DNA from: an uncultured Prevotellaceae bacterium
Lineage (GTDB): Bacteria > Bacteroidota > Bacteroidia > Bacteroidales > Bacteroidaceae
Length of the DNA stretch: 42,249 nt
Direction: 5' to 3'
Assembly (NCBI GenBank): GCA_902776195.1
Contig: CACYPF010000018.1
Span: 1-42,249 of the forward strand
Numbering within the stretch: position 1 is the stretch's first letter; each line of letters begins with the position of its first letter. Both the position numbers and the translations under genes were made by a program. The notes under the pieces are model-generated. The model was not told the DNA's origin. It worked only from the letters and a program-made list of their open reading frames with translations, and made no database searches. This document shows, piece after piece, positions 1 to 42,249 of this stretch.

Positions 1-1
1 C

Positions 2-466
2 TACAGCGCCTTCGAGCGTCATGTGCTGGGAATGGCAGACGAGACCATCACGGTACTGGACAAGGCTGGCAACTATAAGCTGAAACCCTTCCATACCAAC
101 AACACCGCCTATATCGTGAAGTCGGCAAATGAAGGGGAGGTATTCTATGTGGAGAACCGCCAGAAAGAGGGATGGGACAGGACGCTGCCAGGGCATGGTC
201 TGCTGGTATGGCGCATCGATACATCCGACCCCCAGAGATTCACCAAGAACCAGCCAAACAACTTCGTAGGACAGGAGTGTGTGCAACTGCTGGGCGGCAG
301 TCCTATCAGCACAGCCAACCTGTCGCCATCCACCAATGAGGTATGGAAGGACAAGGGAGCGGCTATCAACCTCTTCGACATCAAGGAGCAAGACGGTGTC
401 ATCAGCTTCGATGCCAGTACGGAGGCCACACCTACGGGTATCGTTGACGTACAATCTGGCAGGTGA
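2..466 (+). CDS. M6 family metalloprotease, C-terminal part (cut by window edge, frameshifted near its end)
   Basis: The reading frame is open from base 2, so the gene starts outside the window. The visible 155 residues contain the segment typical of the C-terminal half of secreted M6 (immune inhibitor A-like) proteases: an ENRQK-x-GWD block followed by LPGHGLLVWRID (residues about 50-70 of the fragment). The catalytic HExxH would lie upstream and cannot be seen. The frame stops at TGA 464-466, directly after a GIVDV segment. The expected continuation, a short tail starting YNLAGERV and ending KKIMIK, is encoded in another frame from base 450. The protein is expected to be exported and to hydrolyse extracellular protein. 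Family assignment is fairly sure; whether the gene is still functional is not. Confidence 0.75.
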   Translation, partial: YSAFERHVLGMADETITVLDKAGNYKLKPFHTNNTAYIVKSANEGEVFYVENRQKEGWDRTLPGHGLLVWRIDTSDPQRFTKNQPNNFVGQECVQLLGGSPISTANLSPSTNEVWKDKGAAINLFDIKEQDGVISFDASTEATPTGIVDVQSGR

Positions 467-530
467 GCGTGTGACCGAGGGCTACAAAGGCTTGGTCATC
501 AAGAATGGTAAGAAAATCATGATTAAATAA
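450..530 (+). pseudogene. Displaced C-terminal tail of the M6 protease
   Basis: Bases 450-530 encode YNLAGERV...YKGLVIKNGKK...IK followed by TAA. This is the short conserved C-terminal tail found on many secreted Prevotella and Bacteroides proteins, and it resembles a reduced type IX sorting-like end. It is out of frame with the preceding protease. Loss of one GT from an ancestral GTGT at about 449-452 (giving ...GIVDVYNLAGERV) would explain the break. No slippery heptamer is visible that would favour programmed frameshifting. Confidence 0.65.
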
Positions 531-555
531 GGAGTTAATCAGTTAGAGTAACTCC
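531..555. terminator. Weak inverted repeat between convergent genes
   Basis: GGAGTTA (531-537) pairs with TAACTCC (549-555) around an 11-nt loop. It sits just after the M6 tail stop and overlaps the last codons of the leftward glycosyltransferase. There is no T-tract, so termination is uncertain. Confidence 0.25.
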
Positions 556-1655
556 CGATAAACATCCAGTACTTGAGAGGCGACATCGGTGCCACGGAAG
601 CGCCTGATGTACTGTTGACTGGCTTGGATGCGCGCTGTCCTGCCGTCAGCATCGGAGAGACTGGAGAGGATGGCTGCAGCCATACCCTCGACATCATCGG
701 GGTCGACATACAGGCAATGGGGACCTCCTGCCTCCTCTAAGCAGGAACCGGTACAGGCGACAACGGGGAGTCCTGCTGCGATAGCCTCGATGATGGGGAT
801 GCCGAAACCCTCATAACGGGAGGGATAGACAAAAGCCTCGGCAAGACTATAGATAATGGCGAGGTCTGTATCAGGGACACCACTCAACAGGTGGATGCGG
901 TTGTTCTGAGGCAGTTCCTGCGCATACTTGGTCTGTCGTCCCACTGCGACGAGATGAATATCAGAGGGCAGCAGTTCCAATGCCTTGGCAGCAAGGAGTA
1001 GATTCTTACGACGTTCGATAGTACCCACGTTCAGGACAAAGCGCTCGGGGAGGTCGTAATAACTGCGAACCTGTTGTTTCTCCGCTTCTGAGAAGGTGGA
1101 AGAGAAACGAGGCGCACAACTCTGATAGATGAGTCGGATGCGCTCCTCAGAGACATTCCCCAACTCCATGATATCCTGTTTAGTACGCTCGCTGATGGCA
1201 ATGATGCGGTCAGCCTCCTGCAGTGTCTTGCGAAATTTCCATGCATAGAGTTTGGTATCTATCCAGTGGTAATACTCTGGATGACGTAGGAAGATGAGGT
1301 CGTGGATGGTGACCACCGTCCGAATACCCTTTTTACGGATACCGATGGGCAGTTCGCCACTAAGTCCATGGTAGAGTTGCACACCATCACGCAGGAGGTC
1401 GTTGACAATACCATAGGAACGCCAGAGGAAAGATGGCTGACGGATGATGGCTGATGCGTCAGGATAACGGAACTGGGCAGTGTCCCCTATATTAATCTGA
1501 TTGCTCAGAACGTCCCTACCTTTATCTGGGGCATAGAGAAGATACTGCATATCAGGGTCGTTACGACGGATGAGGTCGTTGACCAGAGTGCGTCCGTAGC
1601 TTCCCAAGCCTGTGGCATTCCGCACTATCCGTTTAGCATCAAAACCGACAATCAT
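543..1655 (-). CDS. GT4-type glycosyltransferase (family 1 fold)
   Basis: A 370-residue GT-B enzyme expected to transfer a sugar from a nucleotide donor onto a cell-surface glycan at the cytoplasmic face of the inner membrane. The N-terminal domain has the glycine-rich GLGSYGR loop (residues 16-22). The C-terminal donor domain begins with VGTIERRKN (about 210-218) and carries the E-x7-E motif (E282 and E290 in YEGFGIPIIE), the signature of GT4. Length is normal for the family. It lies 45 bp downstream of rffA on the same strand with no promoter between, so both are probably co-transcribed. Acceptor and sugar cannot be told from sequence. Confidence 0.85.
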   Translation of the reverse strand: MIVGFDAKRIVRNATGLGSYGRTLVNDLIRRNDPDMQYLLYAPDKGRDVLSNQINIGDTAQFRYPDASAIIRQPSFLWRSYGIVNDLLRDGVQLYHGLSGELPIGIRKKGIRTVVTIHDLIFLRHPEYYHWIDTKLYAWKFRKTLQEADRIIAISERTKQDIMELGNVSEERIRLIYQSCAPRFSSTFSEAEKQQVRSYYDLPERFVLNVGTIERRKNLLLAAKALELLPSDIHLVAVGRQTKYAQELPQNNRIHLLSGVPDTDLAIIYSLAEAFVYPSRYEGFGIPIIEAIAAGLPVVACTGSCLEEAGGPHCLYVDPDDVEGMAAAILSSLSDADGRTARIQASQQYIRRFRGTDVASQVLDVYRELL

Positions 1656-1660
1656 TCTTA

Positions 1661-1687
1661 AATGTGAAATGTGAAATGATGAAATGG
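1661..1687. repeat. Heptamer array (AAATGTG-like) between rffA and the GT4 gene
   Basis: Imperfect units of TGAAATG repeat about three times in the short gap between two co-directional genes. Same class as the arrays at 2866-2920 and 6515-6550. Confidence 0.6.
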
Positions 1688-1700
1688 GGTTTTCTATTCC

Positions 1701-2828
1701 TCAATTTTTTAATTCTTCAACGATTAGTTGTGCGATGCGTATGGCATCGTCGTCACTCAGCTCATAGAAGAGAGGGAGACGGACGAGGCAGTCGCCATAG
1801 CGGTCACAGTTCGTCAGGGGTGCACCATGGAACTGATCCTTGTAGTAGGCACTGGAGTGCAAGGGCAGATAATGGAAGGTGGTCTGGATGCCCTGTTCCT
1901 TGAGTGCTGCCATCAGACGGGTACGCTGTTCCAAGGACTGGCACACGAGATAGTACATGTGTCCGTTATTGGTGGCATAGTCGGGAATCTGCGGTAACTG
2001 GATGCCGTACTGCTCGACATTGCCACGCAGGATGCCGTCGTAGATATTCCAGATATGGATGCGTTTGCCCTGTATGTCCTCCAACTGCTCCAGCTGTGCC
2101 CATAGGAAGGCTGCATTGAACTCAGAGGGGAGGAATGACGAGCCGATGTCGCACCACCCGTACTTATTCACCATACCCCGGTAGAACTCCGCACGGTTGG
2201 TGCCCTTCTCCCAAATAATCTCAGAGCGGCGGATGAAACGCTCGTCGTTGACCACCAGCATACCACCCTCTCCGCAGTTGATGTTTTTCGTCTCATGGAA
2301 AGAGAATGCCCCTAAATGACCAATACTACCCAACGGACGACCCTTATAGAAAGAGTCAATGCTATGAGCAGCGTCCTCGACGACGAGGAGGTGATGCTCC
2401 TCCGCAAGTTGCATGATGGCATCCATGTCGCAGGCGACACCCGCATAATGAACGACGACGATGACCTTCGTATGCCCGTTGATGAGCGGACGGATGGTAT
2501 CAACGGTGATATTGGGATTGTCGGCACCACTGTCGGCAAACACGACCTTGGCACCCTCACGGAGGAAGGCGATGGCAGACGACACGAAGGTATAGGACGG
2601 TACGATGACCTCGTCACCCGGTTTCAGCTCACAGAGCATGGCACACATCTCCAGCGCATCAGTTCCTGAGGTGGTGAGGAGACATTTCTTAAAGCCATAA
2701 CGTTCCTCGAAGAAAGCATGGCACTTCTTGGTGAAATCGCCATTTCCCGACATCGTCATCGAGCCACACACCACTTTCATATAATCGAGTTCACGACCCG
2801 AACAGTAAGGTTTATTAAATGGAATCAT
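1701..2828 (-). CDS. rffA: dTDP-4-amino-4,6-dideoxygalactose transaminase (RffA/WecE)
   Basis: A 375-residue PLP enzyme of the DegT/DnrJ/EryC1/StrS family that converts dTDP-4-keto-6-deoxyglucose to dTDP-Fuc4N using glutamate. It aligns end to end with E. coli WecE (376 residues), including MIPFNKP at the start, PSYTFVSTA-like residues 77-85, VVHYAGVACDMD at 125-136, VVEDAAHS at 149-156 and the SFHETKN segment with the Schiff-base lysine K181. The other enterobacterial common antigen genes are absent here. It probably feeds the adjacent GT4 enzyme or a surface glycan. It is transcribed leftward from a TAnnTTTG promoter at 2850-2857. Confidence 0.9.
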   Translation of the reverse strand: MIPFNKPYCSGRELDYMKVVCGSMTMSGNGDFTKKCHAFFEERYGFKKCLLTTSGTDALEMCAMLCELKPGDEVIVPSYTFVSSAIAFLREGAKVVFADSGADNPNITVDTIRPLINGHTKVIVVVHYAGVACDMDAIMQLAEEHHLLVVEDAAHSIDSFYKGRPLGSIGHLGAFSFHETKNINCGEGGMLVVNDERFIRRSEIIWEKGTNRAEFYRGMVNKYGWCDIGSSFLPSEFNAAFLWAQLEQLEDIQGKRIHIWNIYDGILRGNVEQYGIQLPQIPDYATNNGHMYYLVCQSLEQRTRLMAALKEQGIQTTFHYLPLHSSAYYKDQFHGAPLTNCDRYGDCLVRLPLFYELSDDDAIRIAQLIVEELKN

Positions 2829-2849
2829 GGTTTTCTATGTAATTTTTGG

Positions 2850-2857
2850 CAAAATTA
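2850..2857 (-). promoter_or_regulatory. -7 element for the rffA-GT4 operon
   Basis: On the minus strand this reads TAATTTTG, matching TAnnTTTG, 22 bp before the rffA ATG. No TTG lies 20 bp upstream; that position falls in the heptamer array 2866-2920. Confidence 0.65.
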
Positions 2858-2865
2858 CGAAGAAA

Positions 2866-2920
2866 AAATGAGAAATGTGAAATGAGAAATAAGAAATTTA
2901 AATGAAGGAATGAGGAAATG
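2866..2920. repeat. Heptamer array between divergent promoters
   Basis: About seven imperfect units of AAATGAG/AAATGTG/AAATAAG fill the space between the minus-strand -7 box (2850-2857) and the plus-strand -7 box (2933-2940), where both -33 regions should be. The sequence is strongly purine-biased on the plus strand. Confidence 0.7.
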
Positions 2921-2932
2921 ATAAAAAAGTTG

Positions 2933-2940
2933 TACTTTTG
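2933..2940 (+). promoter_or_regulatory. -7 element for the gtrA-GT operon
   Basis: TACTTTTG matches TAnnTTTG and ends only 9 bp before the GtrA ATG at 2950. The transcript should therefore be leaderless or have a leader of a few bases. No -33 TTG is present at the usual distance. Confidence 0.65.
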
Positions 2941-2949
2941 CAGTTGGAT

Positions 2950-3333
2950 ATGAAAAAAGAGACGATAGGAGAGGTGATGCGGTTCGGCATTGTGGGGGTA
3001 ATATCCACAGCACTGCACTACGGTATCTATTGGGTGCTGCAACACTGGATAGAGGTGAATATCGCCTATACCATCGGTTATGGACTGAGTTTCCTGGTGA
3101 ACTACTACCTGACGGCTCATTTCACGTTCCATGAGAAGGCGACGAAGAAGAACGGAATCGGTTTCGGTGGTGCCCACCTGTTTAACTACTGTCTTCAGAT
3201 TGCCCTGCTGAATTTCTGGCTGTGGGTCGGACTAAGCAAGGAGGTTGCCCCATTAGGAGTCTATGCCATTGCCGTTCCCACCAACTTCCTCCTCGTCCGT
3301 TTTGTCTTCAAGCATTTTAAACATGATGAATAA
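2950..3333 (+). CDS. GtrA-like polyprenyl-phosphate sugar flippase
   Basis: A 127-residue membrane protein of the GtrA/DPMS-flippase family, thought to move polyprenyl-phosphate-linked sugar from the cytoplasmic to the periplasmic leaflet. It shows four hydrophobic helices, the family-typical N-terminal FGIVGVISTALHYGIYW segment and the FLVNYYLTAHFTF motif between helices 2 and 3. I chose ATG 2950 because the promoter -7 box ends at 2940 and in-frame codons further upstream would lie inside it. It heads a tightly packed rightward operon with two GT87 genes and a GT2 gene and overlaps the next start. Confidence 0.85.
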   Translation: MKKETIGEVMRFGIVGVISTALHYGIYWVLQHWIEVNIAYTIGYGLSFLVNYYLTAHFTFHEKATKKNGIGFGGAHLFNYCLQIALLNFWLWVGLSKEVAPLGVYAIAVPTNFLLVRFVFKHFKHDE

Positions 3334-4489
3334 AATTCGAGAATTCTTCTCAAAACCGTTTTTCAGCGACTATCGCACGCTGTTCGGGTTATGGATGCTG
3401 TTGCCCATTATCATGTGGCTGACAAAGATGACGCGTGCCAACAACTACGACATCTATCGTGGTTCGTTCTGGAATGCGGTACGAGGGTGGAACCTCTACA
3501 TGCCGAATCCTGCGGAGTATGCTGACAGCCATCACTATGGTCCGCTGTTCTCCTTGTTGTTCGCACCCTTTGCCATCGGTCCTAAATGGATAGGACTGCT
3601 GTTGTGGGGTATCGCCTTGACCCTGTTCCTTTACTGGGCTATCCGCAAGTCACAATTCACGAAATACCAGCAGGTGTTCATCCTGTGGTTCTGTGCCCAT
3701 GAGATGCTGACGGCACTCTTTATGCAGCAGTTTAATATCGCCATTGCAGCCACCATCCTGCTTGCCTACTACCTCATTGAGAAGGAGAAAGACTTCTGGG
3801 CAGCGTTCTTTATCATGTTGGGTACTTTTGTGAAGGCATATAGCATTGTAGGACTCGCCTTCTTATTCTTCTCGAAACACAAGGGGAAGTTGATTGGCGG
3901 ACTGCTGTTTTGGGCAGTGATCATGTTCGTGGCACCAATGCCTTTCTTCCATGGATGGGACTATATTGTCAGCCAGTATCATGAGTGGTACCTCTCCTTG
4001 GTTGAGAAGAACTCGCTGAACGCAGGCTCTATCATGCAGAATATCTCCCTGCTAGGGATGGTACACCGTGTGACAGGCTTGCAATTCAGCAACCTCTGGT
4101 TAATCATCCCCGGTATGGTGCTGTTTGCCCTACCTTATCTACGTATTGACCAATATAAAAATGTAGCTTTCCGGCAGACCCTGCTTGCGTCAGTGATGAT
4201 GTTCATCATCCTATTCTCCACGGGCAGTGAGTCAAGTGGCTATATCACCCCGTTCATCGGTATCGTCATCTGGTATACGGCAGTACCTTGGCAGCGCAAC
4301 GGATGGGACATCTTCCTGTTGGTGTTCGCCTTCATTCTGTCGAGCATGTCGCCCAGCGACCTCTTCCCTGCCTATCTGCGTAAGGAGTTTGTACAGCCCT
4401 ATGCCCTGAAGGCACTACCCGTCACCATTATCTGGTTGAAACTTTGTTACGAAATGCTTACAAAAAATTATGGAAATATCAGTCATTAG
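3323..4489 (+). CDS. GT87-like (DUF2029) polyprenol-dependent glycosyltransferase, first copy
   Basis: A polytopic protein of 388 residues with about ten predicted membrane helices. The acidic residues and an HHYGPLFSLLFAP-type loop after helix 1 resemble the GT87 family (PimE-like mannosyltransferases), which use polyprenyl-phosphate sugars in the periplasm. Tandem ATGs at 3323 and 3326 overlap the end of gtrA, so translation is probably coupled. The frame is open further upstream, but that part only shadows gtrA. It ends inside the GT2 gene (20-bp overlap). With GtrA and the GT2 enzyme it fits a synthesis-flip-transfer pathway; the sugar is unknown. Confidence 0.7.
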   Translation: MMNKIREFFSKPFFSDYRTLFGLWMLLPIIMWLTKMTRANNYDIYRGSFWNAVRGWNLYMPNPAEYADSHHYGPLFSLLFAPFAIGPKWIGLLLWGIALTLFLYWAIRKSQFTKYQQVFILWFCAHEMLTALFMQQFNIAIAATILLAYYLIEKEKDFWAAFFIMLGTFVKAYSIVGLAFLFFSKHKGKLIGGLLFWAVIMFVAPMPFFHGWDYIVSQYHEWYLSLVEKNSLNAGSIMQNISLLGMVHRVTGLQFSNLWLIIPGMVLFALPYLRIDQYKNVAFRQTLLASVMMFIILFSTGSESSGYITPFIGIVIWYTAVPWQRNGWDIFLLVFAFILSSMSPSDLFPAYLRKEFVQPYALKALPVTIIWLKLCYEMLTKNYGNISH

Positions 4490-5396
4490 TCCAGTATATG
4501 GAGCACCGACCCTGTTGCACGAATTGGTGCGGCAGATAGAGGAGACCGTCAGTAAGTTGACCGCAGAGTATGAGATTATCCTTGTGGAAGATCATAGTCC
4601 CGACAACAGCCGGGAGATTATCACCGAAATCTGTGAGAAGAACAAAAGGGTGAAGGGCGTGTTCCTCAGCAGGAACTTCGGACAGCAGTATGCGCTGAAC
4701 GCTGGTTTCGACCTGTCGACGGGCGATTATGTGGTGACCCTCGACTGTGACCTGCAGAACCCACCCGCACAGATCAAAGACCTCTACGAGAAAATCAAAG
4801 AGGGGTACGATATCGTGTTCGCATCGAGACAGAACCGCCCAGACAACTTCTTCATGACGCAGGGGTCGCACCTGTTTAACAAACTGATGGGATTCCTCAC
4901 AGACACCAAACAAGACGAGGCGGTCGCTGAGTTTGCCATCTACCGCAGGAAAGTGGTGGATGCCATGGCTGAGATGGGTGACTACCGCCGCTACTATCCG
5001 CTGATGAACCAATGGGTGGGTTTCAAAACGGCAAAAGTAATGGTCAACCATGACGAGCGGACGGACGGTAAAGAGTCGTCATACTCCATGCGCAAGCGTA
5101 TCGACCTTGCCGTGACGACCGCTGTGTCGTTCTCCACGAAGTCGTTACGACTAATTGTCTATTTCGGAGTGCTCATCACCTTCTTCGCCATCATCCTCGC
5201 CCTCATTCTTACCATCAAGACCTTGGTGATGGACACGAGGGTCAGCGGATGGGTGACCCTGTTCGTCTCCATGTGGTTTATCGCCGGTATCCTTGTCACA
5301 GTGATCGGTGTCGTTGCGGTATACATCGGCAACATTTTTGATGAGGTGAAGCACCGTCCGTCCTATATTATTGATGAGAAACTGAATTTCGAATGA
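4470..5396 (+). CDS. GT2 polyprenyl-phosphate glycosyltransferase (GtrB/DPM1-like)
   Basis: A 308-residue enzyme with an N-terminal GT-A domain: VSPVYGAP at 5-12, VEDHSPDNS near 40 and the DxD-type motif LDCDLQNPP near 92. Two membrane helices follow (about 228-252 and 262-286). This is the layout of GtrB and bacterial DPM synthases, which load a hexose onto undecaprenyl phosphate on the cytoplasmic side. It starts within the end of the upstream GT87 gene and overlaps the next by ATGA (5393-5396). It is the likely source of the donor used by the flanking GT87 proteins. Confidence 0.85.
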   Translation: MEISVISPVYGAPTLLHELVRQIEETVSKLTAEYEIILVEDHSPDNSREIITEICEKNKRVKGVFLSRNFGQQYALNAGFDLSTGDYVVTLDCDLQNPPAQIKDLYEKIKEGYDIVFASRQNRPDNFFMTQGSHLFNKLMGFLTDTKQDEAVAEFAIYRRKVVDAMAEMGDYRRYYPLMNQWVGFKTAKVMVNHDERTDGKESSYSMRKRIDLAVTTAVSFSTKSLRLIVYFGVLITFFAIILALILTIKTLVMDTRVSGWVTLFVSMWFIAGILVTVIGVVAVYIGNIFDEVKHRPSYIIDEKLNFE

Positions 5397-6622
5397 GCAA
5401 AAAGATCTTTGAGAACAAGTATTTCTGGTGGGGACTGGGACTCGTCATCGTCCTCATCGCTACCTCCGTGGAGGTTTTCCGTGGCAGGAACACCAATTAT
5501 TTTGACTATCAGGACTCCACCCGAATGTTCTGGGAGGGACTGAGTCCCTATAACTTAGAGTATGCACAGGCACACCAGATATATTTCCTTTACTCCCCTG
5601 TGTTCAGTGTTCTCTTCGCTCCCATCTTCTTTCTGCCATGGTGGTTAGGACCCTATATATGGAACATCGGCAACTACACCCTTTTCTCACTTGCCATCAA
5701 ATGGCTGCCCCAGCAACTGGAGAAATACAAGCTCTATATCTTCATTTTTCTGTTGTCGGTAGTGCTGCAGACCGTGTTCTGCTATCAGCATAACATCATC
5801 GTCGCATATATCTATATCTTCGCCTTCATCCTGCTGGAGCGAGGAAAAGGTTTCTGGGCAGTCTTCCTCATCATGCTGTCAGCAACAACGAAGATATACG
5901 GTGCCGCCGAGCTTGCTATCCTATTCTGCTATCCCAAGACATGGCGCAACTTCGGGTATGCCGCACTCTGCGGGGCTTTCTTCCTGCTGCTGCCTGCCAT
6001 TAATACCAACTTCGACAATGTCTTTGTGCTCTACCAGCAGATGTTTGACATGATAGCGGCTCATCATAGTGATTCCGATTTCACAGGAATCCTGTTTGCA
6101 CGAGGGCTGAAACCCTTCCTGCTGCCCAACTACCGTCTGGTGCAGCTAACGACGATGGGCATCCTCGCTGTCCTTTTCTTCTGGCGTTATAAACGATGGA
6201 GCGACTTCCGCTTCCGGGTACGGGCATTAGGGGTACTGACAGGGTTTATGATACTCTTCAGCGACTGTCCCGAGACCCACACCTATATCATCACCTTCCC
6301 CTTCTACGCCATGGCTTTCTGGTTGCAGGAAAAGCGGACGTGGTTAGACTGGACACTGTTCTGGTCGTTGGTGGTGAATTTCTGTATTCTGCCTACCGAT
6401 GTGCTCTGCCCCGCCTGGTTGCATAACTTCGTTCACCGCACGTTCTGGCTGGATGTATATACGTATTTCTTCTGCTGGCTGAGAATGATATGGTTGGCAG
6501 TGGGACCGGAAATAGAAATGAAGGGAATGAAAGAAATGAAAGGAATGAGTCATCGACGAAGTCGCTTTTACAAAGAGCGAAGCTCGACTAAAAGAAATGA
6601 AAATGAAGAAATGGGGAAATGA
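5393..6622 (+). CDS. GT87-like (DUF2029) glycosyltransferase, second copy, with repeat-derived C-terminus
   Basis: A polytopic protein of 409 residues with about ten membrane helices, similar in layout to the copy at 3323 (N-terminal helix, YFDYQDSTRMFWEGLSPYN loop, FLYSPVFSVLFAP). It starts by ATGA overlap with the GT2 gene. The last 40 or so residues, after WLAVGPEIE, are not membrane-like: they are encoded by GAAATGAA-type tandem repeats and a 19-bp dispersed repeat (6549-6567), giving a Lys/Arg/Glu/Met-rich tail. That tail is probably a recent extension caused by repeat insertion. The two GT87 copies presumably add different sugars or act in succession. Confidence 0.7.
   Translation: MSKKIFENKYFWWGLGLVIVLIATSVEVFRGRNTNYFDYQDSTRMFWEGLSPYNLEYAQAHQIYFLYSPVFSVLFAPIFFLPWWLGPYIWNIGNYTLFSLAIKWLPQQLEKYKLYIFIFLLSVVLQTVFCYQHNIIVAYIYIFAFILLERGKGFWAVFLIMLSATTKIYGAAELAILFCYPKTWRNFGYAALCGAFFLLLPAINTNFDNVFVLYQQMFDMIAAHHSDSDFTGILFARGLKPFLLPNYRLVQLTTMGILAVLFFWRYKRWSDFRFRVRALGVLTGFMILFSDCPETHTYIITFPFYAMAFWLQEKRTWLDWTLFWSLVVNFCILPTDVLCPAWLHNFVHRTFWLDVYTYFFCWLRMIWLAVGPEIEMKGMKEMKGMSHRRSRFYKERSSTKRNENEEMGK
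6515..6612. repeat. Repeat block in the 3' end of the second GT87 gene
   Basis: GAAATGAA-like units run from 6515 to 6550, then comes the dispersed 19-mer at 6549-6567 with a partly complementary arm AGCGAAGCTCGACT (6578-6591), then more GAAATGAA units (6593-6612). The block is read in frame as the tail of the GT87 protein. Confidence 0.6.
6549..6567. repeat. Dispersed 19-bp repeat, copy inside the GT87 gene
   Basis: Same 19 bases as at 40027-40045. Here it is flanked by GAAATGAA tandem units and read in frame as SHRRSR. Confidence 0.75.
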
Positions 6623-6626
6623 GGAT

Positions 6627-7385
6627 ATGGCTATGAGATTGAAAAGGAGATATATTATATACCTATTATTGCTGTTGCCATTGGCAATACAGGCACAAAA
6701 GGTGCCGGCATCGCATACCTTTACGGTAAATGGTGTACGGTTTAAGATGAACTTCGTGCAGGGCGGTACCTTTATGATGGGAGCATTGCCGAACGACGCA
6801 CTTGCTGATGCCGACGAGGTGAGACACAAAGTGCGGGTGTATAGTTTCTATATCGGTGAGACAGAAGTGACCCAAGCCTTATGGGAGGCTGTGATGCCCA
6901 AGAACCGTTCGAAACAGAAGGGTGCCGACCGACCTGTGGAGTATGTCACATGGGAACAATGTCAGGAGTTTGTCGCACGGCTTAACCGACTGACTGGCAA
7001 ACATTTCCGTCTTCCCACAGAGGCAGAGTGGGAATATGCCGCACGAGGAGGACGGAAGTCGAAAGGCTATCTCTATGCAGGCAGCAACAATCCTGATGAG
7101 GTCGCCTATACCTTGACCTATGACTTTGACGACCACCACAAATCTGTAGGTCGTTTAAAACCAAACGAGTTAGGACTCTATGACATGTCGGGTAATGTCT
7201 GGGAGTTCTGCCAAGACTGGTACAAGAAGACCCCAACGGGTAAATCCTCCAGCAGTTTCCACGTCATCCGTGGTGGTTCCTACGACTGTGACGCTCGTTA
7301 CAGCCGTGTCACTAACCGTTTCATGTATGACGTTCGGCGCAGGAGAATGGAAGTAGGATTCAGATTAGTATTATCGATACAATAA
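6627..7385 (+). CDS. Secreted SUMF1/FGE-sulfatase-domain protein (non-canonical active site)
   Basis: About 252 residues with a signal peptide (MRLKRRY then a leucine-rich core, cleavage near IQAQ) and one SUMF1 domain: GGTFMMGA, ETEVTQALWEAV, RLPTEAEWEYAARGG, GLYDMSGNVWEFCQDWY and RGGSYDCDARYSR. True formylglycine-generating enzymes need two cysteines in the GS-x-x-C-x4-C loop. Here the first is present and the second is replaced by serine, so cysteine oxidation on sulfatases is unlikely. A binding or structural role is more plausible. ATG 6627 and 6633 are both possible; upstream in-frame ATGs lie within the preceding gene. It is last in the operon and its stop is 8 bp from a convergent gene. 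Confidence 0.8.
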   Translation: MAMRLKRRYIIYLLLLLPLAIQAQKVPASHTFTVNGVRFKMNFVQGGTFMMGALPNDALADADEVRHKVRVYSFYIGETEVTQALWEAVMPKNRSKQKGADRPVEYVTWEQCQEFVARLNRLTGKHFRLPTEAEWEYAARGGRKSKGYLYAGSNNPDEVAYTLTYDFDDHHKSVGRLKPNELGLYDMSGNVWEFCQDWYKKTPTGKSSSSFHVIRGGSYDCDARYSRVTNRFMYDVRRRRMEVGFRLVLSIQ

Positions 7386-7393
7386 CGAAGCAC

Positions 7394-8236
7394 CTACTTC
7401 TTATTCATATACTCCGGGAAGGTAAGTGACCAGCGTGAGCCACCCCATTGCTTGCAGAGTGTGTCGTAATCAGCCAGTTTACTATAGCGCAATGCTTTCT
7501 GCAACCAAGGGCGACGGATCTTATCCTTGACGAAATTACCATAGATCTCAAACTCGGAAAAAGCGGATGGAGTAGCCAGGCTACGGTCATAACTCTCTAT
7601 GGCGGCATCGAGCCAAGGCTTCCCCCACCGTTTGCTAATCGTTTCCTGCAACACCTTCAGCTGTTCTTTGTCAAACAGCATTTTATGGTCAACATACGAC
7701 AGATTGTCTAATTGTAGCTCAGGAAGGAAACGATGGAGGTGGTCAATGATAGGCTGATGGTATTCGTATGTCTGATAAAAAACTGTCTTGCTGTCTTCTG
7801 TCAGGAACACATGCGGACGGATGAGCACATGGTCGGCATCTATACACAGGTAGTACCTACATGTTCCCACCTTGCCGCTGAGTTTCAGCAACTGCTGGAA
7901 GAACCATCCACTGCGGTCTTTGATGGTGCCATCAGACCAGTTCACCTTCAGGTTGATCTCCTTGGGATTAAAACCGAACACCGTTGACTCATCAACAAAC
8001 ACGAGTCCGTTCTCCTGACAAAACTGAATGACCTCGTCCTGTGGTGGAGCCACGATATAAATATCCTTGATAGGATGAGGAACACAATGACGGATACCTT
8101 CCAAGCATAAAGGGAAGATACGCAGGTCTTTTGCCACTAAGGGTATTACGACATCAATAGGTTCCTGTGACGGTTTCAGTTCTGGGAAATGACGCCATGC
8201 AAATAGGCGGTAGCGGATTTTACGTATTTGCGACAT
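7394..8236 (-). CDS. DUF6492-like putative glycosyltransferase
   Basis: A 280-residue soluble protein. An N-terminal VDVVIPLVAKD segment, the IYIVAPP strand and a DADHVLI motif (about residue 128) look like a GT-A fold with a DxD metal site. FYQTYEYHQP and PSAFSEFEIYGNFV are the recognisable conserved blocks of the DUF6492 type. It is the last gene of the leftward heptose operon, 3 bp after the HddC-GmhB gene, so it may use GDP-heptose. The family assignment is from recall of motifs and the function is inferred from context. Confidence 0.55.
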   Translation of the reverse strand: MSQIRKIRYRLFAWRHFPELKPSQEPIDVVIPLVAKDLRIFPLCLEGIRHCVPHPIKDIYIVAPPQDEVIQFCQENGLVFVDESTVFGFNPKEINLKVNWSDGTIKDRSGWFFQQLLKLSGKVGTCRYYLCIDADHVLIRPHVFLTEDSKTVFYQTYEYHQPIIDHLHRFLPELQLDNLSYVDHKMLFDKEQLKVLQETISKRWGKPWLDAAIESYDRSLATPSAFSEFEIYGNFVKDKIRRPWLQKALRYSKLADYDTLCKQWGGSRWSLTFPEYMNKK

Positions 8237-8239
8237 AAT

Positions 8240-9553
8240 TTATAATGATTTTAAGATTTCTGACAATACATGTTCTAAAGCTCCGGGCTTGTTTCTCTCA
8301 ATCTTGACACTATGAAGTAATCCTGCATTCCTTCCAGCCTCAACATCAGCATCACTGTCACCTATCATGACAGATTGTGACAAGTCGATATGGTAATCGG
8401 AGGCGGCTTTCAAGAACAGACCTGCTTTCGGCTTCCTGCAGTCACAGTTGATTTTATATTCAGGTCTTTCTCCTTCAAACCCTTTATCCGGATGATGAGG
8501 ACATACATAAATGCCATCCACAAAGGCACCAGACTTACCTAAATCTGTTTCCATCTTATCATGTATCATCCTCAAATCTTCCCAATCGCAGTCACCACGT
8601 GCAATGACTGGTTGGTTGGTGACCACAATAGTCAGGTATCCGGATTTGTTGATCAACTTGATGGCATCTTCCACTTGTGGAATTAACTCAAACTGCTCTG
8701 CTTTGGTAAGGAAACCAACATACTGATTAATGGTGCCGTCACGATCGAGAAACACAGCTTTCTGAGGATGCTTTAGATTGCGTGCCCTTACTTTTCCTTT
8801 CTCTATATCTTCCTCCACCTCATAAAATCTGTCAGGAGTACCCATGTCTTTGATATATTCTGTCGTATCATAAGCAAAAATCCTCCCACTATTGATGTGA
8901 GGTTTAAGGACATCCCTGTCAAGGTCTATCTTATCAGGATTCTCCGGATGACGGGGGACATAGCTCTTAGCCACTTCCTGAAGTAATAATGGGGATATTA
9001 TCTCTATCCCGGCATTCACGCGATTCTGATAGTATAAACGCTCGTCTTCTTTGTTCATCCACTGTTTCACACAATGAGTATCTACAGGAAGTCCGCCAAC
9101 GGTCTGCGGCGGAAGAATCTCCGTAACGAGCAGTGAACTGTCATAAGGATGCCCATTAGGGTGGGTCATCAAACTCGCCCAGGCATGTTTTTTAAAATGG
9201 AAATCGATGAACCGGTTGAAGTCCACGTCAAGGACAACATCCCCGCACATCAACAGGAAATCCTCTGTCAGCTGTGACATCTTAAACAAAGCGCCGGCAG
9301 TCCCTAACGGTGTAGACTCTACAAAATAACTGATGCTCACTCCAAACGAAGAACCGTCTCTGAAGTATTCCTGAATCACTTCCCCCAAATGACCTATGAC
9401 GAGAATGATGTCAGTAAGACCACAAGCCCTCAGGTTTTCTATCTGCCATTGTAGGATAGGCTTACCCCCTATCTTTATCATCGGCTTAGGCACGTCATTC
9501 TTTATACTGGCAATGCGTGTGCCCTTTCCACCTGCCATAATCACCACTTTCAT
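8240..9553 (-). CDS. Bifunctional heptose-1-phosphate guanylyltransferase / heptose-bisphosphate phosphatase (HddC-GmhB fusion)
   Basis: A 437-residue fusion. Residues 1-240 form a sugar-phosphate nucleotidyltransferase with MAGGKGTR (6-13), VPKPMIKIGGKP (21-32) and the metal site CGDVVLDVD (103-111), matching HddC-type enzymes. Residues 262-437 form a HAD phosphatase with FLDRDGT (nucleophile D270, acid D272) and GDSDAD near 399. Its zinc loop, CPHHPDKG at 351 and CDCRKPKAG at 370-378, is characteristic of GmhB. The two halves would carry out the last two steps, 1,7-bisphosphate to 1-phosphate to GDP-heptose. The gene overlaps gmhA by ATGA. All partner genes are in the same operon. Confidence 0.85.
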   Translation of the reverse strand: MKVVIMAGGKGTRIASIKNDVPKPMIKIGGKPILQWQIENLRACGLTDIILVIGHLGEVIQEYFRDGSSFGVSISYFVESTPLGTAGALFKMSQLTEDFLLMCGDVVLDVDFNRFIDFHFKKHAWASLMTHPNGHPYDSSLLVTEILPPQTVGGLPVDTHCVKQWMNKEDERLYYQNRVNAGIEIISPLLLQEVAKSYVPRHPENPDKIDLDRDVLKPHINSGRIFAYDTTEYIKDMGTPDRFYEVEEDIEKGKVRARNLKHPQKAVFLDRDGTINQYVGFLTKAEQFELIPQVEDAIKLINKSGYLTIVVTNQPVIARGDCDWEDLRMIHDKMETDLGKSGAFVDGIYVCPHHPDKGFEGERPEYKINCDCRKPKAGLFLKAASDYHIDLSQSVMIGDSDADVEAGRNAGLLHSVKIERNKPGALEHVLSEILKSL

Positions 9554-10200
9554 CCCTCACCAAAGAATTTATCTTCCAACATCATACAAATACTATGGTA
9601 CACAGGTAGGTGCAGTTCCTGAATCTTAAACGTCTCTGTCTCAGGAACTCGGATGCAGACATCGGCAAAATCAGCCAATCGGCTATTAAGTCGACCAGTA
9701 AGTCCAATCACTTTAAGTCCCTTTGCCTTTGCCGTTATCGCCGCATAAAGTATATTCTTGCTGTTGCCCGATGTGGAAATACCCAAATACACATCTCCGG
9801 CTTTTCCATAACCATTGATTTGCTGGGCAAACACCAATTCTGGCAGCGAGTCATTCATGAAGGCTGTCGTCAGCGAAGAATGTCCTGTTAGGGAGATAGC
9901 AGGTAATGCACCCTGCAGGTTCTCAGCCAAGATAGCACCCATTTCCTCGTCAATGCTTTTTAAAGACTCTGCCTGATTAGCATAAACCTTTCTCTTCAAC
10001 CTGAACTCTTTCATCAACTCACCCACGATATGCTCGGAATCGGACGCAGAGCCACCATTACCCGACACTAACAGTTTCCTGTCTTTAAGATAGGCATCCT
10101 CTATCAGGTCGTATGCCTGTTTGATACTCTCCCTACAGACAGCCAGCTGTGGATATCTTTCTATCAACAAACAAAGAATATGTTCTTGTCTTGCCTCCAT
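9550..10200 (-). CDS. gmhA: Sedoheptulose-7-phosphate isomerase GmhA
   Basis: A 216-residue SIS-domain isomerase that converts sedoheptulose 7-phosphate to D-glycero-D-manno-heptose 7-phosphate, the entry step of heptose synthesis. It has the phosphate loop SGNGGSASDSEH near 46-57, GELMKEF directly after, and the second loop LGISTSGNSKN near 138-148. It is slightly longer than E. coli GmhA (192). It lies between the HldD-like epimerase and the HddC-GmhB fusion, with gaps of only 4 bp and an overlap. Confidence 0.9.
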   Translation of the reverse strand: MEARQEHILCLLIERYPQLAVCRESIKQAYDLIEDAYLKDRKLLVSGNGGSASDSEHIVGELMKEFRLKRKVYANQAESLKSIDEEMGAILAENLQGALPAISLTGHSSLTTAFMNDSLPELVFAQQINGYGKAGDVYLGISTSGNSKNILYAAITAKAKGLKVIGLTGRLNSRLADFADVCIRVPETETFKIQELHLPVYHSICMMLEDKFFGEG

Positions 10201-10204
10201 TACA

Positions 10205-11164
10205 TTACTTGTTATTTTGAATGAGCATTCTCACATACAGTTTCATCTTCTCCTCATTCCCTTTCGTAATCTCAGAAATCAGGTTTAGCTGTCCCTCGGC
10301 AAAAGTGTGGAACTGGAACTTCTCCCTCAGCGACTCTGGCATCTCTATCAATTTGATATACTCCGCTGGGGTCTTGGCTGCTACAACACCCTCTTCTATG
10401 AGTGTTTCAACCACAATCTCAGCTACACGACGGTGGGAGATGGGATGATTGCCACCAAGATTATATATCCCGTTCTCAAAATTGTCATACATCATCGCAT
10501 TGTACATCACCTCTGCCACGTCATCTACATAAACATGGTCGCGTACTATCTCATCCTTGAACAAGTCAATATATCCTTGTTCTCGCATCATTTTGTAGAA
10601 GCGGTAAGCGATATTAGCGTTCTTTCCTTTATGAAACTCTCCCCAGCCAAAGACATTAAAGAAACGGAAGCCTATCACTTTTACGTTTTTGAACTTCTCC
10701 TTATTGCCGTCGGTATACTTGTCGAAGAGCCATTTCGACCATGCGTAAATATTGTGAGGAAGCAAATAGTCCAATCCTCCATCCTGATGCTGTTTGTTGC
10801 CATAGACAGCGGAAGAGGAGGCATATACAAAAGGTACATGGCGTTGGACGGCAATATCGCAGTACATCTTGGAAAACTCATAGTTCATCACCATCATCAC
10901 CTTTGGATCATTCTCCAAGACATCGGCATTGGCACCAATATGGAAGATACCCTGGATATCATCAACATCTTCCAACGCTTCCCGGACACATGCCAAACCG
11001 TCAGAGTAGTCGATATAGTCTGTAAACTGCAATCCTAAAAGATTAGGCATCTTTGCCTCGTCATAGTTGTCTATGATAATCACATCACTGATGCCATTCT
11101 CATTCAGTTTTCTCACTACATTGGAACCAACGAAACCGGCTCCCCCCGTTACGACATAACTCAT
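10205..11164 (-). CDS. hldD: HldD-like heptose 6-epimerase (NAD(P)-dependent SDR)
   Basis: A 319-residue extended short-chain dehydrogenase with GGAGFVGSN (7-15), YASSSAVYG (114-122), YAWSK (catalytic Y140 and K144, same numbering as E. coli HldD) and FFNVFGWGEFHKGKNA (168-183), which carries the HldD-type lysine 179. Classical HldD acts on ADP-heptose. Here the neighbours make GDP-heptose, so the likely substrate is the GDP form, giving an L-glycero sugar. That substrate switch is an inference; the alternative is some other oxidoreduction at C6. Confidence 0.8.
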   Translation of the reverse strand: MSYVVTGGAGFVGSNVVRKLNENGISDVIIIDNYDEAKMPNLLGLQFTDYIDYSDGLACVREALEDVDDIQGIFHIGANADVLENDPKVMMVMNYEFSKMYCDIAVQRHVPFVYASSSAVYGNKQHQDGGLDYLLPHNIYAWSKWLFDKYTDGNKEKFKNVKVIGFRFFNVFGWGEFHKGKNANIAYRFYKMMREQGYIDLFKDEIVRDHVYVDDVAEVMYNAMMYDNFENGIYNLGGNHPISHRRVAEIVVETLIEEGVVAAKTPAEYIKLIEMPESLREKFQFHTFAEGQLNLISEITKGNEEKMKLYVRMLIQNNK

Positions 11165-11170
11165 AAGCTG

Positions 11171-12184
11171 TTAAATTTTTATTTCTTTCCTAGGGATATA
11201 CACTATGGGATTATAATGAATCACTGTTGATCCTTCATTCTCCAATTCAAAAGGAACGTGCATCAGTTCATGCAAAGCATTAATTACATGCTCCTGTTTC
11301 TCTTTTTCAACGTAGAACAACAAGAACCCGCCTCCGCCAGCTCCTAACAATTTACCTCCTAAGGCACCAGCTTTAATACCCCGCTCATATAATTCATCAA
11401 TGGTATTGTTGCTAATCTTACTGCCAGTACCCCTCTTTAACTTCCAAGAGTAATCCAACAATCTCCCAAAGTCATTGATATCTGCATGGCTGTCCTCCAA
11501 GATGGATTGTGCATCATTGACCAGACTCAGCATCTCCATCAGCTGTTTTCTTTTGTCATGTTGCTGATTGATGGTATCTTGTTGTATCTCGGAGGAGAAA
11601 CGCGAAATACCAGTAAAAAAAAGCATCAGATTTTCATCCAATATTTTCTTACGATCAGGACGGATAATAATAGGGACAACCTTGAAAGTGTTGTTCTCAA
11701 AATCAATCCTGTTTAATCCTCCGTAGGCAGCGGCTATCTGGTCTTGCCATCCACCAGACTCCTGGCAAAGGGTACGTTCCAGATATATCGCATCTTCGGC
11801 AAGTTTTCGCTTACCAACATACTTCCCTTTCAGGGAATAGAAAGCATTAAGCATTCCAACAGCAAAAGTACTGCTTGTCCCTAACCCCGTCCGTGCGGGG
11901 AGATCTCCTTCATACGTCAACCGGATTTCATGAATATCCAACATCCGCATTGCCTCACGTATGGCAGGATGTTCTATGTCATTGATATCATTAACACGCT
12001 CAAACTTGCTGTATACCAATTCTGAATAGTAAGGCATAAAAGGAGGGAGATGTCTGACGTTGACATAACAGTACTTGTCAAATGTCGTTGATATAACAGC
12101 ACCGCCATATTCATTGAAGAAAGACGGAATATCCGTGCCTCCACCAAAGAAAGACATCCGGAAAGGTGTTTTCGTGATGATCAT
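11171..12184 (-). CDS. hddA: D-glycero-alpha-D-manno-heptose-7-phosphate kinase HddA
   Basis: A 337-residue GHMP kinase that phosphorylates heptose 7-phosphate at the alpha anomeric position. It shows TPFRMSFFGGGTD at 5-17, the ATP loop LPARTGLGTSSTFAVG near 94-109 and the C-terminal GGKLLGAGGGGFLLFY. These match HddA rather than the bifunctional HldE of the ADP pathway, and no HldE is present. It is 6 bp from the HldD-like gene in one operon. Confidence 0.88.
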   Translation of the reverse strand: MIITKTPFRMSFFGGGTDIPSFFNEYGGAVISTTFDKYCYVNVRHLPPFMPYYSELVYSKFERVNDINDIEHPAIREAMRMLDIHEIRLTYEGDLPARTGLGTSSTFAVGMLNAFYSLKGKYVGKRKLAEDAIYLERTLCQESGGWQDQIAAAYGGLNRIDFENNTFKVVPIIIRPDRKKILDENLMLFFTGISRFSSEIQQDTINQQHDKRKQLMEMLSLVNDAQSILEDSHADINDFGRLLDYSWKLKRGTGSKISNNTIDELYERGIKAGALGGKLLGAGGGGFLLFYVEKEKQEHVINALHELMHVPFELENEGSTVIHYNPIVYIPRKEIKI

Positions 12185-12205
12185 AATGCTATCGCTTTTA
12201 TCAAG

Positions 12206-13048
12206 TTATACCATATTCTGAAACCAAAATGCAAACAAGCGGAAACCATCCTCCGTCATCTGTGACTCATCAGCCGTATCCATGCGATAAAGGGGGATGT
12301 CCCGGTACATGGCAGCCACTAATGAGAAGGTACTTGGAGGGCCTATCAGATAATCGCATTCAGAAAGCATGAACAAATCCTCGGGAGCACTTCCTCCTAA
12401 GCAGTGGATATGGGCTTTTTGACATAACTGTTGGAAACGTTCTTCCTTCACCGACGGGTCGTTGGTGGAGAGGTAAACATGAACCGACCTGTCCCGATGC
12501 ATCTCCACAAAGCGGTTGATATATGCAGCATAAATCTCATCAGAATAAAAGAATTGTCCATTACGCCATTTGTCATAGTCTCCACGACGGATGTGAACTC
12601 CCAGACGGAGAGTAGAGAGTGGAGAGTTAAGGGTGGAGGGTTTCTCTGCCTCCTGCATTTTCGTTTTGACAGGAGCGGTATACTGCTCGTCCAGTGTGAA
12701 GAGGTCAACAATTTCTTCGCGATATTTCAAGAAGAGGTCGTAGTAGCGCACGAACCAACCACTGACTACGATATGCCGATGCTTCATCATTTTACGTTCT
12801 AATGCTTCACGGTCACAGTCACGACGTTTGAAACTCGCAGTGGGAAGGATTTTGAGTGCAGCAAGATATTTTGCCACAAGATACCAACCAAAGCCAGTAA
12901 GGTTTGTGTGACATATCTTAAAATACTGGTATTTATAACTGAAGCGCATAGAAATGACTTTACGACCATGCTCCCTTCCCCATGCGTAGACATGGGCATA
13001 TTGCAACAAATTGTTACACATCTGGGACTTATCTCTAGCAAATATCAT
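12206..13048 (-). CDS. GT11-like glycosyltransferase (alpha-1,2-fucosyltransferase type)
   Basis: A 280-residue protein whose key motif is LGVHIRRGDY (about residues 150-159), the GDP-sugar binding signature of GT11 and related fucosyltransferases. It is followed by FYSDEIYAAYINR, VYLSTNDPSV and the C-terminal FMLSECDYLIGPPSTFSLVAA motif. Just before HIRRGDY a stretch reading PSTLNSPLSTLR is encoded by five tandem heptamers (12607-12641), so it is likely an insert. Because GT11 uses GDP sugars, it could accept GDP-heptose or GDP-fucose. Start ATG 13048 overlaps the GT90 stop by ATGA. Confidence 0.7.
   Translation of the reverse strand: MIFARDKSQMCNNLLQYAHVYAWGREHGRKVISMRFSYKYQYFKICHTNLTGFGWYLVAKYLAALKILPTASFKRRDCDREALERKMMKHRHIVVSGWFVRYYDLFLKYREEIVDLFTLDEQYTAPVKTKMQEAEKPSTLNSPLSTLRLGVHIRRGDYDKWRNGQFFYSDEIYAAYINRFVEMHRDRSVHVYLSTNDPSVKEERFQQLCQKAHIHCLGGSAPEDLFMLSECDYLIGPPSTFSLVAAMYRDIPLYRMDTADESQMTEDGFRLFAFWFQNMV
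12607..12641. repeat. In-frame heptamer array inside the GT11-like gene
   Basis: Five consecutive 7-bp units on the plus strand: GGAGAGT, AGAGAGT, GGAGAGT, TAAGGGT, GGAGGGT. The 35 bp are read in the gene as part of an STLNSPLSTL peptide just before the donor-binding motif. Confidence 0.8.
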
Positions 13049-14061
13049 AGGGCAGAATTGGTTATTTCAAAATATTTCTTGAGGACAAGCAGAGAGATGA
13101 GTTCCTCACGACTCTTGTCCTGAAACTGAGCAACATACTCATGAGCATGTTGTATGATAGCCTCCGCCTCTTCTGGATGGTCGATGAAATAATGCAACCG
13201 CTCCTCCAAGTCAGAGAAATCCGGTTTCACCTCAATATAATGATAGTTGGGAATAAGTGTTCCCTCCATAAACCATGTCTCGCACGTCAGACGGGGAGTA
13301 ACGGCAATAGAGTTGGAAGACATCACCCATTTCAGATTCGAGGCAACATCATTCCCTTCGAGAGACATCACAAACTTATAGTCGAGATGCTCCCCTATCG
13401 TCATCTTCTCACGCTGCCATTCAGGATGCCCGTCTATATAGTCAATAGAGGCGGCATCCACCATCGGATGACCAAACCAACGATTCATAAAGACCATCCG
13501 ATTGGGTTTCACATTCCCATCCTTGGGATTCCCCACATCTCCACGAAAGATAGCAACATCTCGCTTCTCACGCCAAGGTTTACGGTCATCAACAAATAGG
13601 AAATGGCGGACTCGGTTAAGTTTCAGCAATATCGAGCACTGGTTATTATCTCCAATGGGACGGCTTTTCAAAATGGTAGGTAATGTCTGTAAATCAGACA
13701 CGTCACCAGGTTTCAAAATCCATCGCGCTTGCGGGTCAAAATAGCGTGCCGATGCCATCGCATCGAAATAGTATGCCTTGGGATGGATGACAGGTTGCTC
13801 CGCAATACTGAATGACTGCTGGCAGAACATCTCCTTGTCATACTGCGTCTCCGAAGACAGTTTACAGTAATATCCTGCACGCCGCATAATCTCTTCACGA
13901 TCATTTCGCTTCTCCAACTGTTTCCACTTACCCTTGAGCATCCTTTGCATTATCCACGAAGGGATACACTGCTGCAGATAAGCTTTGGCAAAGAACTTCA
14001 TCTTACTGTTCTTGCCACTATGCAACATATAGTACAACTTTCGCTTATTGGTCATGCTCAT
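13045..14061 (-). CDS. GT90 (CAP10/LpsA-like) glycosyltransferase
   Basis: A 338-residue cytoplasmic enzyme. Its C-terminal half carries the GT90 signature: KRDVAIFRGDVG, then FVMSLEGNDVASNLKWVMSSNSI and LIPNYHYIEVKPDFSDL. Family members such as LpsA transfer hexoses in lipooligosaccharide synthesis. It is first in the heptose operon, consistent with adding a sugar to a lipid A-core or related glycan. ATG 14061 and 14055 are both possible starts. A canonical promoter lies 13-44 bp upstream. Confidence 0.8.
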   Translation of the reverse strand: MSMTNKRKLYYMLHSGKNSKMKFFAKAYLQQCIPSWIMQRMLKGKWKQLEKRNDREEIMRRAGYYCKLSSETQYDKEMFCQQSFSIAEQPVIHPKAYYFDAMASARYFDPQARWILKPGDVSDLQTLPTILKSRPIGDNNQCSILLKLNRVRHFLFVDDRKPWREKRDVAIFRGDVGNPKDGNVKPNRMVFMNRWFGHPMVDAASIDYIDGHPEWQREKMTIGEHLDYKFVMSLEGNDVASNLKWVMSSNSIAVTPRLTCETWFMEGTLIPNYHYIEVKPDFSDLEERLHYFIDHPEEAEAIIQHAHEYVAQFQDKSREELISLLVLKKYFEITNSAL

Positions 14062-14073
14062 CTCTTATGACTG

Positions 14074-14105
14074 CAAAATTACTGTTTTTCTGTCAATTCG
14101 GCAAA
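14074..14105 (-). promoter_or_regulatory. Promoter of the heptose/GT90 operon
   Basis: On the minus strand the -33 TTTG (14105-14102) is followed by a 20-bp spacer and the -7 box TAATTTTG (14081-14074). It lies 13 bp before the GT90 ATG and is back to back with the lpxL-type promoter. Confidence 0.8.
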
Positions 14106-14119
14106 ATTTGACCTAATTA

Positions 14120-14151
14120 TTTGCTCATTCACCATGAATTAACTACCTTTG
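14120..14151 (+). promoter_or_regulatory. Promoter of the LpxL-like acyltransferase gene
   Basis: TTTG at 14120-14123, a 20-bp spacer and TACCTTTG at 14144-14151. This is a full Bacteroidetes consensus and it places the true start at ATG 14166 or 14172. Confidence 0.82.
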
Positions 14152-14165
14152 TGGCATTAAACTGC

Positions 14166-15104
14166 ATGCTAATGAAATTCCTGTACTATCTTCTGATGAC
14201 AGTATGCTACCCTATCTCACTGTTACCTTTCTGGGTGCATTATCTTTTTGCAGACGTACTATACCTGTTGATTTATTACGTAGGAAGATACCGTGTAAAG
14301 GTAGTGAGAAAAAACCTAAGAAGTGCATTCCCTGAGAAGTCAGAAAAAGAGTTACGGCATATTGAAAAGGATTTCTACCAGTGGTTCTGCGATTATATCG
14401 TAGAGAGCATGAAACTGTTGACCGTCAGCGACAAGAATATCAAGAGGAGAATGGTGTTCAAAGGGACGGAGCAAATAGAGCAGTGTGTGGCAGAAGGGCT
14501 ATCCATCGGAGTCTATTTGGGACATTACTGCAACTGGGAATGGATCACATCACTACCCCTGTGGATTACGCCCAAGGTACAGTGCGCACAAATATACCAT
14601 CCGATTGAGAACAAAGGGATTGACCAACTCTTCCTTCGTCTGCGCCAGCGACAAGGTGCCATCTGCATTCCCATGGCAGACACCCTTCGCAAGATTATCG
14701 AGTTCAAGAAAGAAGGTCAACTCTTTATAATCGGTTATATCTCCGACCAAAAGCCCAATTGGTTCAATATCCATCACTGGGTCGATTTCTTGCACCATGA
14801 TACTCCCGTGCTGACGGGCGCCGAACGTATCATGCGGAAGTTCAACCATGCCGTGTTCTACGCCGACGAACGTCGTATACGCCGTGGGTATTATGAGGTA
14901 GAATTCAAACTTATCACCCGTGAGCCTCAGCAGCTAGAAGACTTTAAGTTGACGGATATCTATTACCAGATGTTGGAAAAGAGCATTCAAAGAGCACCTG
15001 CCTTTTGGTTATGGAGTCATGATCGCTGGAGTCGTACCCGTGAGGAGTTTGACAGACGTTTTGAGGTTGTCGACGGAAAAGTGATAGCCAAGACAACCCA
15101 TTAA
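14166..15104 (+). CDS. LpxL/HtrB-family lipid A acyltransferase
   Basis: About 312 residues with an N-terminal membrane helix followed by a lysophospholipid acyltransferase domain. The catalytic H-x4-D/E motif appears as GHYCNWEW, followed by IGYISDQKPNW and HDTPVLTGAERIMRKF, as in LpxL-type late acyltransferases. It would add a secondary acyl chain to lipid A at the inner membrane. The frame is open upstream to 14121, but the promoter at 14120-14151 rules that part out. Its TAA overlaps the TAA of the convergent sulfatase gene. Confidence 0.85.
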   Translation: MLMKFLYYLLMTVCYPISLLPFWVHYLFADVLYLLIYYVGRYRVKVVRKNLRSAFPEKSEKELRHIEKDFYQWFCDYIVESMKLLTVSDKNIKRRMVFKGTEQIEQCVAEGLSIGVYLGHYCNWEWITSLPLWITPKVQCAQIYHPIENKGIDQLFLRLRQRQGAICIPMADTLRKIIEFKKEGQLFIIGYISDQKPNWFNIHHWVDFLHHDTPVLTGAERIMRKFNHAVFYADERRIRRGYYEVEFKLITREPQQLEDFKLTDIYYQMLEKSIQRAPAFWLWSHDRWSRTREEFDRRFEVVDGKVIAKTTH

Positions 15105-17059
15105 GGTTTCAGCCGGTCTTGCGTCATCCGCTCCATATATTGCTGGATGATAGCCTTTAACTCTGTCTCAAGTGAAGAGTGAAGAGTGAAGAGTGAAGAA
15201 TTTTCTTCCACCAATGCTTCTACAAGCAGGTTGTGTTGCAGCAGAGAGTCTTGCAGACTGTATAAACCCTTTGATTTAGTACCATCGAACTGGAGCACAT
15301 AACCTTTTTTCACGTATTGATATATGCCATTTAGATAATTCACCGCCCAAGTATCTTCCTTGGGAGTATTGAGCACGTCGATGCCAAAGCCGAAATAAGG
15401 CTTGGAGTAGCCCAACTTTCCAAGAATGGTAGGCAGGATATCAATCTGCTGCGCTATCTTATCCTGTATCTCACCACCCTCCACACTTGGGTCGTAAATA
15501 ATAATCGGTGAGCAGAAACCTCCTAAGTCTGTCTGATATTCTGCATGGTCACTCATATTAGTATGGTCGCTGGTCAGAACAAAAATGGTATTCTTGAACC
15601 AAGGCTGTTTACTCGCCGTCTCAAAGAACCTGCCGATAGCCATATCGGTATAGCGAATACATTTCTGTATCGCCAGATGTTCCTCTGGGAACTGTTGTTT
15701 GTATTTCTCTGGTACAACAAAAGGATGATGACTGGAGGCAGTGAAGACAGCTGTCATAAATGGTTCTTTCATCTGGGTCATCTGTTCAGCATAGTACTGC
15801 AGGAAAGGCTCGTCCCATATTGCCCAGGTACCATCGAAATCATTCGTTCCTTTTGCCGCCTCATACTCTGTACGCCCATAATAGTGCTGGAAGCCCGTTT
15901 TCTGAGCAAAGGCCTGGAATCCCATAGACCCGTTCTCGGCACCATGGAAGAAGGCTGTCTCATAACCCTCAGCAGCCAATATTCCTGCAAGTCCTGTATA
16001 GTCGTTCATCGAAGAAGGAGTGAGGATAAACGGTTCGACGAACATGGGGATACTTGACAACACGCTGGGCATACCGTCGATACTCTTACGACCATTACAG
16101 AAAGAATAACGGAATGTTATGCTCTTACTGATAAGGGCATCGACATAAGGGGTATAGCCTTTGTACTGGCTATTCTCCAAAGTTTTGTTTAAGGCTCCGA
16201 TATACTCTCTGCCAAAGCTCTCAACGATCAGGATGACTACGTTCTTTTTTTCTATAGGGACTATAGTATCTATAGGGGCTATAGTGTGGATAGGAGAATA
16301 AATTCGTGTCATTTCCTCCTCACTATCGAAATAACGAGGAACAACGAAGACACTCTTGCCGATGGTACGGATGAGTGAGAAGGGAGTATTTAATACCAAT
16401 GCTGCATCAACAGGACGTGAAGCATATTGATTGGCATTTGAGATAGTGATAGGTCGCACGGCAGTTGTAAACCCTCCACGCATACCTGCGACACAGAAAG
16501 GAGCGATGAGTAGCAGAGAAAGAAAACAGACTGCCGCATAACGCCATTTCTTTTGTATCTGCCAGACATTAATCCGAGGCTTGGCATACCCCAGCCACAA
16601 GGCAGTCATTACCACCAGAAAGAGTAATACCAAATACCAATGGTTTATGAACTCAACACCAATGACACTTCCCAAATTACCCTCGTTGGAGAACTCCTGG
16701 AATACAGTCGTTGTCGTGCGACGCATGGTATATTGGAAATAAACGGCATCTGCCAAGTTGATAGCAAAAGCGAGCCCATTGACTACGATGAAGAGCCACT
16801 TACAGAATTGGTGATAAGTCTTGTTTTCCTTCTTGTAAAAAGGAAACAGCATCAACACCACATAAAGCACATTGGTATAGAGAATGGCAGACGTATCGAA
16901 AAGTAATCCCCCACGGAAGATATCCCACGAATAGGATAAATAGCCGGTATTCTCACAATAATACACCAACCTTGCAATCTGATAAACCAGATAGACTAAC
17001 AGTAAGTTCCAAAGGACTGCCAATAAGGGAGAGTATGTCTTTGTCAACCAGTGTCTCAT
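15101..17059 (-). CDS. LTA synthase-like membrane sulfatase-fold transferase, copy A
   Basis: A 652-residue protein with five N-terminal membrane helices (to about residue 195) and a periplasmic alkaline-phosphatase-fold domain: NVVILIVESFGREY (metal-binding E), CNGRKSIDGMPS (nucleophile S/T region), HGAENGSMGF, SSHHPFVVP and LTSDHTNMSDH (metal D/H). In Gram-negatives such proteins commonly transfer phospho-groups from phospholipids to envelope glycans. Two in-frame tandem repeats are embedded: an 18-bp array (16251-16286) in the linker before the catalytic domain and a heptamer array (15174-15201) near the C-terminus. It is last in the miaB operon and overlaps copy B by ATGA. Confidence 0.8.
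   Translation of the reverse strand: MRHWLTKTYSPLLAVLWNLLLVYLVYQIARLVYYCENTGYLSYSWDIFRGGLLFDTSAILYTNVLYVVLMLFPFYKKENKTYHQFCKWLFIVVNGLAFAINLADAVYFQYTMRRTTTTVFQEFSNEGNLGSVIGVEFINHWYLVLLFLVVMTALWLGYAKPRINVWQIQKKWRYAAVCFLSLLLIAPFCVAGMRGGFTTAVRPITISNANQYASRPVDAALVLNTPFSLIRTIGKSVFVVPRYFDSEEEMTRIYSPIHTIAPIDTIVPIEKKNVVILIVESFGREYIGALNKTLENSQYKGYTPYVDALISKSITFRYSFCNGRKSIDGMPSVLSSIPMFVEPFILTPSSMNDYTGLAGILAAEGYETAFFHGAENGSMGFQAFAQKTGFQHYYGRTEYEAAKGTNDFDGTWAIWDEPFLQYYAEQMTQMKEPFMTAVFTASSHHPFVVPEKYKQQFPEEHLAIQKCIRYTDMAIGRFFETASKQPWFKNTIFVLTSDHTNMSDHAEYQTDLGGFCSPIIIYDPSVEGGEIQDKIAQQIDILPTILGKLGYSKPYFGFGIDVLNTPKEDTWAVNYLNGIYQYVKKGYVLQFDGTKSKGLYSLQDSLLQHNLLVEALVEENSSLFTLHSSLETELKAIIQQYMERMTQDRLKP
15174..15201. 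repeat. In-frame heptamer array near the end of sulfatase copy A
   Basis: GAAGAGT repeats three times and a fourth unit reads GAAGAAT. It is translated on the minus strand within the SSLFTLHSSL peptide. Confidence 0.8.
16251..16286. repeat. 18-bp tandem repeat in sulfatase copy A
   Basis: Two units, TCTATAGGGACTATAGTA and TCTATAGGGGCTATAGTG, plus a decayed third. Each holds a near-palindrome CTATAG...CTATAG. It is translated as a PIxTIx hexapeptide repeat in the linker between the membrane helices and the catalytic domain. Confidence 0.75.
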
Positions 17060-18873
17060 CTTCCTTTCAAGTCTTTCGTAGCCATTTGTAATATTGCTTG
17101 CGCTTGTCGAATGAGTCGCTGATAGCCAGGACCTTCTCCTCTCACTACTCTATCACTGATAAAGTCATAGTTCACAAAACTGGTACTGTCCATCATCGTA
17201 AACCCATCATCATAGGTATGAATGGCGGCAGGATGCGTATAGGTCTTACTGAGCACATCACGACTAAAGGTATAGGCATCGTGATTAAGTCCCAACTGTC
17301 CTAACAAGGTAGCAGGCAGGTCTGTCTGATTACATATCTTCTCAATTCGGCAAGGAGCCTTAACAGCACCACCTACCCATATCATCGGAATATGGTTGAG
17401 AAGAGGATTCGACTCGTCTAACCCATCATAAACAATACCATGATCTGGGAGCATTACCACCAATGTGTTCTCCCAAAGTGGTGTTTTCCTTAGTTGCTCG
17501 ATGAACTTTCCTACGCATTGGTCAAGGTAATAGAATGCATTAAGCACCTCATCATCGAAATGATGAATAGGCACATCCCAGGGCACATGACTGCTCAACG
17601 TGGAGTAACCGATAAGGAAGGGCTGTCGCATGGTAGTCGTCAACTTGTTGAGTGTCTCGAAAGTGATATCGTCACGAACACCCCATTTGGCAGAGGTTTG
17701 CTCCTCTCGCGTATAGTCTTCCTTCCATGTCAAATTAGCGAAACCACCAGAAACGAGATAACCGCGCATATTGGTGAAGTTGATATCCCCACCATATAAA
17801 TAATGTGTCGAATAACCTCGTTCTTGCTGTAGTGTACGTGCGATATTAGGAAGTGTACGAGACTTGGATGGAATCTTCATCACTGACATGGTGGGGAAAG
17901 AAGGATAACCACTCCATGTGCATACCGTCCCACGATCTGTACGCCAACTATTAGCATAGCAATTCGTAAAATAAACACCCTCTTTGGCAAGACGATTGAG
18001 ATTGGGGGTAATATCTGACCGCCCACTAATCTCTGTAAACTGTCCACCGCAACTTTCTAGAAGTATGACGATAATATTAGGATGTTGAGTAGTCAATAAC
18101 GTATCTGAGTCAATGCTCTTGGTGTTATAAAGCTCATTGAAAATCTTCTCACACTCCTGATCATCCATAAAATGATAGACCACATTGTTGCTTGCCGTCT
18201 TCTCTAAAGAGGCAAAGAAAGAAAAGAAAGGATTGACAGCCGAATGATTCAAAAACTGGTTCTGCGAATAATAGACCTGTCCGATATTCGTCGTCGACTC
18301 ATCTAACCCACCCCGTATACCGATAACGATAAAGGGTATGAGCAGAATGGCAAACAGGGTGGCTATTAGTTTTGATCTGTTTGATGCTAACTTACATTGC
18401 AAGCAAAGAGGAGTCAGTTTGTCGTAGACCCAATAAATAACAACACCACAAAGTATCCAGCAAATCAGTCGGAGAATCAGATACCAGACACTGACACTTG
18501 CCATTGCCTCAGTGGGTGTCTCCAAATACGACAAGCAAGAGGCGTCCAGTTTGAACTGCCAAAACTCATAAAGACTGGTGTCCGCAACAAAGGCAAGTGG
18601 TAGGAGAATGGCTATCGTGACATACCAAATTCTAAATACCCATTTGGGGATTCGTATCCATAAAGAGAGGATGACTAGAATGAATGGAATGGAAAAAAGG
18701 TAGAGAGAAGTACTGAGGTCCAACGACGCACCATGTCTAACGACCTGTAGGATATCGATAAAAGAAAAGTCATGGTTGCTCTGATTGTAGAGCATAAAGA
18801 ATATTTTAGCAACAACAAAGAAGAAGAGCGTTGCCACATAGAAATTCAACAAGTATAGTACTCTTTGTCTCAT
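17056..18873 (-). CDS. LTA synthase-like membrane sulfatase-fold transferase, copy B
   Basis: A 605-residue protein with the same plan as its neighbour: five N-terminal helices, then PNIIVILLESCGGQF, NSWRTDRGTVCTWSG (nucleophile threonine region), HYLYGGDINFTNMRG, GYSTLSSHVPWDVP and VVMLPDHGI. The two copies are clearly paralogous but diverged, which suggests different substrates or acceptor sites. It overlaps both neighbours by ATGA, so stoichiometric expression with the exporter is likely. Envelope decoration is inferred. Confidence 0.8.
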   Translation of the reverse strand: MRQRVLYLLNFYVATLFFFVVAKIFFMLYNQSNHDFSFIDILQVVRHGASLDLSTSLYLFSIPFILVILSLWIRIPKWVFRIWYVTIAILLPLAFVADTSLYEFWQFKLDASCLSYLETPTEAMASVSVWYLILRLICWILCGVVIYWVYDKLTPLCLQCKLASNRSKLIATLFAILLIPFIVIGIRGGLDESTTNIGQVYYSQNQFLNHSAVNPFFSFFASLEKTASNNVVYHFMDDQECEKIFNELYNTKSIDSDTLLTTQHPNIIVILLESCGGQFTEISGRSDITPNLNRLAKEGVYFTNCYANSWRTDRGTVCTWSGYPSFPTMSVMKIPSKSRTLPNIARTLQQERGYSTHYLYGGDINFTNMRGYLVSGGFANLTWKEDYTREEQTSAKWGVRDDITFETLNKLTTTMRQPFLIGYSTLSSHVPWDVPIHHFDDEVLNAFYYLDQCVGKFIEQLRKTPLWENTLVVMLPDHGIVYDGLDESNPLLNHIPMIWVGGAVKAPCRIEKICNQTDLPATLLGQLGLNHDAYTFSRDVLSKTYTHPAAIHTYDDGFTMMDSTSFVNYDFISDRVVRGEGPGYQRLIRQAQAILQMATKDLKGR

Positions 18874-20699
18874 AGACTCTGCATATCGTTCAATTTCTTA
18901 TAATATCCATCGATATTCAACAACTCATCATGTGTACCGCGCTCTACAATCTGTCCATCATGAAGTACGCATATCTCATCAGCATTCTTGATGGTAGAGA
19001 GACGGTGTGCAATGGCGACGGTTGTACGTGTTTTCATTAGTCGCTCCAACGCATCCTGTACGAGTCGCTCACTCTCTGTATCCAAGGCAGAAGTAGCCTC
19101 ATCGAGGATGAGGATAGGAGGATTCTTCAGAATAGCACGAGCAATAGACACACGTTGGCGCTGCCCACCACTCAGACGACCGCCACGGTCTCCGATATTG
19201 GTGTCAAACTGGTGCTCACTCTGCATGATAAAGTCGTACGCATTAGCAATCTTTGCAGCCTCTGCAATCTGCTCGTCCGTCGCACTGTCCACCCCAAAGG
19301 AGATGTTATTCTTGAAAGAGTCATTAAACAAGATCGCTTCCTGATTGACGTTTCCTATCAATTGACGTAAGTCTTGAATACCTAAATCCTTCACGTTGAC
19401 CCCATCAATTAAGACCTCTCCCTCCTGCACGTCATAATAACGAGGAATTAAGTCAACCATCGTAGACTTACCACTACCGCTCTGTCCAACGATAGCGATT
19501 GTTTTTCCTTTAGGAATCACAAGATTAATATGACGCAAAATCCATGTCTCACCATAACGGAAAGACACGTCACGGAACTCTATCTGATGCTCGAATGAGG
19601 CGAGATGTTTCGGCTGTGCAGGCTCTTTGATGGTGTTCTCTGCCATCAGTATCTTGTCGATACGCTCCATGGAGGCAAGACCCTTCGGAATATTATATCC
19701 TACCTTCGACACCTCTTTCAATGGATTGATAATAGAATAGAGAATCACCATATAATAAATAAAGGTGGGACCAGAAAGACTGTGGTTGTTTAATACCAGT
19801 ACGCCACCAAACCACAGAACGATGACAATCATACAAGTGCCTAAGAACTCTGACAAAGGGTGTCCGATATTCTGTCGGATGTTCACTCTCATAATATCAT
19901 TACGATAGGTGGAATTGATGGTATTGAACTTATCACGCATCTTATCCTCCGCACAGAATGCCTTGATGATACGGAGTCCGCTCAATGTCTCATCCACCAC
20001 ACTCATGGTATCACTCCAAAGCGACTGCGCTTTGATACTCTGTGCCTTCAGCTTACGACCAATCCATCCCATGAACCAGCCAATGGCAGGAATAATGACT
20101 ACTGAAAAGAGGGTGAGTTGCCACGAAATTATTATCAAGGTAGTGAAATAGGAGATAATCAGAATGGGGTTCTTGAACATCAGGTCGAGGGATGACATGA
20201 TACTCGTCTCCACCTCCTGTACATCACCTGTCATACGAGCGATGATATCCCCTTTCCGCTCTTCCGTAAAGAAACCTAAGGGTAAACTGACTATTTTGTT
20301 ATACAGCTGATTGCGCATATCTCGTACCACACCTGTACGGATGGGGACCACACTCGACGCAGCAAGGAAATAAGCAAAGGTCTTCAGAAGGGTCGCAACT
20401 ATTAAGAAAATACCAATAAACAACAAGGTCGTCGTTGACCCTACATCTGTGATAAAGTAATTGATGTAATAATAAATATTATTGATCAGCACATCCTTAA
20501 AACTACCGTCACTCCACTCCATCAAGGAAGTGACCACCACCTGGTCACCTGTCTTGAACAGGATCTGCAAAATAGGTATCAGAGCTGCAAAAGAGAAGAT
20601 ATTCAGTAATGCCGACAACAGGTTGAAGATAATCGACAATGCCACATATTTCTTATAAGGCATCACAAAACGCCTTAGAACTTGCATAAACTCTCTCAT
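18870..20699 (-). CDS. MsbA-like ABC exporter (fused permease and ATPase)
   Basis: A 609-residue half-transporter with six membrane helices (residues 15-330) and one ATPase domain: Walker A GQSGSGKST near 405-413, signature LSGGQRQR near 514, Walker B ILILDEATSALD and the AHRLST switch. Its size and layout match MsbA lipid A-core flippases. Location next to a lipid A acyltransferase and envelope sulfatases supports a lipid A or lipid-linked glycan cargo, but multidrug export cannot be excluded. It overlaps miaB by ATGA. Confidence 0.8.
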   Translation of the reverse strand: MREFMQVLRRFVMPYKKYVALSIIFNLLSALLNIFSFAALIPILQILFKTGDQVVVTSLMEWSDGSFKDVLINNIYYYINYFITDVGSTTTLLFIGIFLIVATLLKTFAYFLAASSVVPIRTGVVRDMRNQLYNKIVSLPLGFFTEERKGDIIARMTGDVQEVETSIMSSLDLMFKNPILIISYFTTLIIISWQLTLFSVVIIPAIGWFMGWIGRKLKAQSIKAQSLWSDTMSVVDETLSGLRIIKAFCAEDKMRDKFNTINSTYRNDIMRVNIRQNIGHPLSEFLGTCMIVIVLWFGGVLVLNNHSLSGPTFIYYMVILYSIINPLKEVSKVGYNIPKGLASMERIDKILMAENTIKEPAQPKHLASFEHQIEFRDVSFRYGETWILRHINLVIPKGKTIAIVGQSGSGKSTMVDLIPRYYDVQEGEVLIDGVNVKDLGIQDLRQLIGNVNQEAILFNDSFKNNISFGVDSATDEQIAEAAKIANAYDFIMQSEHQFDTNIGDRGGRLSGGQRQRVSIARAILKNPPILILDEATSALDTESERLVQDALERLMKTRTTVAIAHRLSTIKNADEICVLHDGQIVERGTHDELLNIDGYYKKLNDMQSL

Positions 20700-22018
20700 A
20701 CCTCTTCGCCAAATAAAGTTGCACTAGTACTATTCGTTATCCTCACACGTACCGTCTCACCAATATGATGACTGCCTTTGTCGAAGACAACCATCTTATT
20801 CTGTTCAGTACGACCGCAGAGTTGACTGCGACTACGCTTGGAGAAGCCTTCCACCAACACCTCGAACTCCTTGCCCTCATCCTTTTTATTTTGCTGGGCA
20901 GAGATTTCTGTCTGTAAGGCTATTAACTCGTTTAAACGACGTATCTTCTCCTCTTCCGGTACATCATCCGGTAAATGCTTAGAGGCATAAGTCCCTGGAC
21001 GCTCGGAATATTTGAACATAAAGGCAGAGTCATACCCCACCTCACGCATCAAATCCAAACTGAGCTGATGATCTTCCTCTGTCTCCGAATGATATCCCAC
21101 GAAGATATCCGTAGAAAGTCCACAATCAGGAATGATGCGACGGATAGCTGCTACACGGTCCAGATACCACTCTCGAGTATATTTCCGATTCATCAATTTC
21201 AAGATTCTGTCGGATCCACTCTGTACAGGAAGATGGATATGCTTACATACATTGGGCATCTCTGCGATCACCTGCAATGTCTCATCGCTCATATCCTTGG
21301 GATGAGAGGTAGTGAAACGTACTCGCATCTCAGGGACTTCCTCAGCGACTCTGCGCAACAGCTGTGGGAAGTCAACTATGAACTCTGAACTCTGAACTCT
21401 GAACTGATAACTATTCACGTTCTGTCCCAAGAGTGTCACTTCCTTAAATCCCCTGTCCCGTAAATCACGGACTTCACGAAGAATGCTTTCGACATCCCTG
21501 GAGCGCTCACGACCTCGGGTATAGGGTACAATACAATAATGGCAGAAATTGTTACAGCCACGCATGATGCTCACATAGCCCCCAATCTTATGCCCCAAGC
21601 CAATACGCTGAGGGACGACATCTTTATATGTCTCAGAAGTCGACAGTTCTATATTCATCGCCTTGTGACCTGTCTCTGCCTGTGCTATTAAGTCGGGCAG
21701 AGTAAGATAGGCATCAGGACCTGCCACCAGGTCACAATGGTGATTCTCAAGTAGGTCTTCCTTTACCCGCTCTGCCATACAACCCAAGACACCGATAATG
21801 AGAGGATGCTTGCGACGAAGGGCATTCAAAGCCTCTAAGCGGTGATAAATCTTCTGCTCTGCATTGTCGCGTACCGAACAGGTATTCAAAAAGACAGCAT
21901 CAGCCTCATCTATATTTTCTGTTGTCTCATAATCTGCCATCTGCATCACGCTTGCCACCACTTCTGAGTCAGCGACATTCATCTGACAGCCATAAGTCTC
22001 TATATAGAGTTTCTTCAT
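20696..22018 (-). CDS. miaB: tRNA-2-methylthio-N6-dimethylallyladenosine synthase MiaB
   Basis: A 440-residue radical-SAM methylthiotransferase that modifies A37 of tRNAs reading UNN codons. It shows the N-terminal cluster cysteines C11, C47 and C80, the radical-SAM motif CNNFCHYC (C155, C159, C162), VTLLGQNVNSY, HLPVQSGSDRIL and a C-terminal TRAM domain. Between NVNSY and FPQLLRRV the loop FRVQSSEFIVD is encoded by a GAACTCT heptamer array (21380-21405). The loop is variable in the family, so function is probably kept. It is first in an ATGA-coupled four-gene operon with envelope genes. Confidence 0.93.
   Translation of the reverse strand: MKKLYIETYGCQMNVADSEVVASVMQMADYETTENIDEADAVFLNTCSVRDNAEQKIYHRLEALNALRRKHPLIIGVLGCMAERVKEDLLENHHCDLVAGPDAYLTLPDLIAQAETGHKAMNIELSTSETYKDVVPQRIGLGHKIGGYVSIMRGCNNFCHYCIVPYTRGRERSRDVESILREVRDLRDRGFKEVTLLGQNVNSYQFRVQSSEFIVDFPQLLRRVAEEVPEMRVRFTTSHPKDMSDETLQVIAEMPNVCKHIHLPVQSGSDRILKLMNRKYTREWYLDRVAAIRRIIPDCGLSTDIFVGYHSETEEDHQLSLDLMREVGYDSAFMFKYSERPGTYASKHLPDDVPEEEKIRRLNELIALQTEISAQQNKKDEGKEFEVLVEGFSKRSRSQLCGRTEQNKMVVFDKGSHHIGETVRVRITNSTSATLFGEEV
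21380..21405. repeat. In-frame heptamer array inside miaB
   Basis: GAACTCT repeats 3.7 times. On the coding strand it reads AGTTCAG units and supplies the peptide FRVQSSEF in a surface loop of the radical-SAM domain. Confidence 0.82.
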
Positions 22019-22034
22019 ATTTTTCTTATTTTGC

Positions 22035-22065
22035 TTGCAAAGTTACTAACTTTTTTGTATTTTTG
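22035..22065 (+). promoter_or_regulatory. Promoter of the beta-flower gene
   Basis: TTG at 22035-22037, a 20-bp spacer and TATTTTTG at 22058-22065. The downstream ATG is at 22094. Confidence 0.75.
22038..22045 (-). promoter_or_regulatory. -7 element for the miaB operon
   Basis: TAACTTTG on the minus strand, 19 bp before the miaB ATG. It directly abuts the -33 TTG (22035-22037) of the opposite promoter, so the two promoters interlock. No clear -33 of its own. Confidence 0.65.
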
Positions 22066-22093
22066 CGCTGATATTTATGCTAAACTTCAAGAA

Positions 22094-22507
22094 ATGATGA
22101 AATTACTACGTATTTTATTCGTCGCCATGGTAGTGATGATGACTACCGGAGCATCAGCACAGACAGTCTATAACAGCAACGGAAGCAGTTGCGGAAAGAT
22201 TGAGAATAACGGTACTGTCCGCAACAGCAGTGGTAGCACTATCGGACGTATCGACAGTGACGGCACCGTTCGTAATGGTAATGGCAGCAGTATCGGAAAG
22301 ATAGACCGGGACGGTACCATTCGCAATAGTAATGGCAGCAGTATCGGAAAAGTTGAGAGTAATGGTACCGTACGCAATGGCAATGGCAGTAGCATTGGCA
22401 AGATTGAGAGCGATGGCACTGTCCGCAACGGTAACGGTAGCAGTATCGGAAAGGTTTCCGGAGTACCCAAGGAGTGGGCTGCAGCCTATTTCTTCTTTTT
22501 CTTTTAA
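22094..22507 (+). CDS. Secreted 5-fold beta-flower-type repeat protein
   Basis: 137 residues from tandem ATGs (22094, 22097). A signal peptide (MMKLLRILFVAMVVMMTTGASAQ) precedes six copies of a 17-residue unit of the form GTVRNGNGSSIGKIESD. The five complete copies are each exactly 51 bp (22211-22465). This matches the small Bacteroidales proteins named for a five-fold beta-flower fold, in which each repeat forms one petal. The protein ends KEWAAAYFFFFF, an unusual poly-phenylalanine C-terminus. Role unknown. The frame is open upstream, but the promoter lies within that part. DUF3737 follows 27 bp later. Confidence 0.8.
   Translation: MMKLLRILFVAMVVMMTTGASAQTVYNSNGSSCGKIENNGTVRNSSGSTIGRIDSDGTVRNGNGSSIGKIDRDGTIRNSNGSSIGKVESNGTVRNGNGSSIGKIESDGTVRNGNGSSIGKVSGVPKEWAAAYFFFFF
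22211..22465 (+). repeat. Five 51-bp coding repeats
   Basis: Units start at 22211, 22262, 22313, 22364 and 22415 and encode 17 residues each. Synonymous positions differ between units, so the repeat is kept at the protein level rather than being a fresh duplication. Confidence 0.85.
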
Positions 22508-22534
22508 AAAGAATTAAACGAAAGATAGTATTTG

Positions 22535-23386
22535 ATGGAATTGATTAAAGACAAGGAGTTTGGTGGAGAACGGCCGTTATTCACCATTCATGACACACGA
22601 TTAGAAAATATCACCATTACAGATGGTGAGAGTGGTATCAAACAATGTCAGAACCTGGAAGCGAGCCATTGCCGTTTCTATGGGAAATATCCTTGGTGGC
22701 ATGTTGACGGCGCATTGATCGAGGATTGTTATTTCGCATTGGATGCACGTTCTGCCATTTGGTATACCAATAACTTAGTGATGCGGCGTTGCCGTATTGA
22801 CGCTCCTAAGTTCTTTCGCGAGATGAAGAACGTAGAACTGGAGGATGTACAGATATGTGATGCTGACGAGACGTTCTGGAAAGTCGACGGACTGAAACTG
22901 AAGAACGTCCAGCTGCATGGTGGAACCTATCCTTTCATGTTCTCTAAGAATATCTATGTCGACGGACTGGAGAGCGACTCCAAGTATGTGTTCCAATATT
23001 GTGAGAACGTAGAGATACACCATGCCAAAATCCTCACCAAGGACTCCTTCTGGGAGTGTGAGAATGTCACGATCTATGACTCTGAACTGGATGGAGAATA
23101 CTTAGCATGGCACTCGAAGAATGTCCGTCTTGTCAATTGCCATCTTGCAGGAGAGCAACTGCTCTGCTATGCTGACAACCTCGTATTGGAGAACTGCACC
23201 TTCGATAAGGCATGTGACCGTATCTTTGAGTATTCTACTGTTGAGGCGGACATCAAAGGACATATTGAGCATATTAAGAATCCTACCAGTGGACATATCG
23301 TGGCAGACTCTATCGGCTCTGTCACTATCGACGAGAATGTCCGCCAACCCAACAACTGTGTGATTGAGGTGAGAGGTAAGAAATAA
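22535..23386 (+). CDS. DUF3737 family protein (right-handed beta-helix)
   Basis: A 283-residue cytoplasmic protein made of short repeated strands of the type ENVEIHHAKI, KNVRLVNCHL, DNLVLENCTF, with aligned N, C and aromatic residues as in pectate-lyase-like helices. The conserved KDKEFGGERPLF start and FYGKYPWWHVDGALIEDCYF block match DUF3737. Its activity is not established. ATG 22535 is preferred to the TTG just before it. It is followed after 5 bp by the aminotransferase gene. Confidence 0.85.
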   Translation: MELIKDKEFGGERPLFTIHDTRLENITITDGESGIKQCQNLEASHCRFYGKYPWWHVDGALIEDCYFALDARSAIWYTNNLVMRRCRIDAPKFFREMKNVELEDVQICDADETFWKVDGLKLKNVQLHGGTYPFMFSKNIYVDGLESDSKYVFQYCENVEIHHAKILTKDSFWECENVTIYDSELDGEYLAWHSKNVRLVNCHLAGEQLLCYADNLVLENCTFDKACDRIFEYSTVEADIKGHIEHIKNPTSGHIVADSIGSVTIDENVRQPNNCVIEVRGKK

Positions 23387-23391
23387 GAGGT

Positions 23392-24567
23392 ATGAAATAT
23401 AACTTCGATGAACTGACTGAGAGACGTGGCACCAGCTGTGTGAAGTGGGATGAGAGTCCTTCTGCGGATGTCATCCCCATGTGGGTAGCTGATATGGACT
23501 TTGCGGTGGCACCCGCCATTCAAGAGGCAATTAGGAAACGGGCTGAGCATGGCATCTTTGGCTATACCTATGTTCAAGAAGACTATTACGCAGCCATTAT
23601 CTCTTGGTTCCTGCGCCGCCATGGATGGAGAATCAAACGGGAGGAGATCCTCTACACTACCAGTGTCATTCCCGCCATGTCATGTGCTATCAAAGCTCTG
23701 ACCATGCCCGGAGAGAAAGTGCTAATTCTCTCTCCTGACTATAATTGTTTCTTCTCTTCCATCCGAAATAACGGTTGTGAAGTGTCGGAGAGTGTGTTGC
23801 GACCAAGCCGCAACACAGAGGAACTGGTTTTTGAGATAGACTGGGAAGACTTTGAGAAGCGATGTGCAGACGAGAAGACCACCGTCTTTCTTCTTTGTAA
23901 TCCCCATAATCCCACAGGACGAGTATGGACAAGAGAAGAACTGCAGCACATGACAGATATATGCCATCATCATCACGTCCGGATTATATCAGATGAGATT
24001 CATTGTGAACTCATCATGCCCGGACAACAGTTCTGTCCGATGGGTACCGTAGATACTGATGCGATTATCCTCAACTCCCCATCTAAGTCATTCAATATCG
24101 CAGGACTGCAGGTGGCAAATATTATCTGCAAGGATGCGGAGACTCGCCGTCGAATAGACCGTGCCATCAATATCAATGAGGTATGCGACTTAAATCCTTT
24201 TGCCCCTGTGGCACTGAATGCCGCCTATAACGAGAGTGAGGACTGGATTGATGCACTCAACGAATACCTTTGGGACAACTACCAGGCACTCCGATTGTTC
24301 TTTGAGAAGGAGCTTCCACACTGTAAAGTCACTTCTCTCGAAGGCACCTATCTTGTCTGGGTAGATGTTACCTGTTATAGTAACAATGTAGAGGAACTCT
24401 GCGAGCACCTGCTGACAGAAGGAAAGGTTTGGGTGAATCCCGGTACGATGTATGGTCCGGAAAGCGGTAAGGGTTATATCCGCATTAACATTGCCTGTCC
24501 ACGTAGTCTGATGATGGAAGGTCTGAAACGAATTAAAGAATATATGAAAGATGAAACAAAGAAGTGA
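23392..24567 (+). CDS. MalY/PatB-type PLP aminotransferase (cystathionine beta-lyase-like)
   Basis: A 391-residue fold-type I PLP enzyme. Diagnostic elements are MWVADMDF (30-37), GIFGYTY (54-60), NPHNPTGRVW (170-179), SDEIHCEL (200-207) and SPSKSFNIAGLQ with the PLP lysine K232. MalY/PatB proteins cleave cystathionine or cysteine conjugates to give pyruvate, ammonia and a thiol. It sits between DUF3737 and an OPT transporter that overlaps its end by 17 bp, suggesting uptake and breakdown of a sulfur-containing or peptide substrate. Confidence 0.88.
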   Translation: MKYNFDELTERRGTSCVKWDESPSADVIPMWVADMDFAVAPAIQEAIRKRAEHGIFGYTYVQEDYYAAIISWFLRRHGWRIKREEILYTTSVIPAMSCAIKALTMPGEKVLILSPDYNCFFSSIRNNGCEVSESVLRPSRNTEELVFEIDWEDFEKRCADEKTTVFLLCNPHNPTGRVWTREELQHMTDICHHHHVRIISDEIHCELIMPGQQFCPMGTVDTDAIILNSPSKSFNIAGLQVANIICKDAETRRRIDRAININEVCDLNPFAPVALNAAYNESEDWIDALNEYLWDNYQALRLFFEKELPHCKVTSLEGTYLVWVDVTCYSNNVEELCEHLLTEGKVWVNPGTMYGPESGKGYIRINIACPRSLMMEGLKRIKEYMKDETKK

Positions 24568-26428
24568 AGTCAACACATGGTCTGTAACATGGGGCGTTCT
24601 CATGGCAGTACTGTTCTCAGCAGCCGCAGCATACCTGGGACTGAAGGTAGGTCAAGTTTTCGAGGCAGCCATTCCTATTGCCATTATCGCCGTGGGGGTC
24701 TCTGCCGCCGCCAAGCGTTCCAATGCGTTAAGAGAGAATGTCATCATCCAGTCGATTGGTGCTTGTTCTGGTGCTGTGGTAGCTGGTGCCATCTTCACCC
24801 TGCCCGCCATCTATATCCTTCAAGCTAAATACCCTGAGATGTCCGCCGACTTCTTGAAGATATTCATCGCTTCCTTGTTGGGTGGCGTACTCGGTATCTT
24901 GTTCCTTATCCCTTTCCGCAAATACTTCGTAGAGGCACCTCTCGAGCAATTCCCTTTCCCAGAGGCGACAGCCACTACACAAGTACTGAAGAGTGGTGAC
25001 AAAGGGGGCTCCCAGGCAAAACCATTATTAATAGCAGGTCTGGTGGGCGGACTCTATGACTTCATCGTAGCAACCTTCGGTTGGTGGAATGAGAATGTGA
25101 CCAGCCGAATGATACCCCTCGGTGAAGACCTTGCTGAGAAGGCGAAACTCGTTTTTAAGAACAATACGGGTGCTGCTGTCCTTGGCTTGGGCTATATCAT
25201 CGGATTCCGCTATGCGCTGATTATCACATTGGGCTCTTTGTTCGTGTGGTGGTTGGTAGTTCCCGGTATGGCTTTGTTCTTTCCTGATACAGTATTGAAT
25301 CAATGGAACCCTGCCATTACCACTGCCGTTGGCGACATGTCCCCGGAACAGATATTCACTTCGTATGGCAAGTCAATTGGTATTGGTGCCATTGCCATGG
25401 CAGGTATCATTGGCATCATCAAATCATGGGGTGTCATCAAGAGTGCGGTAGGACTTGCCTCCAAAGCCGGAGCCACCGAAGAAGGACAACAAAGTACAGA
25501 CCTTCCTTTTAAGTTCATTGCCTTTGCTTCTGTCATCACCCTTATCATCACATTCCTCTTCTTCTGGTTTGGCGTGATGGACGGTAACATATTGTTTGCC
25601 GCTGTTGCCATCATCCTGACCGCAGTCATTGCCTTTTTGTTTACCACCGTTGCCGCTAACGCTATCGCCATCGTAGGCAGTAATCCTGTATCAGGCATGA
25701 CCCTGATGACCCTTATCCTCGCCTCTGTCGTGATGGTTGCCGTAGGGTTGAAAGGAACTGGTGGCATGGTGGCTGCCCTGATTATGGGCGGTGTGGTATG
25801 TACGGCTCTCTCCATGGCAGGCTCTTTCATCACCGACTTGAAGATTGGCTACTGGACAGATACGCTTCCCAAGAAGCAGGAGACCTGGAAATTCTTAGGC
25901 ACACTGGTCAGTGCCGCCACCGTTGGAGGTGTGATGATGCTCCTCAACGAGACCTACGGATTCGCCTCTGGTGCTCTCGCTGCTCCGCAGGCTAATGCCA
26001 TGGCTGCCGTGATAGACCCTTTGATGAATGGTGTCGGTGCACCATGGGTGCTCTATGCCATTGGTGCTGTCATTGCCATTATCCTGACACTCTGTAAGGT
26101 TCCTGCCCTTGCCTTTGCACTGGGTATGTTCATTCCTTTGGAACTGAATGTTCCACTGGTTTTCGGCGGTGCCATCAACTGGTATGTGACAACACGTTCA
26201 AAAGATAATGAGGTCAATAAGGAGCGTGGGGAGAAAGGTAACCTTATCGCCTCTGGCTTTATTGCCGGTGGTGCCTTGATGGGTGTGCTGAGCGCCCTGT
26301 TACGTTTCGGCGGCATCTCATTCGATTACGCAGAATGGTGGGCTAACCCATTGAGTGAACTGCTCTCCCTCGTAGCCTATTGCTTGCTGATTGCCTATTT
26401 CATCCGGGCAACGAGAGTTACGAGATAG
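24551..26428 (+). CDS. OPT family oligopeptide transporter
   Basis: A 625-residue protein with about fourteen to sixteen membrane helices and the bacterial OPT signatures GVLMAVLFSAAAAYLGLKVG at the N-terminus, EQFPFPEATATTQVLKSG near 136-153 and NPVSGMTLMTL near 380. Members import oligopeptides or metal chelates. The start lies inside the aminotransferase gene, so the two are probably translationally coupled. Its stop is only 2 bp from the convergent S41 protease stop, with no hairpin between. Confidence 0.88.
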   Translation: MKQRSEVNTWSVTWGVLMAVLFSAAAAYLGLKVGQVFEAAIPIAIIAVGVSAAAKRSNALRENVIIQSIGACSGAVVAGAIFTLPAIYILQAKYPEMSADFLKIFIASLLGGVLGILFLIPFRKYFVEAPLEQFPFPEATATTQVLKSGDKGGSQAKPLLIAGLVGGLYDFIVATFGWWNENVTSRMIPLGEDLAEKAKLVFKNNTGAAVLGLGYIIGFRYALIITLGSLFVWWLVVPGMALFFPDTVLNQWNPAITTAVGDMSPEQIFTSYGKSIGIGAIAMAGIIGIIKSWGVIKSAVGLASKAGATEEGQQSTDLPFKFIAFASVITLIITFLFFWFGVMDGNILFAAVAIILTAVIAFLFTTVAANAIAIVGSNPVSGMTLMTLILASVVMVAVGLKGTGGMVAALIMGGVVCTALSMAGSFITDLKIGYWTDTLPKKQETWKFLGTLVSAATVGGVMMLLNETYGFASGALAAPQANAMAAVIDPLMNGVGAPWVLYAIGAVIAIILTLCKVPALAFALGMFIPLELNVPLVFGGAINWYVTTRSKDNEVNKERGEKGNLIASGFIAGGALMGVLSALLRFGGISFDYAEWWANPLSELLSLVAYCLLIAYFIRATRVTR

Positions 26429-26430
26429 CC

Positions 26431-28038
26431 TTACTGGTCCATCAGTTCCAAAGCCCGGCACACAATATCATTCGTCTCATTCATGATGGCGAAATACTGA
26501 CTCGTCTCCCATAGGTCGCGGGCTACCAGTGCTTTGAGTTGCAGACGCAGATAAGGCAGTGTCTTCTGCAGTTCCCCATCATCCTTCGGTTTGATCTTCT
26601 GCTTCTCAGCCTCAGCAATGATGTCATCAGTCACCGACTGCGGAATCTCAAACTGCTCTTTGAACTTCGCAAAGGTCGGGTATTTCTTCTTTAATTCCTT
26701 ACGATGCTGGTCGACATACCGCAGACTGGCATTGATGATAAAGGAACGTGCTGACAGTTCCCGATGGAAACGGGTATATTTCATCGTATCCAGCGGTACG
26801 TAATAGTCGGGCATGATACCGCCGCCGCCATAGACCACTCGATGCTCTTTCAAGGTGTAGTATTTGAGCGAGTCGGCAAAATGAATACTGTCGGCATGCA
26901 TCAACTCCCCACTCTTCAGGCGGTTCAGCACGTCTTTCGCATAATCCTCTGCCTTCCCCTTCTCATACGGTTTCTGGATGCAACGCCCAGAAGGGGTGTA
27001 GTAATGGGCGATAGTCAGACGGATCATCGAACCGTCGGGCAGATCGATGGGACGCTGTACCAATCCTTTACCATAGGAACGGCGACCCACCACAAATCCA
27101 CGGTCATGGTCCTGTATGGCTCCTGTTACGATCTCAGCGGCAGACGCCGAATAGCTGTCTATCAAGACAACAACCTTCCCTTTCTCAAAGAGACCGTTCC
27201 CTTTAGCGCGATAGTCATTACGAGGAGCACGACGACCCTGCGTATAGACAATCAGGTCGTTATTCCCCAGGAACTCATTGGCGATGGCAACGGCAGCATG
27301 GAGATAACCACCACCATTCTCCTGCAGGTCAAGAATAAGCGACTGCATCCCCTCACCTGTCAGTCTCATGAGACTCTGGCAGAACTCCTCATGCGTCTGG
27401 GCACCGAAGTTACCAATACGGATATAGCCGATACCCGGACGTATCATATAAGCGGCATCTATAGACTTGACAGGAATCTTATCACGAGTGATGACAAACC
27501 GTAAGGCATCGGCAATACCCCGGCGGACGACTCCCAGACGCACTTTCGTCCCTTTCGGACCGCGCAGTCGTCGCATAATCTCTTCCTTGGGCATAGAGAC
27601 ACCCGCTATCGTAGTATCATTCACATAGACGATACGGTCACCGGCAAGAATACCTTGTTTCTCTGAGGGACCGCCAACGACAGGCTGGATAACGAGCAAC
27701 GTGTCCTCCACCATATTAAACTGCACACCGATACCCTCGAAGTTCCCTTGCAGCGGTTCATTTGCCTGCTTCACCTCCTTAGCCGTCATATAACTGCTGT
27801 GAGGATCCATCTTCTCTATCATCCCCCGGATACCGTCCTCCACGAGTTTCTGCTCATCGACACTGTCCACATAGAGATTAGAGATTGCCATCTCCGCAAT
27901 CTGCAGTTTACGTATAGGGCTGTCCTCACCCATATTGATACGTATCTGGGCTGATAATGGTAAGAAGGTAAAAAGATAAAAAGGTAAAATCCATTTTACC
28001 GAACCTCTCTTCCCTATCAGCTTATCTATTGTCCTCAT
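26431..28038 (-). CDS. S41 C-terminal processing peptidase
   Basis: A 535-residue exported protease with a signal peptide (cleavage near LSAQ), a PDZ domain (about 95-185, FEGIGVQF...) and an S41 catalytic domain: LDLQENGGGYL, SYSASAAEI (nucleophile S299) and RRSYGKGLVQ (base K324). It trims C-termini of periplasmic proteins. The hydrophobic core of the signal peptide (FYLFTFLP) is encoded by four 8-bp repeats (27959-27990). It follows parE by 24 bp and is likely in the same transcript. Confidence 0.9.
   Translation of the reverse strand: MRTIDKLIGKRGSVKWILPFYLFTFLPLSAQIRINMGEDSPIRKLQIAEMAISNLYVDSVDEQKLVEDGIRGMIEKMDPHSSYMTAKEVKQANEPLQGNFEGIGVQFNMVEDTLLVIQPVVGGPSEKQGILAGDRIVYVNDTTIAGVSMPKEEIMRRLRGPKGTKVRLGVVRRGIADALRFVITRDKIPVKSIDAAYMIRPGIGYIRIGNFGAQTHEEFCQSLMRLTGEGMQSLILDLQENGGGYLHAAVAIANEFLGNNDLIVYTQGRRAPRNDYRAKGNGLFEKGKVVVLIDSYSASAAEIVTGAIQDHDRGFVVGRRSYGKGLVQRPIDLPDGSMIRLTIAHYYTPSGRCIQKPYEKGKAEDYAKDVLNRLKSGELMHADSIHFADSLKYYTLKEHRVVYGGGGIMPDYYVPLDTMKYTRFHRELSARSFIINASLRYVDQHRKELKKKYPTFAKFKEQFEIPQSVTDDIIAEAEKQKIKPKDDGELQKTLPYLRLQLKALVARDLWETSQYFAIMNETNDIVCRALELMDQ
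27959..27990. repeat. Octamer array encoding a signal-peptide core
   Basis: GGTAAGAA, GGTAAAAA, GATAAAAA, GGTAAAAT: four 8-bp units. Read on the minus strand they give the hydrophobic run PFYLFTFLP of the S41 signal peptide. Confidence 0.75.
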
Positions 28039-28062
28039 ATCTTGCCTTTCTACTTTTTTTCT

Positions 28063-29994
28063 TTAATACTCTTCCTCCTCCGGGCGGTCTTCCTCAATGA
28101 CGAGGTTGTCAATAATGAAGTTCTGACGCTCCATGGTGTTCTTACCCATATAATACTCAAGGAGTTTCTGCACCTGGTCGTTCTTATGGAGGGTTACCTG
28201 CTCCAGACGGATGTCAGGACCGATAAAGCCAGCGAACTCCTCGGGGCTTATCTCTCCAAGACCCTTGAAACGGGTGATCTCCGGATCAGGACCTAACTCC
28301 TGTATCGCCTTCACACGCTCTTCCTCACTATAACAGTAACGGGTAACGAAGTCGCCCTTCTTACCATCCTCACGCATCGCTTTATCACGGATCTTCGTCC
28401 TGCGGTTACGGACACGGAACAAAGGGGTCTGCAGCACATAGACATGTCCTTTCTTGATGAGCTCCGGGAAGAACTGCAAGAAGAAAGTGATAATCAACAA
28501 GCGGATATGCATGCCGTCAACATCGGCATCCGTAGCCACTATCACCTTATTATATCTGAGGGTGTCCAGACCCTCCTCGATATCCAATGCAGCCTGCAGG
28601 AGGTTGAACTCCTCATTCTCATAGACCACCTTCTTGGTGAGTCCGAAGGAGTTCAGGGGTTTTCCACGCAACGAGAACACTGCCTGTGTATTCACATCAC
28701 GGCTCTTGGTGATACTTCCGCTTGCCGAGTCACCCTCAGTGATGAAGATACACGACTCCTCTTTACGGTCGTTCTTCGCATCACTGAAATGGATACGGCA
28801 GTCACGCAACTTACGGTTATGCAGGTTCGCCTTCTTGGCACGCTCACGTGCCAGCTTCGTCACACCAGCCATCGCCTTACGCTCCCGCTCCGTCTCCTTG
28901 ATCTTCTGCTCCAGCACTTCCACCACATCCTGATGGATATGCAGGTAGTTGTCTACTTCCTGCTTGACGAAATCACCGATGTATTTGTTGATGCTCACAC
29001 CATCCGGTGACATCGCGGTAGAACCTAACTTGATCTTCGTCTGACTCTCGAAGATAGGTTCCTCGACATTGATGGAGATAGCGGCGACGATACCCGTGCG
29101 GATATCCCCGTACTCATACTTGTTGAAGAACTCCTTGATGGTACGGGCGATATGCTCCTTGAAGGCACTTTGATGGGTACCACCCTGTGTGGTATGCTGA
29201 CCGTTGACGAAAGAGTAGTACTCCTCACCATACTGGTTGGCATGCGTAAAGGCTATCTCAATATCCTCCCCTTGCAAATGGATAATGGGATAGAGCGCGT
29301 CATTCGTCATACGGTCCTTCAACAGGTCCTCCAAGCCATGACGGCTAAGTATGCGACGACCGTTATACATAATGGTCAGTCCGATATTCAGATAGGTATA
29401 GTTGCGGAGCATGTTCTCCACGATCTCGTCATGGAACTGGTAGTTGACGAATTTCGTGTTATCGGGCTCAAAGTAGATATATGTTCCATTCTCGTCCTGG
29501 GTGGGCTCTGTCACGTCACTGACCAGTTCACCACACTCGAAGACAGCCTTGCGTACCTTGCCGTCGCGGTAGCTATGCACCTCGAAACGACTGCTCAACG
29601 CATTGACAGCCTTCACACCCACACCATTCAGTCCGATAGACTTCTTGAAAGCCTTCGAGTCGAACTTACCACTGGTATTCAGGATACTGACCGACTCGAT
29701 GAGTTTTCCCTGTGGGATACCACGGCCATAGTCACGGACGGAGATACGGAGATGATCCTCTACCGTCACCTCAATGCGGTCGCCCGCCTTCATCTTAAAC
29801 TCGTCGATAGAGTTGTCGAAGACCTCCTTCAGCAACACATAGATACCGTCTTCTGCGGAGGATCCGTCACCCAAGCGACCGATATACATACCAGGACGGA
29901 GCCGGATATGCTGCAGTCCGGTTAAGGTTTGTATATTACCCTCGTCATAGTTGACGGTTTCTTGACTCTCCACGATGTTTTTCTCTTCGCTCAT
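28063..29994 (-). CDS. parE: DNA topoisomerase IV subunit B (ParE)
   Basis: A 643-residue type IIA topoisomerase ATPase subunit: GHKL domain with [15 protein letters not shown] and DYGRGIP, a transducer domain with the switch lysine in the QTKIKLG loop, and a Toprim domain with [10 protein letters not shown] and [10 protein letters not shown]. It ends in the family RFKGLGEI segment. Several features (start [19 protein letters not shown], length, lack of the GyrB insert) favour ParE over GyrB. parC is not in the window. It follows the GNAT-like gene by 6 bp. Confidence 0.88.
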
Positions 29995-30000
29995 ATCTCT

Positions 30001-31155
30001 TTACAAACTTTTCTTATAACAGCGGCGACGCTTGTGTTGTTCATGCTCCAGATACTGCCATTGCGACTGCACCTTCTCGTTGGTCTCCATCTCCACATTG
30101 GTCTCACCCCACTTAAAACCGTATTTCTGGTATTTGGGAATCAGGTCATAGAACAACAGCGCATTGGCACCTTTCTGCTGGTATTCCGGCAGGAAACCAA
30201 TGAGCAGCAGGTCCAGACACTCCGCCTGATGGAACTTCAAGGCTTTCAGACAGTGCCACCAGCCAAAGGGGAACAGCCGTCCGTTCTTACATTTCTGCAG
30301 GGCTCGTGTCATACTGGTGATGCTAATGCCCACACCGATGATGTCATGCCCGGGGGTGTTCCAGTCCTCTATCAGGCAGAGCATATCCATGTCGAGCATG
30401 GGGAAGTACATCTTCAGGTACTCGTCAATCTGCGCCTCTGTCATCTGCGAGAAGCCATAGATATTCTGATACGACTTATTGATGACATCAAGTACCTTAC
30501 GTCCTATCTGCTCCTTGCCCATGATCTGACTGCGCTTGGGATGTGTGGGATGCAGGTTATAGCGTTTCATCACCATCTGGGCTATCTTCTGGTATTTCTC
30601 AGGCATGTCACCCTTGGGTACGATGAGCTTGTACTCCACATAGTCATTGTCTTTCTCCCATCCTCCCAACTGCTCCATGTGACGGGGATAGTAGTCGTAA
30701 TTATAGATGGTAGACATGGTACCCAACTGGTCAAAGCCCTCGATGAGCATACCCTCCGGGTCAAGGTCGGTGAAACCGAGCGGTCCCACCATCTGGGTCA
30801 TCCCTTTCTCCTTACCCCAAGCGGCAACAGCATCCAGCAAGGCACGTGACACTTCCATATCGTCGATGAAGTCAATCCATCCGAACCGCACACTCTTCGT
30901 GTCCCAACGGTCATTGGCACGGCGGTTGATAATACCCGCTATACGCCCGACGACCTTACCGTCACGATAGGCAAGGAAATAGTCTGCCTCACAAAACTCA
31001 AAGGCAGCGTTCTTGTCCTTACGCAACGTATGCATCTCGTCATTGTGCAGGTTCGGGGCATCGTAAGGGTTGTCACGATAGAGGTCATAGTGAAACTGGA
31101 TGAAGGCTTCCAGACTTTTCTTGTCGTCTACTTTACGGATAGTTACTGATGACAT
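30001..31155 (-). CDS. GNAT-like N-acetyltransferase family protein
   Basis: A 384-residue protein. Residues about 5-110 resemble a GNAT N-terminal half (FLAYRDGKVVGRIAGIIN as the beta4 acceptor strand). The C-terminal half has LLIGFLPEYQQKGANALLFYDLIPKY, which resembles the acetyl-CoA binding Q/R-x-x-G-x-A motif, followed by GETNVEMETN. Proteins of this form are common in Bacteroidales as uncharacterised N-acetyltransferases; the substrate is unknown. It has its own strong promoter and starts the parE-S41 transcript. Confidence 0.7.
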   Translation of the reverse strand: MSSVTIRKVDDKKSLEAFIQFHYDLYRDNPYDAPNLHNDEMHTLRKDKNAAFEFCEADYFLAYRDGKVVGRIAGIINRRANDRWDTKSVRFGWIDFIDDMEVSRALLDAVAAWGKEKGMTQMVGPLGFTDLDPEGMLIEGFDQLGTMSTIYNYDYYPRHMEQLGGWEKDNDYVEYKLIVPKGDMPEKYQKIAQMVMKRYNLHPTHPKRSQIMGKEQIGRKVLDVINKSYQNIYGFSQMTEAQIDEYLKMYFPMLDMDMLCLIEDWNTPGHDIIGVGISITSMTRALQKCKNGRLFPFGWWHCLKALKFHQAECLDLLLIGFLPEYQQKGANALLFYDLIPKYQKYGFKWGETNVEMETNEKVQSQWQYLEHEQHKRRRCYKKSL

Positions 31156-31182
31156 GTTGGCTTCACATTATAATACTTCTTG

Positions 31183-31214
31183 CAAAGATACAAAAAAACC
31201 AACAAACACGCAAA
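31183..31214 (-). promoter_or_regulatory. Promoter of the GNAT-parE-S41 operon
   Basis: Minus strand: TTTG (31214-31211), 20-bp spacer, TATCTTTG (31190-31183). It is 28 bp upstream of the GNAT-like ATG. Confidence 0.8.
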
Positions 31215-31217
31215 GTT

Positions 31218-32474
31218 TTAACCTATTTTACGGCAAATAAACAACTGATGTGAACCATCCGACAGGGTTGTTCCGAAAATAAACACATCTCCTCCGTCCT
31301 TGAGTTTCAGTTTCTTACGCAGTTGTTCGACGGTCATGGGGAAGTTGCGGACGGCAATATTCGCTTTGTCAATACCAGCCAAGGCATGCTTTAACTCCTG
31401 TTTGTTCATCGAGGTCACCGCCTCTATATGAAACCTCCGACCTGGGAAATCCTCCACATCATGGTCGGCAATGAAGAGGTGGGAGTTGGCAGACAACGGG
31501 TTAACACCAAACGTCTCAGCCACTTCCCCGAAGCATCCAGCCTTCATGATACTGGTATTCGGTTCGAATAAATAAAGGAAACCATTGGTTCCAACGAAGG
31601 AAACCATTGGTTCCAACGAAGGAAACCGATGGTTTCCCCCATTGGAACCAGCGGTTTCCCCTATGGGAACAAACTCAAAGGATGTATCATTATTCACGCA
31701 AGCAAGGCGCAAGCCACCTGAGAGCTTGCTGCTAATAACCAAAAGGAGTTCTTTACACTCGTTGTCAACACTGACGATATGCACCTCACTGACCCCTCCT
31801 AAGTCGCAGACAGCCTTGCGCCAGTCGAGCATCGGCGACAGCTTGAGGATGATACGGTCGGCTTTTTCCTTCAGCAAGGGGAGCAGTTCGAGGACATTGG
31901 GTGTACAGTCCTCGATACCATAGGTGCGACTGCCATGCTGATCCCTTCGTGCCGGGTCCAAGAATACCACGTTGGCATGGGGCATCTGGGCAAGATAGTC
32001 CTCCGCATCACCACACACAATCTCAGCGTCCAACCCCAAGAGTTGGAAATTATGTCGGGCTATCTCACAGAGGTCTGGGTTACGCTCCACATAGATCCGC
32101 CTCATGAAAGGACGCGACATAAAGGAGAAGTCAATGCCAAAGCCACCTGTCAAATCGACAAAAGCACCTTGATTTTTCGGGATTTCGACATTACGGGATT
32201 CCGGCATTTCCAGATTCCGGGCAATCACTTCCCCCTTGTACCGAGCCGTCTGCTCACTGGAACACTGCTCCATATTCAGGTGAGGAGGATAGATGATGCC
32301 GTCAATGGCAGCCCATGAAGGCAGTTTCCGCCTTGCCGTCTGCCAGCCGGCAATCTGCTGCAAGGCGAAAGACATATCCACCTCTGCCGACTTTCCCCCA
32401 CTCAGGGCAAGTCGTCTGACATCATCCATGCGGTGCTCCTGTACATACTGCCATGTCGCCTCGTTGACTTTCAT
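31218..32474 (-). CDS. Class I SAM-dependent methyltransferase with THUMP-like domain
   Basis: A 418-residue protein. The Rossmann methyltransferase core has the SAM loop DLTGGFGIDF and, further on, VFLDPARRD at the motif IV position. Residues after about 345 (FHIEAVTSMNKQELKHALAGIDKANIAVRNFP) form the THUMP-like C-terminal domain seen with this family. It probably methylates RNA, but the target is unknown. A four-unit 22-bp palindromic repeat (31577-31664) is translated in frame between the core and the C-terminal part. Confidence 0.75.
   Translation of the reverse strand: MKVNEATWQYVQEHRMDDVRRLALSGGKSAEVDMSFALQQIAGWQTARRKLPSWAAIDGIIYPPHLNMEQCSSEQTARYKGEVIARNLEMPESRNVEIPKNQGAFVDLTGGFGIDFSFMSRPFMRRIYVERNPDLCEIARHNFQLLGLDAEIVCGDAEDYLAQMPHANVVFLDPARRDQHGSRTYGIEDCTPNVLELLPLLKEKADRIILKLSPMLDWRKAVCDLGGVSEVHIVSVDNECKELLLVISSKLSGGLRLACVNNDTSFEFVPIGETAGSNGGNHRFPSLEPMVSFVGTNGFLYLFEPNTSIMKAGCFGEVAETFGVNPLSANSHLFIADHDVEDFPGRRFHIEAVTSMNKQELKHALAGIDKANIAVRNFPMTVEQLRKKLKLKDGGDVFIFGTTLSDGSHQLFICRKIG
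31577..31664. repeat. 22-bp palindromic tandem repeat inside the methyltransferase gene
   Basis: Four 22-bp units start at 31577, 31599, 31621 and 31643. The first two are identical and contain the palindrome GGAAACCATTGGTTCC; the last two are diverged. Read on the minus strand they supply roughly 29 residues rich in G, N, S, F and P. Confidence 0.82.
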
Positions 32475-32479
32475 GCTTG

Positions 32480-32487
32480 CAAAGATA
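32480..32487 (-). promoter_or_regulatory. -7 element of the methyltransferase gene
   Basis: TATCTTTG on the minus strand, separated from the ATG by only 5 bp, so a leaderless or near-leaderless mRNA is expected. A TTTG lies 23 bp upstream (32514-32511), slightly farther than usual. Confidence 0.6.
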
Positions 32488-32498
32488 CGAAAAAGAAT

Positions 32499-34010
32499 CT
32501 ACATTCCTCGCAAACGAGCGTCAAAATCACGGGCTCCACCTTTCTCACCAAATATTTTCAGAAGCAGTGCCGTACGCATATTCGTAACCCGCTGAGGAGA
32601 TATTGCTGCCAGTGTCGCTATCTCACTGGGGGTGAAACGCAGTCGTATCAGCAGACAGATATTAGTCTCTAAGGGTGAGAGCGAGACTGCTCCATTCAAA
32701 CGAGCAAGGAAAGCAGGTGACTGTTGCTGCACAAGAGTATGCAGCTCCTGCCAGTCGCCTTCTGCTGCCTCTTTGCCTCTTGCCGCCATCTGGTGCAAAC
32801 GACTGACAGTATCCGCTGATAACAGGTGCTCGGCAATCTGCCACGTCAGGTATTTCTGGTTAAGAGCATCAATATGGGTATGCAGTCGGTTGATGCGACG
32901 ACGGTAATACCATACACCTATCAGGATGGCAGACAATAAGATGCTGATACAGGAAAGCAGTACTATCGTGACATGATACTGACGGCGTTCCTTCTGTTGC
33001 TGGTTGAGTTGTGTCTGTAAGGCAATGATATCAGCGGCAGGACTTTCCACATAGGCATGCTGATAATACTGGTTCAAACGTTGCGAGAGGTCTGCGACTC
33101 TCTCATAGAAACCTTCCTGCTGATAATAGTCTATCAGTCGTTCGTAGCAATGAATACGGATATCCGGATTGGGGGAGTGCAACAACTCATACCAGAGATC
33201 GTGTGCCTGTTGGATGTTCCCTTGTTCTGCCTCGATATCAGCAAGCAGCACCGTCCCTTTGTCAAGTTGGGCAAATTGACGAGAAGCAGTGATCAACTGC
33301 TTTGCCATCTGCAACTTACCTCGACGCTTCATCATACTTGCCTCGTTGACTAAGGAGGTAGCACGGATAACGTTTTGCGTTTGATTCCGCCACTGTTTCG
33401 ACTGCTCTACATAGTATTGCAGACTGTCTGTCTGCTCGTTCTTATCGAAAGTGGTGGCGAGATTATTCAGCATCTGAACCTGCCAATTAACATCACCCTC
33501 CTGTGTCGCCACCTCCAGGGCTTGATGATAATAATGAAGTGTCTGACGGAAATCTGCAGCATTATCATTGATATCACCTAATACGGCATAGAGCAAATAA
33601 CGCAGTCCAGAATCGTCAAGGTCACTAAACTCCCTCTCTACTTCCTTGACGAGACCCAGTCCCTCGATATAATGTCCTTTGGAATACAAGTCCATCCCCT
33701 GATGCAGCATGGCACGAGCCTGATGATCATGATCACCTTGCTCCTTGAAATAGCCGATACAATGCTCTAAGTCCGTCTCCCCACTCAAAGGGACACCCAC
33801 CCCATGCAGTGCCTCTGCCTTCACCAGTTGATAGAGCAGAGTGTCATTGATAGCATGGCATCGCTCCAACGAGTCCAGCATCAGATTGGCACGGTCAGGG
33901 TGATGGTCGGCATAATATTCCACCTCACTGAACACCCCATTGGCAGGCTGCTTCTGAGAACAGCCTGCCATCAAGAGAGTGATTAATAATATAAATAATG
34001 TATTCCTCAT
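32499..34010 (-). CDS. Lipoprotein-TPR-transmembrane-HTH regulator
   Basis: A 503-residue protein with a lipobox (LLMAGC, C17), a long helical tetratricopeptide region (about 25-340, with units such as YLLYAVLGDINDNAADFRQTLHYYHQALEVA), one membrane helix (about 350-372, VLLSCISILLSAILIGVWYY), a short coiled coil, and a C-terminal helix-turn-helix (LSPLETNICLLIRLRFTPSEIATLAAISPQRVTNMRTALL). The layout suggests a one-component regulator with a periplasmic TPR sensor and a cytoplasmic DNA-binding domain. The gene overlaps the TonB-domain gene by ATGA. Confidence 0.75.
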   Translation of the reverse strand: MRNTLFILLITLLMAGCSQKQPANGVFSEVEYYADHHPDRANLMLDSLERCHAINDTLLYQLVKAEALHGVGVPLSGETDLEHCIGYFKEQGDHDHQARAMLHQGMDLYSKGHYIEGLGLVKEVEREFSDLDDSGLRYLLYAVLGDINDNAADFRQTLHYYHQALEVATQEGDVNWQVQMLNNLATTFDKNEQTDSLQYYVEQSKQWRNQTQNVIRATSLVNEASMMKRRGKLQMAKQLITASRQFAQLDKGTVLLADIEAEQGNIQQAHDLWYELLHSPNPDIRIHCYERLIDYYQQEGFYERVADLSQRLNQYYQHAYVESPAADIIALQTQLNQQQKERRQYHVTIVLLSCISILLSAILIGVWYYRRRINRLHTHIDALNQKYLTWQIAEHLLSADTVSRLHQMAARGKEAAEGDWQELHTLVQQQSPAFLARLNGAVSLSPLETNICLLIRLRFTPSEIATLAAISPQRVTNMRTALLLKIFGEKGGARDFDARLRGM

Positions 34011-34438
34011 TTCTTCTTTTTATCTGCAGGGATGGCAAATCGGAAGGGAATCGTAAATTTCACTCGCACAACCTTTCCATTCTGCTTACCAGGAGTCCAT
34101 TTGGGTAACGCTTTTACCACACGGATAGCCTCAGCATCAAGAGAGGGCCATGTCCCCTTGACAACCTCCGCATCATTGACACTGCCGTCTTTCTCCACAA
34201 CGAAGTTCACAATCACAAGTCCTTCCTTCTGTTGTTTCTCTGCATCCTCAGGATATTTCATGGTGTCCCCTATGAACCTCATGAGTTCACTCATACCACC
34301 AGGGAACTCTGGCATCTGCTCAACAACATCATATACTTTCTCCTTTGTACTTGCCTCATTGGACACAACGGTCTTCTGTGCTTGTACGGTTAATGTCAGA
34401 CCTGCTGACATCATGGCTAATAAAATAATTCTTTTCAT
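34007..34438 (-). CDS. Small secreted TonB C-terminal-domain protein
   Basis: A 143-residue protein with a cleavable signal peptide (MKRIILLAMMSAGLTLTVQAQ) and a TonB C-terminal domain: MPEFPGGMSELMRFI, the VNFVVEKDGSVNDAEVVKG strands and ALPKWTPGKQNGKVVRVKFTIPF. It has neither a membrane anchor nor the proline-rich spacer of a true TonB, so it probably does not transduce energy from ExbBD. More likely it binds a partner in the periplasm. It is co-transcribed with the TPR-HTH regulator, which could monitor or control it. Confidence 0.8.
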   Translation of the reverse strand: MKRIILLAMMSAGLTLTVQAQKTVVSNEASTKEKVYDVVEQMPEFPGGMSELMRFIGDTMKYPEDAEKQQKEGLVIVNFVVEKDGSVNDAEVVKGTWPSLDAEAIRVVKALPKWTPGKQNGKVVRVKFTIPFRFAIPADKKKK

Positions 34439-34495
34439 CTTTCTTACTTGTTTTTAGAGTAAATAACTAAATTGACTTAAAGTGTTCGAACGCTG

Positions 34496-34526
34496 CAAAA
34501 GTAGTTCTTTTCCCAAAACCATGCAA
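34496..34526 (-). promoter_or_regulatory. Promoter of the TonB-domain/TPR-HTH operon
   Basis: Minus strand: TTG (34526-34524), 20-bp spacer, TACTTTTG (34503-34496). The 5' leader to the ATG is about 50 nt. Confidence 0.75.
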
Positions 34527-34598
34527 GAAAATTATTACATGAGATTACACTATCCGTCATTTTTTAATTTTGAGTAATCATTATTCCAAAATCTTTTG

Positions 34599-34606
34599 TA
34601 TTTTTG
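34599..34606 (+). promoter_or_regulatory. -7 element of the hemolysin III gene
   Basis: TATTTTTG ends 7 bp before ATG 34614, so the mRNA should be leaderless or nearly so. It decides the start codon. Confidence 0.65.
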
Positions 34607-34613
34607 TAGCCAA

Positions 34614-35264
34614 ATGGCAATCAAGTACACTCATAAGGAGGAACTATGGAACGCATGGAGCCATGCTGGAGGCATCGTGATGGGTGTCGCTTTCGGCATT
34701 GTGTTCCTGGTGATGGCTTTCAAGGGTGACAACCCTTGGGCACGACTGGGTGTATGCCTTTACCTCTTTGGAATGCTGGGCAGTTATATCGCCTCCACTA
34801 TTTACCATACCCTTCCTCGCCGCTCGAAATGGAAGGAGCGGCTGCGCAAATGGGACCATGCCGCCATCTATTGGCACATTGCAGGCTCATACTCACCACT
34901 TACATTGGTGGCTCTGCGCACACAAGGTTATTGGGGATGGAGCCTCTTTATCTTCGTATGGACCTGTGCGATAGCGGGTACCATCGTGAGTTTCATCAAA
35001 CTGAAGGAGCATTCTAATGTCGAGACGTTCTGTTACGTGGGTATGGGGTTAAGTGTCCTGGTTGCTTTCAAACCACTCCTTGACTCCGTATCAACCGCCG
35101 CAGTGATATGGATTATCGCAGAGGGAGTGTGTTATATCACCGGTGCCCTCTTCTATTCGTTCAACAAGAAGCGTTATATGCACTCCGTCTTCCACTTCTT
35201 CGTCCTTGCCGGCAGCATCTGCCATATCATCGCCGTATGGGACGTGCTGATGGAATACATATAA
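34614..35264 (+). CDS. Hemolysin III family (PAQR-like) membrane protein
   Basis: A 216-residue protein with seven membrane helices. Family motifs are NAWSHAGGIVMG at the start, STIYHTLP after helix 2, LRKWDHAAIYWHIAGSYSP and a final MHSVFHFFVLAGSICHI with metal-binding histidines as in PAQR/hydrolase-like CREST proteins. Its function in bacteria is uncertain; a lipid-hydrolase or membrane-homeostasis role is discussed for the family. ATG 34614 follows the promoter directly. It is monocistronic and ends at a strong hairpin. Confidence 0.88.
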   Translation: MAIKYTHKEELWNAWSHAGGIVMGVAFGIVFLVMAFKGDNPWARLGVCLYLFGMLGSYIASTIYHTLPRRSKWKERLRKWDHAAIYWHIAGSYSPLTLVALRTQGYWGWSLFIFVWTCAIAGTIVSFIKLKEHSNVETFCYVGMGLSVLVAFKPLLDSVSTAAVIWIIAEGVCYITGALFYSFNKKRYMHSVFHFFVLAGSICHIIAVWDVLMEYI

Positions 35265-35265
35265 A

Positions 35266-35297
35266 AAGAAGACCGCCTCTTGCGAAGCGGTCTTCTT
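35266..35297. terminator. Bidirectional intrinsic terminator between hemolysin III and the CoA-transferase
   Basis: AAGAAGACCGC (35266-35276) pairs perfectly with GCGGTCTTCTT (35287-35297) around a 10-nt loop. A/T-rich flanks on both sides serve the two convergent genes. Confidence 0.85.
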
Positions 35298-35310
35298 CAT
35301 CATATTTCAT

Positions 35311-36816
35311 TTATTTGATATATTCCGAGAAATCGGTGAGTTTCATGTCGCCCTTGCGAGCCAAGGTGTCGTGCATGGCGAAGGCAGCAGTGAGACAGTG
35401 GCGGGTATGACCGCCAGTGCCTAACTTCAGGTAGTCCCAGAGGAGCTGCTTGTAGTCAGGATGCGCACAGTTCTCGATGATGGTCTGCGCACGCTGCATA
35501 GGTGACTTGCCACGCAGGTCGGCAACACCCTGTTCGGTGACGATGACATTCACATCATGCTCTGAGCTGTCCTGGTGCGTCACGAAGGGAACGATACTGG
35601 AGATCAGACCGCCCTTAGCCACTGAGGGACAGGTGAAGATGGACAGGTAAGCGTTGCGGATGAAGTCACCAGAGCCACCGATACCGTTCATCATCTTCGT
35701 ACCACTGATATGTGTAGAGTTGGCATTACCATACAGGTCTACCTCGATGGCAGTGTTGATAGCGATCACACCCAGGCGGCGGATGATGGCAGGGTGGTTA
35801 CTGATCTCACTCTGACGCAGTGTCAGGTGGTCCTTGAAATAGTCCATATTGCCATATACCTGCTTCAAGCACTCGTTAGAGACTGTCAGTGAGCAGGCAG
35901 AGGCATCCTTCACACGTCCGTTCATCATCATACCTACCACAGCATCCTGCAGTACCTCGGTATAGATATTGAAGTCGGGCACATGCTTATCCTCACCCAG
36001 CGCTCCTAAGATAGCGTTGGCAGTAGAGCCCACACCGCTCTGCAAGGGCAGGAACTCCTTTGGGATACGACCCGCATGCAACTCGTCAACGAGGAACTCG
36101 GCGGTCAGGTATCCGATCTTCTCAGTCACAGGATCGCTGTCCTTGAAGGCACGAGCCTCATCAGGGATGTTACACTCTACGACACCTACCACCTTGTCCT
36201 TGGGTATCGTCACGTAGGGAACACCGATACGGTCGCTGACACTGAAGATGGGGATGGGTTTGCGATAAGGGGGATCCAATGGCTCGTAAACGTCATGGAT
36301 ATACTTGGCATTGGGGTTATGGAAGGAGTTGAGCTCCAGGATAACGTGCTTGGCAAGACGGGCTGCCGTGGGAGAGATTCCGCCGGCGGCTGTCAGATAG
36401 ACACGATAGTCGTTGCCTACCTCCTCGATGTCACACACCTCCAGAATCGCCCAGTCCACCTGTCCGTAGAAACCATAGCGTAACTCCTGAGCCATGTGTG
36501 AGAGGTGCAGGTCATTGTAAGGAATCTCACCAGCATTCACGTGCTTGCGGAAATCAGGGTTGGTGGTGTAAGGAGCACGGTACTTGATAGCCTGTGCGTT
36601 TGACAGGTCACCATCCGTTGACTGACCGGTAGAGGCACCAGTGAAGATGCCTACCTTGAACTCACGTCCTGCCTCATGCTCTGCAATGGCAAGCTTTGCT
36701 AACTCTTTAGTGGTTGCCTTAGCCACACCGGCAGGCGTAAACCCACTCATGGCGATGTTCTCGCCATTCTTAATCAGTGCTGCAGCCTCTGCAGCAGTCA
36801 TGCGTGTATAAGCCAT
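35311..36816 (-). CDS. Succinate:acetate CoA-transferase / acetyl-CoA hydrolase family
   Basis: A 501-residue family I CoA-transferase. It shows GFTPAGVAK at 25-33, FTGASTGQSTDG at 58-69, LQSGVGSTANAILGAL at 258-273, FNIYTEVLQDAV with the catalytic glutamate E287, and GTKMMNGIGGSGDF. This matches AarC/Cat1-type enzymes that exchange CoA between succinate and acetate, which fits the succinate- and acetate-producing fermentation of Prevotella. The gene has its own promoter, divergent from cysS. Confidence 0.88.
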   Translation of the reverse strand: MAYTRMTAAEAAALIKNGENIAMSGFTPAGVAKATTKELAKLAIAEHEAGREFKVGIFTGASTGQSTDGDLSNAQAIKYRAPYTTNPDFRKHVNAGEIPYNDLHLSHMAQELRYGFYGQVDWAILEVCDIEEVGNDYRVYLTAAGGISPTAARLAKHVILELNSFHNPNAKYIHDVYEPLDPPYRKPIPIFSVSDRIGVPYVTIPKDKVVGVVECNIPDEARAFKDSDPVTEKIGYLTAEFLVDELHAGRIPKEFLPLQSGVGSTANAILGALGEDKHVPDFNIYTEVLQDAVVGMMMNGRVKDASACSLTVSNECLKQVYGNMDYFKDHLTLRQSEISNHPAIIRRLGVIAINTAIEVDLYGNANSTHISGTKMMNGIGGSGDFIRNAYLSIFTCPSVAKGGLISSIVPFVTHQDSSEHDVNVIVTEQGVADLRGKSPMQRAQTIIENCAHPDYKQLLWDYLKLGTGGHTRHCLTAAFAMHDTLARKGDMKLTDFSEYIK

Positions 36817-36846
36817 TTCTTTTCGTTATTAATTCCAATTTGGCTG

Positions 36847-36854
36847 CAAAGATA
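36847..36854 (-). promoter_or_regulatory. -7 element of the CoA-transferase gene
   Basis: TATCTTTG on the minus strand, 30 bp before the ATG. The -33 position falls in the AATTAGG heptamer array. Confidence 0.7.
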
Positions 36855-36860
36855 CAAATT

Positions 36861-36895
36861 AATTAGGAATTAGGAATTAGAAATTAGGAATTATT
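36861..36895. repeat. AATTAGG heptamer array between divergent promoters
   Basis: AATTAGG, AATTAGG, AATTAGA, AATTAGG and a partial AATTATT occupy exactly the gap between the -7 boxes of the CoA-transferase gene and cysS. Confidence 0.85.
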
Positions 36896-36898
36896 TCG

Positions 36899-36906
36899 TA
36901 ACTTTG
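36899..36906 (+). promoter_or_regulatory. -7 element of cysS
   Basis: TAACTTTG, 19 bp before the cysS ATG at 36926. No TTG 20 bp upstream; the heptamer array is there instead. Confidence 0.7.
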
Positions 36907-36925
36907 CACGCAAAATCATCAAATT

Positions 36926-38416
36926 ATGGAATCAAAGTTAGTCATTTATAATACACTGACTCGTCAGAAAGAGCGTTTCGAACCCTTACATGCCCCCAAT
37001 GTAGGTATGTATGTCTGTGGTCCCACCGTCTATGGTGACCCCCATCTGGGACATGCCCGTCCCGCCATCACCTTCGACTTGGTGTTCCGCTACCTGAAAC
37101 ACTTAGGCTATAAGGTGCGCTATGTCCGTAACATCACGGATGTGGGGCATTTAGAGCATGATGCCGACGAGGGAGAGGACAAGATTGCCAAGAAGGCACG
37201 GCTGGAGCAGTTGGAGCCGATGGAGATCGCCCAGTATTACACCAACCGCTATCACCAGGCAATGGAGGCGCTGAACGTGCTGCCTCCCTCTATCGAGCCG
37301 CATGCCACCGGGCATATCATCGAGCAGCAGCAACTGGTGCAGCAGATCATAGACAACGGTTTTGCCTACGAGTCGAACGGTTCTATCTATTTCGACATAG
37401 AGGCATATAACAAGAAATATCACTATGGCATCCTGAGTGGACGCACCTTGGAGAACATCAAGGACGAGAGCCGTGAACTGGCTGGTGTGGGTGAGAAACA
37501 CAACCAGGCAGACTTCGCCCTCTGGAAGAAAGCACAGCCGGAGCACATCATGCGCTGGCCGTCTCCCTGGAGCGACGGCTTCCCCGGCTGGCACTGTGAG
37601 TGTACGGCGATGGGACGTAAATACTTAGGTGAGACGTTTGACATCCATGGCGGCGGCATGGACTTGGTATTCCCACACCATGAGTGTGAGATAGCACAGG
37701 CTACTGCCTCGATGGGACACTCTGCCGTGAAATATTGGATGCATAACAACATGCTGACCATCAACGGACAGAAGATGGGTAAGTCGTATAATAACTTCAT
37801 CACCTTGGAGCAGTTCTTCACCGGTAACCATCCGTTGCTGGAGAAAGCCTACTCGGCAATGACCATCCGCTTCTTCGTGCTCTCCGCCCACTACCGTGGT
37901 ACGGTAGACTTCTCGAACGAGGCGTTGCAGGCGGCAGAGAAGGGACTGGAGAAGTTGATGAATGCCATCAGTGACTTGGAGCGCATACAACCTTCTGACA
38001 AATGCGACGCGGAGACGGAGAGAGTCGTCAAGAGCCTGCGCCAGAAATGCTACGATGCGATGAACGACGACTTTGCCACGCCTCAGGTCATCAGCCATCT
38101 CTTCGAGGCTTGCACGGTGGTCAACAAACTCGTCGACCACAAGGCGGCCATCTGTGCCGACTGTCTGAAAGAGCTCTCAGAGACCATGCGTCTCTTCGCC
38201 TTTGACATCCTCGGACTCAGAGAGGAGAAGGGCAACAGTAATGCGGAGCGTGAGGAAGCCTTCGGCAAGGTGGTGGATATGGTACTCGAACTGCGTGCCA
38301 AGGCTAAGGCTGACAAGGACTGGGCTACCTCCGACAAGATCCGTGACGAGCTTGCCGCTGCCGGCTTTGAGGTGAAGGACACCAAGGACGGCGTCACATG
38401 GCGGCTGAATAAGTAA
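36926..38416 (+). CDS. cysS: Cysteinyl-tRNA synthetase
   Basis: A 496-residue class I aminoacyl-tRNA synthetase. It shows the zinc cysteine C31 in YVCGPTVYG, the HIGH-type motif as HLGH (40-43), WHCECTAMG and HHECEIAQ as further zinc ligands, and the KMSKS-type loop as KMGKS (283-287). The C-terminal DALR/anticodon region is present and the length is normal. It is monocistronic, with a promoter at 36899-36906 and a terminator at 38423-38452. Confidence 0.95.
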
Positions 38417-38422
38417 ACAAAC

Positions 38423-38452
38423 AAAAACCGAGGTGATACAACCTCGGTTTTT
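38423..38452. terminator. Bidirectional intrinsic terminator between cysS and the C1 peptidase
   Basis: AAAAACCGAGGT (38423-38434) pairs with ACCTCGGTTTTT (38441-38452) around a 6-nt loop, with T-rich tails in both directions. It touches the stop codon of the leftward gene. Confidence 0.88.
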
Positions 38453-39279
38453 TATTGTCCATACGCCTCCCGTGTCATATAGACGGCGACGGTCTTGTCA
38501 CGCAAATAAGGTGCCGACATATACATCAGTCCGTCGTAGGGATTATTCGTACCCCATGAGTTCTTCATGGTGAAGAACATCCGTCCGTGAGGGTCACGGG
38601 CTATACCTATTATTGCCATACAGTGGTTGTCTGTCGGCTCGGTATTGAAATGACTGTCGGCAATACCCTCTGCGAACGAGAATCCCAGTTCATTGATGTC
38701 ACCCTCCCAACAGACGGCATGACGGTTGCGGATGGCTCGCTCGACATGGGCGAGCAACGAGTCCTTGGGGATATTCCAGAAACGGTTACGCTCCCAGTTG
38801 TCGGGCAGGTCTAACACCACATACCGGTTATAGGGATAGTCCTCGTTGGAGGTCAGGGCGATATACTCATCAGGGGCACAGACACTATGAGCGAACTCCT
38901 GGGGGGTATAGCGGGCTCCCAGCATAAACACCCATTTCGGAAGGGGCAGCTGGTGATAGGTGGAGTCGGGATAGACATCATAAGGTACGATACCCTGTCG
39001 CCCTATGATATTCAATAAGGTAGAACCCATGGCACGCAAGTGCCGTTTCTTCATCACCCTCTCGATATACGCCGTCGACAGATGCACGGAGTCCCCTCGT
39101 GCGATATGCTCCGACTCTATCGTGGCGAGCATCGCATACGCCCAGCAGTAATCAGTATGCCCCTGGTCCTTGACAGGTGTCATCGGCAGCCGTACCTCAT
39201 CCGTAAACACCACCTTCGGTCGTTTCTGACAACCGACAAGGGCGAATACCATGAGTAAATAAAAGAGTCTCTTTATCAT
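38452..39279 (-). CDS. Papain-like (C1) cysteine peptidase lipoprotein
   Basis: 275 residues from ATG 39279. The N-terminus is a lipoprotein signal with lipobox ALVGC (C17). The C1 catalytic set is complete: oxyanion Q39 in PVKDQG, nucleophile C45 in DYCWAYA, H219 in TDNHCMAI and N240 in MKNSWGT. It resembles bacterial C1A peptidases without a clear propeptide. The frame continues 16 codons further upstream, but the -7 box at 39287-39294 makes ATG 39279 the sensible start. Probably anchored at the outer membrane and active on extracellular or periplasmic peptides. Confidence 0.85.
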   Translation of the reverse strand: MIKRLFYLLMVFALVGCQKRPKVVFTDEVRLPMTPVKDQGHTDYCWAYAMLATIESEHIARGDSVHLSTAYIERVMKKRHLRAMGSTLLNIIGRQGIVPYDVYPDSTYHQLPLPKWVFMLGARYTPQEFAHSVCAPDEYIALTSNEDYPYNRYVVLDLPDNWERNRFWNIPKDSLLAHVERAIRNRHAVCWEGDINELGFSFAEGIADSHFNTEPTDNHCMAIIGIARDPHGRMFFTMKNSWGTNNPYDGLMYMSAPYLRDKTVAVYMTREAYGQ

Positions 39280-39286
39280 TTGGCGG

Positions 39287-39294
39287 CAAAGATA
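39287..39294 (-). promoter_or_regulatory. -7 element of the C1 peptidase gene
   Basis: TATCTTTG on the minus strand, 7 bp before ATG 39279. Implies a very short leader. Confidence 0.65.
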
Positions 39295-39335
39295 ACATAA
39301 AATTTCGATTAAACGAAGAGAAAGCACGTGAAATT

Positions 39336-39372
39336 AAAGAAACTGTCGCAGACCCTCGCGGGCTTGCGACAG
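39336..39372 (-). terminator. GCGA-capped hairpin with U-rich tail, likely end of the ncRNA
   Basis: On the minus strand CUGUCGCA pairs with UGCGACAG (39372-39343), with an inner CCC-GCGA-GGG cap, followed by UUUCUUU (39342-39336). It lies upstream of the C1 peptidase promoter and would insulate it. Confidence 0.6.
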
Positions 39373-39497
39373 ATACTTTGCCTTCCCTTTGGAGGCGTTT
39401 TCCTTCAAAAACTGACCTACCCTCACGGGCAGGCAGTTTGCTTTTAACATTTTAGTTTAACAATTAAACATTTTCCTTGTTACCAAGAAAAAGTCGC

Positions 39498-39551
39498 CGC
39501 AAAAGCGAGGAGTCGAACCTCTCCACTGCTCACCGTCTGAGCCGCTTTGCG
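39498..39551 (-). other. tRNA-elbow-like three-way junction without anticodon arm
   Basis: In the minus-strand RNA CGCAAAGCG (39551-39543) pairs with CGCUUUUGCG (39507-39498), leaving one bulged U. Inside are a D-arm-like hairpin GCUC-AGACGGU-GAGC (39542-39528, with GG at the G18-G19 position) and a T-arm-like hairpin GAGG-UUCGACU-CCUC (39521-39507). GGUUCGACUCC matches the tRNA B-box exactly. Only about six nucleotides separate the two arms, so there is no anticodon arm, and no CCA follows. Confidence 0.55.
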
Positions 39552-39903
39552 CTCTTCCACAAAAACCATAGAAAAAAATGCCCTACCCACGCTGTGACAT
39601 TACACACGCCACGGCATACTACACCCTGTAGGCATATATATGCAAAGAGAGTATCGCCATCACTGGCATACACCTTAATAACATATAAAAGGGAAACAGT
39701 AGCCGCAGGCGAATGTAATCATCTACCCACGCGGACGCCTCTGTTGCATCACCTCTGTACGAATAATCAAACTTGCGAGATCTGAAATCACAGACAGGTA
39801 ACGTTAGAAAACGCCCTTCCAAGACTGGTCGTACAACTGACCTAAGGTCTCATTCCAACAATATTGTTTTAAAGCCGTCCACACATGGACACACTTACAA
39901 ATG

Positions 39904-39935
39904 CAAAGGTAGTGCTTTTATTTGAATCCGCCAAA
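39904..39935 (-). promoter_or_regulatory. Promoter of the candidate ncRNA
   Basis: Minus strand: TTTG (39935-39932), 20-bp spacer, TACCTTTG (39911-39904). Both boxes are identical to those of the lpxL-type promoter at 14120-14151. The expected start of transcription is near 39898. Confidence 0.75.
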
Positions 39936-40026
39936 TAATTTCCTGTTTTTTTGACTTTCCAACGTTAACGATATTATGGGGCATCTTACGAAAAGTCTTT
40001 TACAAATTAAGGAAGTGAATCATGCG

Positions 40027-40045
40027 GTCATCGACGAAGTCGCTT
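40027..40045. repeat. Dispersed 19-bp repeat, intergenic copy
   Basis: GTCATCGACGAAGTCGCTT, identical to 6549-6567 inside the second GT87 gene. A degenerate copy is at 41059-41077. It contains the small inverted repeat CGAC/GTCG. Confidence 0.75.
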
Positions 40046-40081
40046 GCCAGAGCAAGAACCATCCCCGAGTTTTTTGGTCCT

Positions 40082-40894
40082 TCATTTTAACAGTTTCCTA
40101 TTATCATTCCCCTCCAGCACTTGCATTTGTTGAATGGCTATCTGATTGAGTCTCACAAGTCTTTCACCTTGTGGCATCCCATCATTAATAAGAACTGCAT
40201 TGATATTCTCCATATTTGACAAACATATCAATTCGTTGATGGTGGCATAGTCGCGGATATTGCCCTTCAGTTCAGGATTTGCCTCCCGCCATTGCTTAGC
40301 TGTCTTTCCAAACATTGCGACATTAAGAACATCGGCTTCTTCGGCATAGATAACACTTGCCTGTGCAGAAGTTACTTCTTCTGGGACTAAATGGCTTTTG
40401 ATGGCATCTGTATGGATATGATAGTTAATCTTAGAGAGTTCCCTTTTGGCTGTCCATCCCAATTGCTTCTGCTCCTCCTCTTTCAGTCTTTGGAACTCGT
40501 CAATCAGGTAAAGTTTGAAAGTAACACTAATAGCGGTACCAAACTCAAAAGCTATATCCTTGAATGCGTAGGTACCACCATATCGTCCTTTCTTCACGAT
40601 AATACCGATAGCATTTGTCTTCTCAATCCACTCACTAACACTCATAACAAAACTTGGTAAACCAGCATGCATTCTAAAGTGGTCAAATTCGACCACTTTA
40701 AAATTTGGGTTGTGAATCATCTCCCAAGTACCGAGAAACTCAATAGTATATCTTGTGCGGATCCAGTTCTTGATGATGTCAGCCGCACGGCTTTCACTTT
40801 GTTTTCCATTAGCCATATCGGTTAGAGAAATGTAGTCTCTGTCATTATAGGATATGACTGTTATCTCAGTATTCTGAACGTTAAGCTTTGCCAT
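40082..40894 (-). CDS. KilA-N domain protein
   Basis: A 270-residue protein. Residues about 12-125 form a KilA-N (APSES-related) DNA-binding domain: YISLTDMAN, RAADIIKNWIRTRYTIEFLGTWE, MSVSEWIEKTNAIGIIVKKGRYGGTYAFKDIAFEFG. The C-terminal half (EEQKQLGWTAKRELSKINYHIHTDAIK..., then FGKTAKQWREANPELKGNIRDYATINELICLSNMEN) is helical and typical of chromosomal Bacteroidales KilA-N proteins. The family is best known from phages and mobile elements, where it is thought to bind DNA. It has its own promoter. Role here is unknown. Confidence 0.82.
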   Translation of the reverse strand: MAKLNVQNTEITVISYNDRDYISLTDMANGKQSESRAADIIKNWIRTRYTIEFLGTWEMIHNPNFKVVEFDHFRMHAGLPSFVMSVSEWIEKTNAIGIIVKKGRYGGTYAFKDIAFEFGTAISVTFKLYLIDEFQRLKEEEQKQLGWTAKRELSKINYHIHTDAIKSHLVPEEVTSAQASVIYAEEADVLNVAMFGKTAKQWREANPELKGNIRDYATINELICLSNMENINAVLINDGMPQGERLVRLNQIAIQQMQVLEGNDNRKLLK

Positions 40895-40923
40895 AGAATA
40901 GTCTCAATTATAAATTACTCGTG

Positions 40924-40931
40924 CAAAGATA
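40924..40931 (-). promoter_or_regulatory. -7 element of the KilA-N gene
   Basis: TATCTTTG on the minus strand, 29 bp before the ATG. No matching -33 element. Confidence 0.6.
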
Positions 40932-40934
40932 GTG

Positions 40935-41212
40935 CAAAAACATGAGACGAAAGAATCTATCACCAAAAATTTCTTCCACATCACCATTTCCACCTTCATC
41001 AGGTTACGAGGTTTGGGGGCTTGGCGAACTTCATAGAACGATGAGAGTGATTCAGGCAGTCATCTCCTCAGTCGCTTAGCGAACTTCCCCAGTACATTCA
41101 GTTCCCCACTCCGATTCTTGCAGATACAAGTGGCGGTATGCAAACATCCCCCATCCCCTTCACCTTTGAAGGGGCTTCACCCCTCCTTTGTATTTCCTCC
41201 CCTCAGGGAAGG
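40935..41212. other. Gene-poor gap between KilA-N and RhuM genes
   Basis: No supported gene on either strand. It holds the degenerate 19-bp repeat (41059-41077) and a perfect 8-bp hairpin CCCCTTCA/TGAAGGGG with a 4-nt loop (41155-41174) in a C/T-rich tract. It may be remnant or repeat-derived DNA. Confidence 0.5.
41059..41077. repeat. Degenerate copy of the dispersed 19-bp repeat
   Basis: GTCATCTCCTCAGTCGCTT matches the other two copies in 15 of 19 positions. It lies in the gap between the KilA-N and RhuM genes. Confidence 0.5.
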
Positions 41213-41243
41213 AAAAAACTCGAAATCGTAGAACCGCGATTTC
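41213..41243 (-). terminator. Intrinsic terminator of the RhuM gene
   Basis: Minus strand: GAAATCG and CGATTTC (41243-41222) form a 7-bp stem with an 8-nt loop, followed shortly by a run of six T (41218-41213). Confidence 0.7.
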
Positions 41244-41294
41244 TCCTATGTCTTGGTAAGGCGGGACGACGCCTTTGTTCTTCTTTCATGCCAA

Positions 41295-42155
41295 CTACAC
41301 TAAACGCTGGTCGGCATTCATCTTTTTAATCAATTCCGAAGCCTTGATATCATTCATCAGGGTGAAGGCAAACCATTTCTTACCTAAGTCCTTGATCGAC
41401 GCACCAATATGATATACCTCATCATCTATCAGCAGGAAACGGTCATGTGCCTTGTTAAACTGACTCACCTCAATGACAGCATATTGCTCGTTATGCCGTT
41501 TGATATCTAATTTCAACTGCTCATTGACTGACTTGGTATAGACGATTGCCTTCACCCTTTCACTTCTCTTGTCCAACAAGGAGAGCACGGTATCATCAAT
41601 ATAATTATCAATCAACACCACCGATGTTTTCGCCTTCCTTATCAAGTCCGACACGAAACGGTATGCGTCGAATATCTGTCCGTCGTAGAAAATGCCCTCT
41701 ACTGGCGGCAAGGACGTGCGGACGAAGAAATCGATTTTCTCTTCTGTCCTCGTGACACGCTGCTCCAGGAGTTCCATGCGTTTATTGACCGTATAGCCTC
41801 GTAATAAATATTCTTTCAAAACTTGATTTGCCCATCTGCGGAATTTAACACCTTTGTCTGATTTCACCCTGTATCCAATAGATAATATCATATCAAGATT
41901 ATAGTATTCTACTTGATAAGTTTTACCATCTGATGCAGTTGTCGCAAATTTTGCGCCAACTCGTTCATTTCTTAGTTCTTCTTTCAGCGCATTATTAATA
42001 TGTTTACCAATTGTTTTCACGTCTCTGCCAAAAAGGGAAGCCATCTGCTGGCGGTTCAGCCATACCGTCTCTCCCTCCATACGCACTTCCAACCTGATGG
42101 TCTCATCCGGCTGGTACATCACAATCTCACCTGTTTGCTCTAAATGATGCTCCAT
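41295..42155 (-). CDS. RhuM family protein fused to a PLD-like (single HKD-type motif) domain
   Basis: 286 residues from ATG 42155. Residues about 15-125 are the RhuM/virulence-protein domain (IRLEVRMEGETVWLNRQQMASLFGRD, HINNALKEEL, YYNLDMILSIGYRVKSDKGVKFRRWA). A short coiled-coil linker (RMELLEQRVTRTEEKIDFF) follows. Residues about 155-280 resemble a phospholipase D-like domain: SVVLIDNYIDD, then a motif of the form H-x-R-x4-D-x6-G-x-S (H237, R239, D244, G251, S253), a variant of HKD with Arg for Lys. The in-frame TTG further upstream overlaps the -7 box, so it is not used. Possibly a DNA-interacting accessory or defence protein. Confidence 0.8.
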   Translation of the reverse strand: MEHHLEQTGEIVMYQPDETIRLEVRMEGETVWLNRQQMASLFGRDVKTIGKHINNALKEELRNERVGAKFATTASDGKTYQVEYYNLDMILSIGYRVKSDKGVKFRRWANQVLKEYLLRGYTVNKRMELLEQRVTRTEEKIDFFVRTSLPPVEGIFYDGQIFDAYRFVSDLIRKAKTSVVLIDNYIDDTVLSLLDKRSERVKAIVYTKSVNEQLKLDIKRHNEQYAVIEVSQFNKAHDRFLLIDDEVYHIGASIKDLGKKWFAFTLMNDIKASELIKKMNADQRLV

Positions 42156-42194
42156 ATATCTGATAGTTTGAATATAAGTATGTATTTCCACCTG

Positions 42195-42226
42195 CAAAGT
42201 TACAGGTAGTATGGAGAAATAACAAA
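42195..42226 (-). promoter_or_regulatory. Promoter of the RhuM gene
   Basis: Minus strand: TTTG (42226-42223), 20-bp spacer, TAACTTTG (42202-42195). It lies 39 bp before ATG 42155. Confidence 0.78.
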
Positions 42227-42249
42227 GAAAATTGTTACATAAACATACC

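Follow-up and report, generated by a model that had tools for sequence, protein, structure and literature searches.

The question raised by this locus is what is specified by some 560 nt, on the minus strand of the 42,249-nt stretch of DNA analysed here (the window), in which no credible protein is apparent. The window is contained in contig C18 of an uncultured Prevotellaceae genome (G000; 93.55% complete, 42 contigs). A sequence-only reading had proposed that a promoter is followed here by a large, ornate and orphan non-coding RNA, perhaps linked to neighbouring KilA-N and RhuM genes. The features discussed below are as follows.

39904..39935, minus strand: promoter TTTG-N20-TACCTTTG (sequence; a motif of the same type lies upstream of homologous leaders)
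39877..39890, minus strand: 5′ hairpin P0, GUCCA-UGUG-UGGAC (stem with paired changes across six long copies; alignment, by eye)
39727..39819, minus strand: domain X, homologue of the 5′ half of a Bacteroidales leader RNA (covariance model R2, 92.1 bits, E 9.5e-17)
39755..39793, minus strand: address block inside X, matching leader C9 of the same genome
39784..39790, 39775..39780 and 39758..39763, minus strand: the parts of the address, namely the H1 strand, the A-loop UCUCGC and the H3 strand, respectively
39580..39726, minus strand: variable arm and end of the leader-like part (alignment with leaders)
39489..39553, minus strand: tRNA-like domain (model R1, 90 bits; fold of three copies)
39471..39492, minus strand: GUAA-loop hairpin (sequence and fold; overlaps the end of the R1 model)
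39440..39469, minus strand: block GTTTAATTGTTAAACTAAAATGTTAAAAGC, identical in six long copies, that of C37 having one inserted base at the block end
39411..39438, minus strand: terminator-like hairpin with GUGA loop and U-run (sequence; paired changes among copies, by eye)
39343..39372, minus strand: second terminator-like hairpin, GCGA loop (sequence and fold)
38452..39279, minus strand: next gene, a C1-family peptidase-like protein (Pfam PF03051/PF00112)

The proposed promoter was present, with TTTG at 39935-39932 and TACCTTTG at 39911-39904, separated by a 20-nt spacer; we take it to be of the Bacteroidetes -33/-7 type. No minus-strand ORF inside 39336-39935 exceeds 67 aa. The 3′ module of the window copy contains a frame of 38 codons, which was rejected as a protein gene, as it is stopped or shifted in the copies from C33 and C3 (alignment, by eye). 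The RNA is strongly structured: the folding energy of 574 nt was -203.3 kcal/mol, as compared with -168.8 ± 5.9 kcal/mol for dinucleotide shuffles (n=100), giving a z-score of -5.81, and none of the 100 shuffles was as good. All four of the GNRA-capped hairpins were located on the minus strand (GUGA at 39656-39667, GUAA at about 39471-39492, GUGA at about 39411-39438 and GCGA at 39343-39372). A covariance search of the whole window against Rfam 15, in which ROOL, GOLLD, OLE, tmRNA, RNase P, 6S and the riboswitches are represented, gave no family at the gathering score, and a permissive scan of 39250-40000 gave three matches, all sub-threshold. ARAGORN found no tRNA or tmRNA gene in the window or in 16 loci, and no Rfam family reached the gathering score in 16 loci with copies. 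Likeness to group I or II introns, RNase P or retrons was set aside on the basis of their motifs. The peptidase-like gene has a promoter-like TTATCTTTGC of its own and is regarded as separate from the RNA.

The description of this sequence as a large non-coding RNA is supported by the fold z-score, the paired stem changes among its copies, and the lack of a long frame and of an Rfam match; its description as an orphan is wrong. A blast search of G000 with the element yielded 17 matches, comprising the query, four near-full copies of 81-85% identity, a copy on C37 in two pieces, and shorter ones. There are six such long forms in G000, on C18 (the window), C33, C3, C4, C15 and C37, and in their alignment stems are kept through paired changes and a 30-nt block is common to all (by eye). 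The proposed link to accessory genes proved weak, RhuM being found near two of the six long forms (C18 and C37) and KilA-N near one (Pfam). These further copies had escaped the sequence-only reading, as had the tRNA-like domain at 39489-39553 and a U-run behind an internal hairpin at 39572-39578.

The first 270 nt or so of the long forms also occur in a widespread RNA, which is shorter and differs in its 3′ half. This short form, of about 390 nt, consists of X and a second domain, Y; a long form consists of the hairpin domain X and the tRNA-like domain, and lacks Y. The leader-like part of the window RNA ends at CGTGGG (39591-39586), where Y would start, and is followed by U7 at 39578-39572. 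Model R3 (E up to 1) found no Y domain in the window or in the five loci with the other long forms. Since the X model matches the window RNA (E 9.5e-17) and the Y model finds nothing, it is a relative of the leaders in long form and not itself a leader.

In total, 136 leader copies distinct in a 120-nt core were collected, and TAnnTTTG lies upstream of 124 of them, a raw count made with no chance control. X was detected in 87 of 150 genomes of the genus by model R2, Y was detected in 101 of them by model R3, and blast detected the short form in 71 of the 150, the weakest rows being short and possibly due to chance. A pattern on the leader 3′ half occurs in at least 118 stretches of GTDB genomes; among the matches listed are Prevotella, Xylanibacter, Bacteroides, Phocaeicola massiliensis, Parabacteroides and Muribaculaceae. 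Leaders were also seen on MAG contigs labelled Clostridia, Pseudobutyrivibrio, Lachnospiraceae or Clostridium (L090, L093, L094 and L158), for which a binning error seems likelier than transfer. A second, divergent subgroup, in which about 130 nt separate X from Y, is represented by G000:C5:37750-37833 and many low-scoring R2/R3 pairs. No leader match was obtained when eight leader loci were searched against Rfam (E up to 1), the sole match being Bacteroidales-1 (L144, 1052-1228), an unrelated RNA that lies outside the leader. A plasmid search with the window element, a phage search with one leader and a search of IMG/VR with three patterns (0 matches each) were all empty, and a phage or plasmid origin was set aside on that basis.

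The position of the short form with respect to genes is informative. A same-strand start codon was found within 400 nt after the U-run in 76 of 80 loci, and at 50-95 nt in 46 of the 80 (automatic ORF pick). Among 67 loci, the first downstream frame of at least 100 aa was on the same strand in 61, on the opposite strand in three and absent in three; the upstream gene was on the same strand in 32, on the opposite strand in 24 and absent in 11. As the downstream frames are mostly on the same strand and close behind the U-run, the short form is a leader, of very diverse genes. Behind 11 of the 80 leaders is a gene for a Cys-rich peptide with the motif (Q/K)SRR(E/D)FFK, possibly the precursor of a modified peptide (L081, L086, L087, L090, L098, L105, L107-L109, L135 and L147). 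In G000, five of the six leaders precede a BspA-type LRR protein (PF13306) of 774-980 aa (E values: C8, 2.4e-57; C14, 9.4e-25; C6, 7.3e-25; C27, 2.7e-25; C31, 1.1e-17), and all six operons contain a gene for a 45-54-aa peptide, with LxGS in four of them (by eye). Behind leader C9 the large frame is broken into pieces, the longest of which has no Pfam match, and the small peptide gene is intact (L272).

Long-range pairs in the leader became apparent from mutual information in 124 copies. The loops of X, the 5′ hairpin, and of Y, the 3′ hairpin, pair at three sites, termed H1, A-loop:B-loop and H3. Pairing was then counted in 43 of the 136 leaders (75 passed a pattern, 45 of these were sampled and two were left out), with the two leader parts aligned separately. 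Paired cells numbered 252/258 for H1, 257/258 for A-loop:B-loop and 264/297 for H3, with 10, two and 17 further pair types, respectively, and for each of the three sites no row shuffle in 1000 was as high as observed. Strong covariation, advised by the sequence-only reading as a check, was therefore found, but in the related leaders. Helix g (GCAACG:CGUUGC) was paired in 242 of 253 cells, a count that proves nothing because its pairs are nearly invariant. The hypervariable contacts between X and Y argue against a single pocket for a small ligand at that place; other parts could bind such a ligand. In one leader of another genome (L215, G107:C4), X fits its own Y poorly and Y is identical to that of the paralogue L218; the X of L215 may have been swapped.

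The U-run was considered as the 3′ end of the leader and ruled out by complementary sequence beyond it. A hairpin presenting GGGAG follows the U-run, and 130 leaders were readable there. GGGAG occurs within 170 nt in 79 of the 87 leaders with CUCCC (controls: CTCCC, 2; GAGGG, 7; CCCTC, 4), and 22 of the 43 leaders with another 5-mer hold its complement, as compared with a mean of 7.3 and a maximum of 17 for random downstream regions (n=500). The CUCCC:GGGAG pairing past the U-run indicates that the leader continues beyond it. From its sequence the leader could possibly also form a competing terminator, GGCGUGGG:CUCCCACGUC-U6; this alternative, like helices g and h, consists of near-invariant pairs, which prove nothing. 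The leader family appears to be a new class of large structured RNA, and would remain so even if the trans-acting role proposed below for the window RNA were to fail.

The tRNA-like domain has an acceptor-like stem, a D-like arm (GCUC-AGACGGU-GAGC) and a T-like arm with UUCGACU, the loop of the latter being of the TTCGA type (nine copies aligned, three folded). From the alignment, it is devoid of an anticodon arm and of a 3′ CCA. The z-scores of the three folded copies were -0.18, -2.85 and -0.29, so folding energy alone is no evidence for the domain, and the T-like arm was drawn differently or short in two of the three folds. Model R1, built from the window copy and eight others, matched six copies in G000, and copies were found in 8 of 399 genomes of the genus. 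The domain lies 3-6 kb downstream of a leader, on the same strand and behind the operon, in 4 of 100 leader loci, these being 8-kb stretches in which many operons are cut. Of the nine copies in G417, six are behind a leader, which in one case is truncated by a contig end; a long form accounts for another, and two are without a leader in the stretch read. Of the five copies in G166, three are placed behind leaders by their coordinates (C70, C81 and C88), another belongs to a long form, and the fifth has no leader within 9.5 kb. G315 has five copies; the one examined for a leader is behind one. These placements behind leader operons make [leader]-[operon]-[tRNA-like domain] a recurrent unit, and the long form looks like such a unit minus Y and cargo. 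The domain probably marks a site of 3′-end processing of the RNase P/Z type, a guess from its shape and place.

Other arrangements of these parts were also seen. In L188, L303, L310, L311 and L313, tRNA-like domains occur with no leader detected in the stretch read, at least that of L188 being directly behind a gene for a small peptide. In L022 (G000:C8) the 3′ module of the long form is found by itself, at 4731-4902, 5625-5796 and 3619-3650, where it flanks small gene pairs that look like toxin-antitoxin or DUF3990-type genes (by eye), as if at the borders of a cassette. Two apparent X-only copies, G166:C47 and G130:C48, were dropped because both end at contig ends, and G166:C37 and G130:C53, which are close to contig ends, were left out of the count.

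Comparison of the six long forms with the six main leaders of G000 (C9, C14, C6, C8, C27 and C31) bears on what the window RNA might recognize. Five of the six long forms share an address with one leader each: C18 with C9, C15 with C14, C37 with C31, C33 with C6, and C3 with C27. Over 33 columns of the address, mean identity was 0.945 for the five pairs and 0.652 for the 31 other combinations; for the window it was 0.91 to C9 and 0.55-0.67 to the other five leaders. In the flanks there was no cognate excess (0.629 for cognate and 0.650 for other combinations over 90 columns upstream; 0.699 and 0.708 over 95 columns downstream), and the likeness is thus confined to about 33 columns. The assignment ranked first of 720 in the address, and 632nd and 571st in the flanks. 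A chimeric assembly as the cause of the matched addresses was rejected, since a join would change one flank only and neither has a cognate excess.

The same pairs emerge from predicted duplex energies. For all five long-form X domains, the cognate Y of the same genome is the best of 151 distinct Y, at -27.3 to -31.5 kcal/mol as compared with medians over Y of -11.6 to -16.5, and 1 of 720 assignments was as strong. The window X forms a duplex of -29.5 kcal/mol with the Y of C9, its best among the 151; it thereby has the specific complementarity to a defined target that is expected of an antisense RNA. The X:Y duplex of C9 itself is -30.2 kcal/mol. As the cis and trans duplexes are equally strong, an RNA acting in trans must compete with the intramolecular partner. 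There are six differences in all within the five cognate pairs. H1 and the A-loop are free of them; the A-hairpin stem contains three, and the other three are located at the outer end of H3 or immediately beyond it. For the long form on C4, no cognate Y was found in G000 within 3 mismatches; its best Y (-26.8 kcal/mol) is in another genome, and the divergent Y of C5, considered as its partner, was rejected, as the duplex was only -19.5 kcal/mol and C5 is a divergent leader. Leader C8 has no matching key among the six long forms. R3 counts eight Y in G000, the eighth being outside this comparison.

The five pairs had been noticed before they were tested, so independent genomes matter as a check. 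One long form was found in each of G166 and G417, and long forms are known from only these three genomes, so that most of the leaders, which are common, are without a known key. The best own-genome Y for the G166 long form was -25.8 kcal/mol and the next -21.3 (7 Y compared of 8 counted); for that of G417 the values were -23.0 and -20.6 (nine Y, from the loci read, including L150 and L153). These margins are modest. In both genomes the best-pairing leader is on the same contig, about 9-10 kb from the long form. The two long forms look orthologous, judged by common downstream sequence; their X hairpin persists though the rest has diverged, and between the two the address core is identical at 29/29 positions, the flanks being 92% and 87% identical.

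Taken together, these data make it fairly probable that the window RNA is a trans-acting key, which recognizes leader C9 through a three-part loop-loop address and competes, in an address-specific manner, for Y. The address, its match and the capacity for such pairing are demonstrated in silico, as is structural selection on X:Y; we infer that the RNA is expressed and binds, and in which sense it acts. In the leader, pairing of X with Y would hold the two halves together, and this clasp would keep GGCGUGGG in helix h and ACGUC-U6 in helix P1, so that RNA polymerase would read through into the surface-protein operon. The long RNA, when made, would bind Y in trans; the halves would then separate, GGCGUGGG would pair with CUCCCACGUC before the U-run and transcription would stop. 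Because loss of the cis clasp would favour the terminator fold, the key may repress its operon. An operon-specific repressor is slightly preferred here to an activator, activation taking all of the remaining likelihood.

A different origin of the matched addresses lies at the level of DNA: the long forms would be decayed or truncated leader operons in which short gene-conversion tracts keep the address equal to that of one leader, with no function in trans. This is unlikely, yet it has points in its favour. The long form looks like [X]...[tRNA-like domain] minus Y and cargo, and the tRNA-like domain also ends leader operons; the proximity of long form and cognate leader on one contig in G166 and G417, and the seemingly swapped X of the G107 C4 leader, also speak for it. 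Against it, the flanks are without cognate excess and the likeness is limited to about 33 columns, and the orthologous long forms keep the address core while their flanks diverge. The sparing of H1 and the A-loop also speaks against it, weakly, there being only six differences. It is a good deal less probable that the long form is a stand-alone structured RNA and that the ligand of its X hairpin, a protein or a third RNA, recognizes the X of the leader as well, the match reflecting shared recognition with no direct X:Y pairing. Persistence of the hairpin in the long forms of G166 and G417, which have diverged elsewhere, speaks for this reading, but the matched stretch holds bases that covary with Y in leaders, and binding of a protein would not call for six addresses that all differ from one another. 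A neutral, MITE-like intergenic repeat without function is very improbable: several long forms do lie close to contig ends or have unrelated genes on either side, and in C8 the 3′ module stands alone, but the fold z-score, the kept promoter, the paired stem changes (by eye) and the address specificity all argue against it.

A broader reading has about an even chance of being correct, namely that Y-less trans RNAs with hypervariable three-site addresses form a lock-and-key code, each addressing one paralogous surface-protein operon through a pseudoknotted leader RNA of this family, which is absent from Rfam, with mutually independent control of the repertoire. In the gut and rumen, Bacteroidales are dominant, and they have many surface proteins. 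Such a code would amount to an RNA layer that names single paralogous operons individually, undescribed as far as the literature was searched, in a leader family that is common in the genus sampled, X having been detected in 87 of 150 genomes. The matched trans RNAs make the role of this ornate RNA directly testable, with six locks, six keys and five predicted pairs.

A literature search found no such RNA in print, the parts of PMC8040213 that were covered included; that paper reports thousands of candidate RNAs, and an unnamed entry among its supplementary candidates may correspond to it. ROOL, GOLLD and OLE are, according to the portion of PMC12286853 consulted, bacterial RNAs of the same size class with a complex fold, ROOL being named for its rumen origin. 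Unlike these, the window RNA has no Rfam match, and the same portion of PMC12286853 makes no mention, for ROOL, GOLLD or OLE, of a leader position, variable addresses or trans/cis pairs.

The leader family resembles riboswitches and attenuators in being a large structured 5′ leader with a U-run, in front of diverse genes and in one to several copies per genome. It differs from them in that its pairing continues past the U-run (CUCCC:GGGAG) and its X:Y loops are hypervariable and copy-specific. The tRNA-like domain recalls mascRNA, at the 3′ end of MALAT1, in its small cloverleaf-like fold with D-like and T-like arms and its place in the 3′ region of a transcript; unlike mascRNA, it is bacterial, lacks an anticodon arm and CCA, and is a putative processing signal.

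The closest parallels are with loop-loop antisense systems, of which plasmid CopA/CopT, RNAI/RNAII and the type I antitoxin RNAs are examples. In these, likewise, the loop of a structured trans RNA pairs with one cognate leader, and paralogous pairs can be orthogonal. We know of no loop-loop antisense RNA or antitoxin that is a Y-less copy of its target leader carrying one of several hypervariable addresses. Unlike the trans RNAs of these systems, the window RNA is homologous to the 5′ half of the leader itself and would compete with the copy present in cis, its contact would be a three-site loop-loop interface, and its targets would be surface-protein operons.
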